A stretch of 64,000 nucleotides of DNA, taken from Deferribacter desulfuricans SSM1 (GTDB lineage Bacteria; Chrysiogenota; Deferribacteres; Deferribacterales; Deferribacteraceae). The position numbers and the translations under genes were made by a program. The stretch covers positions 124,001-188,000 of the forward strand of contig NC_013939.1 of assembly GCF_000010985.1 (NCBI RefSeq), read 5' to 3'. Numbering within the stretch: position 1 is the first letter of the stretch; every line of letters begins with the position of its first letter. Positions 1 through 64,000 of the stretch are shown one piece after another. The notes under the pieces were generated by a model, which was not told the DNA's origin, ran no database searches, and was given only the letters and a program-made list of their open reading frames with translations.

Positions 1-39
1 GTTGGTAAGAAGAAGTTTGCTAAAATTGTTTTGAAATGA
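1..39 (+). CDS. C-terminal end of an upstream gene (partial)
   Basis: The first 39 bases read in frame 1 as a short basic tail ending FAKIVLK and a TGA stop at 37-39, directly followed by the ribosome site of the next gene. This is what the end of an upstream gene in the same operon would look like. Twelve residues are too few to name the family. Confidence 0.5.
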   Translation, partial: VGKKKFAKIVLK

Positions 40-49
40 GGAGGTTGTC

Positions 50-1297
50 GTGGTCATGGTAAAACCGTTTAAAGGTGTAAGATACAATTTAGAAAAAACG
101 TTATTGAAGCAGGTTATTGCTCCACCTTATGATGTGATTAGTCCGGAGCAGAAAGAGGTACTAAAACTTAGATCCCCATATAATGTTGTAAATTTGATTT
201 TACCTGATGGTGAAAATAAATATGAAGAAGCAGCTAAAAAGTATGAGATGTGGAAAAAGGAGAAGATATTAATTAAAGATCCTGAGCCTGTTTTTTACCT
301 TTACGAGCAGGAATATGAATATGAAGGTAAAAAGTATGTAAGAACTGGTTTTATAGGTTTACTAAAATTGGAAGAGTACGATAAAGGTAATGTTTTTCCT
401 CATGAAAAGACTTTATCTGGGCCTAAAATGGACAGATTCAATTTAATGAAGGCAGCAAAAGCAAATTTTAGTCAAATTTTTGGTCTTTATATTGATAGAG
501 ATAATTTTTTAGAGAAGATTTTTTCCAGCATAAAGAAAGAGATGCCGGTAGCTTCAGCAGTTAATGATGAAAAAGTTAAAAATAGTTTATGGCTGATTAG
601 CGATGAGGAAATGAAGAAAAGTATTGAACAATTTATGAAAGATAAAAAAATCTATATAGCTGATGGACACCATAGGTACGAAACGGCTCTTAAATATAGG
701 GATTATATGCGTGAATTAAATGGTGATTCTCCTGAAGATATAAAACCTTATGATTTTGTTATGATGATGTTTGTGAATTTTTATGATGAAGGTTTGAAGG
801 TATTTCCTACGCATCGTGTTGTTGAATTTAATGATAAAATTGATGATTTTTTTGAAAAATTAAAGAGAAGCTATAAAGTTGAAAAAGTTGATGATTTTAA
901 GGTTGCCGAAAAAAAACAGAAAGAATCAGATGTGCCTTCTTTTATTGTTTATTATAATGGGAAATTTGCTTTTATCTCGATTTTAGAAGAGGAATATGAA
1001 AAACTGCATCCGATTTATAGAAAGGTTGATACTTTTGTTTTAGAAGAAACAGTTTTAAAACCAATATTAGGTTTTACTGATGAAAAACTGCTTAAAAAAG
1101 AGGGTATATATTTTGTTCAAAATATGGAGCAGATAAAAAAATTGGAAAAAGAGAAAGATGTTTTAGCTTTTATTGTAAAAGGTGTTGATATAGAGGTAGT
1201 TAAAGAGATAGCTGAAAATGGCCTTGTGATGCCTCAAAAATCTACATATTTCTATCCTAAACTTGATTCAGGGTTAGTTTTTAACGATCTTTCTTAA
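50..1297 (+). CDS. DUF1015 family protein
   Basis: A 415-residue soluble protein of the DUF1015 family, whose function is not firmly established. The N-terminal APPYDVIS motif (about residues 24-31) and the ADGHHRYETA motif near residue 204 are the family signatures. The length is normal for the family. A GAGGAGG ribosome site at 38-44 places the GTG at 50 at good spacing; the ATG at 56 is the alternative start. It lies 26 bases upstream of UDP-glucose dehydrogenase and is probably co-transcribed with it. No catalytic activity can be read from the sequence with confidence. Confidence 0.85.
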   Translation: MVMVKPFKGVRYNLEKTLLKQVIAPPYDVISPEQKEVLKLRSPYNVVNLILPDGENKYEEAAKKYEMWKKEKILIKDPEPVFYLYEQEYEYEGKKYVRTGFIGLLKLEEYDKGNVFPHEKTLSGPKMDRFNLMKAAKANFSQIFGLYIDRDNFLEKIFSSIKKEMPVASAVNDEKVKNSLWLISDEEMKKSIEQFMKDKKIYIADGHHRYETALKYRDYMRELNGDSPEDIKPYDFVMMMFVNFYDEGLKVFPTHRVVEFNDKIDDFFEKLKRSYKVEKVDDFKVAEKKQKESDVPSFIVYYNGKFAFISILEEEYEKLHPIYRKVDTFVLEETVLKPILGFTDEKLLKKEGIYFVQNMEQIKKLEKEKDVLAFIVKGVDIEVVKEIAENGLVMPQKSTYFYPKLDSGLVFNDLS

Positions 1298-1326
1298 TAG
1301 TAAGTTTATTAATTTGGAGGTTTATG

Positions 1327-2655
1327 ATGAGAATTGCGGTTGTTGGCACTGGATATGTGGGCTTGGTTACTGGAGCTTGCTTGGCTGAATTTGGTATGTT
1401 TGTAACCTGTGTTGATATAGATAAGAAGAAGATTGATATGTTGAATAATGGTGAAATACCTATTTATGAGCCAGGACTTGATGTTATTGTTGAGAAAAAC
1501 AGTAAGGCTGGGAGATTAAAATTTACTACCGATGTAGCTCAGGCAGTTAAAGATAATCTTGTTATTTTTATTGCAGTTGGTACCCCACCTAAAGAGGATG
1601 GTAGTGCTGATCTTACTTATGTTGAAAATGTGGCAAGAGATATAGCAAAAAATATGAACGGGTATAAAGTGGTAGTAAATAAAAGTACTGTCCCTGTTGG
1701 TACAGGTCAAAGGGTTAAAAAGATTATAAAAGAAATTGTGGGTGATAAATTTAGGTTTGATGTGGTTAGTAACCCTGAATTCTTAAGAGAAGGGGCTGCT
1801 GTCAACGATTTTATGAGACCAGATAGAATAGTTATTGGTGCTGAAAGTGATGAAGCAGTGGCTATAATGAAAGATATTTATAGTGCACACTATCTTGGAG
1901 AAGCACCTTTTGTGGTTACTAATATTGAAACAGCTGAGATGATAAAGTATGCATCAAATGCTTTTCTGGCGTTAAAGATTACATTTATTAATGAAATAGC
2001 AAATTTATGTGATCTAGTGGGTGCTGATGTTCATAAAGTAGCAAAAGCGATGGGTATGGATGGAAGAATAAGCCCTAAATTTTTACATCCTGGCCCTGGT
2101 TACGGTGGTAGTTGTTTCCCTAAGGATACTCTGGCATTATGCAACATAGCTAAGGAGTATGGCTATAATATAAAAGTTGTTGACGCTGCAATTGAAGCAA
2201 ATGAGAGGCAAAAGCTTTTGATGGTCGATAAGATTTTGGGACTATTGGGAAAAGAAAAAAAAGAAGGTTCTTTAAAAGATGTCAATATAACAATTTTGGG
2301 GCTTGCTTTTAAACCTAATACTGATGATATGAGGGAGTCTCCATCAATAGTTATAATAAACGAATTGTTAAAATATGGTGCAAAGATAAAAGCTTTTGAT
2401 CCTATTGCAATGGAAAATGCAAAAAGTATATTTGGGGATAGTATTGAATATAGTAAAGATGAATATAGCGCTGTAGAAGGGGCAGATTGCCTTGTAATTG
2501 TTACTGAATGGAACCAGTTTAGAAAGCTGGATATGGAAAAAATTAAGAGCTTGATGAGGAATCATAATTTGGCTGATTTACGTAATATTTATGAACCTAA
2601 AAAGATGAGAGAAATTGGATTTAATTATGTGTGTGTAGGAAGAAGTAAAATATAA
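1327..2655 (+). CDS. ugd: UDP-glucose 6-dehydrogenase
   Basis: Oxidises UDP-glucose to UDP-glucuronate with two NAD+, supplying uronic acid for surface polysaccharide. An N-terminal Rossmann motif ([11 protein letters not shown]), [16 protein letters not shown] and the catalytic-cysteine motif GGSCFPKD (Cys about residue 263) are all present, and the length of about 442 is typical. Two ATGs lie in a row at 1324 and 1327. The GGAGG at 1316-1320 is 3 bases from the first and 6 from the second, so the second is chosen. The gene sits alone among housekeeping genes, away from the polysaccharide genes near 18 kb. Confidence 0.93.
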
Positions 2656-2669
2656 AGGAACGGTTTTTT

Positions 2670-4472
2670 ATGGATCAAAAGTTTATTAGAAATTTTTCGA
2701 TTATTGCACATATAGATCATGGTAAATCCACTCTTGCAGATAGACTTATAGAATTTACTGGAGCACTTGATAAAAGACTAATGAAAGATCAAGTACTGGA
2801 TAAAATGGAGATAGAGAGGGAGCGTGGAATCACAATCAAAGCTCAAACTGTGAGACTTTATTATGATGCAGATGATGGAAACAGGTATCAATTAAATTTA
2901 ATTGATACCCCAGGACATGTTGATTTCACTTATGAAGTATCAAGAAGTTTGGCAGCTTGTGAAGGGGCACTTTTAGTAGTAGATGCCTCTCAAGGTGTTG
3001 AGGCCCAGACAATTGCAAATGTTTATCTAGCATTGGATAATGATTTAGAGTTAATTCCAGTTTTAAATAAAATAGATTTGCCTGGAGCTGACCCAGAAAA
3101 AGTAAAAGAAGAGATAGAAGAGGTTATAGGCTTAGATGCATCAGAGGCAATTTTAGCAAGTGCAAAAGAAGGAACAGGGACAAAAGAGATTTTAGAAGCG
3201 ATTGTCAATAAAATTCCTCCTCCAAAAGGTGATCTGAATAAGCCTTTGAAAGCTATGGTGTTTGATTCTTGGTATGATTCTTATCAAGGGGTTGTTACCC
3301 TTGTTAGGGTAATAGATGGAAAGATTAAAAAAGGTGATAAGATAATTTTTATGTCATCAAAGAAGGAATATGAAGTAGGGAGAGTTGGAGTATTTACTCC
3401 GCTATCTACAGATGTGGATGAACTTTCAGCTGGTGAAGTTGGATTTATTATTGCTGGGATAAAAGAGTTAAAGGATGTTAATATAGGTGATACCATAACT
3501 CATCCAGATAAACCTACAGATAAGCCTTTTCCCGGTTTTAAAAAAGTGAAGCCTGTTGTTTTTTGTGGGATATATCCAGTTGATACAAAAGATTATGATG
3601 ATTTGCGTGATGCACTTGAAAAATTATCTTTAAATGATAGTTCAATAACTTTTGAGCCTGAGACTTCTGCTGCGCTGGGCTTTGGTTTTAGGTGTGGTTT
3701 TTTAGGTTTGTTACATATGGAAATTGTTCAAGAAAGATTGGAAAGGGAGTTTGATTTAAATCTTATTACTACTGCACCTACTGTAATATATCGTGTGAAA
3801 AAGAAGAATGGGGAAATGTTAGAAATTGACAATCCAGCTTCTTTGCCACCTATTGGTGATATTGAGGAGATAGAAGAACCGTTTATAAAAGCTACAATAA
3901 TAGTACCTTCTGAGTATTTAGGAGGAGTTTTACAACTTTTACAAGATAAAAGAGGGGTTCAAAAGAATTTTAATTATATATCTGAGCAAAGAGTGATTTT
4001 AGAATATGAAATTCCTTTAGCTGAAGTTGTTATCGATTTTTATGATAAATTAAAGTCTAGGACAAAAGGGTATGCTTCCTTTGACTATGAGTTTTCAGGT
4101 TATAAACCTAGTGAACTTGTTAAACTGGATATTCTCATAAATAAAGAGCCAGTGGATGCTTTAAGTATTATTGTTCACAAAGATAATGCTTATTATAAGG
4201 GTAGAGAATTGGTGGATAAGTTGAAAGAACTTATCCCAAGGCAGATGTTTGATGTGGCAATACAAGCTGCTATAGGGAACAAGATTGTGGCTAGATCAAC
4301 TGTGAAGGCTTATAGAAAGAATGTTACCGCCAAATGTTATGGTGGTGATATCACACGAAAGAAAAAGCTACTTGAAAAACAGAAAGAAGGGAAAAAGAGA
4401 ATGAAGCAGATTGGAAAAGTAGATGTACCTCAAGAGGCATTTCTCGCTGTGTTAAAATTGGGGGAGGATTAA
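2670..4472 (+). CDS. lepA: elongation factor 4 (LepA), ribosome-associated GTPase
   Basis: A 600-residue translational GTPase that back-translocates or remodels stalled ribosomes. G-motifs are intact: [10 protein letters not shown] (P-loop, about residues 13-22), [11 protein letters not shown] (switch I), DTPGHVDF (switch II) and NKIDLP. The LepA-specific C-terminal domain ends in a basic stretch with [19 protein letters not shown]. Length matches the family. The stop codon directly abuts the lepB start at 4473. This lepA-lepB pairing is common in bacteria and suggests co-transcription. Confidence 0.96.
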
Positions 4473-5066
4473 ATGAGCAGTGAGGTTAAAGAGGTTAAAA
4501 AAGGTAAATTTAAAGATACGATAGATTCTTTAGTTGTTGCTTTTGTAATTGCAATGATTATCAGAGCCTTTATTATACAGGCTTATAAAATACCTTCTGG
4601 CTCAATGCTTAATACGCTTTTGATAGGTGATCATATCCTTGTTAATAAATTGGCTTATAAATTTGGCAAACCTAAAAGAGGTGATATAATAGTTTTTGAA
4701 TGGCCAGTGGAACCAGAAAAGGATTTTATAAAAAGAGTTATAGCAACACCTGGGGATAAATTTCAGCTTATAAACAAAAAGGTATATATAAATGATAAAC
4801 CTTTAAATGAGCCTTACGCTATTTATAAATCAAGTTTTATATTACCAGGCAATTTTACTCCAAGGGATAATACTGAAAGTTTTATTATACCAAAAGGTTA
4901 CTATTTTGTAATGGGGGATAATAGAGATTCAAGCTATGACAGTAGATATTGGGGTTTTGTATCGGAAGATAAAATTAAAGGGAAGGCCTGGATAATTTAT
5001 TGGTCTTGGGATTTCCGTGACGGTTTTAAGTTAAGATTAAATAGGGTATTGAAAGTTATACATTAA
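4473..5066 (+). CDS. lepB: signal peptidase I
   Basis: Membrane-anchored serine/lysine endopeptidase that removes signal peptides from Sec- and Tat-exported proteins. It has one N-terminal membrane segment (about residues 19-37), the catalytic-serine motif PSGSM (Ser44), the catalytic lysine in FIKRVI (Lys87), and the C-terminal GDNRDSSYDSRYWG box. At 197 residues it is the short, single-anchor form. It begins on the base after the lepA stop, with GGGGGAGG just upstream inside lepA as ribosome site. Confidence 0.95.
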   Translation: MSSEVKEVKKGKFKDTIDSLVVAFVIAMIIRAFIIQAYKIPSGSMLNTLLIGDHILVNKLAYKFGKPKRGDIIVFEWPVEPEKDFIKRVIATPGDKFQLINKKVYINDKPLNEPYAIYKSSFILPGNFTPRDNTESFIIPKGYYFVMGDNRDSSYDSRYWGFVSEDKIKGKAWIIYWSWDFRDGFKLRLNRVLKVIH

Positions 5067-5067
5067 A

Positions 5068-5091
5068 TGTGTTAAATTGATATTTAACACA
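5068..5091 (+). promoter_or_regulatory. perfect inverted repeat after lepB
   Basis: Two 10-base arms (TGTGTTAAAT and ATTTAACACA) are perfectly complementary around a TGAT loop, between the lepB stop and the ribosome site of the next gene. No T-run follows, so it is not a standard terminator. It could be an mRNA stability or processing hairpin, or a protein-binding operator. Confidence 0.5.
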
Positions 5092-5101
5092 GGAGAATAT
5101 T

Positions 5102-6717
<1,616 letters not shown>

Positions 6718-7437
6718 GTGACTAACGATAAAAACCCTTTACATGTTGCAATAATAATGGATGGCAACGGCAGGTGGGCAAAGCAGAGAAACCTGCCGCG
6801 TATTTTTGGCCATAGGGCCGGTATGGAATCTGTCAATAAAATTGTAAGTTATGCCTCAAAACTGGGGATTAAATATTTATCTCTTTTTGCCTTTTCCACA
6901 GAAAACTGGCTTAGGCCAAAGGATGAAGTAAATGGTTTAATGGAAATATTAAATGAATTTATTGATAAAAAGTTTAATGAAATAATAGACAAAAATATAA
7001 AGCTTGTCGTATCTGGGAGGTTAGAACAGATACCTGAGGAGCCGAGATCTAAGTTGGAAAAACTTATTGATGCATCAAGTAATAATTCTGGGATGGTATT
7101 AAACCTAGCATTAAACTACGGTGGTAGAAGTGAGATTGTAGATGCAGTAAATAAAATTTTGAAGTCAGGCTTAAAAGAGATTAAAGAAGAAGAAGATTTT
7201 AAAGACTTTTTATATAATCCAGAAATCCCTGATGTGGACCTTTTGATTAGGACAAGTGGAGAGATGAGAATAAGCAATTTTATGTTGTGGCGTCTTGCAT
7301 ATGCTGAGTTGTATTTTACTGAAGTATTATGGCCAGATTTTGATGAGAAAGAGTTTGATAAGGCATTGGATAATTATAAATCGAGAGTTAGACGTTTTGG
7401 GATGACAGATGAACAGATTATGAGAGGAGAATTTTGA
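6718..7437 (+). CDS. uppS: undecaprenyl diphosphate synthase (cis-prenyltransferase)
   Basis: Condenses isopentenyl diphosphate onto farnesyl diphosphate to make the C55 carrier lipid for cell wall and lipopolysaccharide. [13 protein letters not shown] near the N-terminus holds the catalytic Asp; [15 protein letters not shown] and [13 protein letters not shown] are the C-terminal signatures. 239 residues is typical. The GTG start directly follows the frr stop. Codons 15-35 are unusually GC-rich for this genome and contain a potential hairpin at 6768-6798. It is followed by cdsA, as in many bacteria. Confidence 0.95.
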
Positions 7438-8231
7438 GCGAAAAACAGAAAAGGGTAGCAACAGCATTAATATTGATCCCTTTACTTATCTTTGCTGTAA
7501 TTTATTTCAGTGATTTTTACTTTTTCTTAGTTTTGGAAGTTGTGATATTGATTGCAACATATGAGTTTTCTAGACTGATAGAAAAAAGTGAGTTTAAATT
7601 TTTAAAGGTACCTACTTTTATAGGTGCGTTTTTAATTCCGTTTGCCTTTTATTTAAAGGATTTAAATATTTTTCTGTTTGCAGTATTTATTATATGCTTT
7701 TTTACGTTGGTATTAAAACTCTTAGGCTCAAAGCCCTTAGATGATACTTATAAGACGATTTCAATAACATTTTTAGCAGTTTTTTATATATCTTTTATGA
7801 TTTCACATTTACAGCTTTTAAGACATGAAGGTTACCATTATATCTTTTACCTCTTTTTTATTATATGGTTAAGCGATAGTTTTGCATATTTTTTTGGTAT
7901 TAAATTTGGAAAAAGAAGACTTTACGAACTTATAAGTCCTAAAAAAAGTGTGGAAGGGTTGATCGCAGGGTATATCGGTGGGTTTATTGCTGCAATAATT
8001 TATGGTACGGTTTTTCTTAAGTTAAACTTTCAAAATATAATTTTTAGCGCTTTTATTGTTGTTACAGCAGGAGTTTTAGGAGATTTAGTGGAATCAATGT
8101 TTAAAAGGAAGTCAGGGGTTAAGGATAGTGGGAATATATTCCCTGGCCATGGTGGTATGCTTGATCGCATTGATTCTCTGATTTTTGGCGCTCCAGCTCT
8201 CTATTACTATATTTATTTTTTTGTGAGGTAG
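7434..8231 (+). CDS. cdsA: phosphatidate cytidylyltransferase
   Basis: Integral membrane enzyme making CDP-diacylglycerol, the precursor of all phospholipids. It has about eight hydrophobic helices, SPKKSVEG, and the C-terminal signature from [18 protein letters not shown] to [12 protein letters not shown]. 265 residues is normal. The start is TTG at 7434, overlapping the uppS stop by four bases, with AGGAGA upstream. Operon position between uppS and dxr is conserved widely. Confidence 0.94.
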
Positions 8232-8232
8232 G

Positions 8233-9366
8233 ATGAAAAAGGTTGGAGTTGTTGGAGCCACTGGATCCATTGGTACTCAAGCAATTGATGTAATTAAGAA
8301 AAATAAGGATAAATTTGAGGTAGTTTTTATATCTGCCCATAGTAGTAAGGATAAATTATTAAACTTCAAAGAAGATATCGATGCAAAATATGCAATATTA
8401 ACAGGTGTAGATAGTAGTGATAATGGAGATGTCTTATTTGGATTAGATGAGTTATTGAATATTATAAAAAATGAAGAAATAGATATTATACTTTCTGCTG
8501 CAGTAGGGTTTTCTGGATTATTACCAACGTATCACGCTTTACAAAGAGGGATAGATATTGCTTTAGCAAATAAAGAGTCTATGGTAACAGCTGGTAGCAT
8601 ACTAAATAACATTTCTAAAAGAAATGGAGCAAAAATAATACCTGTAGATAGTGAGCATTCTGCTATATTTCAATCAATCTTAGGGCATAAAAAAGAATTT
8701 TTAGAAAAAATAATTTTAACAGCAAGTGGTGGTCCATTTAGAAGGCGACCAATAGATTCTCTTGAATTTGTTGAAATTGATGAAGCGTTGAAACATCCAA
8801 ATTGGAAAATGGGTAAGAAAATAACTGTAGATTCAGCAACTATGATGAATAAAGGGTTAGAGCTGATTGAAGCAAAATTTTTATTTGATGTTTCAACTGA
8901 TAAATTAGATGTGATTATCCACCCTGAGAGTATTATTCATTCAATGGTCTCTTTTTGTGATGGGAGCTATATCGCTCAGCTTGGTTTTCCTGATATGAGA
9001 GTTCCAATAGCTTATGCGTTGAGTTATCCTGAAAGACTGACACTTGATACAAAAAGGTTGAGCTTTTATGAACTTGAAAAATTGACGTTTTTAAAACCGG
9101 ACTTTAAAAGGTATCCATGTTTAAAGTTGGCATTCGAAGTTTTGAATAATGATAAGGCAGTGTATTATATTGCATTAAATGCTGCCAATGAAGTGGCTGT
9201 GGAAGGCTTTTTGAAAAAAGAGATAAAATTTATTGATATCCCAAGTGTAATTGAATCGGTTCTTGAAAAAATAGAACAAGTTGATGTCAAATCTATCAAT
9301 GATATTATAGAAGTAGATAAAACCGCAAGAATGTATGCATTAGATTTTATAAAAAAGAGGTTTTGA
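8233..9366 (+). CDS. dxr: 1-deoxy-D-xylulose 5-phosphate reductoisomerase
   Basis: Second step of the MEP isoprenoid pathway, converting DXP to MEP with NADPH; it feeds the neighbouring uppS. The NADPH motif GATGSIGTQAID, the metal/substrate motifs DSEHSAIFQ, TASGGPFRR, HPNWKMGKKITVDSAT and HPESIIHSM are intact. 377 residues is typical. It starts one base after the cdsA stop, and its TGA overlaps the first base of the rseP ATG. Confidence 0.96.
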   Translation: MKKVGVVGATGSIGTQAIDVIKKNKDKFEVVFISAHSSKDKLLNFKEDIDAKYAILTGVDSSDNGDVLFGLDELLNIIKNEEIDIILSAAVGFSGLLPTYHALQRGIDIALANKESMVTAGSILNNISKRNGAKIIPVDSEHSAIFQSILGHKKEFLEKIILTASGGPFRRRPIDSLEFVEIDEALKHPNWKMGKKITVDSATMMNKGLELIEAKFLFDVSTDKLDVIIHPESIIHSMVSFCDGSYIAQLGFPDMRVPIAYALSYPERLTLDTKRLSFYELEKLTFLKPDFKRYPCLKLAFEVLNNDKAVYYIALNAANEVAVEGFLKKEIKFIDIPSVIESVLEKIEQVDVKSINDIIEVDKTARMYALDFIKKRF

Positions 9367-10433
9367 TGGGTATTATATCTGCAATTTTAGTTTTTGGCAT
9401 TTTAGTATTTATCCACGAATTTGGACATTTTATATTTGCAAAATTGTTCGGTGTAAAAGTATTAAGGTTTTCAATCGGATTTGGGCCTGTACTTATTTCA
9501 AAAAAAATGGGCGAGACTGAATATGCTTTGTCTTTGATCCCATTAGGTGGATATGTAAAAATGTATGGGGAAAATCCAGATGAAGAGGATGATGTTGTAA
9601 GTGATGAAGATGCTGATAAGGCTTTTTCAAATAAGCCTGTATGGTATAGATTTTTTATTGTTTTGGCAGGTCCTTTATTTAATTATTTACTTGCTATCAT
9701 TATTTTTTCTTTCATCTTTATGTCTGGTATAGAAAAACTTTTACCTGTTATTGGTGAAGTAAAAGATGGGATGCCTGCGGCTATAACAGGGATACAGCCT
9801 GGTGATAAAATAATAGAAATTGATGGCCACAAAGTAAAGTTTTGGGAAGATATCGGAAATTATATAAAATTCAAAGCTGGAGAAGAGGTACATGTTAAAA
9901 TTGATAGAGATGGCAATATAATCAGTTTAACTTTAGTACCTAAAAAGGAGAAAGTGAAAAATATTTTTGGTGAAGATAAATATGTTGGTTTAATAGGCAT
10001 AATGCCTAAAGGTGATTATATAGAAGTAAAGTATAATCTGTTTGAATCTTTTGTTTTGGGGTTTAAGAAGACAAATGAGGTTACAAAACTTACCCTTTTA
10101 GGGATTGTTAAAATTATACAAAAGGTTGTGCCAGCTGATAATATCGGTGGTCCAATAATGATTTTTCAGATGGCATCAGAGACTGCAAAAGCTGGGTTTT
10201 CTAGCTTGCTTGCATTCATGGCAGTAATCAGTATAAATCTTGCTATTTTGAACCTTTTGCCTATACCTGTTTTGGATGGTGGACATCTCTTATTTTATAT
10301 CATTGAAATGATAATAAGAAGACCAGTAAGTTTAAAGGTTAGAATGGTTGCTCAATATATTGGCCTTGCATTGCTAATATCATTAATGTTTTTTGCTTTT
10401 TATAATGATATTACAAGGATAATCAAAAAATAG
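9366..10433 (+). CDS. rseP: site-2 intramembrane zinc protease RseP
   Basis: Cleaves membrane-embedded regulators such as anti-sigma factors and leftover signal peptides. The zinc motif HEFGH lies in the first membrane helix (about residues 18-22), one PDZ domain spans about residues 125-195, and the third zinc ligand sits in LPIPVLDGGHL near the C-terminal helices. The ATG at 9366 is chosen because GAGG at 9357-9360 fits it; a TTG just before is in frame. dxr-rseP adjacency is classical. Confidence 0.93.
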   Translation: MGIISAILVFGILVFIHEFGHFIFAKLFGVKVLRFSIGFGPVLISKKMGETEYALSLIPLGGYVKMYGENPDEEDDVVSDEDADKAFSNKPVWYRFFIVLAGPLFNYLLAIIIFSFIFMSGIEKLLPVIGEVKDGMPAAITGIQPGDKIIEIDGHKVKFWEDIGNYIKFKAGEEVHVKIDRDGNIISLTLVPKKEKVKNIFGEDKYVGLIGIMPKGDYIEVKYNLFESFVLGFKKTNEVTKLTLLGIVKIIQKVVPADNIGGPIMIFQMASETAKAGFSSLLAFMAVISINLAILNLLPIPVLDGGHLLFYIIEMIIRRPVSLKVRMVAQYIGLALLISLMFFAFYNDITRIIKK

Positions 10434-10434
10434 T

Positions 10435-11058
10435 ATGATACTTGAATACGCAGAATTGTTAGATAAAAAAATTAATGAAGTTGAGTATTGTGTTTTTGAT
10501 ATAGAATCTACTGGGATAAATCCTTTTGATGGAGATAGAATTGTTGAAATCGGCGCAGTAAAAATAAAGCCTGGGTTTGTGATTGATTACAAAAACAAAT
10601 TTCATGTATTAGTAAATCCTGGGATACCTATTCCAGAGGATTCTCAAAAGATTCATGGGATTACAGATGAGGATGTTGCAAATGCTCCTGATGAATGTGA
10701 AGCTTATTATAATTTTATAGAATTTGCAAAAGGGTGTATTCCAGTTGCTCATAATGCAAGGAAAGATATGGCTTTTTTGAGAAGAATATCAAAGGAATAT
10801 TTAATAGATGAACCTTTTGAGTTTGTTTTAGATACATTAGCACTTTCTAAAAAAGTAAATGTGTTGTCAAGATATCACAATCTGGATGCTTTAATAGAAA
10901 AATACAATGTTAGAATAAAATCTAATTATAAGAGGCATAGAGCGCTTTATGATGCTGAAGCTACTTCTGTTATTTTCAAAATTATGATGAATGATATTTA
11001 CAATAAATACAGGTTTTCTTTAATCGAACTGTTTCAGTTTTTAGATATAAAAATCTAA
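10435..11058 (+). CDS. DEDDh 3'-5' exonuclease (DnaQ/PolC-like)
   Basis: A 207-residue stand-alone exonuclease domain. The four DEDDh motifs are visible: FDIESTG (exo I), the VDLD-type segment HNARKDMAFL (exo II), and HRALYDAEAT (exo III, with His and Asp). This resembles the epsilon proofreading subunit of DNA polymerase III and the exonuclease domain of PolC. Whether it proofreads, processes RNA or acts in repair cannot be told. It starts two bases after the rseP stop. Confidence 0.85.
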   Translation: MILEYAELLDKKINEVEYCVFDIESTGINPFDGDRIVEIGAVKIKPGFVIDYKNKFHVLVNPGIPIPEDSQKIHGITDEDVANAPDECEAYYNFIEFAKGCIPVAHNARKDMAFLRRISKEYLIDEPFEFVLDTLALSKKVNVLSRYHNLDALIEKYNVRIKSNYKRHRALYDAEATSVIFKIMMNDIYNKYRFSLIELFQFLDIKI

Positions 11059-11082
11059 AAATCGGTGGGTTGATTTTTAGAT
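11053..11082 (+). terminator. 11-bp hairpin at the exonuclease 3' end
   Basis: Perfect 11-base arms ATCTAAAAATC and GATTTTTAGAT surround an 8-base loop (GGTGGGTT). The left arm contains the exonuclease stop codon. The stem is AT-rich and the T-run is inside the right arm, so it is a weak terminator or an mRNA-end stabiliser separating this operon from parA. Confidence 0.5.
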
Positions 11083-11106
11083 GAATATGGAGTAATCTTC
11101 CAAGTT

Positions 11107-11868
11107 ATGGGTAAAATTATAGCAGTAGCAAATCAAAAAGGTGGTGTTGGTAAGACGACTACAGCAGTAAATCTTTCTTCTGCTTTAGCTATTGCAGAAG
11201 CTAAGGTTTTGATTGTGGATATGGATCCGCAAGCAAATGCTACAAGCGGGCTTGGTTATCTACCACATGAGTTGGAAAAGTCTGTTTATGACGCTATAGT
11301 GGGTGACGTTTCTCTAGACGAGATTATATTAGAAACTCAAATAAACAATCTTTACTTAGTTCCTAGTAAAATAGATTTAACTGCTGCTGAAATAGAGTTG
11401 GTGACAGTTCTATCTAGAGAGACAAGATTAAAGAAACATCTTGATATGAAAAAGGATGATTTTGATTTCATTATTATAGACTGTCCGCCTTCTCTTGGTT
11501 TATTGACGATAAATTCTCTGACAGCAGCTGATACTGTATTGATCCCGTTGCAATGCGAATATTATGCATTAGAAGGGTTGAGCCAACTGTTAAATACTGT
11601 AAGATTAATTAGAGAAAATTTAAATCCTGAGTTGAAATTGGAAGGGATTTTACTTACAATGTATGACCCCAGAAATAATTTATCAAAAGAAGTATACAGA
11701 CAAGTGAGGGAATATTTTAGAGAAGATATGTTTCGAACCATAATTCCAAGAAATGTTAAACTTAGTGAAGCTCCAAGCCATGGATTACCAATTATTTCTT
11801 ATGATATAAGGTCTAAAGGTGCAGAAAGTTATATAGAATTAGCAAAAGAGGTGATAAGTAGAAGATGA
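11107..11868 (+). CDS. parA: chromosome-partitioning ATPase ParA (Soj)
   Basis: Walker-type ATPase that positions chromosome origins together with ParB. The deviant Walker A motif KGGVGKTTT is near residue 11, DMDPQANATSG follows, and the DCPPSLG switch lies near residue 120. 253 residues is standard for the chromosomal form. The ribosome site is poor: a GGAG sits about 15 bases upstream. Its stop overlaps the parB start. A bactofilin gene follows parB, suggesting a shared role in cell-pole organisation. Confidence 0.95.
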   Translation: MGKIIAVANQKGGVGKTTTAVNLSSALAIAEAKVLIVDMDPQANATSGLGYLPHELEKSVYDAIVGDVSLDEIILETQINNLYLVPSKIDLTAAEIELVTVLSRETRLKKHLDMKKDDFDFIIIDCPPSLGLLTINSLTAADTVLIPLQCEYYALEGLSQLLNTVRLIRENLNPELKLEGILLTMYDPRNNLSKEVYRQVREYFREDMFRTIIPRNVKLSEAPSHGLPIISYDIRSKGAESYIELAKEVISRR

Positions 11869-12722
11869 CGAAAAGAAACCCACTAGGTAGAGGATTAGAA
11901 TCTCTTATACCTACAAGCAAAGATAGAGAAGCGGGGAAAAAGGTTATAGAAATAGATATTACAAATATACAGGCAAATCCAAATCAACCCAGAAAAAATT
12001 TTGATAAAGAATCTTTAAATAATTTAGCTGAATCTATTAAGAAAAAAGGGGTTTTACAGCCCATATTAGTAGAAAAAATCTCTCAAAATAGTTTTATGAT
12101 TATAGCTGGTGAGCGAAGGTGGAGAGCTGCTGGTCTTGCTGGTATTAAAAAGATTCCAGCAATAGTTATAGATAAGCAGGATGATAAAGAGAGACTTGAG
12201 ATAGGCTTAATTGAAAATGTACAAAGAGAATCCTTGAATCCTGTTGAGCTTGCAGAAGCTTATAAAAAATTGATGGATAAATATGGTTATACTCAGGAAC
12301 AGGTTGCCAGTATTGTTGGTAAAAGTAGATCTGCTGTTGCAAATACTCTTAGATTGTTGGCGCTTGATGAAAAAAGTCTTAAAGCGTTAAAAGAAGGGCT
12401 TATAAGTGAGGGGCATGCAAGATGTTTACTTGTGATAGATGATCTTCAAAGCAGGTTGAGAGTTTTGAAAGATATTATAGATAAAGAACTATCAGTAAGG
12501 GAAGCTGAAAAGTTAGTCTCTAAGCTTAAAAGTAAACCTGCAGAAACTAAAAAGAGTATTGAGAAGGACCTCTTTATTTCCACACTAGAAGAAGAGCTTG
12601 AGAGTTATTTTGAAACCAAGGTAGACATTCAATTGAAAAAAAAGGGTGGAAGCATTGTTATAAAGTTTAATAGTAATGATGATTTAAATAGAATAATAAA
12701 TGTTTTGAGAGGCGAGTTATGA
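11865..12722 (+). CDS. parB: chromosome-partitioning protein ParB (Spo0J)
   Basis: CTP-dependent DNA clamp that loads at parS sites. It begins with the usual RNPLGRGLESLIP, then has the ParB nuclease-like domain with NPNQPRKNF and the CTP-binding GERRWRAA motif near residue 83, an ENVQRESLNP box, a helix-turn-helix near residues 140-160, and a C-terminal dimer domain. 285 residues is typical. It overlaps parA and the bactofilin gene by four bases each. I found no parS-like 16-mer close by. Confidence 0.95.
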   Translation: MTKRNPLGRGLESLIPTSKDREAGKKVIEIDITNIQANPNQPRKNFDKESLNNLAESIKKKGVLQPILVEKISQNSFMIIAGERRWRAAGLAGIKKIPAIVIDKQDDKERLEIGLIENVQRESLNPVELAEAYKKLMDKYGYTQEQVASIVGKSRSAVANTLRLLALDEKSLKALKEGLISEGHARCLLVIDDLQSRLRVLKDIIDKELSVREAEKLVSKLKSKPAETKKSIEKDLFISTLEEELESYFETKVDIQLKKKGGSIVIKFNSNDDLNRIINVLRGEL

Positions 12723-13105
12723 TAAAGGGTAAAAACGAAAGTAATGCAATTAATGCATTTTTGGGTAAAAATACCAAATTTGAAGGGACACTTATCTTTG
12801 ATGGTATGGTGAGAATTGATGGTGATTTTCAAGGGGATGTTAAAAGTAGTGATACTTTTGTTATTGCTGAATCTGGAAAAGTTAAAGCAAATATAGAGGC
12901 TGGTGTTGTAAAAATTTCTGGTTATTTTGAAGGAAATATTGTTGCAAAAAATAAAGTAGAGTTGTATAAGCCTGCAGTTGTAAACGGAAGTATTAAAACG
13001 CCATCTTTGATAGTTGAAGATGGTGTTATTTTTAATGGGACATGCGAAATGGGTAAAGATATTAAAACTATTGTGGAAAAGAAAAGTGAGGGGAAAGAAG
13101 GATGA
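12719..13105 (+). CDS. bactofilin family cytoskeletal protein
   Basis: A 128-residue bactofilin (DUF583). A short polar N-terminus precedes a right-handed beta-helix of short repeats alternating Gly, Val, Ile and Lys, such as FDGMVRIDGDFQGDV and VKISGYFEGNIVA. Bactofilins form nucleotide-free filaments used as polar scaffolds or for cell shape. It overlaps parB and tpiA by four bases. In Myxococcus, bactofilins scaffold the ParABS machinery, so linkage to parAB is meaningful. Confidence 0.9.
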   Translation: MIKGKNESNAINAFLGKNTKFEGTLIFDGMVRIDGDFQGDVKSSDTFVIAESGKVKANIEAGVVKISGYFEGNIVAKNKVELYKPAVVNGSIKTPSLIVEDGVIFNGTCEMGKDIKTIVEKKSEGKEG

Positions 13106-13854
13106 GGAAGCCTTTGATCGTTGGTAATTGGAAAATGAATACCACTATTTCAGAGGGCGTTGAGCTTGTGAAATCTGTTATTGATAGTGGTGTGGATCAA
13201 TTAAGTGTGGATTTTGGTTTTGCACCACCATTTATCTCTATATATGAAATCAAGAAATATTTAAATGATAGCCATATCTTAGCTGGTCAGAATATGTATT
13301 TTGAAGATTCTGGTGCGTATACTGGAGAAATTTCTGCTGATATGCTTTTAGGTGCTGGGTGTAATTATGTTATTTTAGGACACTCTGAAAGAAGACATAT
13401 TTTTGGGGAAACAGATGAGGTAATAAATAAAAAAGTATTACACGCACTAAAAAAAGGATTAAATGTTATTTTATGTGTGGGTGAGCTTTTAGAAGAGAGA
13501 GAAGCTGGTTGTGAGGTTGAGACAGTTTTAAGGCAAGTTGGTTTGGGATTAAAAAGTGTTGAAAAAGGGTTGATTAATAATGTTGTAATTGCTTATGAGC
13601 CTGTATGGGCAATAGGGACAGGAAAAACAGCCTCGAAAGACGATGCTGAAAAGATGCATATGGAAATTAGAAAATATATAGCTAAGCTTTATGACGATGA
13701 TGTAGCTCAACGTATTAGAATAATGTATGGTGGAAGCGTCAAACCAGAGAATATTAAAGAATTGATGAGTTCACCAGAGATAGATGGTGCTTTAGTTGGT
13801 GGTGCAAGCTTAAAAGCTGAATCTTTTATAAAAATTTTAAAATATTATGAATAA
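13102..13854 (+). CDS. tpiA: triosephosphate isomerase
   Basis: Interconverts dihydroxyacetone phosphate and glyceraldehyde 3-phosphate in glycolysis and gluconeogenesis. Catalytic residues are in place: Lys in GNWKMN (about residue 11), His in LGHSERR (about 94) and Glu in AYEPVWAIGTG (about 165), with the phosphate-binding YGGSV and GGASL loops. 250 residues is typical. Linked to secG downstream, the common tpiA-secG order. Confidence 0.96.
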   Translation: MRKPLIVGNWKMNTTISEGVELVKSVIDSGVDQLSVDFGFAPPFISIYEIKKYLNDSHILAGQNMYFEDSGAYTGEISADMLLGAGCNYVILGHSERRHIFGETDEVINKKVLHALKKGLNVILCVGELLEEREAGCEVETVLRQVGLGLKSVEKGLINNVVIAYEPVWAIGTGKTASKDDAEKMHMEIRKYIAKLYDDDVAQRIRIMYGGSVKPENIKELMSSPEIDGALVGGASLKAESFIKILKYYE

Positions 13855-13865
13855 AGAGGTGAGTA

Positions 13866-14183
13866 ATGTATAGCATAATAATAGCCATTCATGTGTTTGT
13901 TAGTATACTCTTAATCTTAGCTGTTTTATTGCAGTCGGGAAAAGAGTCTGATTTAGGCTCAGCTTTTGGTGGTGGTTCAAGTGATAGCTTTGGGCCAGCT
14001 ACACCAGCAAATATTATGAATAAGATTACGACAATTTTGGTTATTGTGTTCTTTTTTACTTCAATTACGTTGACAATTATGTCAAAGAATAGAACAGGAG
14101 AAAGTATTTTAAATAATATTCCTGTTAATGCGCCGGTAGAGCAGAAAAACAATTTGCCTCAGGTTCCATTGCAGAGCAAATGA
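13866..14183 (+). CDS. secG: preprotein translocase subunit SecG
   Basis: Small subunit of the SecYEG channel. Two membrane helices (about residues 3-20 and 54-73) flank a glycine-rich loop with LQSGKESDLGSAFGGG, the family signature. The C-terminal 30 residues are polar and variable. 105 residues fits the family. It starts 12 bases after tpiA with a GAGGTGA ribosome site, and its TGA overlaps the ATG of the peptide-binding lipoprotein. Confidence 0.92.
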   Translation: MYSIIIAIHVFVSILLILAVLLQSGKESDLGSAFGGGSSDSFGPATPANIMNKITTILVIVFFFTSITLTIMSKNRTGESILNNIPVNAPVEQKNNLPQVPLQSK

Positions 14184-15823
14184 TATTTGCCAAGAGGCTT
14201 TTTTTACTATTACTGTTAATTTTTGTTTTTACTTCTTGTGGGACAAACGAGGAACCTGTATCTAAAAAAAACAAAGAAAAGCTTGAAAATGAAACTGTAG
14301 CTTTTGGTGATGCTTTAGTTGAGGGGAGTATTGGTGACGCAAGTAATTTAATACCAATATTAGCTACTGATTCGGCATCTCATTCTGTTGCAGGGCTTAT
14401 TTACAATGGCTTATTAAAATATGATAAAAATCTTAATCTTGTAGGTGATTTGGCTGAGAAATGGGAAGTTTCAGAGGATAAAAAAGTAATCACATTTTAT
14501 CTTAAAAAGGGTGTAAAGTGGCAGGATGGGAAACCTTTTACATCTGAGGATGTAAAGTATACATACGAAATAATTGTGGATGATAAAACACCTACTGCGT
14601 ATGATGCAGATTTTAGATTAATTGAAAAAGTTGAAACACCCGATAATTATACAGTTAAAGTTTATTATAAAATGGCTTATGCACCAGCATTAGCAAGTTG
14701 GACAGTATCGATTTTACCTGCACACTTGTTAAAAGGGAAACCAATAACAAAATCCCCATTACAGAGGAAACCAATAGGAACAGGACCATATAAATTTTTA
14801 GAATGGAAATCTCAGGACCATATTACATTGGTTGCAAATGAAGATTATTTTGAAGGGAAACCACACATAGAAAGATATATATACAGAGTTATACCTGATA
14901 CTTCATCAATGTTCTTAGAACTGTTAAATCAAAACATTGATATGATGGGTTTATTCCCTTTGCAATATACAAAACAGACTGAGAATACAAGATTTAAAAA
15001 ATATTATAAAAAATATAAATACTTGGCTAATTCCTACACATATATTGGTTATAATCTGAAAAATAGCTTATTTGCTGATAAAAGGGTTAGACAAGCATTA
15101 ACCTATGCTACCCCTAAAGATGATATTATCAAAGGGGTTTTGTTTGGTCTTGGTGTAAAGGCTACAGGGCCATACAAGCCAGGGACCATTTGGTATAACC
15201 CAAATGTAAAAAAATATGATTATAACTTGGAAAAGGCTAAAGAACTTTTAAAAGAGGTTGGTTGGTCTGATGTGGATGGCGATGGTATTTTAGAAAAGAG
15301 CGGAAAAAAGTTTAAGATAACTATTTTGACAAATCAGGGGAACAGTTCTCGAAGTAGGATAGCTGAAATAGTTCAACAAAGCTGGGAAAAAATTGGGATT
15401 AAGGTAGAAATTAGAATTTTAGAATGGGCAACATTTATTAGCGAGTATATTGATAAACGGAATTTTCAGGTTGTTATTTTGGGTTGGAGTATACCTCAGG
15501 AGCCTGATTTGTATGATGTATGGCACTCTTCAAATTGTAGAGATAAAAAGTTAAATTTTATATGTTATCAAAATAAAGAGGTGGATAATCTAATTGAAAA
15601 GGCTCGTGTTGAGTTTGATGTTGAAAAGAGAAAGAGTTATTATCACAAAATTCAAGAAATTTTAGCAGAAGATCAACCTTATACTTTTCTGTATGTACCT
15701 GATGCATTGATAGCTCTTCACAAGAGGTTTAGAAATGTTTCTCCAGCTCCAGCGGGTCTGATGTACAATTTTATAGATTGGTACGTTCCAAAAGCTGAAC
15801 AGCGATATCATTTTACAAAGTAG
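14180..15823 (+). CDS. ABC transporter substrate-binding lipoprotein, peptide/nickel type
   Basis: A 547-residue family 5 extracellular solute-binding protein. The lipoprotein signal peptide has a hydrophobic core (about residues 7-18) and lipobox FTSC with Cys20, so it should be anchored in the periplasm. Family signatures include SVAGLIYNGLLKYD and VKYTYEIIVDD. It is followed by two matching permeases, but no ATPase genes lie here, so the transporter must borrow dppD/F-like ATPases encoded elsewhere. Substrate is probably oligopeptides, though nickel or others are possible. Confidence 0.9.
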   Translation: MIFAKRLFLLLLLIFVFTSCGTNEEPVSKKNKEKLENETVAFGDALVEGSIGDASNLIPILATDSASHSVAGLIYNGLLKYDKNLNLVGDLAEKWEVSEDKKVITFYLKKGVKWQDGKPFTSEDVKYTYEIIVDDKTPTAYDADFRLIEKVETPDNYTVKVYYKMAYAPALASWTVSILPAHLLKGKPITKSPLQRKPIGTGPYKFLEWKSQDHITLVANEDYFEGKPHIERYIYRVIPDTSSMFLELLNQNIDMMGLFPLQYTKQTENTRFKKYYKKYKYLANSYTYIGYNLKNSLFADKRVRQALTYATPKDDIIKGVLFGLGVKATGPYKPGTIWYNPNVKKYDYNLEKAKELLKEVGWSDVDGDGILEKSGKKFKITILTNQGNSSRSRIAEIVQQSWEKIGIKVEIRILEWATFISEYIDKRNFQVVILGWSIPQEPDLYDVWHSSNCRDKKLNFICYQNKEVDNLIEKARVEFDVEKRKSYYHKIQEILAEDQPYTFLYVPDALIALHKRFRNVSPAPAGLMYNFIDWYVPKAEQRYHFTK

Positions 15824-15837
15824 ATAAAAGTAGAAAT

Positions 15838-16821
15838 ATGTTAAATTATATAATTAAAAGATTGCTAGGTATGATCCCTATGCTTATAGGGATTACGATG
15901 ATTAGTTTTATTGTTATCAATCTTGCTCCAGGTGACCCTGTGCAGTTTTTATCTCAGATGAATCCTAAAGTTTCAGAAACTGCAAGAGCAAAATTTATTA
16001 AAATGTATGAACTTGATAAGCCCATACATATCAGGTATTTTAATTGGCTAAAAAAGGTTGCCAAATTGGATTTTGGTGAATCATTTGCTTTAGATAGGAA
16101 GCCGGTTTTAGAAAAAATAAAAGAGCGATTGCCTTTGACTATTTATTTGAATGTAACTGCTATGGTGTTAATTTTTATTATAGCGTTACCTTTAGGTGTT
16201 TTATCTGCTTATTATAAAGATACCTTGTTTGATAGAGGGGTAACTATTTTTGTTTTTATCGGTTTTGCAATACCCACTTTCTGGCTAGCTCTTCTTTGTA
16301 TGTATTATTTTGGCGTTGTTCTTGGATGGCTGCCAATATCAGGTCTTAAATCTTATAATTTTGATTCATTGACTATGTTTGGTAAAATTATTGATGTTAT
16401 CAAACATACTATAATGCCTGTGGGAATATCGGTCTTTGGTGGACTTGCTGGGTTATCACGATTTGCAAGAAACAGTATGCTTGAAGTGTTAAATGAAGAA
16501 TATGTAGAGGCTGCTAGAAGTAGAGGTCTTCCAGAAAATAAAATATTGTTTAAGCACGCGTTAAGAAATGCGTTGTTACCAATAATTACAATATTAGGTT
16601 TATCGATTCCAGGGCTTATTGGTGGTAGTGTGATATTTGAATCTATTTTTGGGCTACCAGGTATGGGGCAGCTTTTCTACCAATCTGTTATGATGAGAGA
16701 TTATCCAACAATAATGGGTATTTTGGTTATTGGAGCAGTTTTAACGTTGATTGGAAATTTAGTTGCTGACGTGGTTTATGCTCTAGTAGATCCAAGGATT
16801 AGGTATGGGAAAAAAGGGTAG
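15838..16821 (+). CDS. peptide ABC transporter permease (DppB-like)
   Basis: Inner-membrane permease of 327 residues with six predicted helices. The N-terminal LLGMIPMLIGITMISF and the EAARSRGLPENKILFKHALRNALLP loop (EAA motif, where the ATPase docks) are typical of DppB/OppB. The C-terminal RIRYG ending is the family hallmark. It overlaps the downstream permease gene by 17 bases. Confidence 0.92.
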   Translation: MLNYIIKRLLGMIPMLIGITMISFIVINLAPGDPVQFLSQMNPKVSETARAKFIKMYELDKPIHIRYFNWLKKVAKLDFGESFALDRKPVLEKIKERLPLTIYLNVTAMVLIFIIALPLGVLSAYYKDTLFDRGVTIFVFIGFAIPTFWLALLCMYYFGVVLGWLPISGLKSYNFDSLTMFGKIIDVIKHTIMPVGISVFGGLAGLSRFARNSMLEVLNEEYVEAARSRGLPENKILFKHALRNALLPIITILGLSIPGLIGGSVIFESIFGLPGMGQLFYQSVMMRDYPTIMGILVIGAVLTLIGNLVADVVYALVDPRIRYGKKG

Positions 16822-17626
16822 TACACTTTTTTGGGTAGGCTTGGTTATTGTTGTTAGTTTTTTTGTTATAGCTGTTTTTGCTCCAGTTATTGCGACTCAT
16901 GATCCTTATAAGATAGATTTGAATAATATATTCTTACCACCATCAAAAGATCATCTCTTTGGGACAGATGATTTAGGGAGAGATGTATTTAGTAGGATAG
17001 TTTATGGTTCTAGGGTATCACTTTTAGTGGGCTTTATATCTGTTGGTATTTCAATTGTTATTGGTACAGCTTTCGGATTGATTGCAGGTTATTATGGGGG
17101 TTTTATTGATAGTATGGTTATGCGTTTTGTTGATGTTATGCTAAGCTTCCCATCTTTTTTTCTGATCCTTGCAGTTATCGGTTTCTTAAAACCAAGTCTT
17201 GTAAATGTAATGATAGTTATTGGTTTGACGAGTTGGATGGGTGTCGCAAGGATGGTTAGAGCAGAAGTTCTAAGCGTAAAAGAAAGGGATTATGTAATTG
17301 CTGCAAAAATATTAGGGCTTAGAACATGGAAGATTCTTTTAAAGCATGTTTTACCAAATGTTTTTACACCTATTTTTGTTACTGCAACTTTGGGGATAGC
17401 TGGAGCTATTTTGACAGAGTCTGCATTGAGCTTTTTGGGGCTTGGTGTCCAGCCACCTACTCCATCTTGGGGAAATATCTTGACAGTTGGAAAAGATAAT
17501 ATAATGTTTGCCTGGTGGTTATCATTTTTCCCTGGAGTTGCAATATTTTTAACAGTGCTTGGGTACAATCTCTTGGGTGAAGGGCTAAGAGATTTATTAG
17601 ATCCAAAAGAAGAACAAAGAAAATAA
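16805..17626 (+). CDS. peptide ABC transporter permease (DppC-like)
   Basis: Second permease subunit, 273 residues. The GTDDLGRDVFSR box near residue 57 and the AAKILGLRTWKILLKHVLPN EAA loop define DppC/OppC. The C-terminal LLGEGLRDLLDPK tail is standard. It starts within the end of the upstream permease gene, so translation is probably coupled. The operon ends here; a new ribosome site (TTGGAGGAAAG) starts the aminotransferase gene 15 bases later. Confidence 0.92.
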   Translation: MGKKGSTLFWVGLVIVVSFFVIAVFAPVIATHDPYKIDLNNIFLPPSKDHLFGTDDLGRDVFSRIVYGSRVSLLVGFISVGISIVIGTAFGLIAGYYGGFIDSMVMRFVDVMLSFPSFFLILAVIGFLKPSLVNVMIVIGLTSWMGVARMVRAEVLSVKERDYVIAAKILGLRTWKILLKHVLPNVFTPIFVTATLGIAGAILTESALSFLGLGVQPPTPSWGNILTVGKDNIMFAWWLSFFPGVAIFLTVLGYNLLGEGLRDLLDPKEEQRK

Positions 17627-17641
17627 GTTTGGAGGAAAGTT

Positions 17642-18739
17642 ATGATACCTATGTTAGATTTAAAAAGGGAAATGAATTTAATTGGAGAAGAGATAGATAA
17701 GGCAGTTAAAAGCTCTTTAAAAGAAACGAGATTTATTTTAGGTCCAAATGTAGAATCCTTTGAAAAGGAAGTGGCTGAATATCTTGGAGTTAAATATGCT
17801 GTTGGTGTTGGCAGTGGTACTGAGGCTTTGCATCTTGCTTTGAGAGCATTAGGTGTTGGCGAGGGGGACGAGGTAATAACTGTGCCATTTACCTTTATTG
17901 CAACTGCTGAGGCTATTCTTTATTGCAATGCGAAACCTGTTTTTGTGGATGTTGACGAAGAAACTATGAACATAGATGTTACTCAGTTAGAAAATAAAAT
18001 TACTGAAAAAACAAAAGTTATAATCCCTGTTCATCTATTTGGTAATCCAGCTAATCTTGATGAGGTTATTGAAGTAGCGAAGAAATACAATATAAAAGTA
18101 CTTGATGATTGTGCTCAATCTTTTGGTGCAGAATACAAAGGGAAAAAAATTGGCTCAATTTGTGATGTAAGTGCTTTTAGTTTTTTTCCAAGTAAAAATT
18201 TGGGTTGTTATGGGGATGGAGGTCTCATAACGACTGATGATGAAAGTGTTTACAATACATTAAAAGCATTGAGAAATCATGGTTCTTTTACAAGATATTA
18301 CCATGAGATGTTGGGATTTAATTCTAGGCTAGATGATATCCAGGCTGCAATTTTGAGAGTAAAACTTAAGTATATTGATAAACTTAACAATGACAGAATT
18401 AGGATAGCAAATTTGTATAGAGATCGTTTGTCTGATTTTGTAAAGATACAGGCTGAAAATGATAATGGTCAACATGTTTATCATCAATTTACTATAGTAA
18501 GTGAGAAAAGGGATTTAATTCAAAAAAGATTACAAGAGCATGAAATCGCTTCTGCTATTTATTATCCCATCCCTGTTCATTTGCAAAAGAGTTTTAGTAA
18601 ACTTGGTTATAAGAAAGGAGACTTCCCAGTATCTGAAAAATTAGCTGAAAAGGTTGTGTCATTACCAATGAACCCATTTTTAGAAGATGAAGAAGTTGAG
18701 ATAATTTCAAGTGTGGTAAAAAACGCTGTAAATGAATGA
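17642..18739 (+). CDS. DegT/DnrJ/EryC1 family nucleotide-sugar aminotransferase
   Basis: A 365-residue PLP enzyme that aminates a keto-sugar nucleotide for lipopolysaccharide or a surface glycan. The PLP-lysine motif FSFFPSKNLG is near residue 185, with the cofactor-contacting GSGTEALHLALRAL, DDCAQSFGA and GDGG motifs. It resembles WbpE/ArnB-type enzymes; the exact sugar cannot be decided. It heads a run of lipid A/core genes and overlaps the next gene by eight bases. Confidence 0.88.
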   Translation: MIPMLDLKREMNLIGEEIDKAVKSSLKETRFILGPNVESFEKEVAEYLGVKYAVGVGSGTEALHLALRALGVGEGDEVITVPFTFIATAEAILYCNAKPVFVDVDEETMNIDVTQLENKITEKTKVIIPVHLFGNPANLDEVIEVAKKYNIKVLDDCAQSFGAEYKGKKIGSICDVSAFSFFPSKNLGCYGDGGLITTDDESVYNTLKALRNHGSFTRYYHEMLGFNSRLDDIQAAILRVKLKYIDKLNNDRIRIANLYRDRLSDFVKIQAENDNGQHVYHQFTIVSEKRDLIQKRLQEHEIASAIYYPIPVHLQKSFSKLGYKKGDFPVSEKLAEKVVSLPMNPFLEDEEVEIISSVVKNAVNE

Positions 18740-19352
18740 ATCTGTTTTAAACATAGGATATCACATACTAAAAAATTACTATAAAACGTTGAGGTATGAA
18801 TTAGTTAATAGAGAAGTAGTGGATAGTTTAAGAGAAAGAGGGGAGCAAATAGTTTTTGCCATTTTTCATGGGCAGCTGTTCCCTTTTGTTAATTTACATA
18901 AAAATGAAAAAATTGTTACAATTGTTTCAGAAAGTAAAGATGGTGACATTGCCGATTATTTTTTAAAGAAGTTTGGATTTCAAACAGTGAGAGGTTCATC
19001 GTCTCGAGGTGGGGTGAAGGCCGTTATTGGTGCAAAGCGTTTAATGGGTGAAGAATATGATGCTGCTATTACTGTGGATGGCCCTAAGGGGCCAATTTAT
19101 GAAGTGAAGCCTGGAGTAATTTATCTTGCCAAGAAAAAATTGAGGCCAATTGTTCCTGCTATCGCAAAATGTTATAAGTATAAACAGTTTAAAAGTTGGG
19201 ATAGATTTGTTTTGCCATACCCTTTTTCAAAAATAAAAATAGTATATGGTGAGCCGATCTATTTTTCAAAGAATATGGATGAAACTCTTTTGGAGCAGGA
19301 TAGATTATTCCTTCAGAAAAGGATGCTGGAGTTGTTGAATGACAATACTTAA
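18732..19352 (+). CDS. DUF374 lysophospholipid acyltransferase-like protein
   Basis: A 206-residue member of the DUF374 group of the LPLAT superfamily. HGQLFPF (catalytic His region, about residue 46) and VDGPKGPIYEVKPG near residue 115 are the family signatures. From memory, DUF374 proteins of epsilonproteobacteria (LpxJ) are late lipid A acyltransferases. Placement directly before waaA and an LpxL-like gene supports a lipid A role here too. It overlaps both neighbours. Confidence 0.8.
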   Translation: MNESVLNIGYHILKNYYKTLRYELVNREVVDSLRERGEQIVFAIFHGQLFPFVNLHKNEKIVTIVSESKDGDIADYFLKKFGFQTVRGSSSRGGVKAVIGAKRLMGEEYDAAITVDGPKGPIYEVKPGVIYLAKKKLRPIVPAIAKCYKYKQFKSWDRFVLPYPFSKIKIVYGEPIYFSKNMDETLLEQDRLFLQKRMLELLNDNT

Positions 19353-20568
19353 AATTATATACAATTTGCTTATTTTTATTTTAATCCCTTTTATTGTACC
19401 TTTAGGTTATTTAGCAGCTCTTTGGAAGAAAGAAGAAAAAGATTATTTTGAAAGGTTTGGGTTTATTAAAATAGATAAAGAGATAGAAAAGAGTATTTGG
19501 TTTCATTGTGCAAGTGTTGGAGAAGTTAGAAGCCTTAAAGTATTAGTTGATGAGATTAGAAAGAGATTTCCTGATCTATCAATTGTTGTGACCACTGTTA
19601 CTTACTCAGGGAAGGAGATCGCAATAAAGGAATTAAAACCTGATGTATGTTTTTTATTGCCTATTGAAAACAGCTTTGCAATAAGATACTTAATTCAGCT
19701 TTTGAATACAAAACTTTTTTTTATTGTAGATACAGAGATTTGGCCAAATTTAATAATTACTGCAAGCAAAGAAACATCTTTAGTTATGATTAATGGCAGG
19801 ATATCTGATAGGAGTTTTAAAAGTTATTATAAACTAAAATTTATATTTAAATATTTATTAACAAGATTTGATAAAATTTTTGTAAAAAGTGAAGATGATT
19901 ATATAAAATTTAAGAAGATATTAGAGGGAGAAGAAAATTTAGAATTATTAGGAAATTTGAAGTTTTTTGTAAAAAAAGATGTGGAAATTGATGAATTAGA
20001 GTTTTTAAAAGGGAATTTTTTCACTGCTGGAAGTACACACCGAGGGGAAGAAGAGTTAGTTTTGAATGCATTTGGCCAAGTAAAAGATAAATACGATAAA
20101 TTGATAATTGTACCAAGGCATTTAAACAGGGTTGATGAAGTATATAAAATTATAAAAAATTATGATTATAGCGTTGCTAAGTGGAGTGAAGGAGAAGATA
20201 AAATATTAAAAAGTAAAGTTATTTTAGTGGATAAGTTTGGGATGTTGGAGAAGTTTTATAAAATTTCTAGCAAAATTTTTGTTGGGGGCTCAGTAGTAAA
20301 CAATATCGGTGGGCATAATATTTTTGAGTCGTTGCAGTTTAGAAAAGTTATAGGATGTGGTGAAAATATGTGGAATTTTAAAGAGATATACGATTTGGCT
20401 AAAAAATATAATTTGATTTATACTGTAAAGAATAAGGAAGATTTTGAGTCATATTTAAAAGATGAAGTAATTTTAAATTGTGATTTTGATGGATTTGAAA
20501 ATGAGCTAAATAATATTGCTAAAAATAAAATTTCTAAGATTTTAGATTTTATAGATAGGAAGTTGTAG
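19339..20568 (+). CDS. waaA: 3-deoxy-D-manno-octulosonic acid (Kdo) transferase
   Basis: Transfers Kdo from CMP-Kdo to lipid A precursor at the inner membrane. An N-terminal membrane anchor (about residues 5-27) precedes the GT-B fold. The motifs ERFG, HCASVGEVRS, TEIWPN and NGRISDRSFKSY are present, as is a C-terminal GGHNIFES box. 409 residues is typical. It overlaps the DUF374 gene by 14 bases; the next gene's GTG starts on the last base of its stop. Confidence 0.93.
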   Translation: MTILKIIYNLLIFILIPFIVPLGYLAALWKKEEKDYFERFGFIKIDKEIEKSIWFHCASVGEVRSLKVLVDEIRKRFPDLSIVVTTVTYSGKEIAIKELKPDVCFLLPIENSFAIRYLIQLLNTKLFFIVDTEIWPNLIITASKETSLVMINGRISDRSFKSYYKLKFIFKYLLTRFDKIFVKSEDDYIKFKKILEGEENLELLGNLKFFVKKDVEIDELEFLKGNFFTAGSTHRGEEELVLNAFGQVKDKYDKLIIVPRHLNRVDEVYKIIKNYDYSVAKWSEGEDKILKSKVILVDKFGMLEKFYKISSKIFVGGSVVNNIGGHNIFESLQFRKVIGCGENMWNFKEIYDLAKKYNLIYTVKNKEDFESYLKDEVILNCDFDGFENELNNIAKNKISKILDFIDRKL

Positions 20569-21431
20569 TGCTCTTTTTTATTAACATATTGAGAAAATTT
20601 GAGCTTAAAACTTTGTATAAGTTAGCTGATATATTGGGGATTATCGCTTTTTATGTTATAAAAGATCGCAGAAAAGTAGCTATAAAAAATTGTGAAGTAA
20701 TAGGTGTTAGGCCTAATAACTTTTTTTTGAAGAGAAATTTTCAAAATATCTTTAGATCTTTTTTCGAGTTGCTTTATTTAGATAAAATTGACGCTGAGTT
20801 TATAGTAAACAATGTAATTATTGAAGATGAAAAAAATTTATATAATAAAATTGGTAAATATAATTCTTTGTTAGTGGTTAGTGCTCATATTGGCTCTTGG
20901 GAGTTTGGCCCAGTTTTTGTAAAAAAGATATTTAAGAAGAAAATAGCAATCATTGGTAGAAGGATTAAAAATAAGAAAATTGATAGCTTTGTTAAAAAGC
21001 AGAGGGGGAGCCAGGGAATAGAATATTTTACTCATAGGGATGTGGCTTTGAAAGTATCAAAGTTATTGGACGATGATTATTATATTGGAAGCTTACTTGA
21101 TCATGGTGCAATGGAAAAAGATAGTATTTATGTTGATTTTTTTGGATTAAAAACGACTTTTATAGCTGGAATTCCATTGATTGCTATTCGTAAAAAAATA
21201 CCAATTTTACCCATTTTTGTCATAAGGGAAAATGGCTATTATAAAATGATTCATTATGATTTAATATTTCCTGAAAAAAAAGGGGATTTAAAAGTAAGGT
21301 TAAATTCTATGGCAAGAAAAATAAATATGGTTTATGAAGATGTTATAAAAAAGCATCCAGATCAATGGTATTTAATTCATAAAAGATTTAAAAGGGTGAA
21401 AAAGGATGAAGAGACCTACAGTATTTATTGA
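20568..21431 (+). CDS. lipid A late acyltransferase (LpxL/HtrB-like)
   Basis: A 287-residue LABP/HtrB-family membrane acyltransferase that adds a secondary acyl chain to Kdo-lipid A. The catalytic HxxxxE motif is visible in SAHIGSWEFG (about residues 112-121), and HPDQWYLIHKRFK is the C-terminal signature. It starts with GTG overlapping the waaA stop by one base, with AGGAAG upstream. Its 3' end overlaps gmhB by 26 bases. Confidence 0.87.
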   Translation: MLFFINILRKFELKTLYKLADILGIIAFYVIKDRRKVAIKNCEVIGVRPNNFFLKRNFQNIFRSFFELLYLDKIDAEFIVNNVIIEDEKNLYNKIGKYNSLLVVSAHIGSWEFGPVFVKKIFKKKIAIIGRRIKNKKIDSFVKKQRGSQGIEYFTHRDVALKVSKLLDDDYYIGSLLDHGAMEKDSIYVDFFGLKTTFIAGIPLIAIRKKIPILPIFVIRENGYYKMIHYDLIFPEKKGDLKVRLNSMARKINMVYEDVIKKHPDQWYLIHKRFKRVKKDEETYSIY

Positions 21432-22002
21432 TAGAGATGGCACAATCAATATTGAAGCAGGTTATATTAATCATGAAGATAACTTTATAATTTACCCATT
21501 CGTCTATCAGGCTATTAGATTACTTAACAAATTGGATATTTTGGCCATTGTTGTTACGAATCAGGCTGGAGTTGCAAAAGGTTATTTCCCTTTGGAAAAT
21601 GTATATAAACTGCATAACAAAATGGTAAGACTTTTAGAAAATAATGGAGCAAAAATTGATGGGATATACTTTTGTCCACATCATAAGGATGCAAAAATAA
21701 GAGAGTTTAAAAAGGATTGTGGATGTAGAAAGCCTAAACCTGGCATGATTAATAGAGCTATTACTGAATTAGCTGTTGATACCGATTTTATGTATGTTAT
21801 TGGAGATAAGGTTAGTGATATTGAACTAGGAGTTAATTGTAAGTGTAAAACTGCCCTTGTTATGACAGGTTATGGAAAAGCAGAAATAGAAAAACTTAAA
21901 AGTAAAAATATTACTGCAGATTTTATTGGTGAAAATTTGTTAGATGCTGTTTATTTTGTGATTGATGATTTAAAAAAGAGGGGGTACCCCCTCTTTTTAT
22001 AG
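21406..22002 (+). CDS. gmhB: D-glycero-beta-D-manno-heptose 1,7-bisphosphate 7-phosphatase
   Basis: HAD-family phosphatase in ADP-heptose synthesis for the lipopolysaccharide inner core. The nucleophile motif FIDRDGTIN lies at residues 6-14, VVTNQAGVAKG follows, a zinc site is formed by CPHH and CGCRKPKPGM, and IGDKVSDIELG is the last HAD motif. 198 residues fits. Its final codons lie inside a perfect 26-base palindrome and overlap the convergent TRAP gene by six bases. Confidence 0.9.
   Translation: MKRPTVFIDRDGTINIEAGYINHEDNFIIYPFVYQAIRLLNKLDILAIVVTNQAGVAKGYFPLENVYKLHNKMVRLLENNGAKIDGIYFCPHHKDAKIREFKKDCGCRKPKPGMINRAITELAVDTDFMYVIGDKVSDIELGVNCKCKTALVMTGYGKAEIEKLKSKNITADFIGENLLDAVYFVIDDLKKRGYPLFL
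21973..21998. terminator. bidirectional intrinsic terminator, 26-bp perfect palindrome
   Basis: A5-GAGGGGGT and its exact complement form a gapless palindrome with T-runs in both directions. It can terminate gmhB from the left and the TRAP binding-protein gene from the right. It lies inside the coding 3' ends of both convergent genes, whose reading frames overlap by six bases here. Confidence 0.85.
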
Positions 22003-23082
22003 GTTAAGTGTTTTTGCGTAAGCAATTTCAGAAATATTAGCCCATGCAACAACATTCTTTTTGAATGCAAGAAAGTTGTCATATACTTTTTTACTCAAAG
22101 GATCTTTTTCAACTATTTCTTCTAATACTTCTTGAGAATATTTTTTGAGTTGTTTTAGTACAGGTTCTGGGAACTGTTTCAGTTTAACACCATGCTCATT
22201 GATAAGTTTATTGAGATAAAAATTATTCTTTGCTTCAAATGTTGATAGCATCCAAAGATTGGATCTATAAGCAGCAGTTACAATGATCTCCTGCAAATCT
22301 TTTGGCAAGCTCTCAAAAGCTTTTTTGTTTACAAACATTTCTAAAACTGTACCTGGTTCATGCCATCCAGGGTAGTAATAGTATTTAGCTACTTTATAAA
22401 ATCCCATCAAGTAGTCATGATATGGACCAACCCATTCGGTGGCATCAATTACACCTCTTTCAAGGTTTGTATAGATTTCTCCACCAGCTGAAAGAACAGC
22501 GGTACCACCAGCTTTAGCGAGTACTTTACCACCAAGACCAGGGATTCTCATTTTTAAGCCTTTGAAGTCAGAGATGGTTTTTATTTCTTTGTTAAACCAT
22601 CCGCCCATCTGAACGCCAGTATTTCCTGCAGGCATTGGTTTTACATTGAAATTTGCATAAACTTCTTCCCATAGTTTAAGGCCATCACCTGCATAAATCC
22701 ATGCATTCATCTGCTGAGCATTCATACCAAATGGAACTGCAGCAAAAAATTGAGTAGCAGGAGATTTCCCAGCCCAGTAATAAGATGCTCCGTGGCCCAT
22801 TTCTACCATACCGCCACTAACAGCATCGAAAGCTTGTAGAGGGGGGACGAGTTCACCACCACCATATACCTGTATTTTGAGCCTACCTTCTGACATTGTT
22901 TCAACCCATTTTGCAAGCATATCAGCAGCTTCACCCATTACAGGGAAATGAGGTGGCCATGTTGTAACCATTTTCCAAAGATATCTTTTCTTAGCATGAA
23001 CAGCTGGAGCACCGAAAGATAACGCAGCGCCAGCTGCAGCGGTTGTTACAGCAGCCTTCTTTAAAAACTCTCTTCTTTTCAT
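21997..23082 (-). CDS. TRAP transporter solute-binding protein (DctP family), copy 1
   Basis: Periplasmic binding protein of about 361 residues for a TRAP dicarboxylate/2-oxoacid-type transporter. A Tat signal (KRREFLKKAA, then a hydrophobic stretch ending AVHA) lies at residues 1-30. GGWFNKEI, LKMRIPGLGG and EWVGPYHDY are binding-protein signatures, the last as in TakP-like proteins. GGAGG at 23088-23092 favours the ATG at 23082 over the one at 23085. No DctQ/DctM membrane subunits are nearby. Its first 50 residues are almost identical to copy 2. Confidence 0.9.
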   Translation of the reverse strand: MKRREFLKKAAVTTAAAGAALSFGAPAVHAKKRYLWKMVTTWPPHFPVMGEAADMLAKWVETMSEGRLKIQVYGGGELVPPLQAFDAVSGGMVEMGHGASYYWAGKSPATQFFAAVPFGMNAQQMNAWIYAGDGLKLWEEVYANFNVKPMPAGNTGVQMGGWFNKEIKTISDFKGLKMRIPGLGGKVLAKAGGTAVLSAGGEIYTNLERGVIDATEWVGPYHDYLMGFYKVAKYYYYPGWHEPGTVLEMFVNKKAFESLPKDLQEIIVTAAYRSNLWMLSTFEAKNNFYLNKLINEHGVKLKQFPEPVLKQLKKYSQEVLEEIVEKDPLSKKVYDNFLAFKKNVVAWANISEIAYAKTLNL

Positions 23083-23100
23083 CATTACCTCCAAGTGAAT

Positions 23101-23130
23101 TTATAATTAGATTATATAAGTTTTTGTCAA
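23101..23130 (-). promoter_or_regulatory. promoter for TRAP binding protein copy 1
   Basis: On the minus strand TTGACA (23125-23130) is followed after 18 bases by TTATAA (23101-23106). Transcription would start about 15 bases upstream of the ATG region, just before GGAGG. Confidence 0.6.
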
Positions 23131-23190
23131 AAATTCAAACAGAATTTAATTAAGATATATGTTGTAAAGTGAGACTAAATAGACTTTTTT

Positions 23191-23219
23191 AAAAAAAAGA
23201 GGGGGAAATCCCCTCTTTT
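23191..23219 (-). terminator. intrinsic terminator of TRAP copy 2
   Basis: The stem AAAAGAGGGG/CCCCTCTTTT (23195-23204 with 23210-23219) has a 5-base loop and, on the minus strand, ends in a run of eight T. The stop codon of copy 2 overlaps the stem. The stem sequence resembles the terminator at 21973-21998, as expected if the gene was duplicated with its terminator. Confidence 0.8.
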
Positions 23220-24303
23220 ATGAATATAGAACGCTAAGGTATGCAAATTCGGAGATTTTATCCCAATCAACAATATTTTTCTGGAACGCTTTATAATTTT
23301 CGTAAACTTTTTTACTCATTGGATCTTTTGTAGTAATTTCATCTAATACTTCTTCTGTATACTTTTTAAATGTTTTTAGAACGTCAGTTGGGAATTTTTT
23401 GAGTTTTACATTGTGCTCTTTTATAAGTTTTTGCAAGTAATAGTTATTTTTTGCTTCAAATTCTGATAACATCCATGCAGCAGAGCTTTGTGCAGCATAT
23501 TTGATGATTTCTTTCAAATCAGTTGGGAGTTTTTCATAAGCTTTTTTATTCACAAACATTTCAATTGCAGTACCTGGTTCATGCCAACCAGGATAGTAAT
23601 AGTATTTTGCTACTTTATAAAAACCCATTTTGTAATCGTGATATGGTCCAACCCATTCGGTAGCATCAATTACGCCTCTTTCAAGGTTGGTGTAAATTTC
23701 ACCACCAGCTGAAAGAACAGCAGTACCACCAGCTTTAGCTATTACTTTACCGCCAAGGCCAGGGATTCTCATTTTTAGGCCTTTTACATCGTTAATAGTG
23801 TTAATTTCCTTGTTAAACCATCCACCCATCTGAACACCACAGGTTCCAACTAAAAATGGGACAAGGTTAAAGTTTGAATATAGTTCGCTCCAAAGTTTAT
23901 GACCATCACCAGCCAATATCCATGATGTCATCTGTTGACTATTGAGTCCAAAAGGAACTGCACCAAAAAATTGAGTAGCAGGAGCTTTACCAGCCCAGTA
24001 GTAAGCACATGCGTGTCCCATTTCTACCATACCACCACTAACAGCATCAAAAGCTTGCAAAGGTGGAACAAGTTCGCCACCGCCATATACCTGTATTTTG
24101 AGCCTTCCATCGGACATTTTTTCAACCCATTTAGCTATAAATTCAGCACTTTCACCAAAAACAGGGAAGTGTGGTGGCCATGTAGTAACCATTTTCCAAA
24201 GATATCTTTTTTTAGCATGAACAGCAGGAGCACCGAAAGATAATGCAGCGCCAGCTGCAGCGGTTGTTACAGCAGCCTTTTTCAAAAATTCTCTTCTTTT
24301 CAT
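23218..24303 (-). CDS. TRAP transporter solute-binding protein (DctP family), copy 2
   Basis: A paralogue of the neighbouring gene, about 361 residues, with the same Tat signal peptide and the same GGWFNKEI, LKMRIPGLGG and EWVGPYHDY motifs. Identity is nearly complete over the first 50 residues and lower in the second half and the C-terminus, so the two may bind different acids. GGAGG at 24309-24313 favours the ATG at 24303. It has its own promoter and terminator. Membrane subunits must be encoded elsewhere. Confidence 0.9.
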   Translation of the reverse strand: MKRREFLKKAAVTTAAAGAALSFGAPAVHAKKRYLWKMVTTWPPHFPVFGESAEFIAKWVEKMSDGRLKIQVYGGGELVPPLQAFDAVSGGMVEMGHACAYYWAGKAPATQFFGAVPFGLNSQQMTSWILAGDGHKLWSELYSNFNLVPFLVGTCGVQMGGWFNKEINTINDVKGLKMRIPGLGGKVIAKAGGTAVLSAGGEIYTNLERGVIDATEWVGPYHDYKMGFYKVAKYYYYPGWHEPGTAIEMFVNKKAYEKLPTDLKEIIKYAAQSSAAWMLSEFEAKNNYYLQKLIKEHNVKLKKFPTDVLKTFKKYTEEVLDEITTKDPMSKKVYENYKAFQKNIVDWDKISEFAYLSVLYS

Positions 24304-24359
24304 CATTACCTCCTAGTTTAGTTGTGTTGAACATTTTTAAATTTATATAACATAGTTAT

Positions 24360-24388
24360 ATTTTATAATAAAAATAAAATTATTTCAA
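24360..24388 (-). promoter_or_regulatory. possible promoter for TRAP copy 2
   Basis: On the minus strand TTGAAA (24383-24388), a 17-base spacer and TAAAAT (24360-24365) give an acceptable sigma-70 match in a very AT-rich stretch, where chance matches are common. Confidence 0.35.
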
Positions 24389-24599
24389 TATATTTTATTG
24401 GTATACATTAAGTATTTATAAAACACTATTATAATAGCTGTTTATTAGAAATAAATCGGTAAATAAGTGATAAACTATATTTTGCTATGAAGTCAACATA
24501 TTGATAATTAAAATATATTGAAGGGTTGATTAATTTGTTTTTTGTTGAAGTTATTTGAAAAAGTTAAATTTCGTCAAAAAAATCTTTGAGGAGTATATA

Positions 24600-24629
24600 T
24601 TGACATAAATGTTCACTTTTGGATATATT
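24600..24629 (+). promoter_or_regulatory. promoter for dnaX operon
   Basis: TTGACA at 24600-24605, an 18-base spacer and TATATT at 24624-24629 form a good sigma-70 promoter. It would give a leader of about 70 bases before the dnaX ATG. Confidence 0.6.
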
Positions 24630-24705
24630 TTTTAGAATTGATAAGGTTTTTAATTTTCATTGATTAAGATTGAATATTGGTATATTTTTTTAACGAGGTG
24701 ATTTT

Positions 24706-26286
24706 ATGGGTTATTTAGCTTTAGCAAGAAAATATAGACCTCAATCTTTTGATGAGATTGTATATCAAGATTATATTGTTAAGACATTAAAAAATGCTAT
24801 AGAACTAAACAGAATAAGTCATGCTTATCTTTTTACTGGGCCTAGAGGTATTGGTAAAACGAGTACTGCGAGGATTTTTGCAAAGGCATTAAACTGTTTG
24901 AGCCCTGAAGGTGTAAATCCATGTAATAAATGTGAAAATTGTGTTGAAGTTACTAACGGGACATCTTTAGATGTATATGAAATAGATGGAGCCTCAAATA
25001 GAGGTATTGATGAGATTAGGCAGCTAAGAGAATCTGTAAAGTTTTTACCAACAAAATCTAAATATAAAATTTACATTATAGATGAAGTTCATATGCTGAC
25101 GGAGGCGGCATTTAATGCACTGCTAAAGACATTAGAAGAACCACCATCTTATGTGATATTTATTTTTGCTACAACTGATGCCCATAGAATACCAGCTACC
25201 ATCCTTTCGCGATGTCAACGCTTTAATTTTTCTAAAATACCTGATTTAAAACTTATTGAACATATCAGGAGTATATTAGAAAGAGAAAATATAGAGTATG
25301 AAGAAGATGCAGTTAATCTGATTGTTAGGAACTCTGATGGGTGTGTTAGAGATTGTCTTTCCCTTATTGATCAAGTTATAGCGTATACTGGCGGTAAAGT
25401 TTTCTTGGATGATACCAAATATTTACTTGGTTTATCAGAAGATAAGATTATTAATGAACTTTTTGAAAAGATAATTTTAAAGGATAATGATTCTATAAAA
25501 CAGCTATTGAGTGAGATAGATTTGAAAGGCTTGGATTATAAATACGTTGTTGAAAAGTTTCTTAGTTTTACAAAGACATTGTTAATCCTAAAACAGTTCA
25601 ACGATAAAAATGATGTTTCATTAACTAACGATGAAAGAGTGTTTTTTGATAGATTGCTAGATTATGTAGATGATGGGTATTTATTTGCTGTCCACCAAGT
25701 TTTATTAAAAATGTATAATGACTTAAGGTTTTATTCTTTTGATAAAGATATTTTTGAGATAGGTGTTTTTAAGCTTTTAAATTTAGAAAAGATTTTACCC
25801 ATATCTGCTTTCAGTTCAGATAATAAAATGAGTGAAAATAAAGATAGTAAGATAAAAAAAATAGAGCCACAGCCAGTTACTAATCTAAGTGATAAAGATA
25901 AATTATGGAAAGATTTTATTGATAAGTTGGGTGAAAAAAGGCCAAATATCGCTTCTAATCTGGGGTATGGATATCTTATAGCAATAGAAAATGATAAGCT
26001 TGTAATAGGTTTTTCTGAGGAGAAAGTGTTCCATTATAATATAATCATGAAGAATGGAAATCTAGATTATGTAAAAAAGGCTGCTGAGCGTTTTTTTGAT
26101 GGGGTAAAAGATGTAGTAATAAAGCTCGAAAATGGGAGTAAAAAAAAAGGGGTGATTGAGAAAGTAACCGAGATAGAAACTTTTAAAGATAAAATGCTAA
26201 AAAATGAATTAAAGGAAAATAGTGCTGTTAAGCTTATTGAAAATGAATTTGATGCTACTATAAAAGAAATTAAACTTGATAAATAG
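24706..26286 (+). CDS. dnaX: DNA polymerase III subunit tau/gamma
   Basis: Clamp-loader ATPase, 526 residues. Walker A GPRGIGKTS (about residues 45-53), a zinc site starting CLSPEGVNPCNKCENC, Walker B IIDEVHML and the SRC sensor LSRCQRF are intact. The C-terminal third is variable and Lys-rich. Codons 479-481 are AAA AAA AAA, a nine-A tract after which both alternative frames hit stops within a few codons, so a shorter gamma-like form may be made. GAGGTGA sits before the ATG. It is followed by ebfC and recR, the classical dnaX-ybaB-recR set. Confidence 0.95.
   Translation: MGYLALARKYRPQSFDEIVYQDYIVKTLKNAIELNRISHAYLFTGPRGIGKTSTARIFAKALNCLSPEGVNPCNKCENCVEVTNGTSLDVYEIDGASNRGIDEIRQLRESVKFLPTKSKYKIYIIDEVHMLTEAAFNALLKTLEEPPSYVIFIFATTDAHRIPATILSRCQRFNFSKIPDLKLIEHIRSILERENIEYEEDAVNLIVRNSDGCVRDCLSLIDQVIAYTGGKVFLDDTKYLLGLSEDKIINELFEKIILKDNDSIKQLLSEIDLKGLDYKYVVEKFLSFTKTLLILKQFNDKNDVSLTNDERVFFDRLLDYVDDGYLFAVHQVLLKMYNDLRFYSFDKDIFEIGVFKLLNLEKILPISAFSSDNKMSENKDSKIKKIEPQPVTNLSDKDKLWKDFIDKLGEKRPNIASNLGYGYLIAIENDKLVIGFSEEKVFHYNIIMKNGNLDYVKKAAERFFDGVKDVVIKLENGSKKKGVIEKVTEIETFKDKMLKNELKENSAVKLIENEFDATIKEIKLDK
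26140..26148 (+). other. A9 slippage/frameshift candidate in dnaX
   Basis: Nine A residues fill three Lys codons (479-481), preceded by GGGAG (26134-26138) and followed by GGGGTGATTGAG. One added A leads to a TGA after three more codons; one lost A leads to TGA one codon after Gly. Thermus dnaX makes gamma by slippage on an A9 tract, and E. coli dnaX uses an A-rich frameshift site. Confidence 0.5.
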
Positions 26287-26331
26287 TTAAAAAATCTATA
26301 TGCATATCAAAATTTAAAAAAGGAGGAAGTG

Positions 26332-26646
26332 ATGAATATACAACAATTGATGAAACAGGCTCAAAAAATGCAAAAGAAGATGTTGGAGATGCAGGAAGAA
26401 GCTGCAAAAGAGGTAGTTGAGGCTTCTGCTGGTGGTGGTATGGTGACAGTTAAAGTAAATGGGAAACAGGAATTGGTAGAAATCAAGATAGAAAAAGATG
26501 TTGTTGATCCTGAGGATGTAGAAATGTTACAAGATCTTGTATTAGCAGCGGTAAATGAAGGGATTAAAAAGTCTCAGGAGTTAATGCAAGAAAAAATGAG
26601 TAAACTTACAGGTGGCATGGGTCTAAACTTTCCTGGGATGTTCTAA
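26332..26646 (+). CDS. YbaB/EbfC family nucleoid-associated protein
   Basis: A 104-residue DNA-binding protein thought to coat DNA or help RecR-linked processes. Gln/Met-rich N-terminus (QQLMKQAQKMQKKM), then the core GGGMVTVKVNGKQELVEIKI, as usual. AGGAGG at 26321-26326 fits the ATG at 26332 better than the GTG at 26329. It lies between dnaX and recR, its normal place. Confidence 0.93.
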   Translation: MNIQQLMKQAQKMQKKMLEMQEEAAKEVVEASAGGGMVTVKVNGKQELVEIKIEKDVVDPEDVEMLQDLVLAAVNEGIKKSQELMQEKMSKLTGGMGLNFPGMF

Positions 26647-26657
26647 CTTTTATATTT

Positions 26658-27257
26658 ATGATTAAATTAGCTGATTTTGAAAGATGTGTATTTGAATTAA
26701 GTAAGCTGCCTGGGATTGGGAAAAAAACGGCCACTAGGCTGGCTTTACATCTTTTAAAAATGACAAATAAAGATGTTGAGTCGCTTGTTAACAGTATTAA
26801 TAAGTTGAAAACTAATATTAAATTTTGCAAAGAGTGTGGTTCGCTGACTGATAAAGATATATGTTATGTATGTTTAGATGAAGGTAGAGATAGAAAAACT
26901 ATCTGTGTAGTTGAAGAAGCAAAAGATGTAATCATTATAGAAAATAGTGGGATTTATAAGGGGCTATATCATGTGTTGGGGGGGAGAATAGCACCTCTTG
27001 ATGGTATTACTCCAGATATGTTGAGTTTTGAGAAGTTATTAAATAGGGTTGGGGATTTGGGTGTAACAGAAGTAATTATAGCAACTAATCCAGATGTTGA
27101 TGGTGAAACTACTGCATATTATTTAAAAAAATTGCTTGCTGATTACGACATCAGAATTACTAGGATTGCATCTGGTCTGGCCGTTGGCACACATATAGAA
27201 TATTCTGATGAATTTGCTATTTTAAAAGCTTTAGAAAATAGAGTAGAGCTAAAATAG
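26658..27257 (+). CDS. recR: recombination protein RecR
   Basis: Toroidal DNA-clamp protein that with RecO/RecF loads RecA at gaps. A helix-hairpin-helix (LPGIGKKTATRLALHLL) lies near residue 18, a four-Cys zinc finger at about 55-70 (CKECGSLTDKDICYVC), and a Toprim domain begins at CVVEEAKD. 199 residues is standard. No clear ribosome site precedes the ATG, so translation may be coupled to the upstream gene 11 bases away. The next gene converges with one base between stop codons. Confidence 0.95.
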   Translation: MIKLADFERCVFELSKLPGIGKKTATRLALHLLKMTNKDVESLVNSINKLKTNIKFCKECGSLTDKDICYVCLDEGRDRKTICVVEEAKDVIIIENSGIYKGLYHVLGGRIAPLDGITPDMLSFEKLLNRVGDLGVTEVIIATNPDVDGETTAYYLKKLLADYDIRITRIASGLAVGTHIEYSDEFAILKALENRVELK

Positions 27258-27258
27258 G

Positions 27259-27948
27259 TTAATTTTTATATAGAGCAGCGATAAGCATCAAACTATCTTT
27301 GATAAAAAACTTATCTTCATCAAAACTGCCAAAAAACTGGACAAAACCAGCGCCTGCTTTCGTTGCAGCTAATTTTATATCTTCTAAAAAGATGGGTGTT
27401 ATAGTCTGCTTTATAGTTTTTGTGGTATTATTTTTTTTGTCGGTAACTACCATTTCAAAGGTTATTTTTGATTCATCATCATAATGGTAGAGCCTTTTTG
27501 CATATATATATTCGTTATCAATTACTGGTAATTCTTTTATGTTATAACCATATATCCTATCGTAATTTATTATTTGTATCAAAAGATATGATTTGTGATC
27601 TAATAACTTCATACTATTTTTAATAATTTTAAAAAATTGAAGTTTATCGTTTACGTGCACCAATGTATTGCCAATAGAATATATTAATCCAAATTTACTC
27701 TCATCTTTTAATGGTAATTGATTCATATCACCATAAATAAAATGATTGTTTAAATTAAACCCTTTTTCAAACTCAAGGCCGAAAGCTTTAAAGTTATCGT
27801 TTCTAAATCTGGTTACATATTTTCCTGTAGCACAACCTATATCCAATATGGGGAGATCTTTTTTTGCATAACTTTTTAAAAAGTTGTAAGTTGTTTCATC
27901 AAAAGGGAATAAAAAATCGTATATATCGTTTATATTACTATAAAACAT
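27259..27948 (-). CDS. class I SAM-dependent methyltransferase
   Basis: A 229-residue methyltransferase of unknown substrate. The SAM motif LDIGCATGKYVTRF lies at about residues 35-48, an acidic post-I strand (GLEFEKG) and a YGDMNQLPL motif follow. It is the last gene of a minus-strand trio with the double-Hfq protein and a CheY-like regulator, eight bases after the latter. The substrate could be a small molecule or a protein; context does not decide. Confidence 0.8.
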   Translation of the reverse strand: MFYSNINDIYDFLFPFDETTYNFLKSYAKKDLPILDIGCATGKYVTRFRNDNFKAFGLEFEKGFNLNNHFIYGDMNQLPLKDESKFGLIYSIGNTLVHVNDKLQFFKIIKNSMKLLDHKSYLLIQIINYDRIYGYNIKELPVIDNEYIYAKRLYHYDDESKITFEMVVTDKKNNTTKTIKQTITPIFLEDIKLAATKAGAGFVQFFGSFDEDKFFIKDSLMLIAALYKN

Positions 27949-27956
27949 TTTTACTC

Positions 27957-28325
27957 TTACTTGGCCAAAACATCTGTAATAGCGTCTTTTAAATCCTTAG
28001 CTCTTACAGGTTTATTTAAGTATGTAATTACACCAAGCTGTTTACTTTTTTGGTAAGATTTATATGTCCCAAAGGCTGTAATGATAACTACCCTAACATC
28101 TTTGTTAAACTCTCTAAGTTTTTCAATAAAGGTTAAGCCATCCATTTGTGGCATTCTAAGGTCTGTAACTATTACATCAAAATCAGATTGTTTGGCCTTT
28201 TCTAAACCTTCTAATCCCGTTTCTGCAGTTTCTACTTCATATCCATCAAGTTTTAATACTTCTGCATAACCCAGTCTTGTATGTTCTTCATCGTCAACTA
28301 CTAATATCTTGTAGTTTTTTTCCAT
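27957..28325 (-). CDS. single-domain response regulator (CheY-like)
   Basis: A 122-residue receiver domain without an output domain. Acidic pocket VVDDEEH, phosphate-accepting Asp in VIVTDLRMPQMDG (about residue 55), Thr in IITAFG and the Lys in LNKPV are all present. The DLRMPQMDG form is typical of NtrC-like receivers. No kinase is adjacent. It lies three bases after the double-Hfq gene and presumably shares its transcript. Confidence 0.88.
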   Translation of the reverse strand: MEKNYKILVVDDEEHTRLGYAEVLKLDGYEVETAETGLEGLEKAKQSDFDVIVTDLRMPQMDGLTFIEKLREFNKDVRVVIITAFGTYKSYQKSKQLGVITYLNKPVRAKDLKDAITDVLAK

Positions 28326-28328
28326 TAC

Positions 28329-28829
28329 TTACCTCTCATCATCATATTTAATGATTTCTTTGTCTTGATATAATGGGTAAACTGTTGATATTGCACTTTT
28401 GTAAATAAGTTGTTGTCTGTCTTCATAGGATGTAAGCAAAACATAGTCATCAAAACCTACAAGCAACCCTCTAACTTTTACTCCGTTGGTTAAATATGCT
28501 ATAATTGGGGATTTGGATTTTCTAACCTCATTTAAAAATATATCCTGCATTGGAGGTCTTGTATGTTTTGGGTGTCTCCCTCTATGAGTTTGATAATAGG
28601 TTTTACTAATATAGTCTACATCGATAATAGTTTTTGCAGAAGCAATTGTTGCAATATCCCTTTTGTAAATATGAATTTTAACTTCTGCATCGTCAATGAT
28701 AACTGAATAGGGATCAAAGTCGTAAATTTTTCCCCTAAATCTCTCTTTATTCCTCATTATAAAAAGTAATGGTGCATCTTTTATCTTTGCATTGTGTAAA
28801 TAAACAAACTCTATTTGGGCATATAACAT
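28329..28829 (-). CDS. hfq: tandem two-domain Hfq/Sm-like RNA-binding protein
   Basis: A 166-residue protein with two Sm folds. Domain 2 (about residues 94-153) is a clear Hfq: MQDIFLN (with the RNA-binding Gln), YLTNGVKVRG, FDDYVLL and the Sm2 motif YKSAISTV. Domain 1 (about 10-66) has RNKERFRG, FDPYSVII and YKRDIATI but lacks the QDxFLN helix. A basic linker (HRGRHPKH) joins them. Bacterial Hfq is normally one domain per chain in a hexamer; three such chains could make a ring. A GAGG site lies seven bases before the ATG. Not a frameshift fusion: one continuous frame. Confidence 0.82.
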   Translation of the reverse strand: MLYAQIEFVYLHNAKIKDAPLLFIMRNKERFRGKIYDFDPYSVIIDDAEVKIHIYKRDIATIASAKTIIDVDYISKTYYQTHRGRHPKHTRPPMQDIFLNEVRKSKSPIIAYLTNGVKVRGLLVGFDDYVLLTSYEDRQQLIYKSAISTVYPLYQDKEIIKYDDER

Positions 28830-28869
28830 GAAAAAACCTCGAAAATAAATTAATTATATATTATAATAG

Positions 28870-28898
28870 ATTATAAACAATATTGTTATAAAAGTCAA
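28870..28898 (-). promoter_or_regulatory. promoter for double-Hfq operon with internal palindrome
   Basis: On the minus strand TTGACT (28893-28898), exactly 17 bases, then TATAAT (28870-28875). The spacer contains the perfect 12-base palindrome AACAATATTGTT (28876-28887), a possible operator between the two promoter boxes. The predicted leader is about 33 bases. Confidence 0.7.
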
Positions 28899-28950
28899 AT
28901 AATTAGTGATTTGTTAATGTGTTTTATAAGGATTAATACTGAGTTTGTCC

Positions 28951-28979
28951 TTGACAACGAAGAGTAGTTTAAATATATT
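28951..28979 (+). promoter_or_regulatory. promoter for yceD-rpmF-plsX operon
   Basis: TTGACA at 28951-28956, a 17-base spacer and TATATT at 28974-28979 form a near-consensus sigma-70 promoter, giving a leader of about 19 bases before the GTG at 29005. Confidence 0.75.
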
Positions 28980-29004
28980 TATCCGCTACTTTGAGGTATA
29001 AAAA

Positions 29005-29505
29005 GTGAAAATCTATTTCGAACAAATTAAATCAGATGGTTTAAAATTTGATACTAACTTTGATTTTGAGTATATTGATGCTCATATTGTTGTAAAAAAT
29101 TTTACAGGCGAAATTTATCCTATAAAAAAAGGGTATTTTTTGGACGGGATAGTTACTTTTACAATAGAGGATAAATGCGATAGGTGCAGAGATTTAGTTG
29201 AGAAAGAGTTTAGCGAAAGGATTCAGCTGGAGATTGTGAGAAACAAACTGGAAGAAAATAGTGAAGAAGAAATTGAGTTGAAAGATGAGGACTTATCTTT
29301 TTATAATGTTCTTGGTGATTTTATAGATGTCGATGAAATTATAAAAGAAGAGGTTATGTTGCTAAAACCTATGAAGTGGCTGTGCAATGAAGATTGTAAG
29401 GGGATTTGTCCAGGGTGTGGTGTTGATTTAAATTATGAAGATTGTAAGTGTAGTGATACTTTTATAGATCCGAGATTAGAAATTTTAAAGAAGTTAAAAA
29501 AATAA
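29005..29505 (+). CDS. yceD: YceD/DUF177 family protein
   Basis: A 166-residue protein of the DUF177 family, which nearly always sits before rpmF, as here, and is linked to 23S rRNA accumulation. The core CDRCRDLVEKEFSERIQLE and a C-terminal Cys cluster (CNEDCKGICPGCGVDL, then CKC) suggest metal binding. Start is GTG with GAGGT at 28993-28997. It leads the lipid synthesis operon. Confidence 0.88.
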   Translation: MKIYFEQIKSDGLKFDTNFDFEYIDAHIVVKNFTGEIYPIKKGYFLDGIVTFTIEDKCDRCRDLVEKEFSERIQLEIVRNKLEENSEEEIELKDEDLSFYNVLGDFIDVDEIIKEEVMLLKPMKWLCNEDCKGICPGCGVDLNYEDCKCSDTFIDPRLEILKKLKK

Positions 29506-29520
29506 AAGAAGAGGTGAAAA

Positions 29521-29703
29521 ATGGGTGCTCCTAAGAAGAAAACAACAAGATTAAAAAGAGGGCATAGAAGAAGCCATCATCATGTGAAAAGTGGTGCATT
29601 TGTAAAATGCGATAATTGTGGTGAGCTAAAAATACCTCACTCTGTATGCCCAGCGTGTGGTTATTATAAGAAAGAACAGGTTTTAGAAGTATCTGAATTG
29701 TAA
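29521..29703 (+). CDS. rpmF: 50S ribosomal protein L32
   Basis: A 60-residue ribosomal protein. Basic N-terminus (PKKKTTRLKRGHRRSHH) and a four-cysteine zinc ribbon, CDNC and CPAC about 15 residues apart, so this is the zinc-binding form. GAGGTG lies just before the ATG. Position between yceD and plsX is conserved. Confidence 0.96.
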   Translation: MGAPKKKTTRLKRGHRRSHHHVKSGAFVKCDNCGELKIPHSVCPACGYYKKEQVLEVSEL

Positions 29704-29714
29704 AAACTGAAATT

Positions 29715-30788
29715 ATGAGAATTGCTGTAGATGCAATGGGGGGCGATCATGCCCCTCGTGAAATAGTCAAAGGAGCTATTTTAGCTGCCAAAGAGTATGA
29801 TATTCATATAATATTGGTGGGTGATAAAACCTTAATCCAACAAGAGCTTGATAAGGCTGGGAATTATCCAAAAGAGAAAATATCTGTAATACACGCAGAA
29901 GAAGCTATTACTATGGATGATTTGCCTTCAGTTGCAGTTAGAAAAAAGAGGAAATCATCAGTTCATGAAGGGTTAAGACTTGTTAAGAAAGGTGAAGCTA
30001 GAGCTTTTTTTAGTGCAGGAAATACTGGCGCTGTGATGGCATGTGCTAAGCTTATATTGAGACCGATAGAAGGAGTTGATAGACCTGCCATAGGAGCGGT
30101 TTTGCCAAATGCAAAGGGGCATTCAGTTATACTAGATATAGGTGCAAATGTAGATTGTAAGTCTATACATTTTTTACAATTTGCAATTATGGGTTCAGCT
30201 TATGCTAAAATAGTTTTTCAAAAAGATGAACCAACTGTTGGATTACTCAGTATCGGAGAAGAAGATTTAAAAGGTAATGAAAGCACAAAAAATGCGTTTA
30301 ATCTTTTAAAAACATCCCCTTTGATTAAGTTTATAGGTAATGTTGAAGGGAAAGAGCTTTATAAAGGCGGGGCAGATGTGGTTGTTTGCGATGGGTTTGC
30401 AGGTAATATAGCTTTAAAAGTTAGCGAATCAGCAGCGTGGTATATTGGCAAGTTATTAAAAGAGGAGCTAACTAAAAATTTTATCAGAAAAATGGCCGCA
30501 CTGATTTTAAAACCTGCTTTTGAATCTCTGAAGAAAAGAGCTGATTATACCGAATATGGTGGTGCTCCTTTGTTGGGTGTGAATGGTATATGTATTATAG
30601 GGCATGGTAGTTCCAATGCTAATGCTGTTAAGAATGGTATAAAAGTTGCTTATGAGTTAGCAGAGCAAAGGTTAAATCAACTTATAGAGGAAAGAGTTAA
30701 GGCATCTCTTGAGAGATTAAAAGTTGACAAAGTAGAAACTTTTTGGAACAATATAAAAGACAGATTTAAAAAGATTACTTCTGATTAA
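29715..30788 (+). CDS. plsX: phosphate acyltransferase PlsX
   Basis: Makes acyl-phosphate from acyl-ACP for the first step of phospholipid synthesis. AVDAMGGDHAPRE at the N-terminus, SAGNTGAVMA and DGFAGNIALK are the family signatures. 357 residues is slightly longer than average because of a charged C-terminal tail. A 230-base gap with a palindromic repeat separates it from fabH, where other members of this operon are packed within 20 bases. Confidence 0.95.
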   Translation: MRIAVDAMGGDHAPREIVKGAILAAKEYDIHIILVGDKTLIQQELDKAGNYPKEKISVIHAEEAITMDDLPSVAVRKKRKSSVHEGLRLVKKGEARAFFSAGNTGAVMACAKLILRPIEGVDRPAIGAVLPNAKGHSVILDIGANVDCKSIHFLQFAIMGSAYAKIVFQKDEPTVGLLSIGEEDLKGNESTKNAFNLLKTSPLIKFIGNVEGKELYKGGADVVVCDGFAGNIALKVSESAAWYIGKLLKEELTKNFIRKMAALILKPAFESLKKRADYTEYGGAPLLGVNGICIIGHGSSNANAVKNGIKVAYELAEQRLNQLIEERVKASLERLKVDKVETFWNNIKDRFKKITSD

Positions 30789-30799
30789 GTTTTAGAAAT

Positions 30800-30947
30800 A
30801 TAGGATGTTGCACGACAAAAAACATTTTGAGATTGCTTCGTTGGAGCTCGTAATGATCAATGTAAAGTCATTGCGAGGGTTTTTAGTGACGAAGCAAACT
30901 CATAATTATACGAACTTTCAAAAAGTTATATGATTGTGCAACATATT
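30800..30947. repeat. MITE-like palindromic repeat, copy 1
   Basis: About 148 bases with 9-base terminal inverted repeats (ATGTTGCAC at 30804-30812, GTGCAACAT at 30935-30943). Inside is a long hairpin: GAGATTGCTTCGTT (30829-30842) pairs with ACGAAGCAAACTC (30889-30901), and GCTCGTAATGA with TCATTGCGAG. It occupies the gap between plsX and fabH. The rest of the 30789-31018 gap holds only AT-rich sequence and the fabH ribosome site AAAGGTG. Confidence 0.7.
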
Positions 30948-31018
30948 TAAATGAATTTTTTTCAAGTAATTTAGGATTAGGTTTTTACTTTGTTTTTGTT
31001 ATAAAAAAAAGGTGTGTC

Positions 31019-31996
31019 ATGAACAGTTATTCAAAGATAATAGGCACAGGTTCATATTTCCCATCAAAAATTCTTACAAACAAAGATCTTGAAAAGTTTG
31101 TTGATACGAGTGATGAATGGATAGTAACTCGCACAGGCATTAGAGAGCGCAGGATTTCAGAAGATAAAACTACAAGTGAAATGGCTTATGAAGCTGCAAT
31201 TAAAGCAATAGAGGATGCACAAATACGAAAAGAAGATATAGATGGAGTTATTGTAGCAACATGTACACCAGATTCTTTAGTTCCTTCTACAGCTTGTTAC
31301 TTAGAAGGTAAATTGGGGATTAAAGGGCCTTTTGCTTTTGATATAAACGCTGCATGTTCTGGATTTATTTATTCTTTAGCCATTGGAGATTCATTAATTA
31401 AAAATAATCTTGCAAATAATATATTGATAGTTGGTGCTGAAAGGTTGAGTTCAATAGTTAACTGGAAAGATAGAAGCACCTGTGTACTTCTTGGGGATGG
31501 AGCTGGGGCTGTTATTTTATCTAAAAGTGATAAGCCTGGAGTAAGAAGTTTATTATTACATGCTGATGGAGAGTATACATCTTTACTTGAATGTAAAGCT
31601 GGAGGTTCAACATTTTTATCAAATAGAGAAGATTTTGATATAGAAAGCAATCTGTTTTCGATGAAAGGTAATGAGGTTTTTAAAATTGCTGTTAGAGCTA
31701 TGGCTGATGTAGCTGTAAAAGCTGTAGAAGAAAGTGGTTTAAATTTTGAAGATATAGATTTTTTAATACCTCATCAAGCAAACCTAAGGATAATAGATGC
31801 AGTGGCCAAGAGGCTAAAACTTGATAGTGATAAAGTAATTGTCACTTTAGATAAATTTGGAAACACATCTGCAGCATCAATCCCTACAGCATTAGATATT
31901 GCCAGAAAAAATGGGAAAATTAAAGAAGGTGCAAATATCGTTTCTGCTGCTTTTGGCGGCGGTTTAACTTGGGCTGCAACAGTATTTACTATATAG
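31019..31996 (+). CDS. fabH: beta-ketoacyl-ACP synthase III
   Basis: Starts fatty acid synthesis by condensing acetyl-CoA (or branched primers) with malonyl-ACP. The catalytic triad is Cys in INAACSGFIY (about residue 113), His in PHQANLRI and Asn in GNTSAASIP. DEWIVTRTGIRERR near residue 34 is the CoA-binding signature. 325 residues is typical. A palindromic repeat lies between it and plsX, so it may have its own or repeat-borne promoter. Confidence 0.96.
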   Translation: MNSYSKIIGTGSYFPSKILTNKDLEKFVDTSDEWIVTRTGIRERRISEDKTTSEMAYEAAIKAIEDAQIRKEDIDGVIVATCTPDSLVPSTACYLEGKLGIKGPFAFDINAACSGFIYSLAIGDSLIKNNLANNILIVGAERLSSIVNWKDRSTCVLLGDGAGAVILSKSDKPGVRSLLLHADGEYTSLLECKAGGSTFLSNREDFDIESNLFSMKGNEVFKIAVRAMADVAVKAVEESGLNFEDIDFLIPHQANLRIIDAVAKRLKLDSDKVIVTLDKFGNTSAASIPTALDIARKNGKIKEGANIVSAAFGGGLTWAATVFTI

Positions 31997-32014
31997 TAAT
32001 TATCGGGGGTTAAT

Positions 32015-32941
32015 ATGTCAAAAATTGCTGCGGTATTCCCTGGACAAGGGTCTCAGTATGTTGGGATGGGTAAAGATTTTTTTGATAAATTTGAAGAATA
32101 TAAGGTTTTAATAGAAAAGGCAGATGAAATTTTAAAATATGATTTATCAAAGTTGATGTTTGATGGACCGGAAGAGGAACTGAGGCTTACTTATAATACA
32201 CAACCTGCTCTATTGGTTATGAGTGTTGGTATATTTAACCTGATAAAAGATAAAATAAACTTTGATGGATTTGCAGGACACTCTTTAGGTGAATATTCTG
32301 CAGTTGTTGCTGCTGGTGGGCTTACTTTTGAAGATGCGTTACTTGCTGTGCATAACAGAGGCAAATTTATGCAGGAAGCTGTGCCTGTAGGTGTTGGTGC
32401 AATGGCTGCTGTTATTGGAGCTAATGTTGAAGATGTAGAAAGATTATGTATTAGTATTAGTAAAGAAGGTTTTTTAGTTGAACCAGCAAATTATAATTCA
32501 TCAAATCAGATTGTGGTAGCTGGTCATAGTGATGCTGTGGAAGAGTTTATGAGTAGGGCGAAAGAGATAAGTGCAAAAAGAGTCGTTAAACTTCCTGTAA
32601 GTGCACCTTTCCATTGTGCTTTGATGAAACCAGCAGAAGAGAAAATGAAAAATTATCTTGAGAAGGTGAGATTTTCAGATATTGATAAACCTGTTTATTC
32701 TAACGTGACCGCTGATTTAGAGTTTAAAGCTACTGAAATTAAAGAAAACTTGATTAAACAGGTTTCGTCCCCAGTTAGGTGGAGCCAGTTAATTGAGAAG
32801 ATGATTGAAGATGGATTCACAACTTTTGTGGAAATTGGAGCAGGAAATGTGTTGACAGGTTTAATAAAAAAAATTAACAGACAAGTTAAAACTGTAAATA
32901 TTTCAAAAGTTGAGGATTTGGGTAAGCTGGAGGATATATGA
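32015..32941 (+). CDS. fabD: malonyl-CoA:ACP transacylase
   Basis: Loads malonyl groups onto ACP. FPGQGSQYVGMG at the N-terminus, the nucleophile motif GHSLGEYSA (about residues 88-96), and the catalytic His in APFHCALM are present. 308 residues is normal. Its TGA overlaps the fabG ATG by four bases. Confidence 0.96.
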   Translation: MSKIAAVFPGQGSQYVGMGKDFFDKFEEYKVLIEKADEILKYDLSKLMFDGPEEELRLTYNTQPALLVMSVGIFNLIKDKINFDGFAGHSLGEYSAVVAAGGLTFEDALLAVHNRGKFMQEAVPVGVGAMAAVIGANVEDVERLCISISKEGFLVEPANYNSSNQIVVAGHSDAVEEFMSRAKEISAKRVVKLPVSAPFHCALMKPAEEKMKNYLEKVRFSDIDKPVYSNVTADLEFKATEIKENLIKQVSSPVRWSQLIEKMIEDGFTTFVEIGAGNVLTGLIKKINRQVKTVNISKVEDLGKLEDI

Positions 32942-33687
32942 TTTTAAAAGATAAAGTTGCTTTGGTTACTGGTGGCTCAAGGGGGATAGGTAGAGCAGTT
33001 GCTATTAAACTTGCACAACTTGGGTGTAAAGTTGCAATTAACTACTCTTCAAACGAGCAGAAAGCAAAAGAAGTAGCAGATTACATAAAAAATACTCTTT
33101 CAGGTGAGTGTATTATTTATAAAGGTAATGTTGCAGATGAAGAAGAAGTAAAAGGGATGGTAAAATTTATAGAAAATGAGTTCGGGGCTATTGATATCTT
33201 GGTAAATAATGCTGGGATAACAAAAGATAATATTATTTTGCGATTAAAAACAGCAGACTTTGATGAAGTATTTAATGTAAATATAAAAGGTGCGTTTAAC
33301 TGTATAAAAGCAGTAGCCAGAGGTATGATGAAGAAACGTTATGGTAAAATTATCAATATTAGTAGTGTGGTAGGGTTTACTGGCAATATTGGTCAGGCAA
33401 ATTATGTGGTTACTAAGAGTGGACTTATTGGGCTTACTAAAAGTGTTGCGCTAGAACTTGCAACTAGAGGTATACGTGTTAATGCTGTAGCCCCAGGATT
33501 TATAGATACAGAGATGACTCAGAGTTTGTCTATAGATGTGAAAGATGAAATGCTCAAAAAAATCCCTTTGGGTTATTTTGGTAAACCAGAGGATGTAGCA
33601 AATGCGGTAGCATTTTTAGCTTCCCCTGAATCTGATTATATTACCGGCACAACAATACATGTAAATGGTGGCATGTATTTTAGTTAA
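32938..33687 (+). CDS. fabG: 3-oxoacyl-ACP reductase
   Basis: NADPH-dependent short-chain dehydrogenase performing the first reduction in fatty acid elongation. TGGSRGIGRAVA binds the cofactor, NNAGITKDN follows, and the catalytic set is Ser in INISSVVG, with Tyr and Lys in NYVVTKSG. 249 residues is typical. Start overlaps fabD; acpP follows after 19 bases. Confidence 0.95.
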   Translation: MILKDKVALVTGGSRGIGRAVAIKLAQLGCKVAINYSSNEQKAKEVADYIKNTLSGECIIYKGNVADEEEVKGMVKFIENEFGAIDILVNNAGITKDNIILRLKTADFDEVFNVNIKGAFNCIKAVARGMMKKRYGKIINISSVVGFTGNIGQANYVVTKSGLIGLTKSVALELATRGIRVNAVAPGFIDTEMTQSLSIDVKDEMLKKIPLGYFGKPEDVANAVAFLASPESDYITGTTIHVNGGMYFS

Positions 33688-33697
33688 TAAAAAATAG

Positions 33698-33965
<268 letters not shown>

Positions 33966-33967
33966 AC

Positions 33968-34018
33968 AACAGCATATTATTAGGTTTTGTTTTAGATAGA
34001 ATCTAGTAATATGTTGTT
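33968..34018 (+). promoter_or_regulatory. second hairpin in the acpP-fabF leader
   Basis: AACAGCATATTATTAG (33968-33983) pairs with CTAGTAATATGTTGTT (34003-34018) over all 16 positions if two G-U pairs are allowed, with a 19-base loop. It starts three bases after the T-run of the preceding hairpin and ends 30 bases before the fabF start. It may be an mRNA stabiliser or processing site. Confidence 0.5.
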
Positions 34019-34048
34019 AATCTATAAAATGAATATTAGGAGGAATTT

Positions 34049-35287
34049 GTGAATAAAAGAGTTGTTATTACGGGAATAGGCTTAGTTACTCCCTTAGGCA
34101 TAGGGGTAGAAGAAAATTGGAAGAATATTTTAGAAGGGAAGTCTGGAATTGGTTATATTTCAAGGTTTGATGCCTCTGAGTTTCCGGTGAAAATAGCTGC
34201 AGAGGTAAAAGATTTTAATAAAGAAGAATATGTAGATAAAAGAGATATAAAACGATTTGATGAGTTTATTGTTCTTGCGTTGGTTGCTGCAGAGCTAGCT
34301 GCAAGGGATGCAAATTTAAATTTTGGGAATATAGACCATGAAGAAGCGGGAGCAATAATAGGATCAGGGATAGGTGGTTTTAAAACTATAGAAGATCAGC
34401 ATGCTGTATATATGCAGAAAGGGTATAGGAGAGTTTCTCCATTTTTCATCCCTTCTGCTATTATCAATATGGGAAGTGGTGCAATATCTATCCGTTACGG
34501 TTTAAAAGGGCCAAACAGTAGTGTTGTTACTGCTTGTGCGACAGGGACTCACGCTGTAGGTGATGCTTTTAAGATTATTCAAAGAGGTGATGCTAAAATT
34601 ATGTTTGCTGGTGGTGCAGAAAGTGCCATAACTCCACTTGCAGTAGCCGGTTTTGCAAATATGAAAGCTTTATCAAGGAGGAATGATGAACCTGAAAAAT
34701 CAAGTAGACCTTTTGATGCTGATAGAGATGGTTTTGTTATGGGGGAAGGAGCTGGGATTTTGATTTTAGAAGAGTTAGAGCATGCGCTTGCTAGAGGAGC
34801 TAAGATTTATGCAGAAGTAGTTGGGTATGGTATGACTGGAGATGCCTACCATATTACTGCTCCTGATGAATCAGGGGATGGTGCATGTAGGGCAATGAAG
34901 CTGGCTATTAAAGATGCTGGTATTTCTACAGAAGATATAGACTATATTAATGCCCATGGGACCTCCACTCCTTACAATGATTTGATTGAAACAAAAGCAA
35001 TAAAAAAGGTTTTTGGAGAAAAAGCTTATAATCTTTATGTAAGTTCTACAAAGTCTATGACAGGTCATCTTTTAGGTGCAGCAGGTAGTGTGGAGGCTGC
35101 ATATTGTGCTTTGGCTATTAAAAATAGTGTTGTTCCACCAACCATCAATTTAGAAAATCCAGATCCAGAATGTGATTTAAATTATGTTCCAAATAAACCT
35201 ATAAATGCAAATATTAAATACACCTTGAGTAACTCTTTTGGTTTCGGTGGCACTAATGCTTGTTTAGTCTTGAAAAAGTATGAGTAA
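34049..35287 (+). CDS. fabF: beta-ketoacyl-ACP synthase II
   Basis: Elongating condensing enzyme of fatty acid synthesis. The triad is Cys in [10 protein letters not shown] (about residue 164), His in [11 protein letters not shown] and His in [10 protein letters not shown]. 412 residues is typical. AGGAGG lies seven bases before the GTG start. It overlaps rnc by eight bases. Confidence 0.96.
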
Positions 35288-35975
35288 CATTGAAGAATTA
35301 GAAGAGTTAATAGGGTATAGATTTAAAAATAAATCGTTGCTACTTGAGGCCCTCACACACTCTTCTTATGCTTATGAAAAGAAATTGAAGAGAAATTATG
35401 AAAGACTTGAGTTTTTAGGGGATTCTGTTTTACAACTTATTGTTACTGAATACCTTGTAATCAAGTACAAAGAGTTTAAAGAAGGTGTTTTATCAAAATA
35501 CCGTTCATTTTTTGTTAGTGAAGATATCATAAGTGAAATAGCTTTAAAGATAAGATTAAATGACTTTTTGATGCTTGGTAAAGGGGAAATAGTGAGTGGG
35601 GGATATACAAAACCTTCCATTTTAGCAGACATTTTTGAATCACTTTTGGGCGCTGTATATCTTGATGGTGGATATAATGAAGCAAGACGGATTGTTTTGA
35701 TGCTGATGAGTGAATTGATGGATGAATATATTGAAAAAGGGATTATAATTGATCCAAAAACAGAGCTACAGAAAATAACTCAGCAAAAATTTGGTTATAT
35801 CCCAGAGTATAAGGTTTTGAAAGAAGAAGGTCCAGAGCATGATAAGGTTTTTACTGTGGAATTAAAACTTGCTGATGGGAATAAATTTATTGGTGTAGGT
35901 AGAAATAAGAAAAAGGCAGAAATTGATGCTGCAAGCAAGGCGTTGACCTTTTTGCAAGATAATCAGTTAATCTAA
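35280..35975 (+). CDS. rnc: ribonuclease III
   Basis: Double-strand-specific endoribonuclease for rRNA and mRNA processing. The catalytic signature [11 protein letters not shown] lies at about residues 41-51, the second acidic site in [16 protein letters not shown], and a double-stranded RNA-binding domain fills the last 70 residues. 231 residues is standard. It overlaps fabF and is followed directly by a radical SAM gene, an order also seen in Firmicutes. Confidence 0.95.
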
Positions 35976-36986
35976 ATGAAAAACGGCAAAGATATTTTAC
36001 CTGTTTTTATCCCTTTTGCGGGATGTCCCAAAAAATGTATTTATTGTCAACAAAACAGTATCACTGGTGTTAAATTACATGATTTTAAAAAGGATGTAGA
36101 AGATCAAGTAAATCTTTTTTTAAGAGTTAAAAAAAAATGGGGGAAAATAGCTTTTTATGGCGGAAGTTTTAATTTATTACCAAAAGATAAGAGAGAATTT
36201 TTGTATAAAGTAGCAAATTCTATAAATATTTTAAAGGTTAGGGTTTCTTGCTACCCTTCTGGTTTTGACACTGAATTAATTAATGAAATGAAAGATAATA
36301 ATGTTGAGGATGTTGAGTTAGGGGTTCAGAGTTTTTCTGAGAAAGTTTTAAGATTAAATGGTAGGGATTATTCATCTAATGAGGTTGTTAAGATTTTAAA
36401 GTTACTTAAGCAGAATAATTTTAATGTAGGGATTCAAATAATGGTTGGAATGTTTGGTGAGGAATATGGTGATATAATTCAGAATATTGATTTTATAGAT
36501 AAGTTAAAATTTGAATATATTAGGATTTATCCAGCAGTTATTTTTAAAGATACTAAACTGGCAGCGTTAATAAAATCAGGCAAAAATTTAAATTATGGTT
36601 TTAGTGAAATAATTGCTATTACAACATTTTATTATATTTTAGCCATTAAAAAAGGGGTTACTGTCTTACGGATTGGTTTGCATAATTCAAGCGGTATTGA
36701 ACGTTTTATAGAGGGTGGTTATTTTCACCCTTCCTTTGGAGATGTAGTTAAAACTTTTATGATTTATATCTATTTGAAATTATTTAAAAAATCAAAATTA
36801 TACAAAAATTATCCAAACTATGGGGGAGTAATTGCAAAAATTTTTAATGTTAGTTATGATGAAAAAATCGATATAAACAGTATTGCTTATAAATTGTGGA
36901 GTGAGTATTTTGAGAATAACTGGTGGGGAATTAAGGGGGAGATCTTTGATCTCGCCCAAGAGTTCTGGAGTAAGGCCAACAAGTGA
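35976..36986 (+). CDS. radical SAM protein, Elp3-like
   Basis: A 336-residue radical SAM enzyme. The 4Fe-4S motif CPKKCIYC (Cys17, 21, 24) is followed by FYGGSF (SAM-binding GGE-like) and ELGVQSFSEKVL. The pattern resembles the Elp3-type radical SAM proteins often encoded next to rnc, but it lacks an acetyltransferase domain, so a tRNA-modifying role is only a guess. It begins on the base after the rnc stop. Its 3' end overlaps rsmD by about 77 bases. Confidence 0.82.
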   Translation: MKNGKDILPVFIPFAGCPKKCIYCQQNSITGVKLHDFKKDVEDQVNLFLRVKKKWGKIAFYGGSFNLLPKDKREFLYKVANSINILKVRVSCYPSGFDTELINEMKDNNVEDVELGVQSFSEKVLRLNGRDYSSNEVVKILKLLKQNNFNVGIQIMVGMFGEEYGDIIQNIDFIDKLKFEYIRIYPAVIFKDTKLAALIKSGKNLNYGFSEIIAITTFYYILAIKKGVTVLRIGLHNSSGIERFIEGGYFHPSFGDVVKTFMIYIYLKLFKKSKLYKNYPNYGGVIAKIFNVSYDEKIDINSIAYKLWSEYFENNWWGIKGEIFDLAQEFWSKANK

Positions 36987-37440
36987 TAAAGTAAGATCGG
37001 CAATTTTTTCTAAGCTTTATAATAAAGTGGTAGATTCATATGTGTTAGATCTTTTTGCTGGCACTGGTGCGTTTGGTATTGAAGCATTGAGTAGAGGGGC
37101 AAAATTTGTAACATTTGTTGATATCAATATTTCAACTCTTTTAAAAAATACAAGTTTTATACAAAATGAAAAATTCGAGATTATAAAATCCGATGTTTTT
37201 AAAGCTTTTAAAAAGCTAAGAATTAAGTATGATATTATTTTTATTGACCCCCCTTATGGGAAAATTGATTCAAAAGAGTTGTTAAATGCTATTAAATCTC
37301 ATCAACTTATTGCAAAAAAAGGTGTTTTAATATATGAAGAAAGTATTAGAACAAAATTTGAAATTGAGGAAAGGTTTATTTTGTTTGATACAAAAACTTA
37401 TGGAGATACAAAAATATATTATTTGGAGTTGACATTATGA
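36910..37440 (+). CDS. rsmD: 16S rRNA (guanine-966-N2) methyltransferase
   Basis: Methylates G966 of 16S rRNA. RITGGELRGRSL at the N-terminus, LDLFAGTGAFGIEALSRGA (SAM) and the catalytic DPPYG are hallmarks. The open frame begins at 36883, but homology starts at the TTG at 36910, which has GGAG eight bases upstream; that start gives 176 residues. The GTG at 36901 is another option. It begins inside the upstream gene and overlaps coaD by four bases. A hairpin (36935-36957) lies just after the start. Confidence 0.9.
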   Translation: MRITGGELRGRSLISPKSSGVRPTSDKVRSAIFSKLYNKVVDSYVLDLFAGTGAFGIEALSRGAKFVTFVDINISTLLKNTSFIQNEKFEIIKSDVFKAFKKLRIKYDIIFIDPPYGKIDSKELLNAIKSHQLIAKKGVLIYEESIRTKFEIEERFILFDTKTYGDTKIYYLELTL

Positions 37441-37925
37441 TTGCAATTTATCCAGGGACTTTTGATCCATTAACAAATGGGCATCTTGATATTATCGAGC
37501 GTGGTGCTAAAATGTTTGATAGATTGATTGTGGCGGTTGCTGAAAGTAAAAGGAAAAAACCTTTGTTTGATTTAAATGATAGGGTTACTATGATTGAAGA
37601 ATCTGTTTTACATCTGCCTAATGTAGAAGTGGAATCTTTTTCTAATCTTTTAGTTGATTTTATGAAAGAGAAGAATGCAGATGTTATATTAAGAGGTCTG
37701 AGAGTTGTTTCTGATTTTGAATATGAGCTTCAATTGGCATTAATGAACAGAAAACTTAATGCTAATTGTGAAACGGTGTTTTTGATGCCAAATAAAAAGT
37801 ACATTTTTTTAAGTTCAAGTATGGTTAGAGAGATTGCTTTACTTGGTGGGGATGTAAGTTGTTTTGTCCCTAAACCTGTAAATGATTTTATTTTAAGGAA
37901 AATAAATGATAAGGGAAGAACTTGA
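37437..37925 (+). CDS. coaD: phosphopantetheine adenylyltransferase
   Basis: Fourth step of coenzyme A synthesis, a nucleotidylyltransferase. The TxGH-type motif is in TFDPLTNGHLDI, and the C-terminal ISSS-like motif appears as LSSSMVREIA. 162 residues is typical. rsmD-coaD is a widely conserved pair; they overlap by four bases, and coaD overlaps dgt by 20. Confidence 0.95.
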   Translation: MIAIYPGTFDPLTNGHLDIIERGAKMFDRLIVAVAESKRKKPLFDLNDRVTMIEESVLHLPNVEVESFSNLLVDFMKEKNADVILRGLRVVSDFEYELQLALMNRKLNANCETVFLMPNKKYIFLSSSMVREIALLGGDVSCFVPKPVNDFILRKINDKGRT

Positions 37926-38928
37926 AGATTTAGAAGATAAGTTTTTACACCCCAAAGCTGCTAGGTCAAAGGATTCTAAAGGGAGAGGTAAACCTGAAAA
38001 AAAGTGCGAATTACGCACTGACTTTCAAAGAGATAGAGATCGTATAATTCATTCAAAAGCATTTCGAAGATTAAAGCATAAAACACAAGTGTTCTTATCG
38101 CCACTTGGTGATCATTATCGCACAAGATTAACTCATACTTTGGAAGTTATGCAGATTGCTAAAACTATAGCAAAGTCGCTCAGATTAAATGAAGATTTAG
38201 TGGAAGCTATAGCATTGGGGCATGATTTAGGGCATACCCCTTTTGGCCATGCTGGAGAGAAGATTTTAAGTGATATTTTAGGTAAACCTTTTAGGCACTA
38301 TGCTCACTCTATAACTGTTGTAGAAAAGTTGGAAAAAGATGGTTTTGGATTAAATCTCACTTTTGAAGTATTGGATGGGATAGTAAAACATTCAAAAGGG
38401 AAAGGGCCTATTTTTGATGAAAGTAAGTTGGCAAAAACATTGGAGGGGCAAATAGTCAGATTAGCTGACATTATTGCGTATGTTAATCATGATATAGATG
38501 ATGCAGTTAGAGCAAAAATTATTTCTCTTGATGATATCCCAAAAGATATTTTGAAAAATCTTGGTTATACGCATGGTGAGCGTATACATAATGCTGTAAA
38601 AGATGTAGTTTTATCAACTATTGAAAATAATTATGAAAAAGTGGTGATGTCTGATAAAATGCTAAAATTAATTGAAGATTTACGTGAATTTTTATTTGCC
38701 AATGTTTATTTGTGTGATATAATTAAAGAAGAGTTTGATAAAGCGTATAAAGTTTTATTTGATTTATATAAGTTTTATGAAAATAATTATGATGCAGTGC
38801 CTGAGCTTTTTAGAAAAGCTGCAAAGGACAAAAAAACTGCAATAGTTTATTTTATAGCAGGAATGACTGATAGATATGCTATTGAGGAATATAAGAGAAT
38901 TTATTTGCCATCAAATTGGCACATTTAA
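37906..38928 (+). CDS. dgt: deoxyguanosinetriphosphate triphosphohydrolase-like protein
   Basis: HD-domain dNTP triphosphohydrolase that controls nucleotide pools. The N-terminal RDRDRIIHSKAFRRLKHKTQVF, the first metal His in RTRLTHTLEV, the HD pair in GHDLGHTPFGHAGE, and a later D in LADIIAYVNHDIDD are present. 340 residues matches the shorter Dgt-like class. The ATG overlaps the end of coaD. Confidence 0.92.
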   Translation: MIREELEDLEDKFLHPKAARSKDSKGRGKPEKKCELRTDFQRDRDRIIHSKAFRRLKHKTQVFLSPLGDHYRTRLTHTLEVMQIAKTIAKSLRLNEDLVEAIALGHDLGHTPFGHAGEKILSDILGKPFRHYAHSITVVEKLEKDGFGLNLTFEVLDGIVKHSKGKGPIFDESKLAKTLEGQIVRLADIIAYVNHDIDDAVRAKIISLDDIPKDILKNLGYTHGERIHNAVKDVVLSTIENNYEKVVMSDKMLKLIEDLREFLFANVYLCDIIKEEFDKAYKVLFDLYKFYENNYDAVPELFRKAAKDKKTAIVYFIAGMTDRYAIEEYKRIYLPSNWHI

Positions 38929-38945
38929 TTAGGGAGGGTTGCTTT

Positions 38946-40142
38946 ATGTATAAGGTTCTTGCTATAGATGATAGCCCCACAATGCACCGTCTATTTAAGA
39001 TGATTTTTACTGAAGAAAATGGTTATCAACTTATTTCCGCTTACAATGGTGAAGAAGGTTTAGATAAGCTGAGAGAATCAGATCCTGATATAATTTTATT
39101 AGATTTCGTAATGCCAAAACTAAATGGGTTTCAATTTGCTAAGCTAATTAGAGAGGATTTAAAGAAGAATACACCGATTTTGCTTATTACCAGTAAAGCA
39201 GAAAAGGTTGGCGATAGGTTTATTAATAAATTTAGCAATATTGATTGTATTGCCAAACCTTTTCAGGCAGAAGATTTAGAACGTAAAGTAAGAGAGATGC
39301 TTAGTGGAGAGAAACCGGAATCTTTAAATATTGATGATAGTGAAAGTGTAGAGCAAGTTGATTTTAAAGTAAATGTGAGTAATGAAAGTGAAAATGCAGT
39401 TTCAGGCATAGCTTCTAGAGTTGAAGAGCAGGTATTACCATCCTTAAGGGAATTGATTGATAAAGTTTTAAAATTTGAAACTGGATATATGATAAGCGAT
39501 GTGAAGGGTGATTTTATAAATATAGAAAAACTATTAGAATTAATTAATAAGTTTGAAGGGGAGTTGATATTTTTTAATAAAAACGGGGATATACATTTTT
39601 ATATTCAAAATGGGTTTATTATCCATGGTTTTAGGGGTGATAATAAACTGGCAGATATATTTGAGTTATATCAGGATGTTTGTAATATTTGTTTATTAGA
39701 GGTAGAAAGCTTGTTTGAACTTTATGAACAGCTTCGAAATTTAGGTTTTGATGATCTCTTTTTGAAGAAATACTATGAATTTTATTTAAATACTATAATA
39801 GAAGAATTATTGAATGGAGATTATAGATATTATTTAAATGAAGTGGATATCCCAGAAAATATGTTTTCAAGACTAAAGTATGATGTTTCTAAACTTATAG
39901 ATAATTACAACCTTTATTTAGAAGAGAAGATGGAGATAAATAAGATTATTTTTGATGGTTCGTTGACACCTAAAACTGTTGAAGCAGATATTTCTTCTTT
40001 AACAGAGTTTGAAAAGAGGATTTATGAGCTATGCAATAATGAGAGAAATATAAGCAAGATAATAAGTTATTTTGGAAATAATAAAGAGATAGCAAAAAAT
40101 ACAATTGGTGCATTAATTTTAACTGGTTTTTTAACTATTTAG
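38946..40142 (+). CDS. PatA-type response regulator (receiver plus large unknown region)
   Basis: 398 residues. An N-terminal receiver has the acidic pair in AIDDSPTMHR, phospho-acceptor Asp in ILLDFVMPKLNG and Lys in IAKPF. The remainder, about residues 170-398, resembles DUF4388/PatA-like regions (FEGELIFFNKNGDIHFYIQNG) found before CheY-CheW-MCP-CheA genes. GGGAGG fits the ATG at 38946; an in-frame upstream TTG is less likely. It heads a chemosensory cluster. The target may be a type IV pilus motor, but no pilus genes are in view. Confidence 0.8.
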   Translation: MYKVLAIDDSPTMHRLFKMIFTEENGYQLISAYNGEEGLDKLRESDPDIILLDFVMPKLNGFQFAKLIREDLKKNTPILLITSKAEKVGDRFINKFSNIDCIAKPFQAEDLERKVREMLSGEKPESLNIDDSESVEQVDFKVNVSNESENAVSGIASRVEEQVLPSLRELIDKVLKFETGYMISDVKGDFINIEKLLELINKFEGELIFFNKNGDIHFYIQNGFIIHGFRGDNKLADIFELYQDVCNICLLEVESLFELYEQLRNLGFDDLFLKKYYEFYLNTIIEELLNGDYRYYLNEVDIPENMFSRLKYDVSKLIDNYNLYLEEKMEINKIIFDGSLTPKTVEADISSLTEFEKRIYELCNNERNISKIISYFGNNKEIAKNTIGALILTGFLTI

Positions 40143-40155
40143 TAAGGAGGTCTTG

Positions 40156-40515
40156 ATGAAGAAAATATTGATTGCAGAAGACAGTTCGACTGAAAGAGAG
40201 ATTATGAAAAAGGCCTTGGAGGCTGAAGGTTTTACTGTTGTTGCGGTTGCTGATGGTGATGCAGCTTTGGAAGAGGTGAAAAAAAGCGAATATGATGTAA
40301 TCATTTTGGATGTTATTATGCCTGGTAAAAACGGTTATCAGGTATGTCGTGAAATAAAGAGGGATGAGCTTTTGAAAGATACCCCAGTTATAATTGTTAC
40401 AAGTAAAGGGCAGGAGAGTGATAAGTTTTGGGGTAAAAGGCAAGGTGCCGATGAATATATAGTAAAACCCTTTAATGTAGATCTTTTAATTTCGACTGTT
40501 AAGAGATTTTTATGA
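40156..40515 (+). CDS. CheY-like response regulator
   Basis: A 119-residue single receiver. The acidic pocket is in IAEDSSTER, the phospho-acceptor Asp in VIILDVIMPGKNGYQV, the Thr in VIIVTSKGQ and the Lys in IVKPF. It resembles PilG/PilH/PixH. AAGGAGG at 40144-40150 fits the ATG at 40156. Its stop overlaps the cheW start by four bases. Confidence 0.88.
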   Translation: MKKILIAEDSSTEREIMKKALEAEGFTVVAVADGDAALEEVKKSEYDVIILDVIMPGKNGYQVCREIKRDELLKDTPVIIVTSKGQESDKFWGKRQGADEYIVKPFNVDLLISTVKRFL

Positions 40516-40979
40516 TTAAAGAGTTATTGAATAAAAAATTAAAAAGAGAAGTAATTGTTGTCAAAAAGGATGAAAAGAGTTTTATTCAATTTAAAGTAGG
40601 CGGTATATCTTTATTGTTGGATATGAGTAATGTATTTGTTGTTTTAGAATATAAACAAATAGTTGAATTGCCTGGAGCACCTTCACATATTTTAGGAATT
40701 ATTTATTATCAAGGTGAAGTTATCCCTATAGTTGATTTAAAAGGGATTTTTAATGAGGCTACCACATTTAGGACAGAGAATACACGTTTTGTGATAATAA
40801 AATATAACAATGAATTAATTGGAATTTTTGCAGATGAGGTTTTAGGAATAAAAAATATTAATAAAGCTTTATTAAAACAAACTGATGAAGATTTTTTCAG
40901 CGCAACGGTTAAACTTAGTGACGAAATAAATAAAGTAATAGATATAGAGAAGTTTTACAATAAACTTAAAGTTTCATAA
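40512..40979 (+). CDS. cheW: CheW-type coupling protein
   Basis: A 155-residue CheW domain linking receptor and kinase. [19 protein letters not shown] is the first strand region and [18 protein letters not shown] the conserved core. It carries an extra basic N-terminal segment ([12 protein letters not shown]). It overlaps cheY and lies ten bases before the receptor gene. Confidence 0.9.
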
Positions 40980-40989
40980 GGAGTTTGTT

Positions 40990-43137
40990 ATGAGGTTAAG
41001 CTTAAATCTTAAGTTATTTATTTTAGTACTACTTTTAATTTTTATTACAGGTTTTGTTTCAATTTACTTTTTGTATCAAAGTTCAACAAATCTGGCTATT
41101 TCTCAGGCCCAAAAAGAATTGGCCAGTAAAGTTAATAACGTTAGAGTAATTTTGGGGCAGGTTAACGAAGATATTATTTCAACAGTCTCAGTTACATCGA
41201 GATTACAAGAGGTTAGGAGTGCATTTTCTTCAACTGCAAGTAAGGAAAAGCTTGGTACTGTATTTGACGAGCTTTTATCAAGAAAAGAGATAGGGTACAT
41301 AAAAGGTTTTTTTGTTATAGATAAAGATTATAATTATATAACTAAAAAATATCTTTTTGAAGGTGAAGTGCCTGATATCGATGAATTTATCTATTTTGAT
41401 GATTTTGAGCAGGGTAAAATTTATTTTGAACCGATTTTAAGTTTGGATTTCCCATACTTTGTATATTATACAGGTGTTTATTCTAATAATAAATTGATTG
41501 GAGCTTTGGGTGCTGTAATAGATGCAAATTATATCTTAAGCTCTATAAATAAAACATTTACTGTTAGTGATACTCACACTCCTGAAGCAAGTTGTAAATC
41601 TTGTCATACTGCAGCTAAGAACTTGTTAAATTATGGGTTTTCTGTTTCATTAGATGATGATGGTAATGTCCTTGTGAATACTTTAGTTAAAGACGGTTTG
41701 TTGATTGCTCCTGATAAATTCTTTTCTGAATTAGTTAAGAAAGAGAAAAATAATTTGTTTAAGAAAACATCTATTAGCAAAGAAGTAACCATTCAAAATA
41801 ATAATTTTATTGGTTCTATAGGTAGGGTGAAACTGAATAAATTTGGTATCATTGTAGGTTTTTTTAAAAATAGAGCATATGTTTTAAGTAAGGTAGAAAA
41901 AGGTAGACAGCAAGCTTTTATAACTACGATAGTTATTGCTGCTGCAATGTTTATAATATCTTTTATAGTTTTTAAGCTCCTCTTTTCACCACTTTTTAGA
42001 ATAAATGAAACGATGAAGCAAATTCAAAAAGGGGACTATGATGTTAGGGTTAATGTGAGAAGAAACGATGAGCTTGGTGATATTGCAAAAACATTAAACG
42101 AAATGCTTGATGAACTCAAAAATTATATCCAAACAGAAGAGGATAGACAAAGATTACAGCGTCAAGCTATTCATTTAATGGATGTAGTATCTAGAGCTGC
42201 TGATGGTGATCTTACAGTCCAAGCAGAAGTTACTGCAGATGAGTTAGGGTCGGTTGCTGATGCTTTTAACTTGATGACTGAAAGTATTAAAGAGTTAATT
42301 GGTGAAATTAAGAAAGCTGGTGATTCAATTGTTAAATCTACAGAGGAGTTATTGCAATCATCGGAAAAGACAACAGCTGGAGCTAAAACACAGATAGAAG
42401 AGTTGGAAAAAGTTGTTGAAAAATTGGGTGAATTTAAAAAGCAGATGATTTCCGTTCTTGAAAGTGCCAATAGGTCATTAAAACTTGTTATGCAAGCAAA
42501 CGAAAGCTCTAAAAACGGTAGTAAGCTATTACAAGAAACTATTGAAGCTATGAGTGATGTTAGAAGGTATTCGCAACTTGCAAGTAAGAAAGTAAAATCT
42601 CTTGGCGAAAAATCGATGGAAATTAATGAAATTACAAGAGTTATTAGTGAAATTTCTAACCAGACAAACTTGCTTGCTTTAAACGCAGCAATTGAGGCAG
42701 CAAGAGCTGGTGAATATGGACATGGTTTTGCGGTGGTTGCTGACGAGATTAGGAAACTTGCAGAGAGGACGAATGAGGCAACAGAAGAGATTAGTAATTT
42801 GATAAAAACTGTGCAGTCAGAGACAGGGGATACTGTGAAACTTGTTGAAGAAAGTTATTCAAAAATTGAAGTGAGCTCACATAAAACTGAAGAGGCAGGT
42901 GATGCTTTAATCGAAATTAATGTTAGCCTTGAGAAGGTTAGTGAATCTATGAAAGAAATGGCAGAAAATGTTTCTACTCAGGCGGAGGAAACTGATGAGG
43001 TAATTGAAGTGGCAGAAAGAGTTAAAAATATTGCCGTTGATACTGCTAATAATGTTGAAAATACTAACAGAATTATTGCAACTCTATCACAGCTTGCTGA
43101 AGTGCTTAATGATGCTGTTAATAGATTTAAAGTATAA
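40990..43137 (+). CDS. methyl-accepting chemotaxis receptor with CxxCH haem motif
   Basis: A 715-residue receptor. Membrane helix 1 (about residues 8-28), a periplasmic sensor of about 270 residues, membrane helix 2 (about 313-333), two HAMP-like segments, and a signalling domain with [20 protein letters not shown]. The sensor contains CKSCH at residues 202-206, the attachment motif for c-type haem, preceded by a nearby His that could be a second ligand. The window also encodes cytochrome c maturation. A redox or gas-ligand signal is inferred. No CheR or CheB lies in the cluster. Confidence 0.88.
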
Positions 43138-43142
43138 TTGTT

Positions 43143-45470
43143 ATGGCTAAAATAGATAAAAAAGAATTAATAAAATTTTTCTTAGTAGAGTCTGAAGAGC
43201 ATTTTGAGACCATTTTTAATGGTATAAATGTGTTATTAAACGATTTAGATAACTGGTCAATTGTTGAAGAAATTTATAGAAGTACCCATACTTTAAAAGG
43301 CTCTTCTGCGATGGTTGATTTTAAGAATTTTTCTACGGTTACACATCGTATAGAAGATATATTTGATGCTATTAAAACTGGCCAGCTTGAGAGGAAAAAA
43401 GATTTAATATTAAAAATATTAGAAGTATTTCACGAACTTAGTGATTACTTAAAGAAAAACAAACAGGATTTAACAGATGAATTAAAAGAACACTATTTAA
43501 ATTTGTTAGAAATGGGAGATAGTGACAAGAAAGATAGTAATGAACCTGAATTAGAGAAAATTTCAACGGTTGCTAGTTTTAAAAAAGCTCAAGAGGTTGC
43601 TGATAAAGATTTCCCTGTGAAAGAGCCTGAGGTTGGGGAGTCTTTTGTTAGAGTAAGTTTAGAAAAGATAGATTTCTTGTTAAATTTAACAGGTGAATTA
43701 GTAGTTACGAGAAATAAACAGAATGAGAATATTAAGGAGATAATCTCTATTTCGAAAGAATTAGAATATGCAAGAAGCAGACTTGTTAAAATCCTTGATA
43801 AGTTTAGAGAAAAATATATGTATTCTACTGACAAGGATAAGGATGATGATGAGAAAGGTGAGAATATTTTATTGGCAGAATTTTTGGAAGGGGAATTTGA
43901 TAAGTATACAGACATAAATATCTTATCAAGGCAAATGGTTGAAGTAGGCACAGATATTACAAGTCTTATCACCTTGCTGTTTCAAAAATTTTCAAGTATT
44001 CAAAATGATATAGATTATATAAACAGGGTGACTCACTCATTAGAAAGAAGTTTGACTAATATTAAGCTTGTTCCTGTAAAAAACCTTTTTAATATTGCAA
44101 TGAGGACTGCTTCTATAACAGCTCGTCAAGAAGGTAAAGATGTCAATTTAACTGTTTCTGGTGAAAATTTAGAAATTGATAAAGCTATTATAGATATAAT
44201 TCAGGATGTGTTTTTGCACCTTGTAAGAAATGCGGTTTCCCATGGTATTGAGAGTAAGCAAGAAAGATTACAAAAAGGGAAAAGTAATATAGGTAATATT
44301 AAATTATCAGCTTTTCGATCTGGGACATCCATCATCTTTGAAATAGAAGATGATGGCAGAGGGATTGACCTTGATAAAATAAAGAAGCGAATTGTTGAAA
44401 ATGGGTTGCTTTCAGAATATGAAGTTAATCAGTTAAGAACTGATGAGTTAATATCATACCTTTTTTACCCTGGTTTTTCTACAGCGGATAAGCTTTCAGA
44501 TGTTTCTGGTCGAGGCATAGGTTTGGATGTTGTTAAGAAAAATGTGGAAAATTTGGGTGGCACAATAAATGTTTCCAGCAAAAAGGATCAGTTTACTAAG
44601 TTTACGTTGATGATACCAGTTACTCAATTTATTGCAGATTATTTGATTGTAGGAAGCGAAAATAAGAAGTTTGCAATACCTTTGCAATCGATTTATGAAA
44701 TTATACCTATCGATGTAAATAATATTAAAAAGATTGGTGATCACTTTTTCTATAATTTAAGAAAAGATGTGTATGAAATAGTAGATTTAATGGTTGCTTT
44801 GGGGGTAAAAAAGAGAAATGAATTCCGTAATGATACTTTTGGTATATTAGTTTCAGGGCCAAGTAAAAAATATATTATCCAAGTTGAAGAAATACTTGGT
44901 AGAGAAACAACAATCACTAAGAAATTTAAACCATTTATTGCAAGACTTGATAAGTATTTAGGAACTTCTGTTAGTGCAGGTGGAGATATAAGACTTATAT
45001 TAGATACCATTAGGTTATTCTCCTCTAAAATAAAATCTCGGGAGTTTATTAAGATTGATAAATTGAAGGATGAGAAATCAGTGACATATTATTCAAATGG
45101 GGTTTTGATAGTTGATGATTCGATATCTGTTAGGAAATATTTAAAAGATATACTTACAAAAAATGGTTATAAAGTCTTGGAAGCAAAGGATGGATTACAG
45201 GCTTTGGAAACATTGGAGCTTAATAGAGTTCCTTATATTATAACTGACCTTGAAATGCCAAATTTAAATGGTTATGAACTAATTGATAAAATTAGGAATA
45301 ATATCCAAGATAAAAGTGTGAAAATTTATGTAATTACTTCAAGAGGGACAGAAAAACACAGATCGAAGGCTTTAGAATTGGGGGCTGATGGTTTTATTGT
45401 AAAACCTTTCACTGAAGAGACAATTTTGGAAATTTTAAAAGGGCCAGATTATGAAAGCATTGATGTTTAA
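43143..45470 (+). CDS. cheA: hybrid CheA histidine kinase with C-terminal receiver
   Basis: 775 residues. One Hpt domain with the phosphorylated His49 in RSTHTLKGSS, a long linker, CheA dimerisation region, catalytic HATPase (HLVRNAVSHGIE, EDDGRGID, GRGIGLDVV), a CheW-like P5 domain, and a receiver with LIVDDSISVRK and ITDLEMPNLNG at about 652-770. This architecture (Hpt-CheA-REC) matches PixL/ChpA-like kinases of type IV pilus systems rather than flagellar CheA. It overlaps the following gene by 20 bases. Confidence 0.92.
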   Translation: MAKIDKKELIKFFLVESEEHFETIFNGINVLLNDLDNWSIVEEIYRSTHTLKGSSAMVDFKNFSTVTHRIEDIFDAIKTGQLERKKDLILKILEVFHELSDYLKKNKQDLTDELKEHYLNLLEMGDSDKKDSNEPELEKISTVASFKKAQEVADKDFPVKEPEVGESFVRVSLEKIDFLLNLTGELVVTRNKQNENIKEIISISKELEYARSRLVKILDKFREKYMYSTDKDKDDDEKGENILLAEFLEGEFDKYTDINILSRQMVEVGTDITSLITLLFQKFSSIQNDIDYINRVTHSLERSLTNIKLVPVKNLFNIAMRTASITARQEGKDVNLTVSGENLEIDKAIIDIIQDVFLHLVRNAVSHGIESKQERLQKGKSNIGNIKLSAFRSGTSIIFEIEDDGRGIDLDKIKKRIVENGLLSEYEVNQLRTDELISYLFYPGFSTADKLSDVSGRGIGLDVVKKNVENLGGTINVSSKKDQFTKFTLMIPVTQFIADYLIVGSENKKFAIPLQSIYEIIPIDVNNIKKIGDHFFYNLRKDVYEIVDLMVALGVKKRNEFRNDTFGILVSGPSKKYIIQVEEILGRETTITKKFKPFIARLDKYLGTSVSAGGDIRLILDTIRLFSSKIKSREFIKIDKLKDEKSVTYYSNGVLIVDDSISVRKYLKDILTKNGYKVLEAKDGLQALETLELNRVPYIITDLEMPNLNGYELIDKIRNNIQDKSVKIYVITSRGTEKHRSKALELGADGFIVKPFTEETILEILKGPDYESIDV

Positions 45471-45819
45471 AGTAGCTGATGTTCTATTTTTAGTGGATTT
45501 AAAGGATTTGTTACATGTTTCACTATATGAAGAGTATGATCCGAAGGAAGATATAAAAATTTTAGATCTATCCAATTTTCTGGAAGGCACTGTGAATAAA
45601 AAGTATATTTTATTTATAACTGACGATAAAAAGTATGTAGGTGTAATTTCTGATGAAATTTATGATATTTTAGAGTATAATGAATACAAATCCTTTGAAA
45701 AGGATGAAAGAAAATTGAATTTTTTAAAAGGTGTTGTGGATTATAATAATAGTTTGTTATATTTGATAGATGCCGAAAAATTAATAGAGGTTGCGTATGA
45801 AAAAGATCATGTTAATTGA
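45451..45819 (+). CDS. degenerate CheW-like protein
   Basis: A 122-residue protein with weak CheW features: short beta-strand pattern (ALMFKVADVLFLVDL) and GTVNKKYILFITDDKKYVGVISDEI. It is smaller and more divergent than the CheW upstream. Placed between cheA and a response regulator with overlaps on both sides, it may be a second coupling protein, comparable to ChpC. Function inferred from position and weak similarity. Confidence 0.6.
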   Translation: MKALMFKVADVLFLVDLKDLLHVSLYEEYDPKEDIKILDLSNFLEGTVNKKYILFITDDKKYVGVISDEIYDILEYNEYKSFEKDERKLNFLKGVVDYNNSLLYLIDAEKLIEVAYEKDHVN

Positions 45820-47191
45820 TGATAGTGTTACAATCCACAGAGTTATTGATCTTTCTTTGGATGAAGAAAAATATCAGGTAATAAAGGCTTTCTCAGCTGA
45901 AGAAGCAAAACAGAAGTTAAATGAGTTTGTTCCGGATATTGTGCTATTGGACAATAAATTGCCAGATATTCAAGTTGATGATTTTATAAGAGATATAAAA
46001 GGGGTTAATCCTGCTGGTAAAGTCATTTTATTAGTTGGAGCTTTTGATAATTTTGATGAATCTGAATTAGAGAAAGTTGGTGCTGATGCATATCTTCTTA
46101 AACCTTTTAACTCGCAAGCTTTAGAGGAATCTATAGAAAAATTTTCTGAGGTTGAAACTGTAGAGGAGGAGCATACTGAGGTAGAAGAAAGATCTGAGGA
46201 TTTTGAAGAATTACTATCCACAGTGACAGAAGAAGGGGTTGAAGAAACTGAAGATAAAATAGTTGATGAAGAGATTGAGTCTTTTGATGATATTTTAGAG
46301 GAAACGAAGGATGTGGAAAGCGAATCTGAAGGTGTGGAAGATATATTCGAAAGCGAAGTAGAAGGTAAGGATGAATCAGTAGAGGATATTTTTAAAGATT
46401 TAGAAGAAGAACTCTCTAAGGATATGGAAGAAGATGAAGATAAAAAAGAATTTGAAATTGAAGAAGAGAATTTGGAAGAGGAAATTTCCCCTGAAATAGC
46501 TGAGGATGAACAAGATAGATTAGATCAATCGGTAGAAGATGATTTGTTAGAGGAGCTCGAAGAAGCGTTTAGTGATGATACTGATGAGAAAATAGAAGAA
46601 GAGATACCCGAAGATGTGGATTCTATCTTTGAGGAATTGGAAGAGGATTTGGATAAAGAAGATGAGCAGGATGAAGAACCGGAATTAATTCAAGAAAATG
46701 AGATCCAAGATGAGACTTTTGCTGATATAGATAAATCTGAAGATGAGCCTGTTGTGGAGGAAGGTGAATCTTTAGGTGAAGTTGAGAAACAGGAATCTAG
46801 TTTGGTGGATGAGCGAATAGATGATGCTTTGGATAGAGAGTTGTCTATAGATGAAGAGACTGTTAGTGTAACTGATGAAATAGAAGAGTCTGACGAACAA
46901 CCTAAAACTACTGTTGATATTGAACAGTTAGGGGAGATTATTAAAAATGAATTAACTTCCTTTAAAGAGGAACTGCAGGATATATTTAAAAGCGAATTAA
47001 ATGATGAGATTGTTAAGAATGCGATTAAAGATGTTTTAAGTGAAGAGATGTTAAAAGAAGTGTTAAATAATGTTTTGAAAGAAACCTTAGAAAAAGTGAT
47101 TTGGGAGATTGTTCCGGAGTTAGCTGAAAAGTTAATAATTGAAGAGATTGAAAGATTAAAAAAGGGTATTACTGAAAATGAAGAAAGTTGA
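45797..47191 (+). CDS. response regulator with long acidic region and helical C-terminus
   Basis: About 464 residues. A receiver (residues 1-118) has LIDDSVTIHR and VLLDNKLPD, so the phospho-Asp is present. Residues about 125-375 are dominated by Glu and Asp and probably disordered. The last 85 residues are amphipathic helices ending in VIWEIVPELAEKLIIEEI, a motif I recall from response regulators of Deltaproteobacteria. AGAGG lies six bases before the ATG. It overlaps purM by 14 bases. It may be a localisation or filament-like output protein. Confidence 0.75.
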   Translation: MKKIMLIDDSVTIHRVIDLSLDEEKYQVIKAFSAEEAKQKLNEFVPDIVLLDNKLPDIQVDDFIRDIKGVNPAGKVILLVGAFDNFDESELEKVGADAYLLKPFNSQALEESIEKFSEVETVEEEHTEVEERSEDFEELLSTVTEEGVEETEDKIVDEEIESFDDILEETKDVESESEGVEDIFESEVEGKDESVEDIFKDLEEELSKDMEEDEDKKEFEIEEENLEEEISPEIAEDEQDRLDQSVEDDLLEELEEAFSDDTDEKIEEEIPEDVDSIFEELEEDLDKEDEQDEEPELIQENEIQDETFADIDKSEDEPVVEEGESLGEVEKQESSLVDERIDDALDRELSIDEETVSVTDEIEESDEQPKTTVDIEQLGEIIKNELTSFKEELQDIFKSELNDEIVKNAIKDVLSEEMLKEVLNNVLKETLEKVIWEIVPELAEKLIIEEIERLKKGITENEES

Positions 47192-48224
47192 TTATAAAAG
47201 TAGTGGTGTAAATATACAGGAAGGGAATAAATTTGTTAAAAATATTAAGAATTATGTAGAATCTACTTTTAATTCAAATGTTTTGTGTTCACTTGGTGGA
47301 TTTGCTGGTTTTTATGATATTTCTTTTGTTAAAAAGTATAAAAGACCAGTTTTAGTCTCAGGTACTGATGGAGTAGGGACTAAATTAAAAGTTGCAATAA
47401 TGGCAAAAAGGTATGATACGATTGGTATTGATCTTGTGGCGATGTGCGTTAATGATGTGTTAGTAACAGGGGCTAAGCCCCTGTTTTTTTTGGACTATTT
47501 TGCCACAGGAAAACTTGATGCAGAGAGTATGAGTGATATTGTCAAAGGGATTGCAAAAGGTTGTAAAGAGGCTGGTTGTGCTCTGATTGGTGGTGAGACT
47601 GCAGAAATGCCTGGGATGTATGATGTAGGGGAGTTTGATCTTGCTGGCTTTTGTGTGGGAGTTGTTGATTATGAGAATATAATTGATGGCAGAAATATAA
47701 TAGATGGTGATGTGGTTTTAGGTATTAAATCTAATGGTTATCATAGCAATGGTTATTCGTTGTTAAGAAAGATTTATTTTGAGCAGTTGGGGTTAAAGAT
47801 TGACGATAAGTTAGATAAAAACATTACAGTTGGTGACTTATTACTTAAACCAACGAAAATTTATTATGAGGAAATCTTTAAACTACTCAATGAAAAAATA
47901 TCAATAAAAGGTTTAGTCCATATTACAGGGGGTGGTTTTTATGAAAATATCCCACGTATATTGCCAGATAATTGTGGGGTAGAGATATACAAAGATAAAA
48001 TCCCTAAACTATTTGAGTACTCTTTTATCATGAATAATGTCAACATAGATTTAAGAGAGATGTTTACCGTTTTTAATATGGGTATAGGTATGGTGATTGT
48101 TGCAGATAAAGAAGATGCAAAAAAAATATTAAACATTTTAAATAAAGATGATGAGGTAGCTTTAGAAATTGGAAAAGTTTTTAGTGGAGAAAAAGTGGTA
48201 AAAATTTCGGGAGTAGATTTTTGA
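47178..48224 (+). CDS. purM: phosphoribosylformylglycinamidine cyclo-ligase
   Basis: AIR synthetase of purine biosynthesis, 348 residues. GTDGVGTKLK (about residues 56-65), DYFATGKL and GGETAEMPGMY are the family signatures. The stretch encoding VTGAKPLFF is written as a near-perfect intrinsic terminator in the sense direction. It overlaps the last gene of the chemosensory cluster and the purN start, so purine synthesis may ride on the same transcript. Confidence 0.95.
   Translation: MKKVDYKSSGVNIQEGNKFVKNIKNYVESTFNSNVLCSLGGFAGFYDISFVKKYKRPVLVSGTDGVGTKLKVAIMAKRYDTIGIDLVAMCVNDVLVTGAKPLFFLDYFATGKLDAESMSDIVKGIAKGCKEAGCALIGGETAEMPGMYDVGEFDLAGFCVGVVDYENIIDGRNIIDGDVVLGIKSNGYHSNGYSLLRKIYFEQLGLKIDDKLDKNITVGDLLLKPTKIYYEEIFKLLNEKISIKGLVHITGGGFYENIPRILPDNCGVEIYKDKIPKLFEYSFIMNNVNIDLREMFTVFNMGIGMVIVADKEDAKKILNILNKDDEVALEIGKVFSGEKVVKISGVDF
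47465..47491 (+). terminator. intrinsic-terminator shape inside purM
   Basis: A 9-bp stem AACAGGGGC/GCCCCTGTT with a 3-base loop (TAA) is followed by a T-run; eight T occupy 47484-47491. It lies in sense orientation about 290 bases into purM. The codons used (GGG, CCC, CTG) are GC-rich choices rare in the surrounding genes. Possible attenuator or chance consequence of a conserved protein motif. Confidence 0.55.
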
Positions 48225-48832
48225 AAAGATTAGCTGTTTTATTGTCAGGTAGAGGTTCAAATTTTAAAGCGATATATAAAGCTATACAAGATGGTAATAT
48301 CACAAATGCAGAGATAGCTATCGTTATTAGTAATAAAGCTGATGCAAAGGGGTTACTTTTTGCTAGAGATGTGGGATTGGATGCAAGATTTATTGATCCA
48401 GCTTCTTTTTCCTCAAGAGAGGATTTTGACAAACATGTGGTAAATATACTTAACTCAAAACAGATAGATTTAGTTTGTTTAGCTGGTTTTATGAGATTAA
48501 TAACTTCCTATTTTATTAATGCTTATAAAGATAAAATTATAAATATACACCCATCTTTGTTGCCAAGTTTTCCTGGTCTAAATGCTCAGAAACAAGCATT
48601 GGAATATGGGGTAAAAATTACTGGATGTACTGTTCATTTTGTTGATGAAAAAGTTGATCATGGCCCCATTATATTACAAAGAGCTGTGCCAGTATTTGAT
48701 GATGATGATGTTGAGTCGTTGTCTGAAAGAATATTAAAAGAGGAACATAAGATTTATCCTGAAGCTATAAATCTTATTGTAAATGATAAGGTAGAAATTA
48801 AGGGGAGAAGAGTAATTGTTAAAAAGAGCTAG
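48221..48832 (+). CDS. purN: phosphoribosylglycinamide formyltransferase
   Basis: Uses 10-formyl-THF to formylate GAR in purine synthesis. LLSGRGSNFKAI at the N-terminus, LAGFMRLI, catalytic NIHPSLLPSFPG (Asn, His) and the Asp in VDHGPII are present. 203 residues is standard. Start is TTG overlapping the purM stop by four bases. Confidence 0.94.
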   Translation: MKRLAVLLSGRGSNFKAIYKAIQDGNITNAEIAIVISNKADAKGLLFARDVGLDARFIDPASFSSREDFDKHVVNILNSKQIDLVCLAGFMRLITSYFINAYKDKIINIHPSLLPSFPGLNAQKQALEYGVKITGCTVHFVDEKVDHGPIILQRAVPVFDDDDVESLSERILKEEHKIYPEAINLIVNDKVEIKGRRVIVKKS

Positions 48833-50081
48833 ATTTATAATTATTTTGTTATTGTTTAGTAGTGCTGTATATGCTGGAGGTTCCAAAGTGATATTAGATA
48901 ATGGTATAAAGTTTATTGAGAATAAAAGAGATTATAACCCTACTTTTAGTTTGGTCATAATGATTAAAGGTGGTTTGTTCTTAGAGAATGATAAAAATAG
49001 TGGTATTGGAAACATTGCTTTATCGACATGGGTAAAAAGTAGTGAGCTATTGAAATATGTGGAAGAGAAGGGTGGATCATTGCACGCTAGTAATGGATCA
49101 GATTTTGCTGAAATATCACTTTCTATCCCCTCAAAATATATTGATAGTGTTTTACCTCTTTTAGAAAAATTATTTTTTGAAAGAAAAATCGACGATAAAA
49201 TTTTTGATAATGAGAAAAGAATAACATTGATGAGGATTAAAACTATTTTGGATAGGCCAGATGAATATGCAATAAAAAATTTTATGAAAACTACTTACAA
49301 TGGTTTTCCATATTCTAGAGATGTTAGTGGGGATTATGATACAGTAGATAAATTGACTATTGATGATATAAAAAGTTATCTAAATAAATTAATTAGCGGT
49401 AAAAATATGATCGTCTCTATTGCTGGTTCTTTTGAAAAAGAACAAAGTGAGAAGTTGAAAACCTTTTTTGAAAAGTTAAATGAGGGTCATGAAATAAAAA
49501 TAGATTGTAATGGCAGTGAAATTGTTGATACAAAAAAGGTTGAGTTACCTCATAAAAATATAAAACAGGCTAAACTTTTCTTGGGTTTTGATGCTCCACC
49601 TGCCAATTCAAATGATTATATAAAAGTAAAATTGTTGGCTGATGTGTTAGGTGGCGGTATGAGCTCAGTATTTTTTAATATATTAAGAAAAGAGAAAGGG
49701 TATGCATATTCTGTTGGTTCATTTTATCCATCAAAATTATGTAATTCAAGATTTGTTAATTATATCGGGATGAATTATGAAAATGTTGATGATGCTGTGG
49801 CAACATTCTTAAGTGTAGGGAAAAATCCTGAGAAATACATTAGCAAAGAAGATGTTTCTAAGGCGAAAAATTATCTAATGGGTAGAATCTTGATGGAGGC
49901 ACAAACAAATTATAAAAGAGCTTGGTATGCAGCTTTTTTTGAATTGTTAGGATTAGGATATGATTTTTTTGACAGTTATATAGATAATCTAGAAAATATA
50001 ACTTTAGAGGATATTATCATAGTAGCTAAAAAATATATAAATGATAAATATACATTATTTATACTAAAGCCTACAAATTAG
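48816..50081 (+). CDS. M16 peptidase homologue lacking the zinc motif
   Basis: A 421-residue exported protein of the M16/insulinase fold with a signal peptide (about residues 1-20, cleavage near AVYAG). The zinc-binding HxxEH expected after the first strands is replaced: in GIGNIALST the three ligand positions are Asn66, Leu69 and Ser70. The second-half motifs LGGGMSSVFFNILRKEKGYAYSVGS remain. Such inactive copies usually pair with an active M16 subunit. TTG start with AGGGGAG eight bases before. It overlaps purN by 17 bases. Confidence 0.85.
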   Translation: MLKRARFIIILLLFSSAVYAGGSKVILDNGIKFIENKRDYNPTFSLVIMIKGGLFLENDKNSGIGNIALSTWVKSSELLKYVEEKGGSLHASNGSDFAEISLSIPSKYIDSVLPLLEKLFFERKIDDKIFDNEKRITLMRIKTILDRPDEYAIKNFMKTTYNGFPYSRDVSGDYDTVDKLTIDDIKSYLNKLISGKNMIVSIAGSFEKEQSEKLKTFFEKLNEGHEIKIDCNGSEIVDTKKVELPHKNIKQAKLFLGFDAPPANSNDYIKVKLLADVLGGGMSSVFFNILRKEKGYAYSVGSFYPSKLCNSRFVNYIGMNYENVDDAVATFLSVGKNPEKYISKEDVSKAKNYLMGRILMEAQTNYKRAWYAAFFELLGLGYDFFDSYIDNLENITLEDIIIVAKKYINDKYTLFILKPTN

Positions 50082-50092
50082 ATTCTCTTTTC

Positions 50093-50120
50093 TTGATAAT
50101 TAATTGATTTGTCATATAAT
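50093..50120 (+). promoter_or_regulatory. promoter for the glycosylglycerate genes
   Basis: TTGATA (50093-50098), a 16-base spacer and a consensus TATAAT (50115-50120). The ATG of the phosphatase gene begins only eight bases after the last T of the -10 box, so the transcript should begin at or next to the start codon. Confidence 0.7.
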
Positions 50121-50127
50121 AGACGTT

Positions 50128-50940
50128 ATGAAGAAAGTCATTGTTTTTAGCGACTTAGATGGTACACTGCTTGATCATGATACATATTCATTTGCAGAAG
50201 CTCTTGATGCGATTAATCTGATAAAAGAGTTGAAAATCCCTTTAATTTTTACAACAAGTAAAACAAGAGCTGAAGTAACACTTTTGCAAAGAGATATTGG
50301 TATAGATGACCCATTTATTGTGGAAAATGGTGGTGCAATAATATTTGACCCTAAATTTCCTTACATACCAGATAATGTTATAAAGATTGATAACAATTAT
50401 TATGCGTATATTATTGGTAAAAAAAGAGAAGATCTAATAAGTGTCGGGAAATTTTTAAAAGATAGATACAAGATTAAACTTTTTTCAGAATTAAGTGATT
50501 ATGAGCTTAAAAGAATAATGGGCTTGCCGGATGATAGGTTAGATTTAAGTAAATTAAGGGAATTTAGTGAGCCGTTTATTTTATTAGAAGATGTTTTAAT
50601 AAAGGATATGCAAAAAGATTGTGAAAGGTTTGATGTTAAAATTTTAAAAGGTGGAAGATTTTACCATCTGGTTGGTAAAAATCAGGATAAAGGGGTGGCT
50701 GTAAATAAACTCAAACAGATTTATGAGAAAATGCATAAAAATTGTGTTACAATTGGATTAGGAGATAGCAACAACGATATTGATATGCTGATGCAAGTAG
50801 ATTACCCTGTTGTTGTAAAACGATTTGATAATACTTATATTAACTTAAATAAAGAGAATACCTTTTATACTAAAGATAAGGGGCCTAAGGGATTTAACGA
50901 AGCAGTAGTTTATTTAATTGATAAAATATTAAATAATTAG
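50128..50940 (+). CDS. mannosyl-/glucosyl-3-phosphoglycerate phosphatase
   Basis: HAD-family phosphatase, 270 residues, resembling MPGP/GpgP. DLDGTLLD is the nucleophile motif (residues 9-16), TTSKTRAEV the second, a Lys in the KGGRFYHLVG segment and GLGDSNNDIDML the metal loop. It removes phosphate from glycosyl-3-phosphoglycerate to give glucosylglycerate or mannosylglycerate, a compatible solute. The open frame extends to 50104, but the promoter lies inside that extension, so the ATG at 50128 is chosen. No ribosome site precedes it. Confidence 0.85.
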   Translation: MKKVIVFSDLDGTLLDHDTYSFAEALDAINLIKELKIPLIFTTSKTRAEVTLLQRDIGIDDPFIVENGGAIIFDPKFPYIPDNVIKIDNNYYAYIIGKKREDLISVGKFLKDRYKIKLFSELSDYELKRIMGLPDDRLDLSKLREFSEPFILLEDVLIKDMQKDCERFDVKILKGGRFYHLVGKNQDKGVAVNKLKQIYEKMHKNCVTIGLGDSNNDIDMLMQVDYPVVVKRFDNTYINLNKENTFYTKDKGPKGFNEAVVYLIDKILNN

Positions 50941-50952
50941 GTTGAGGGTGTT

Positions 50953-52167
50953 ATGGCTGATTTTTTTCAAAACGGTTTGATTACCACATTACAAAATGTA
51001 ACAAATAGGTCTGTTGACGATATTGAAGAGGAGATAATTAATTTTATAGACAGAAGGAAAATAGCTCTCTTGTTGCCAGCTCTTTATTCTGAATTTGAAA
51101 GACCTGCAATGTATACAATTATTGAAGAACTGAAAAAATCAAAAATTATTGACACAGTGGTTTTATCACTTGATCAGGCAAATGAAGAGCAATTTTTGCA
51201 GGTTAAAGAGATTATGAGTGTTTTGCCACAAAATGTCAAAATAGTATGGAATCATGGAAAAAGGGTTCAGGATTTGTATAAGAAACTTTTAAAAGAAGGC
51301 TTCCCATTGAATATCCCTGGAAAAGGTAGAGTGGTATGGATGGCTTTAGGTTATATTTTAGCTGACAATAATTTTTATGCTATTGCATTACATGATTGTG
51401 ATATTGTTAATTACAAAAGAGATATTGTGGCGAAACTTGTTTTTCCAATAATTCATAGAGGATTAAACTATGAATTTAGTAAAGGGTATTATGCTAGAGT
51501 TTCTGGTAAAATATATGGAAGGGTAAATAGATTGTTTTTTACACCGCTAGTTAGAGCTTTGAAAAGATTAATAGGTTTTGATAATAAATTTTTAGACTAT
51601 CTTGATAGTTTTAGATACGCTTTGTCTGGAGAGTTTGCAATTATAAGGGAGTTGGCAAAAGGGATTAGATTTTCTCCTGATTGGGGGTTGGAAGTTTCAT
51701 TACTTAGCGAAATTTATCAAAATACTTCTATAAATAGGATTTGTCAGGTTGAAGTTCTTGATGTCTATGAGCATAAACATAATACTTTAAATAAAAATGA
51801 GCCGAATAAAGGTTTATTAAGAATGGCAACAGATATTGCTAAAACCTTATTTAGAGTTTTAAGTCAAGAAGGGATTGTGCTGTCAGAAGCATTATTTAAG
51901 TCCTTAATAAGTACTTATTTTCAACAGGCTCGCTATGCTATAGAATCATACAATGCACTTGCTATGCTTAATGGTGTTCCATTTGATAGGCACAGTGAAA
52001 TTGCTGCGGTTGAAGCTTTTACTCAAGCAATAGTAAATGCGAAAAATGAGTTTTTAGAAAATCCTATTGGTATTAGGTTGATATCCCCTTGGGTAAGGGT
52101 GGATTCTGCATTACCTGACTTTGCAGAGGAGTTGGTGAAAGCTGTTGAAGAAGATAATAAAGCTTAA
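50953..52167 (+). CDS. gpgS: glucosyl-3-phosphoglycerate synthase
   Basis: A 404-residue GT-A glycosyltransferase most like GpgS (GT81, as in Persephonella). LLPALYSEF near the N-terminus, the DxD-type metal motif in ALHDCDIVNY (about residue 151), GKGRVVWMALG and SPDWGLEVSLL are visible. It transfers a sugar from a nucleotide sugar (GDP- or UDP-glucose) to 3-phosphoglycerate; the phosphatase upstream finishes the solute. The distinction from mannosyl transfer rests on overall similarity. It converges with ccdA; the stop codons overlap by two bases. Confidence 0.82.
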   Translation: MADFFQNGLITTLQNVTNRSVDDIEEEIINFIDRRKIALLLPALYSEFERPAMYTIIEELKKSKIIDTVVLSLDQANEEQFLQVKEIMSVLPQNVKIVWNHGKRVQDLYKKLLKEGFPLNIPGKGRVVWMALGYILADNNFYAIALHDCDIVNYKRDIVAKLVFPIIHRGLNYEFSKGYYARVSGKIYGRVNRLFFTPLVRALKRLIGFDNKFLDYLDSFRYALSGEFAIIRELAKGIRFSPDWGLEVSLLSEIYQNTSINRICQVEVLDVYEHKHNTLNKNEPNKGLLRMATDIAKTLFRVLSQEGIVLSEALFKSLISTYFQQARYAIESYNALAMLNGVPFDRHSEIAAVEAFTQAIVNAKNEFLENPIGIRLISPWVRVDSALPDFAEELVKAVEEDNKA

Positions 52168-52901
52168 AAGTTAATGTTGCATAAAAAAGGGAATAATCTC
52201 ATTAGATAACTTATTACTGCTGTCATCGAACCTGATAAAATTAACACCCCAATAAAAATCAGTAATGCTCCAGATATTTTCTCAATAATAATTAGCAGTT
52301 TTCCTGCTTTTTTCAAAGCTGAAAGAACAAAACCCAACATAATTGCAGCAATTAAAAAAGGGATCCATAGACCTAAGGAATAAACAAATAGAAGAGAAAC
52401 TCCTTGCATAACAGTATTTTCTTTAGCAGCCAGAGCTAATATTCCAGCCAAAATTGGTCCAATACATGGTGTCCATCCAAAAACAAAAGCTACACCTAAT
52501 AAAAAAGCTTCTATAAAGAAAGGGGAGTTTCTTTTTTGATAATTCCATTTTTTTTGAACAAGTAGTTTTTTTATTTTAAAAATTCCAACCATATGAAGAC
52601 CTAATATTATAACAATGATACCTGCGATTTTTTCAAGGATTGGTCTGTATTGATTTATTAATTTTCCGATTGATGTAGCACTTGCTCCAAGTAACATAAA
52701 TATTAATGTGAAACCTATACCAAAGAAAATAGCCCCTATTATAGCTTTTACCTTTGGTGATAATGAACTATTTTCAGTTAAAGATTCAACACTTTCTCCT
52801 GAAATAAATGAAATATAACCCGGTATTAGTGGTAAAACACATGGTGATAAAAAGGATAAAATACCTGCTATGAAAGCTGTTAGAAAATTAATTTTTTCCA
52901 T
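52164..52901 (-). CDS. ccdA: cytochrome c biogenesis protein CcdA (thiol-disulfide transporter)
   Basis: A membrane protein of 245 residues and six helices that passes electrons from thioredoxin to periplasmic apocytochromes. Cys pair signatures are LSPCVLPLIPGY and GWTPCIGPIL. The frame is open to 52961, but a promoter with its -35 box at 52956-52961 lies in that extension, so the ATG at 52901 is chosen. Divergent from the ccm operon, which it serves. Confidence 0.92.
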   Translation of the reverse strand: MEKINFLTAFIAGILSFLSPCVLPLIPGYISFISGESVESLTENSSLSPKVKAIIGAIFFGIGFTLIFMLLGASATSIGKLINQYRPILEKIAGIIVIILGLHMVGIFKIKKLLVQKKWNYQKRNSPFFIEAFLLGVAFVFGWTPCIGPILAGILALAAKENTVMQGVSLLFVYSLGLWIPFLIAAIMLGFVLSALKKAGKLLIIIEKISGALLIFIGVLILSGSMTAVISYLMRLFPFLCNINF

Positions 52902-52932
52902 TTTTAAAAAAACCTTTTTAATTTTTAGAAAT

Positions 52933-52961
52933 CTAATATATATGTTAACAATAAAAGTCAA
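52933..52961 (-). promoter_or_regulatory. promoter for ccdA
   Basis: On the minus strand TTGACT (52956-52961), a 17-base spacer and TATTAG (52933-52938), placing the transcript start near 52926, about 25 bases before the ATG. Confidence 0.55.
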
Positions 52962-52973
52962 GAGAGGTTTTAT

Positions 52974-53378
52974 ATGAAGAAAGCGTTAAAAATAATAATT
53001 CCAAGTATTATTGTTGCTGGGGTTATTGTTTATTTGATTATGACAAGTTTTAAAAGTACAGGTGTATATTATCTAGAGGTAAGTGAATTGATGAATGACC
53101 TTCCTAAATATTACGGGAAATCTTTGAGGGTTAGTGGTTTGGTTGAAACAGGCTCTGTAATTAAGAAACCTATTGAAAAATATTTGGAGTTTAATCTTGT
53201 TGATTCTACTGGTGCAAAAATAAAAGTTGTTTATAAAGGGATTATTCCTGATGCATTTAAAGAAGATGTAGGGGTAATTGTAGAAGGGAAAGTGGATAAT
53301 AACAATATTTTTAGAGCAACTACATTGTTGGCAAAATGCCCTTCTAAATATGAAGCAGAAGTAAAAGAGAATAGCTAA
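52974..53378 (+). CDS. ccmE: cytochrome c maturation haem chaperone CcmE, CxxxY type
   Basis: A 134-residue haem chaperone with one membrane anchor (about residues 7-23) and an OB-fold. The haem-binding His of standard CcmE (HxxxY) is replaced by Cys122 in LAKCPSKYE, with Tyr126 retained. This CxxxY form belongs to the variant System I described for archaea, Desulfovibrio and others, in which CcmH is missing. GAGAGG precedes the ATG. It leads ccmFABCD. Confidence 0.9.
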   Translation: MKKALKIIIPSIIVAGVIVYLIMTSFKSTGVYYLEVSELMNDLPKYYGKSLRVSGLVETGSVIKKPIEKYLEFNLVDSTGAKIKVVYKGIIPDAFKEDVGVIVEGKVDNNNIFRATTLLAKCPSKYEAEVKENS

Positions 53379-53443
53379 AATTTTATTGAACTAATTTTAA
53401 ATTATACTATCCTTTTATAAAGTTGACTTGTTGAGGAGGAATT

Positions 53444-55354
53444 ATGGGAAATATTGGGTATTTTTTTCAAATAGCAGGTTTATTTGCAGGATTTATAGCA
53501 ATTTTATTTTATTTTTTAGCAATATATAAGGATGATGAACAAAATAATAAAATAGGGAATATTCTTTTTATTATTCAAACAGTTTTAGCTACAGTTGCAT
53601 CCTTTGTTTTGGTTTATGCACTAGCTACAAGCTATTTTAAGATGGAGTATGTTGCTCAATACACGGATAGAGCTTTGCCATTTATTTATAAGATTAGTGC
53701 CTTTTGGGCGGGTCAAGCAGGTTCACTCCTTTTTTGGGGCTGGCTAATCACATTAGCAGGAATAATAGAAATAATGAGACATCGGAAATTGGATAATAAA
53801 TATAGAAGTTCAATAATGCTTATAGTTGCAATTACTTCAACTTTTTTCCTTTTAATCACTTCGACAGTATCCAACCCTTTTAAAGAACTTGACTTCTTCC
53901 CAGCTGATGGTCTGGGGATGAACCCATTATTACAAAATCCAGGGATGCTTTATCACCCACCCACATTATATATAGGTTATGTATTATACACTTTACCTTT
54001 TGCTTATGCTATTGCATCTTTGATTACTAAAGATTACAGTGCGAAATGGTTAAAATTGTCAAGAAGCTGGAATTTATTAGCATGGATATTTTTAACAATT
54101 GGTATTGTGTTGGGAGCCCAATGGGCGTATGTAGAGCTTGGTTGGGGTGGATACTGGGCTTGGGATCCAGTGGAAAATGCATCTTTATTACCATGGCTTA
54201 CTGGAACAGCGATGTTGCATAGTGCAATAATGTATGAGAGAATTAGAAGACTAAAGATTTGGACTTATTCACTTGCCTTTATTACATTTGAACTTTGTAT
54301 TTTTAGCACGTTTTTAACCAGAAGTGGAGTGATTGATTCAGTTCATAGCTTTGGAAAATCAGCACTTGGTGGATTTTTCCTTTGGTTTATGATTTTGGTT
54401 GCTGTGGGGTTTGTAATTTTGTTGTTAAAGGGGATAAACGAATTAAAAGAGAAAGGGGATTTTTATCTACTATCGAAAGAAGGGATGTTTTTTATAACAA
54501 ACTGGGTGTTTGTTGGTTTGATGTTAGTGGTTTTATTTGGTACAACTTTACCCATTTTTTCTGAAATATTTTCTAATAATAAAAGTAGTGTAAGTATTTC
54601 TTACTATAATAAAGTTTCAATACCGTTTTTTATAGCTTTGTTGTTTCTTGCTGGTGTTTGCCCATTATTACCTTATAAAAAAGCTAGTTTAAGTGAAATA
54701 TTTAAAAAATTGTGGCTTTCCATAGTGCTAACTTTAGTAGCTGGAGTGATTATTTATTTTAATGGTTACACCAAAATAATCCCTCTAGTTCTATTTATGG
54801 TTACTTTTTTTGCGTTTTTCGCTATAATTATTCAAATAGTTAATAATTTGAAAAATGCAGGTGTTAGTGCTTTATTTAAAAACAGAAGATTTTATGGTGC
54901 AATGATTATTCACCTGGGTTTATGTATGATAGCTTTTGGTGTTATTGGATCTGCTTTTTATAAAAGTTCTACAGATGAAGTGGTTAAAGAGAATTCTAGT
55001 ATAATTTTTGATGAGTATAAACTAATGGTAAAAGATTTAAGGTTTGAGCAAAAGGTTAACTATGTTTCTGCATTTGTTCCTGTTAGTGTTTATAAAAATG
55101 GTAGGTACATAATAACTATGAAGCCTGAAAGAAGATTTTATAAAAACGAAGAGCATGCTAATGCTGAAGTTGCTATTTATACTACTTTTTTAGGTGATTT
55201 ATATTTAATACTTGCAAGTTATGATAAAAATCAGGGTATCGTGGGGATACAGGCTCTTTATCATCCTTTAGTTGTTTGGATTTGGATAGGGTGTTTTGTT
55301 ATGGTTATAGGTGGAATTTATTCTTTGAGTAATAGAAGAGGTGTAGAGGCTTAA
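53444..55354 (+). CDS. ccmF: cytochrome c haem lyase subunit CcmF
   Basis: Integral membrane haem lyase, 636 residues with many helices. The WWD tryptophan-rich haem-handling motif GGYWAWDPVENASLLPW lies at about residues 233-249, and HPPTLYIGY near residue 172 is another signature. Length is near the usual 640. AGGAGG precedes the ATG. Together with CcmE it attaches haem to the Cys pair of apocytochromes in the periplasm. Confidence 0.94.
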   Translation: MGNIGYFFQIAGLFAGFIAILFYFLAIYKDDEQNNKIGNILFIIQTVLATVASFVLVYALATSYFKMEYVAQYTDRALPFIYKISAFWAGQAGSLLFWGWLITLAGIIEIMRHRKLDNKYRSSIMLIVAITSTFFLLITSTVSNPFKELDFFPADGLGMNPLLQNPGMLYHPPTLYIGYVLYTLPFAYAIASLITKDYSAKWLKLSRSWNLLAWIFLTIGIVLGAQWAYVELGWGGYWAWDPVENASLLPWLTGTAMLHSAIMYERIRRLKIWTYSLAFITFELCIFSTFLTRSGVIDSVHSFGKSALGGFFLWFMILVAVGFVILLLKGINELKEKGDFYLLSKEGMFFITNWVFVGLMLVVLFGTTLPIFSEIFSNNKSSVSISYYNKVSIPFFIALLFLAGVCPLLPYKKASLSEIFKKLWLSIVLTLVAGVIIYFNGYTKIIPLVLFMVTFFAFFAIIIQIVNNLKNAGVSALFKNRRFYGAMIIHLGLCMIAFGVIGSAFYKSSTDEVVKENSSIIFDEYKLMVKDLRFEQKVNYVSAFVPVSVYKNGRYIITMKPERRFYKNEEHANAEVAIYTTFLGDLYLILASYDKNQGIVGIQALYHPLVVWIWIGCFVMVIGGIYSLSNRRGVEA

Positions 55355-55363
55355 TGTATAAAT

Positions 55364-56080
55364 ATGAGTGAGATTATTAAAGTAAAAAATTTAACTAAAA
55401 AGTTTGGGAAAAATGTTGCTTTAAACAGTGTAAACTTTACTGTTAATCAAGGTGATTTCATTTCTATTTTTGGTCCAAATGGAGCTGGTAAAAGTACATT
55501 ACTGAAGCTTTTATCTACACAGATTAGGCCTACAAATGGGGATATTTTTTTTAATGGTATTAAACTGAGTGATTTATCCAGTGATTTTAGGAGGTATTTT
55601 GGCGTAATTTCGCATCAGCCATTTTTGTATGAGAATTTGAGTGCTTATGAAAATTTAAAGTTTTATGGTAGCTTATATGGAGTTGAAAATTTAGAAGACC
55701 GTATAAATACTCTTTTGAAAAATGTAGAGCTTACTGGCAGAAAACATGATCTCGTTAGAAATTATTCAAGAGGGATGTTGCAAAGGCTATCTATTGCAAG
55801 AGCCTTGATTCATGACCCAGAAATTATTTTTCTTGATGAACCATACACAGGGCTTGATCAACATGCCTCAAATATTTTAACAAATATTTTAAAAAATCAA
55901 TTTGACAACAATAAAACTATATTAATGATAACACACAACCTTCAAAAAGGGTATGAGCTTGCAACAAAGATTATGGTTTTGAATAAAGGGGATATTGTTT
56001 TGCTTGAAGAAAAAGAACTTTTACCACCTTCGGAGTTTGAAGATATATATTTATCCAGTGTATCAGCAGGGGTAAGATGA
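55364..56080 (+). CDS. ccmA: cytochrome c maturation ABC ATPase CcmA
   Basis: ATPase of the CcmABCD complex that releases holo-CcmE. Walker A GPNGAGKSTLLKLL (about residues 36-49), ABC signature YSRGMLQRLSIARAL and Walker B IIFLDEPYTGLD are intact. 238 residues. Alternative identity as a generic ABC ATPase is ruled out by the ccmB neighbour, which it overlaps by four bases. Confidence 0.93.
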   Translation: MSEIIKVKNLTKKFGKNVALNSVNFTVNQGDFISIFGPNGAGKSTLLKLLSTQIRPTNGDIFFNGIKLSDLSSDFRRYFGVISHQPFLYENLSAYENLKFYGSLYGVENLEDRINTLLKNVELTGRKHDLVRNYSRGMLQRLSIARALIHDPEIIFLDEPYTGLDQHASNILTNILKNQFDNNKTILMITHNLQKGYELATKIMVLNKGDIVLLEEKELLPPSEFEDIYLSSVSAGVR

Positions 56081-56760
56081 AAAGGTATTTTCAAGTTATT
56101 TCCAAAATTGTGGAAAAAGATTTAATTTTGGAGTTAAAATCGAAGGAAGTAATAAACTCTATGCTGGTTTTTTCTTTATTGGTAGTTGTTATTTTTAGTT
56201 TTATCTTTGAACCTGGAGCAGAATATAAAAATGAAATAGCTGCTGGTATTTTATGGATGGCTATAACATTTTCTGGTATTTTAGGATTAAACAAATCTAT
56301 AATAAATGAAATTAATGGCGGTAATTTAAATGCTCTATTACTTGCTCCTGTAGATAGAAGTGCTGTATTTTTTGGTAAGGTTTTGTCAAATTATCTGTTT
56401 TTGTTGTTAATGGAGTTAATGACCATACCTATTTTTATGATATTTTACAATATTAATTTGTTTGAGAAAAATGTAGTTGGTACGCTCTTAGTTTTTCTTT
56501 CTGGTAGTTATGGTTTTTCTGTGTTAGGGACATTGTTTTCTTTAATTTCAGTCAAATCAAAAACAAGAGAACTGATGCTTCCTTTACTTTTATTACCTCT
56601 TTTAGTACCCGTTATTTTAGCTTCAATACAGTCTTTAAATATTTTTTATTTTGATGGTGGATATGCTGATGCTTCCAAATGGCTAAAGCTTATTTTTGCT
56701 TTTGATATTATTTTTACATGTGTAATTTATGTGATATTTGACTACGTTGTGGAGGAGTAA
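56077..56760 (+). CDS. ccmB: cytochrome c maturation permease CcmB
   Basis: Membrane partner of CcmA, 227 residues with six predicted helices. Family features include VFSLLVVVIFSFIF, the GILWMAITFSGILGLN helix, and the polar LLLAPVDRSAVFFGK loop that contacts the ATPase. Start overlaps ccmA; ccmC begins on the next base after its stop. Confidence 0.91.
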   Translation: MKRYFQVISKIVEKDLILELKSKEVINSMLVFSLLVVVIFSFIFEPGAEYKNEIAAGILWMAITFSGILGLNKSIINEINGGNLNALLLAPVDRSAVFFGKVLSNYLFLLLMELMTIPIFMIFYNINLFEKNVVGTLLVFLSGSYGFSVLGTLFSLISVKSKTRELMLPLLLLPLLVPVILASIQSLNIFYFDGGYADASKWLKLIFAFDIIFTCVIYVIFDYVVEE

Positions 56761-57438
56761 ATGAATGTTTTAGATAAGTTTGATAAGTTAATATCTATAT
56801 TGACTTTTATCCTTATTTCAGTGGCTCTTTATTTTGCTTTTATTTATGCACCAGTAGAAAAGGTTATGGGGATCATTCAGAAAATATTTTATTTCCATGT
56901 TGCTAGTGCTTGGATAGCTTTTTTTGCTTTTTTTATTACGTTTCTTTTTTCAATTTTAGTCCTGATAAATGAAAAAAAGATTTTTGACGAAATAGCTGCA
57001 TCTTCAGCTGAAATTGGCATTGTTTTTTGCACAATTGTGTTAATAACAGGTCCTATTTGGGCGAGACCAGTTTGGGGGGTATGGTGGACTTGGGATCCAA
57101 GGTTAACAACTACGCTTGTATTATGGTTTATTTATGTTGGATATTTAATGTTGAGGAAGTTTGTTGACGAGGATGATAAAAAAGCTAAGTTTTCTGCTGT
57201 AGTTGGTGTTGTAGGTTTTATCGATGTTCCTATAGTATTTATGTCAATTAGATGGTGGAGGACTATACATCCCAATGTATTACAAAAAGGTGGTGGTGGA
57301 TTACATCCTGATATGCTGATAGCTCTTATTGTGTCTGTTATTGCTTTTACATTTTTATATTTAGCACTGATGATAAAGAGGGTAAAGTTAGGGCTCTTAG
57401 CAGATAGAGTGTTATATTTACAATCTAAAATTAAATAA
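56761..57438 (+). CDS. ccmC: cytochrome c maturation haem exporter subunit CcmC
   Basis: Loads haem onto CcmE. 225 residues with six helices; the tryptophan-rich motif GVWWTWDPRLTT near residue 108 binds haem, and conserved His residues lie in FYFHVASAW and RTIHPNVL. A single-component relation to NrfE/CcsA family proteins is excluded by its short length and neighbours. ccmD follows after 31 bases. Confidence 0.93.
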   Translation: MNVLDKFDKLISILTFILISVALYFAFIYAPVEKVMGIIQKIFYFHVASAWIAFFAFFITFLFSILVLINEKKIFDEIAASSAEIGIVFCTIVLITGPIWARPVWGVWWTWDPRLTTTLVLWFIYVGYLMLRKFVDEDDKKAKFSAVVGVVGFIDVPIVFMSIRWWRTIHPNVLQKGGGGLHPDMLIALIVSVIAFTFLYLALMIKRVKLGLLADRVLYLQSKIK

Positions 57439-57469
57439 GTAAGATTTTTGAGTAATAAAAGGAGGAGCG

Positions 57470-57604
57470 ATGAAAAATTTATGGTATCTTTTTTCAGCTT
57501 ATATGGTTATATGGATATTGATTACTGGGTATTTGTTTAAGTTGAGCTCGAAAATAAAAGAATTAACACTTAAAATAGATTCTTTAGAAAATGAAATAAA
57601 GTAA
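57470..57604 (+). CDS. ccmD: CcmD-like small membrane protein
   Basis: A 44-residue protein: MKNLWYLFSAYMVIW begins a single membrane helix, followed by a charged amphipathic tail with KIDSLENEIK. CcmD subunits have just this shape and location after ccmC and help release haem-bound CcmE. A strong AGGAGG site lies four bases before the ATG. Identity is inferred from size, topology and place. Confidence 0.75.
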   Translation: MKNLWYLFSAYMVIWILITGYLFKLSSKIKELTLKIDSLENEIK

Positions 57605-57667
57605 TAAAGGCAATTGACGAAACAATTATTTAGTTGTCCAGATTACTTTACTAAGAATTTGATAGAG

Positions 57668-57836
57668 CGTGTTGAACAATAATAATTACTTAAACATCTC
57701 AGATTGCTTCGTTGGCGCTCGCAAAGACTAAAAGTGGTCATTGTGAGGCAACAAAAGCTGCCGAAAAGACCTCAAATAAATCTAAAAATTTTTATGAGAA
57801 AATTTATCTAACGACATATGTAGTTGTGTAATGCGT
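57668..57836. repeat. MITE-like palindromic repeat, copy 2
   Basis: In the 260-base gap between ccmD and the tRNA genes. It shares the core AGATTGCTTCGTTGGCGCTCGCAAAGAC (57711-57738) with the other copies, with a degenerate complement in GTGGTCATTGTGAGG, and an end resembling copy 1 (TTGTGTAATGC). The terminal repeats are less perfect than in copy 1. Nothing else is evident in 57605-57864. Confidence 0.55.
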
Positions 57837-57864
57837 GAAATAGCAAAAAAGATTAATCAATTAA

Positions 57865-57937
57865 AGCGGGTGACGGGACTCGAACCCGCGACCTCAACCT
57901 TGGCAAGGTCACGCTCTACCAGCTGAGCTACACCCGC
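57865..57937 (-). tRNA. tRNA-Gly(GCC)
   Basis: A full cloverleaf on the minus strand: acceptor GCGGGTG pairs with CACCCGC, anticodon loop TTGCCAA, and the T-arm GGGTTCGAGTCCC. CCA is not encoded. It is the last gene of a four-tRNA operon transcribed leftwards. Confidence 0.95.
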
Positions 57938-57942
57938 ATTTA

Positions 57943-58024
57943 TGCGAGTGGAGGGACTCGAACCCCCACGCCTTAGGGCACTAGATCCTAAGTCTAGCGC
58001 GTCTACCAGTTCCGCCACACTCGC
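57943..58024 (-). tRNA. tRNA-Leu(TAG)
   Basis: Cloverleaf with the long variable arm of leucine tRNAs; acceptor GCGAGTG/CACTCGC, anticodon stem CTAGA/TCTAG with loop CTTAGGA, so anticodon TAG. Discriminator A. CCA is not encoded. Confidence 0.95.
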
Positions 58025-58038
58025 AAAAAATTTATAAG

Positions 58039-58112
58039 GGTGAGCGACGGGACTTGAACCCGCGACCACTGGGGCCACAACCCAGGGCTCTACCAACTGA
58101 GCTACGCCCACC
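58039..58112 (-). tRNA. tRNA-His(GTG)
   Basis: Acceptor GTGGGCG pairs with CGCTCAC and a G stands at the -1 position opposite discriminator C, the identity mark of histidine tRNA. Anticodon stem CTGGG/CCCAG, loop TTGTGGC, anticodon GTG. CCA is not encoded. Confidence 0.94.
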
Positions 58113-58129
58113 ACTATAAATTGAAAAAA

Positions 58130-58203
<74 letters not shown>

Positions 58204-58221
58204 AACCACTACGGAAATGTA

Positions 58222-58250
58222 TCAATAGCAAAACAGAAAAAGGTTGTCAA
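58222..58250 (-). promoter_or_regulatory. promoter for the tRNA cluster
   Basis: On the minus strand TTGACA (58245-58250), 17 bases, then TATTGA (58222-58227). It sits just after the arsR stop codon and predicts a start near 58215. No separate promoter is needed for the other three tRNAs. Confidence 0.6.
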
Positions 58251-58263
58251 TAAAATTTTATAC

Positions 58264-58560
58264 TTATTCGCAAGTTGGATCTACACCAGTTATTTCAATC
58301 AATTTATTAATAATTTCTTTTATTGTATCATCAACCACATAATAACAGACGGAGTTGCCTTCTCTTTTGGATTCTAAAATCCCTTTATTTTTTAAAGCAA
58401 TTAAATGTTGACTTGTTGTTGCTTGAGGTATTTTTAATCCATCGCAGATTTTTGTTACGTTACATTCATTGTTTAAAAGCCCTATCACAATCTGCAATCT
58501 TATTGGATGTCCAAGTGCTTTAAATTTATCTGCATAAGTTTCTAACCATTGCTTGTCCAT
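58264..58560 (-). CDS. ArsR-family transcriptional regulator
   Basis: A 98-residue winged-helix repressor: FKALGHPIRLQIVIGLLN, then the recognition helix in IPQATTSQHLIALKNKGIL and the wing REGNSVCYYVV. Cys33, Cys39 and Cys97 are present, but the classical CxC metal box is not, so the signal is unknown. It is monocistronic; no metal exporter is adjacent. Its promoter is covered by a perfect inverted repeat, indicating autoregulation. Confidence 0.88.
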   Translation of the reverse strand: MDKQWLETYADKFKALGHPIRLQIVIGLLNNECNVTKICDGLKIPQATTSQHLIALKNKGILESKREGNSVCYYVVDDTIKEIINKLIEITGVDPTCE

Positions 58561-58585
58561 AAATTCCCCCTATAATAAAATATGT

Positions 58586-58621
58586 ATATTCAAGTATATG
58601 AATATTTATTTGAATATGCAA
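58586..58621 (-). promoter_or_regulatory. arsR promoter and operator
   Basis: On the minus strand TTGCAT (58616-58621), exactly 17 bases, then TATACT (58593-58598). The -10 hexamer is the precise centre of the inverted repeat ATATTCA-6-TGAATAT (58586-58605), and a third half-site TGAATAT lies at 58611-58617. Repressor binding would hide the -10 box. Confidence 0.75.
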
Positions 58622-58681
58622 TAAAAATTGATAGCTTTTTTAAAAATTGATCTATTTTCACTGAGATTGTTTGAGTGTTTA

Positions 58682-58861
58682 CCTTAATTAGTGTGTAATG
58701 ACAAAAAGTGGTCATTGCGAGGAGTGAAACGACGAAGCAATCTCTTTTCTTATTCTCTATCATATTTCACTATTTTCAACTCACGACATATAGACTGCTT
58801 CGTCACTAACGTTCCTCGCAGTGACAAAAATCTGAGATTGCTTCACTTCGTTAGCAATGAC
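58682..58861. repeat. palindromic repeat cluster, copy 3
   Basis: Three units of the same family: GTCATTGCGAGGAGTG to AAGCAATCTC (58711-58744), its inverted partner GACTGCTTCGTC to CGCAGTGAC (58793-58825), and a shorter GAGATTGCTTCAC to GCAATGAC (58834-58861). The first two can form one long hairpin after the yraN gene. The rest of 58622-58910 is AT-rich with no gene visible. Confidence 0.65.
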
Positions 58862-58910
58862 TAAGATTGTTATTACGGAAAGTGATAGAGACTAAGTACT
58901 CTTTTTTTAA

Positions 58911-59249
58911 TTATAAAGTGAAGGCGTTTTCTATGTGAGTGATTTTACCTTGATCGATTGAGATTACGTCAAAGCGTAATAAATTGTCATGTAGGTTTTT
59001 TACTGAAATAAAATAATTGGCGGTTTTTATGATTTTTTCTATTTTTCTGCTGTCTACAGATTCAAAACCGCTTCCAAAGTTTTTACTGCTCCTTGTTTTT
59101 ACTTCAACAAAGACTATCAAATTATCTTTTTTGGCAATTATATCAATTTCTCCAAACTTGGATTTGAAATTTTTTTCTATAATTTGATAACCTTTTTGTT
59201 GCAGAAACTTTGACGCTTTGTTTTCTCCAATTTTACCTAGATTAAACAT
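58911..59249 (-). CDS. YraN family protein (UPF0102), nuclease-like
   Basis: A 112-residue protein of the UPF0102 family, a predicted endonuclease-fold domain of uncertain function. GENKASKFLQQKGYQIIEKNF and FGEIDIIAKKDNLIVFVEVKTRSS are the family hallmarks, including the D-EVK nuclease-like residues. It overlaps rnhB by eight bases, a common pairing (rnhB-yraN). Confidence 0.9.
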   Translation of the reverse strand: MFNLGKIGENKASKFLQQKGYQIIEKNFKSKFGEIDIIAKKDNLIVFVEVKTRSSKNFGSGFESVDSRKIEKIIKTANYFISVKNLHDNLLRFDVISIDQGKITHIENAFTL

Positions 59250-59805
59250 AGTTTTTTAAAAAAGTTTTTCGATGTAGTTCACAAATACCATATTTTTTGA
59301 TTGCTTCTATATGTTCCTTTGTACCGTAACCTTTGTTTTTATACCAATTATATTCAGGGTATTTTAGATGAAGTTTTTTCATAAGATTATCTCTATAGAC
59401 TTTTGCAATTATTGATGCGGCTGCAATATTTTGAAATTTTGATTCCCCTTTATTAACAGGGTTTATTTTGCATCCGTAAAAGTTTTTTAACTTTACTGCA
59501 TCAATTGCTATAAAACTGTATTGATTATTTAATCTACTGATGGCTATGTGCATTGCCTGTTTTGTAGCTTGCAAAATATTTATTTTATCAATTACTTTAT
59601 TGCAAACAACTGCTACACTATAATCTAAAGCAATATCTTTTATATATTGTGCAAGTTTTTCCCTTTGTTTCTCTGATATTTTTTTAGAATCTATTATTCT
59701 TTCATCTTTAAAATCAGGTGGTAAAATGACAGCTGAAACAACAAGGGGGCCAGCGAAACACCCCCTACCTACTTCATCAAGACCTACATAGACCTGTTTT
59801 TGCAT
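59242..59805 (-). CDS. rnhB: ribonuclease HII
   Basis: Removes ribonucleotides from DNA. GLDEVGRGCFAGPLVVSAV holds the first two catalytic acids, IDSKKISEKQRE follows, and the Asp in AIDAVKL and a later Asp in KVYRDNLM complete the site. 187 residues is slightly short but normal. Its start overlaps hypB by 29 bases. Confidence 0.94.
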   Translation of the reverse strand: MQKQVYVGLDEVGRGCFAGPLVVSAVILPPDFKDERIIDSKKISEKQREKLAQYIKDIALDYSVAVVCNKVIDKINILQATKQAMHIAISRLNNQYSFIAIDAVKLKNFYGCKINPVNKGESKFQNIAAASIIAKVYRDNLMKKLHLKYPEYNWYKNKGYGTKEHIEAIKKYGICELHRKTFLKNYV

Positions 59806-60448
59806 GATACTTTTCTTCTATCCAGTTAACTACATCATTTATACCTGCTTTAGTTTTGCATGAGGTTTCAAAGATTTCTATATCTGGGTTTATCCCTTTA
59901 GCATAGTCTTTGCATTTTTCAACATCAAAATCTAACACTTGTAAAAGATCGGTTTTATTTATAATCATTGCACTACTTGCTCTGATTACAGTTGGATATT
60001 TTATCGGCTTGTCTTCCCCTTCTGTGGTGCTAATGAGTACTATTTTATAATCTTCTCCCAAATCAAAGGAAGCTGGACAAACTAAATTCCCCACATTTTC
60101 AATTATCAATATATCAAGCTCATCCAATGAAAAGGCGGATAAAGCTTTTTCGATACCGTTTGATTCTAGATGACATGCGCCATGGGTGTTTATCTGATAA
60201 CATGTTACTCCGACTTGTCTTATTCTTTCAGCGTCGTGTTCTGTAGCAAGATCCCCTTCTATTACCCCAACATTGTATTTTTCTTTTAAAATGGGGAGTA
60301 TATTTTCTAGTAGTGAAGTTTTTCCGCTACCAGGTGAAGATAGAAAGTTTAACACTAATACATTATTTTCTCTAAACAGCATACGTAGATATTTTGCTTT
60401 TTGCTCGTTTTTTGTTAAAATCTTAGTTTCAACTTTTATGTTTTTCAC
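59777..60448 (-). CDS. hypB: hydrogenase nickel incorporation GTPase HypB
   Basis: Metal-dependent GTPase that delivers nickel to [NiFe]-hydrogenase. The P-loop SSPGSGKTSLL lies at about residues 37-47, GDLATEHDAERI and NVGNLVCP follow, and NKTDLL is the base-recognition motif. 223 residues without the His-rich or CxxCGC N-terminus seen in some species. It overlaps hypA by one base. Other hyp genes and the hydrogenase are not in the window. Confidence 0.93.
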   Translation of the reverse strand: MKNIKVETKILTKNEQKAKYLRMLFRENNVLVLNFLSSPGSGKTSLLENILPILKEKYNVGVIEGDLATEHDAERIRQVGVTCYQINTHGACHLESNGIEKALSAFSLDELDILIIENVGNLVCPASFDLGEDYKIVLISTTEGEDKPIKYPTVIRASSAMIINKTDLLQVLDFDVEKCKDYAKGINPDIEIFETSCKTKAGINDVVNWIEEKYHAKTGLCRS

Positions 60449-60789
60449 TATTCCACCTCTATTTCCGTAATATTGAGCTCTTCACCGCTAATAATTTTTA
60501 CGTTTAAAGAGTTGCAGTTTTTGCAACTAAAAAAGTAATCATCGTAAGTACTGATATGCCCACAATCTAGACATTCTCCCTGTATGCTCACTTCATCAAC
60601 AACAAGGGTACTGTTTTCTGCAATAGTCCCTTCTTTTAATGCATCATAGGCAAATAATAAAGATTCTATATCAACAGCTGCTAATTTGCCAATTTTTACG
60701 AAAATCTTTTTGATTACTCGGGCATTGTTTTGTGTTGCGGTATCTATTGCTATATCTAAAATATTTTGTGCAATACTTGCTTCATGCAT
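60448..60789 (-). CDS. hypA: hydrogenase nickel incorporation protein HypA
   Basis: A 113-residue nickel metallochaperone. MHEASIAQNIL begins with the nickel-binding Met-His-Glu, which requires the ATG at 60789; the open frame continues six codons upstream but that would bury the Met-His. A zinc ribbon with CLDCG and CKNC lies near residues 76 and 95. TTGCAA-17-TATCAA ends only six bases before the ATG and no ribosome site is present, so the mRNA may be leaderless. First gene of hypAB-rnhB-yraN. Confidence 0.92.
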   Translation of the reverse strand: MHEASIAQNILDIAIDTATQNNARVIKKIFVKIGKLAAVDIESLLFAYDALKEGTIAENSTLVVDEVSIQGECLDCGHISTYDDYFFSCKNCNSLNVKIISGEELNITEIEVE

Positions 60790-60902
60790 GCTATTTTGAT
60801 AGCACAATGTCTTATTATTTGCAATATGAATAAAATTTTGATAATTTATTTTGACGAGTTTGCTTTATGCAGCTAAATGTTATTGAAAATAACAGTTTTA
60901 AG

Positions 60903-60984
60903 TATTCCAGATTGCTTTACTATTGCTTGTTATAACTGTATTAAGTGGCTGCTTTAAATAAGTAATAGCAATAAAGCAATTTAA
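60903..60984. repeat. degenerate palindromic repeat, copy 4
   Basis: AGATTGCTTTACTATTGCTTG and AAGTAATAGCAATAAAGCAATTT form an imperfect hairpin like the other copies, but its CG positions have changed to TA or CA. It lies in the 240-base gap between hypA and the TSUP gene. Before it, TGTTATT-3-AATAACA (60878-60894) is a small perfect inverted repeat. Nothing else is evident in the gap. Confidence 0.45.
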
Positions 60985-61031
60985 TTTAGAAGTAAATGTT
61001 TATAGTTTTTTAAACTTTTTTGGGGGAGTAG

Positions 61032-61769
61032 ATGTTAGAAATACTTCTTTTTATAGTTGGGGTAGTATCAGGTTTTATAAATGTAATGGCTGGTGGAGGC
61101 TCTTTTTTGACGATCCCTCTTTTGATTTTTATGGGTTTACCTCCAACAGTTGCAAATGGGACTAACAGATTAGGTGTTTTTTTGCAGTCACTTTTTGCTG
61201 TTAGAAAGTTTAATCAATACAAAGTGTTTAATCCAAAATTTGCTATTTTTGTGTCCATACCAGCTACAATTGGGGCAATTTTTGGGGCATATCTAGCGAC
61301 AATTATAAGTGATGCTGCTTTTAAAAAGTATCTGGCAATTATTATGATAGTAATAACTTTTATATCGATATTAAACCCAGTAAAAAATGTGCAATCTAAA
61401 GAGATTACTTATTCATTTAAAAGAAAAGTGGCTTTATTTATTGTATTCTTTTTTATAGGTATTTATGGAGGTTTTGTTCAGGCTGGAGTTGGATTTTTAA
61501 TACTTGCAGGTATAACTTTGACTGGCTTTAATCTTGTTGAAGGGAATGCCATAAAAACTTTTGTAATTATGGTTTTTACAATATTTGCACTTGTTATTTT
61601 TATTGCAAACGGGAAAGTGGATTTTATATTGGGGTTTATTCTTGGTGTAGGCAATATTATTGGTGCTCTTCTTGGGACAAAAGTTACTGTGGAAAAAGGG
61701 CATAATTTTATACAAAAAGTTGTAATTGTTTGTATTATAATTTTTGCAATTAAACTTTTGATTAGTTAA
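61032..61769 (+). CDS. TSUP family membrane permease (TauE/SafE-like)
   Basis: A 245-residue membrane protein with about eight helices. The N-terminal half has GFINVMAGGGSFLTIPLL and NGTNRLGVFLQS, the second half GGFVQAGVGFLILAG, the repeat signatures of the TSUP sulfite/organosulfonate permeases. The substrate is probably an anion such as sulfite or sulfonate; not proven. GGGGGAG lies before the ATG. It stands alone, ending in a hairpin shared with the next small gene. Confidence 0.85.
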   Translation: MLEILLFIVGVVSGFINVMAGGGSFLTIPLLIFMGLPPTVANGTNRLGVFLQSLFAVRKFNQYKVFNPKFAIFVSIPATIGAIFGAYLATIISDAAFKKYLAIIMIVITFISILNPVKNVQSKEITYSFKRKVALFIVFFFIGIYGGFVQAGVGFLILAGITLTGFNLVEGNAIKTFVIMVFTIFALVIFIANGKVDFILGFILGVGNIIGALLGTKVTVEKGHNFIQKVVIVCIIIFAIKLLIS

Positions 61770-61777
61770 TGAAAAGG

Positions 61778-61794
61778 GGGCTCATTATGAGCCC
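61778..61794. terminator. hairpin between TSUP gene and small membrane gene
   Basis: GGGCTCAT and ATGAGCCC are perfectly paired with one base between them. On the minus strand it is followed by CCTTTT, so it can end the 31-residue protein gene; on the plus strand there is no T-run. Confidence 0.6.
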
Positions 61795-61808
61795 AATCGA
61801 AATGTAAA

Positions 61809-61904
61809 TCAGAAAATAATAAGTTTTAAACCAATTGCTACTAACAATAAAAGAAAGATCATACCAGCGGCTTTTGATATAATCCCCTCAAGTTTCTGTT
61901 TCAT
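61809..61904 (-). CDS. 31-residue small membrane protein, unknown
   Basis: A short gene I do not recognise. Residues 1-14 are MKQKLEGIISKAAG, basic and amphipathic; residues 15-31 form one hydrophobic helix (MIFLLLLVAIGLKLIIF). Evidence for a real gene: a full GGAGGTGA ribosome site six bases before the ATG, a promoter and palindromic operator upstream, and a hairpin with a T-run just after the stop. It faces the TSUP gene. It might be a regulatory subunit of a membrane complex. Confidence 0.7.
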   Translation of the reverse strand: MKQKLEGIISKAAGMIFLLLLVAIGLKLIIF

Positions 61905-61926
61905 AGGTCACCTCCAATCAAAGTGT

Positions 61927-61978
61927 GGATGTATGATACATCCATGATACATATTAATTTTTTTTTAAATAAAAGCAA
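61927..61978 (-). promoter_or_regulatory. promoter and operator of the small membrane gene
   Basis: On the minus strand TTGCTT (61973-61978), 16 bases, then TAATAT (61951-61956). The palindrome GGATGTAT-G-ATACATCC (61927-61943) covers the predicted start, and TGATACAT occurs twice exactly 11 bases apart (61934 and 61945), one DNA turn. This looks like an operator for a repressor. The remaining 140 bases up to 62119 are AT-rich with no gene visible. Confidence 0.6.
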
Positions 61979-62119
61979 GAACTATTAAATTAGTAGGAAT
62001 TAATAAATATCTGTTCTTAAATAAGAATTCTTTAAATATTTTTATTAATAAAGGCTTAAGTTTGTTTGAGAGCATATGTTATTTATAAAAAAGTTAACTA
62101 AAAGAGAAAACAAACACTG

Positions 62120-62383
62120 TTATTTTTTACTTATGGTTATAAATTTTATCTTATCAGGGTTACCAAAAATTTCTTTTAGTTTATTCATGATAAATTCATA
62201 GCTATTTTCGTCGTGATTTTTTGTACAATCTGAGCAGTCCTTATAACCGTTTGTAAATTTATAGTTTCCGCCACAGTCAGAGATAAAATATAATGGACAA
62301 AAACAAAATAAACAATTTTGATTTTCCAATTTATGACAGGGATAAAATTCACAAGATTTATTACTGAAATGTTTATAACTCAT
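62120..62383 (-). CDS. cysteine-rich small domain protein
   Basis: An 87-residue protein of the cysteine-rich small domain type (Pfam PF04071). SYKHFSNKSCEFYPCHK, NCLFCFCPLY, DCGGNYKFTNG and KDCSDC give nine cysteines, which likely bind metal or Fe-S. The domain occurs alone or fused to cobalamin-salvage CbiZ in archaea. GAGGA lies six bases before the ATG at 62383; the ATG at 62395 lacks one. It overlaps the kinase gene by 11 bases, so the two are probably co-expressed. Confidence 0.8.
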   Translation of the reverse strand: MSYKHFSNKSCEFYPCHKLENQNCLFCFCPLYFISDCGGNYKFTNGYKDCSDCTKNHDENSYEFIMNKLKEIFGNPDKIKFITISKK

Positions 62384-64000
62384 TTTTTTCCTCATCAGAT
62401 AATTTTTCTAAAATTGCATAAATATCATCTATATTTATAGGTTTTTTGAGAGCTGCTGCAAAACCGTAAATTTGATAATTTGAGAGTAAATCATCCTCAG
62501 AATAACCACTCATAACAACAGTTTTGACATCTATCTTATTTTTGATGAGATATTTTATTAAATCTCTTGCACCCATACCACCTTTAATTGTAACGTCAGC
62601 AAATATTATATCAAATTTTTCTGTTTTTAACATTTCGATTGCTTCTTCACCTGTTGCAACCGATTTTACACTACACCCTATTGATTTCATTAGAAGGTTC
62701 ATAGAATCTCTTATATAAAAATCGTCATCAACTACTAAAATACGCTTTCTTATCCGTCCTAAATGCATTATATTTTCATTTTGCGCTTTTTCATCTTGCT
62801 TTCTTGCCAATGGGAGATAAATAATAAATTCTGTTCCTTCACCTTTTATTGATTTAATACTTATATGGCCATTATGGTTTTTAATGATGTTGTATGTTAT
62901 AAAAAGTCCTAAACCACTTCCTCTTTCTTTTGTTGAAAAATATGGGTCGAAGATTTTATCTATAATACCTTCTTCAATTCCTGGGCCGTTATCTTTTACT
63001 CTTATAAGTGCATAGTCCCCTTTTGTTAATCCCATTAAGTTTTTACTTATGTATTTAGTTTCAATAGATAATGTGATTTTACCTTTATTTTTCATCGCTT
63101 CTTTAGCATTTATGAAAAGGTTTTGAAATACCTGAAAAATTTGTGTTTCATCCCCCTTGATATAAACATCATTTATCTTAGAGTTTATATCTAAAGTGAT
63201 ATTGCTTCCTGCAAGTGAAAGTTCTTTTGCAGTATTAATTACGTCTTTTAAATTTATTATATCATTTTTGATTATGTCGCCAGATGATAAAGTAAAAAGT
63301 TTGTTTGAAATATTTTTCCCCTGATCTACAATTTCGTCAATTTTATATATTACATCGATACTATCAGCACCAGATAGTTTTACCAAAGATATATAATTTT
63401 TTATTGATGCTAGTATATTGTTAAAGTCGTGGGCAATCCCTCCAGCTAACAAGCCAATTGATTCTAATTTGTTTTTTCTTAATTCTTCCATTTCTCGATG
63501 AACTTCATCAGTTATGTTGTAAAGAACAATTAAAAAACCTTCCCCTTTAGTATTAAAAAAGAGGGGAGCTTTGAAAATATTTAAAATATAAGTTTGATTT
63601 TTATTGTTGGTAAAATAGTACCTATTTGATAAATCTTGCAAATTTAATAGATTATATTTTTCACCGTTTGATTCCAGAATTAATTCATTGATTACGTTTG
63701 TATTGTTGTCAAAGCATGTGATATTATAAAATGCTTGATTAGCTAAATCTATTGAACCATCAAAGTTTATTAATGCAATCCCTTCTTTTACATTGTTGAT
63801 GACAGTTTCCAATTTTTCTTTTTCATATTGAATTTTTTTATTTAATTGCATAGTTACTGTATAGTCGTGTATTGCTATTAAGAAATTATCGGAAATTTTA
63901 TAACTTTTTATGACTGCATATTTTCTTAGGTCATTATTGTTTCTTAGTTTTGCTATATTGATAAAATCATTTGAAGTAGCTTCTATTTTGCTAATATAGT
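62373..64000 (-). CDS. hybrid sensor histidine kinase, 5' end beyond the window
   Basis: At least 542 residues in one open frame to the right edge; the first Met seen (63851) is not the true start, since the frame has no stop up to 64000 and the extra 49 codons look like the end of a PAS domain (ISDNFLIAIHDY). Then a PAS domain, HisKA with LLAGGIAHDFNNIL (phospho-His), HATPase with NLFINAKEAM, DNGPGIEEGI and GSGLGLFI, and a C-terminal receiver with VVDDDFY and IIFADVTIKGG. Typical of hybrid kinases without membrane segments so far. The substrate regulator is not visible. Confidence 0.88.
   Translation of the reverse strand, partial: YISKIEATSNDFINIAKLRNNNDLRKYAVIKSYKISDNFLIAIHDYTVTMQLNKKIQYEKEKLETVINNVKEGIALINFDGSIDLANQAFYNITCFDNNTNVINELILESNGEKYNLLNLQDLSNRYYFTNNKNQTYILNIFKAPLFFNTKGEGFLIVLYNITDEVHREMEELRKNKLESIGLLAGGIAHDFNNILASIKNYISLVKLSGADSIDVIYKIDEIVDQGKNISNKLFTLSSGDIIKNDIINLKDVINTAKELSLAGSNITLDINSKINDVYIKGDETQIFQVFQNLFINAKEAMKNKGKITLSIETKYISKNLMGLTKGDYALIRVKDNGPGIEEGIIDKIFDPYFSTKERGSGLGLFITYNIIKNHNGHISIKSIKGEGTEFIIYLPLARKQDEKAQNENIMHLGRIRKRILVVDDDFYIRDSMNLLMKSIGCSVKSVATGEEAIEMLKTEKFDIIFADVTIKGGMGARDLIKYLIKNKIDVKTVVMSGYSEDDLLSNYQIYGFAAALKKPINIDDIYAILEKLSDEEKNEL

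Follow-up and report, generated by a model that had tools for sequence, protein, structure and literature searches.

The window, a stretch of 64,000 nucleotides of the Deferribacter desulfuricans SSM1 genome, contains on its reverse strand a 166-aa coding sequence (28329..28829) whose product carries two Hfq/Sm domains and is termed tandem Hfq (tHfq). A promoter-like sequence, TTGACT-17-TATAAT, was found upstream of it by consensus match only (28870..28898, reverse strand). A stand-alone CheY-like receiver of 122 aa is encoded 3 bases downstream of tHfq (27957..28325, reverse strand), followed by a class I methyltransferase-like ORF (27259..27948, reverse strand); elsewhere in the window lies a four-tRNA cluster (Gly, Leu, His and Arg; 57865-58204, reverse strand). 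The whole tHfq protein generated a score of 113 bits against the Pfam Hfq profile PF17209 (curated cut-off, 27 bits), in two matching stretches, and 90.4 bits against TIGR02383 (cut-off, 61.7 bits). When the halves were searched separately, as the sequence-only reading had proposed, residues 1-80 alone generated 34.5 bits (E = 1.6e-8) and domain 2 in the C-terminal half 83.7 bits against PF17209, each above the cut-off; the claims that one chain holds two Hfq/Sm domains and that residues 10-66 score as an Sm fold were thus borne out. None of the 25 orthologues has a disrupted reading frame, and dN/dS was 0.006-0.022 in pairs with measurable dS, several dS values being near saturation. By sequence comparison, tHfq is under purifying selection.

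A profile of domain 1 (residues 10-68; 28626..28802, reverse strand) from the 25 orthologues matched the ordinary Hfqs of the phylum with an HHalign probability of 96.7% (E = 3e-10), the maximum in 100 column shuffles being 5.1%, and the two halves of tHfq matched each other in BLASTP (E = 2e-6, 24% identity). Domain 1 is, on these sequence grounds, a divergent yet significant Hfq domain. Its residues were numbered after E. coli Hfq in our alignment of the 25 orthologues. In all of them Gln8 is replaced by Glu, Asp9 by Phe and Ala58 by Asp, while Phe39, Asp40 and Lys56 are retained; in 23 of the 25, Tyr25 is replaced by Ile, Gly29 by Lys, Ile30 by Glu and Lys31 by Arg, so that the distal motif now reads NKERFRG. 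The Sm2 pattern is xK[RNKQ], and His57 is found in none of the 25. The sequence-only reading had described this domain as altered, which the fixed changes at positions 8 and 9 confirm, and as having lost the Gln/helix motif; the helix, however, is present in the predicted model (residues 2-16), and it is the identity of the Gln and Asp that is lost. Because these residues are fixed but different, they point to a defined second surface rather than to decay.

Domain 2 (residues 94-153; 28371..28550, reverse strand) carries the proximal motif QDIFLNEVRK and an invariant YK. Gln8, Asp9, Asn13, Arg16, Lys17, Phe39, Asp40, Tyr55 and Lys56 do not vary among the 25 orthologues, so that the proximal-face set Gln8/Asp9/Lys56, which reads Glu/Phe/Lys in domain 1, is complete in every domain 2. 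The distal Asn28-Gly29 is retained in 23 of 25, two genomes of family f8 (G049 and G050) having lost the distal motif. The His of the YKHA motif had been read as replaced by Ser here, and position 57 is indeed Ser, Thr or Asn (YK[SNT]) and His in none of the 25; YKHA with His57 is usual in Hfq, but family membership by score is possible without it. The two domains are joined by a basic linker (residues 69-92; 28554..28625, reverse strand; GRHPKHTRPP here) with an invariant ISKxYY motif and a predicted helix at residues 71-81. The C-terminal tail, EIIKYDDER (residues 158-166; 28332..28358, reverse strand), has low predicted order and an EIIKY motif invariant in 25/25, and is a possible docking peptide.

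The tHfq monomer was modelled by AlphaFold2 from 11 sequences with moderate confidence (mean pLDDT 64.6, pTM 0.60), the placement of the two domains relative to each other not being given by the model. The best-modelled part is domain 1, where 10-residue blocks between residues 11 and 60 have a pLDDT of about 73-84. In the model, both halves appear to adopt a helix followed by five strands, the Sm fold, with the linker forming a putative extra helix. Foldseek matched the model to solved Hfqs at 21-28% identity, mostly with an rmsd of 0.5-3 Å over 52-64 residues (0.5-1.4 Å over 53-62 residues for the closest matches). These matches were read as domain 1, because ordinary Hfqs match domain 2 at higher identity.

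The receiver generated 103.7 bits against Response_reg over residues 7-116 of 122 and has no output domain. Its phospho-Asp, Thr and Lys positions are intact, and its first helix is unusually conserved (VDDEEHTRxGYxEhL). Comparison of the coordinates of all 25 pairs placed a receiver orthologue directly downstream of tHfq in every tHfq genome. Orthologues scoring at least 133 bits were found in exactly these 25 genomes, the best other receiver scoring 86.5 bits; tHfq and the receiver orthologue thus occur together in 25 of 51 genomes of the phylum and are both missing from the other 26. In 19 neighbourhoods the two genes share a strand and are separated by -29 to +6 bases, the negative values depending on the chosen start; predicted receiver starts overlap the tHfq stop in the two f8 genomes and in G013. 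This pairing is the strongest new result, and it indicates functional linkage, not contact. The surroundings of the pair vary among several unrelated contexts: fatty-acid genes in Deferribacter, gyrA-gyrB-recF-dnaN in family f5, hflX and a moeA-like gene in family f3, and other genes in f2 and f4. An operon of tHfq with both the CheY-like protein and the methyltransferase had been proposed from the sequence; the first partner was found throughout, whereas the methyltransferase was rejected as part of the module, being present only near the copies in two Deferribacter genomes. A few kb upstream of tHfq, family f3 (L115, L067/L068) has a gene for an hflX-type GTPase; in Proteobacteria, hfq usually has hflX next to it. 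Deferribacter and f2 aside, most genomes have, convergent to the receiver gene and in a separate operon, a gene whose 530-590 aa product carries a Fer2 ferredoxin domain at its N terminus (cluster c2, e.g. L080:10238-11908).

A separate ordinary hfq, which the sequence-only reading had named, jointly with a lack of RNA binding, as counting against it, is present in the same genome, and tHfq is not the sole Hfq of the cell. All 25 tHfq genomes of the phylum belong to one order, Deferribacterales, and all also carry ordinary Hfq. The order has 26 Hfq-positive genomes, the only one without tHfq being G008, an assembly of about 170 contigs that is missing the receiver too. No Hfq was detectable in 20 further genomes (G029-G048) from two families of the order, and none of these 20 carries tHfq. 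A joint loss of Hfq, tHfq and receiver is possible there; as the Hfq-less genomes represent two families only, few independent events may underlie the co-occurrence. Apart from a chance match in Nocardia, close relatives of tHfq outside the phylum were not found among 84,980 species genomes. A phage or plasmid origin was rejected, as viral contigs and phage records contained no tandem relative and plasmids yielded only the Sphingomonas tandem.

Tandem Hfqs are known. The Hfq of Zymomonas was described in 2010 as having two Sm-like domains, a feature confined to Sphingomonadales, and a three-chain ring was raised as a question for it (PMC2877685). The sequence-only reading had named fused tandem Hfqs as rare and noted in Novosphingobium; they are known in Sphingomonadales in general (Zymomonas ZMO0347; PRK14091/NF010691). 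Although these proteins have two Hfq domains per chain like tHfq, tHfq scored only 72.9 bits against NF010691/PRK14091, far below the cut-off of 270. In the one copy read, the plasmid-borne tandem of Sphingomonas parapaucimobilis, each domain comes close to canonical Hfq (83.7 and 74.9 bits against an Hfq profile) and keeps YKHA, and hflX lies downstream; tHfq, in contrast, lacks His57, is divergent in one half, has a CheY partner and occurs alongside an ordinary Hfq encoded elsewhere in the genome. With ordinary Hfq (PF17209/TIGR02383), tHfq shares the fold, the domain 2 proximal residues and the rim arginine, and it scores above both cut-offs, but differs in its two unequal domains, the missing His57, the invariant linker and C-terminal motif, and the receiver. 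Burkholderia Hfq2 (175-216 aa) likewise accompanies an ordinary Hfq as the product of a second Hfq-like gene but, as described, consists of a single Hfq domain plus a disordered extension. Two Hfq-like proteins were reported in four Deferribacteraceae species in 2020 (PMC7074383), and the passage of that paper on the pair makes no mention of tandem domains or a receiver. The receiver resembles other single-domain response regulators in its intact residues and lack of an output domain, and differs from them in its obligate pairing with an Hfq-family gene. Such a pair was not found in the open-access literature searched, though it may have been noticed earlier elsewhere.

In a single-domain tree (64 columns, long branches), the domain 1 sequences of tHfq formed one clade and the domain 2 sequences were placed between it and the ordinary clade (99/98), which held ordinary Hfqs together with those of E. 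coli, Bacillus, Listeria and Caulobacter and both Sphingomonas tandem domains. These positions tentatively suggest that the tHfq fusion is independent of, and older than, the fusion in Sphingomonadales. A common origin with the Sphingomonas tandem was unsupported by this tree, and so was a recent duplication of the cell's own Hfq, both tHfq domains lying outside the ordinary clade, a weak argument given the long branches.

We favor, with a probability of roughly 45%, the reading that tHfq is a specialised second Hfq of Deferribacterales, acting as a three-chain ring with alternating sites that is tuned by the receiver. It starts from features legible in the genomes (the two domains, their residue pattern, the ordinary Hfq alongside, the receiver pairing and purifying selection); beyond these, we infer ring formation, RNA binding, CheY contact and the direction of control. 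Since a conserved basic linker joins the two Hfq/Sm domains, three chains, as the sequence-only reading had also proposed, would most probably form a pseudo-hexameric Hfq-like ring of six domains in which two kinds of site alternate. Domain 2 carries a nearly full proximal set (Gln8, Asp9, Phe/Tyr42, Tyr55 and Lys56) with rim Arg/Lys and a small polar residue in place of His57, and domain 1, with its Glu/Phe and its distal Ile/Lys/Arg, would serve mainly to complete the ring or would present a changed surface. The range of RNAs bound by this ring would be narrower than that of ordinary Hfq. A histidine kinase would phosphorylate the receiver, which would then bind tHfq, perhaps through the invariant EIIKY tail, and alter how tHfq binds or releases RNA. 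RNA affinity, partner choice or the formation of mixed rings with ordinary Hfq could each be what is controlled, and they look alike at the sequence level. A stricter version, in which tHfq is an RNA chaperone under phosphorylation control, with a dedicated CheY-like receiver directly switching RNA binding by an asymmetric Hfq ring of three chains, seems to us somewhat doubtful. The usual view is that Hfq activity depends on the supply of RNA and on how much Hfq there is. A conserved Hfq variant tied one-to-one to a phospho-receiver would be a candidate case of an RNA chaperone controlled directly by a signal, and two-component signalling would, if this is true, gain a direct route to post-transcriptional control. 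The fused unequal halves would also provide a natural ring with alternate sites altered, of use in asking which Hfq sites each RNA needs.

Alternatively, tHfq may modulate ordinary Hfq, through mixed rings or titration of RNAs or partners, with the receiver switching this modulation. We consider this rather unlikely: it agrees with the ordinary Hfq in all 25 tHfq genomes, with the lack of tHfq in all 20 Hfq-less ones and with the closeness of domain 2 to ordinary Hfq (HHalign, 99.7%), but no more than one or two losses may lie behind the correlation, domain 1 has diverged too far for a free swap with an ordinary subunit (24% identity even to its own domain 2), and G008 has Hfq without tHfq, albeit in a fragmented assembly. 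RNA binding may also have been altered or lost, a point against the preferred reading, as suggested by the absence of His57 from every domain 2 and of the distal motif from G049 and G050. In a second alternative, tHfq would be a protein-interaction hub no longer working on RNA, an effector of the CheY-like receiver; the loss of Gln8/Asp9 from every domain 1 and the new invariant linker and tail motifs fit such a role, and cyanobacterial Hfq acts through the PilB ATPase. Nevertheless, the invariance of Gln8, Asp9, Arg16, Tyr55 and Lys56 in all 25 domain 2s, the divergent f8 pair included, is hard to explain without RNA or nucleotide binding at the proximal face; this conservation argues for continued binding, and we consider the hub unlikely. 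That the CheY-like gene is an operon passenger, and that tHfq, free of phospho-control, simply serves certain RNAs as an additional Hfq, is improbable: although contact with CheY is a supposition and receivers are numerous in these genomes, the pairing is strict in 25/25 while all other neighbours change, with overlaps or very short gaps between the genes. The same strict pairing argues for phospho-control, as in the preferred reading of a receiver-tuned second Hfq.

In two reduced genomes of a sister family in the same class, a 151-aa protein is encoded beside htpG (L111:5898-6353 and L112:5857-6312). It was rejected as a diverged tHfq: a divergent Hfq domain is present at its C terminus (35.9 bits), while a second Sm domain, possibly present in degenerate form in the N-terminal half, is unproven.

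Follow-up and report, generated by a model that had tools for sequence, protein, structure and literature searches.

A probable 31-codon gene for a predicted single-helix membrane protein in Deferribacter desulfuricans SSM1

Small membrane proteins with a single helix often work through interaction with other membrane proteins (PMC12719787), and the 47-residue MgrB inhibits the kinase PhoQ (PMC8404706). YohP (27 aa) and YncL (31 aa) from E. coli consist of one hydrophobic helix and few residues besides, and YohP is conserved in most γ-proteobacteria (PMC12719787). The membrane-associated type I toxins, including TisB, the Fst/Ldr family, and AapA1, are hydrophobic one-helix peptides of less than 60 residues; most of them, not all, display a positively charged C-terminal end, and the Fst/Ldr family preserves a conserved PXXXGC motif (PMC8309996).

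The 31-codon frame described here lies within a contiguous stretch of 64,000 bases (the window, contig C1, 124001-188000), where it reads on the minus strand from 61904 down to 61809, flanked by the plus-strand tauE gene, which ends at 61769, and by the minus-strand gene of a Cys-rich protein, which ends at 62120 (Table 1). The frame is chromosomal in the hot-vent bacterium Deferribacter desulfuricans SSM1. The genome comprises a chromosome of 2,234,389 bases and a plasmid of 308,544 bases, 2,542,933 bases in all (PMC13186404, Table 1 therein), and growth occurs between 40 and 70 °C, with an optimum of 60-65 °C (PMC13186404). A first-pass annotation had recognized the ATG frame without assigning a strand, together with a ribosome-binding site (RBS) upstream and a basic amphipathic start followed by a hydrophobic helix, and each of these elements is present. 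The peptide contains four Lys and one Glu residues, with a basic N-terminal part whose helical moment is moderate (0.38-0.49 for the 11-residue stretches beginning at residues 1-4), followed by a very hydrophobic stretch; its hydropathy score is 2.76. AlphaFold2, run on the single sequence, predicts one helix comprising residues 3-30 with a mean pLDDT of 90.3; such a confident one-helix model is expected for a peptide of this kind and proves no function.

Table 1. Coordinates and main attributes of the features at the small-frame locus (window positions unless another record is named).
Feature	Position	Strand	Evidence or remark
TauE/SafE family permease, 245 aa, convergent neighbour	61032..61769	+	PF01925, E 1.6e-41
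GC-rich 7-bp terminator-like hairpin, GGGCTCATAATGAGCCC	61778..61794	-	14 bases past the stop
31-codon frame, predicted small single-helix membrane protein, MKQKLEGIISKAAGMIFLLLLVAIGLKLIIF	61809..61904	-	Open reading frame; ATG start, TGA stop
Ribosome-binding site, GGAGGTGA	61908..61915	-	8 matching bases; six bases from the end of GGAGG to ATG
Possible second leader hairpin over the RBS, CACTTT/GAGGTG	61909..61925	-	Predicted pairing; no comparative support
Perfect palindrome, 9+1+9, TGGATGTATCATACATCCA	61926..61944	-	Probably a leader hairpin (or a weak terminator for the genes upstream)
Cys-rich small-domain protein, 91 aa, upstream neighbour	62120..62395	-	PF04071, E 1.3e-22
Hybrid histidine kinase (PAS, HisKA, HATPase, receiver), upstream	62373..64000, continues off the window	-	Domain matches
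PF04392 binding protein, beyond the kinase	L142:2098-3024		

The evidence for a coding function comes from shuffled sequences and from codon use. The 350-base gap was subjected to 20,000 dinucleotide shuffles. Among these, a frame of 20-60 aa combining an RBS of at least 7 matches with a hydropathy of at least 2.2 arose only twice, and none reached a hydropathy of at least 2.7 with such an RBS, a hydropathy of at least 2.7 without the RBS condition being attained in 174 shuffles; the test was designed after the frame had been seen, and the window comprises many gaps, so that these figures overstate the odds, which nevertheless stay strong. Across the window, 18 of the 499 frames of 20-60 aa display an RBS by a simple motif, and the 31-residue frame tops these 18 in hydropathy. 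Its codon score is 8.5 bits, higher than that of 72% of the 30-codon pieces cut from the long frames of the window, whose scores average 6.0 (sd 4.1); the synonymous component alone amounts to 3.4 bits, the corresponding average being 2.4. The remaining five reading frames at the locus score between -9.1 and 0.3. Because the RBS and the hydrophobic frame together beat the shuffles and the codon use fits that of the surrounding genes, 61809-61904 is probably a real small gene. Taken with the confident single-helix model, these observations support the original proposal that a small gene here encodes a membrane protein of one helix.

As to function, the leading reading, to which we give about even odds, is that the locus is a genuine, translated gene, found in one species so far, whose product is a one-helix inner-membrane protein acting as a regulator by docking on a larger membrane protein. 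The basic amphipathic start would probably stay in the cytoplasm (N-in), with one helix of about 18-20 residues spanning the membrane; the peptide would most likely dock on a larger membrane protein and tune the activity or stability of that protein, a docking role being proposed because there is no room for a catalytic site. Position alone marks the adjacent hybrid sensor kinase as a candidate partner, with the action of MgrB on PhoQ as a precedent, and the mRNA of the small gene would end at the hairpin downstream of the stop. In size, single hydrophobic helix, and scarcity of other residues the peptide resembles YohP and YncL (PMC12719787), a likeness of description, not of alignment; in contrast to YohP, the peptide has no detectable relatives. 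The likeness to MgrB is that of a small membrane protein, here with a hybrid kinase gene next but one; compared with MgrB (PMC8404706), the peptide is shorter, has hardly anything outside the helix, and matches no family, and its link to a kinase is one of adjacency.

A different role, that of a membrane peptide connected with stress or resembling a toxin, as the type I toxins or YohP do, which under stress would insert and lower the membrane potential and would otherwise be silenced by leader hairpins, is possible, although it fits less well than an interacting small membrane protein and we consider it unlikely. Length and a single hydrophobic helix do fit the class (PMC8309996, PMC12719787), and the structured mRNA leader is a possible likeness to the type I toxins described in PMC8309996, since a leader hairpin is predicted to cover the RBS. 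The predicted pairing probability of the six core bases of the RBS is 0.94-0.98 at 37 °C and 0.47-0.73 at 65 °C, and the palindrome, as RNA, forms a stem whose predicted stability extends to 70 °C. A long-distance pairing of the RBS with bases beyond the terminator was discounted: these bases are located downstream of the T-run of the hairpin, and the pairing is lost in the shorter transcript. Against a toxin, the charges are found mainly at the N-terminal end and the C-terminal end reads LKLIIF, with Lys 27 inside the predicted helix, whereas most type I toxins listed in PMC8309996 are charged at the C-terminal end; the peptide has no Pro or Cys, and therefore no PXXXGC motif. In addition, (i) no Rfam family matches in or near the locus, the Rfam matches in the window being four tRNAs and nothing else, (ii) the peptide has no match in Pfam, NCBIfam, or PADLOC, and (iii) it occurs as a single genomic copy. 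As to an antisense RNA gene, Rfam and the promoter scan give no clear indication, the promoter hits in the region not exceeding those of shuffles.

Turning from role to existence, it is rather improbable that there is no protein gene at all, the frame having arisen by chance in a convergent gap, perhaps inside a small RNA or a 3' tail belonging to the upstream genes; the hairpin would then be a shared terminator. The 31-residue frame is not conserved, the T-run after the hairpin is weak, and no convincing promoter was found, which also counts against the docking-regulator reading: the promoter scan lists none on the minus strand upstream of the frame, and the best score there, 8/12, is attained in 500 of 500 shuffles. 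The first-pass annotation had described a separately regulated gene with a promoter and a palindromic operator, a view that finds no support. The palindrome itself is real and perfect, and the scan classes it as terminator-like, but the operator role does not follow: arms of 9 bases turn up in 93 of 2000 shuffled versions of the AT-rich gap. A role as the operator of a regulon was rejected because a search allowing up to 2 mismatches finds no second genomic copy, and because the 13-base core, with up to 1 mismatch allowed, is no commoner (6 places per strand) than the reversed control (8 places). A leader hairpin explains the palindrome as well as an operator would, and so does a weak terminator for the genes upstream. 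The hairpin after the stop had likewise been reported with a T-run; it is real and correctly oriented, but the T-run amounts to just four Ts (TTTT), which makes a weak terminator. It is followed by CCTTTTC on the minus strand and by AATCGAAATG, without a T-run, on the plus strand; because the T-rich side lies downstream on the minus strand, the hairpin is oriented like the small gene and opposite to tauE, and serves the direction of the former better. The absence of a T-run on the tauE side, together with the shuffle test and the codon score, argues against a chance frame.

Relatives of the peptide were sought widely. It has one copy in its own genome. At E up to 1, no relative was found in 59 genomes, a set that contains the host, the sister species, and another 43 genomes from the order; the four matches besides its own all lie inside long frames of 262-1091 aa. 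Similarly, no relative was found among 384 genomes, host included (E up to 0.3), where six matches besides its own comprise four in frames of 216-829 aa, one of these with an internal TGA, one in a 64-aa stop-to-stop frame without Met, and one with an internal TAG; 98 genomes of one further phylum returned just the long-frame match already seen, the three genome sets overlapping in members. Phages and plasmids gave zero matches (E up to 10), no family of Pfam, NCBIfam, PHROGs, or PADLOC matched (E up to 10), and no match was found among PDB sequences; a length of 31 residues limits the sensitivity of such searches, and the absence of a relative means that none is close. Back-translated N-terminal patterns occurred in 82 stretches of genome contigs, 80 of which were listed as loci and translated, and none of the frames of less than 70 aa at those 80 loci, judged by eye, combined the basic-then-hydrophobic form with an RBS; 13 stretches in viral contigs were also unlike the peptide in form. 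These scans had no positive control, the record of the window itself being absent, and relatives with an altered N-terminal end would escape them. One viral contig (L157, from 4240 onward) carries behind GGAGGTGG an 89-aa frame that starts MKQKLEG and resembles a filamentous-phage major coat precursor; the shared start is no evidence of kinship, as it is imposed by the search pattern.

Lack of conservation in related genomes had been put forward as the finding that would refute the gene, and the frame was indeed found neither in the sister species nor in any of the other 43 genomes from the order. This outcome cannot separate noise from a lineage-specific gene, because the sister species also lacks the adjoining genes; nevertheless, with no relative, evolutionary proof of coding is lacking, which counts against the docking-regulator reading. 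The best distant matches are to first or inner helices of long frames, for example to residues close to the beginning of an open frame of 829 aa (G218; 59% over 22 residues, E 0.017), and the locus sits at a synteny break, as would be expected if the frame were what remains of a longer membrane protein since lost, namely its N-terminal signal anchor. Any basic-then-hydrophobic peptide, however, yields such matches, and both the terminator-like hairpin within 14 bases of the stop and the tauE gene directly beyond it speak against such a remnant, an origin that we regard as improbable.

The neighbourhood was compared with the sister genome (G001), the sole other genome of the genus compared. The tauE genes are 89% identical, and DNA similarity covers 59025-60852 and 61032-61757 and ends there; the intervening stretch of about 180 bases between hypA and tauE (60853-61031) is missing from the sister genome, in which the two matching blocks directly adjoin. 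Downstream of tauE the sister genome displays different DNA, in which no similar small frame was found. The Cys-rich gene has no match in that genome, and the region of the kinase and the Cys-rich gene finds just 66% over 289 bases, located elsewhere. The binding-protein, kinase, and Cys-rich genes form a one-strand group (L142:1-3024 continuing into window positions 62120-64000), beyond which lies a SIR2 gene. In the sister genome the SIR2 gene sits on another contig, with no relatives of note of the kinase, the binding protein, or the small frame beside it (best kinase match E 0.016), this being the one place where the PF04392 binding protein was sought. The group seems to be absent as a whole from the sister genome, together with the small frame. 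Because the adjacent gene group is missing there too, the absence of the frame is weak evidence against coding, and its position adjoining this same-strand group, with which it is missing, was counted in favour of a gene. Conversely, the gap of 215 bases between the frame and the upstream Cys-rich gene is long for a single operon and counts against the docking-regulator reading.

No similar small frame besides its own was found at the tauE loci of 20 of the 37 matches listed (L006-L025, own included), nor in 15 zf-like loci other than its own (L027-L041), and the same 15 loci contain no relative of the kinase. Matches of the gap DNA in relatives are short and mostly AT-rich, and were rejected as chance. 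One tauE relative appears broken (G010:C1:2221681-2222410), with two overlapping matches, one of them with 6 internal stops. Within the window, a second small hydrophobic frame of 44 aa, MKNLWYLFSAYMVIWILITGYLFKLSSKIKELTLKIDSLENEIK, is located at 57470-57604 on the plus strand behind a strong RBS; it resembles a CcmD-type protein, but Pfam gives sub-threshold matches only, the best being LapA_dom (E 0.0036). A further proposal, in which the peptide would complete a sensory module specific to the lineage, together with the PF04392 protein, the hybrid kinase, and the Cys-rich protein, gating the kinase in the membrane while the RBS hairpin adjusts its output to temperature across the growth range of 40-70 °C, is very doubtful, and would, if true, provide a new small-protein regulator without a known family.

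Reading a sequence by itself can thus spot a short gene through its RBS and hydrophobic frame, while promoter and operator calls made by eye in AT-rich DNA are unreliable. A limited literature search found no small-protein survey linked to the phylum Deferribacterota. The peptide of D. desulfuricans is an orphan of a well-known kind, the small membrane proteins, and, if translated, it would add one more orphan to a large class that annotation tends to miss.
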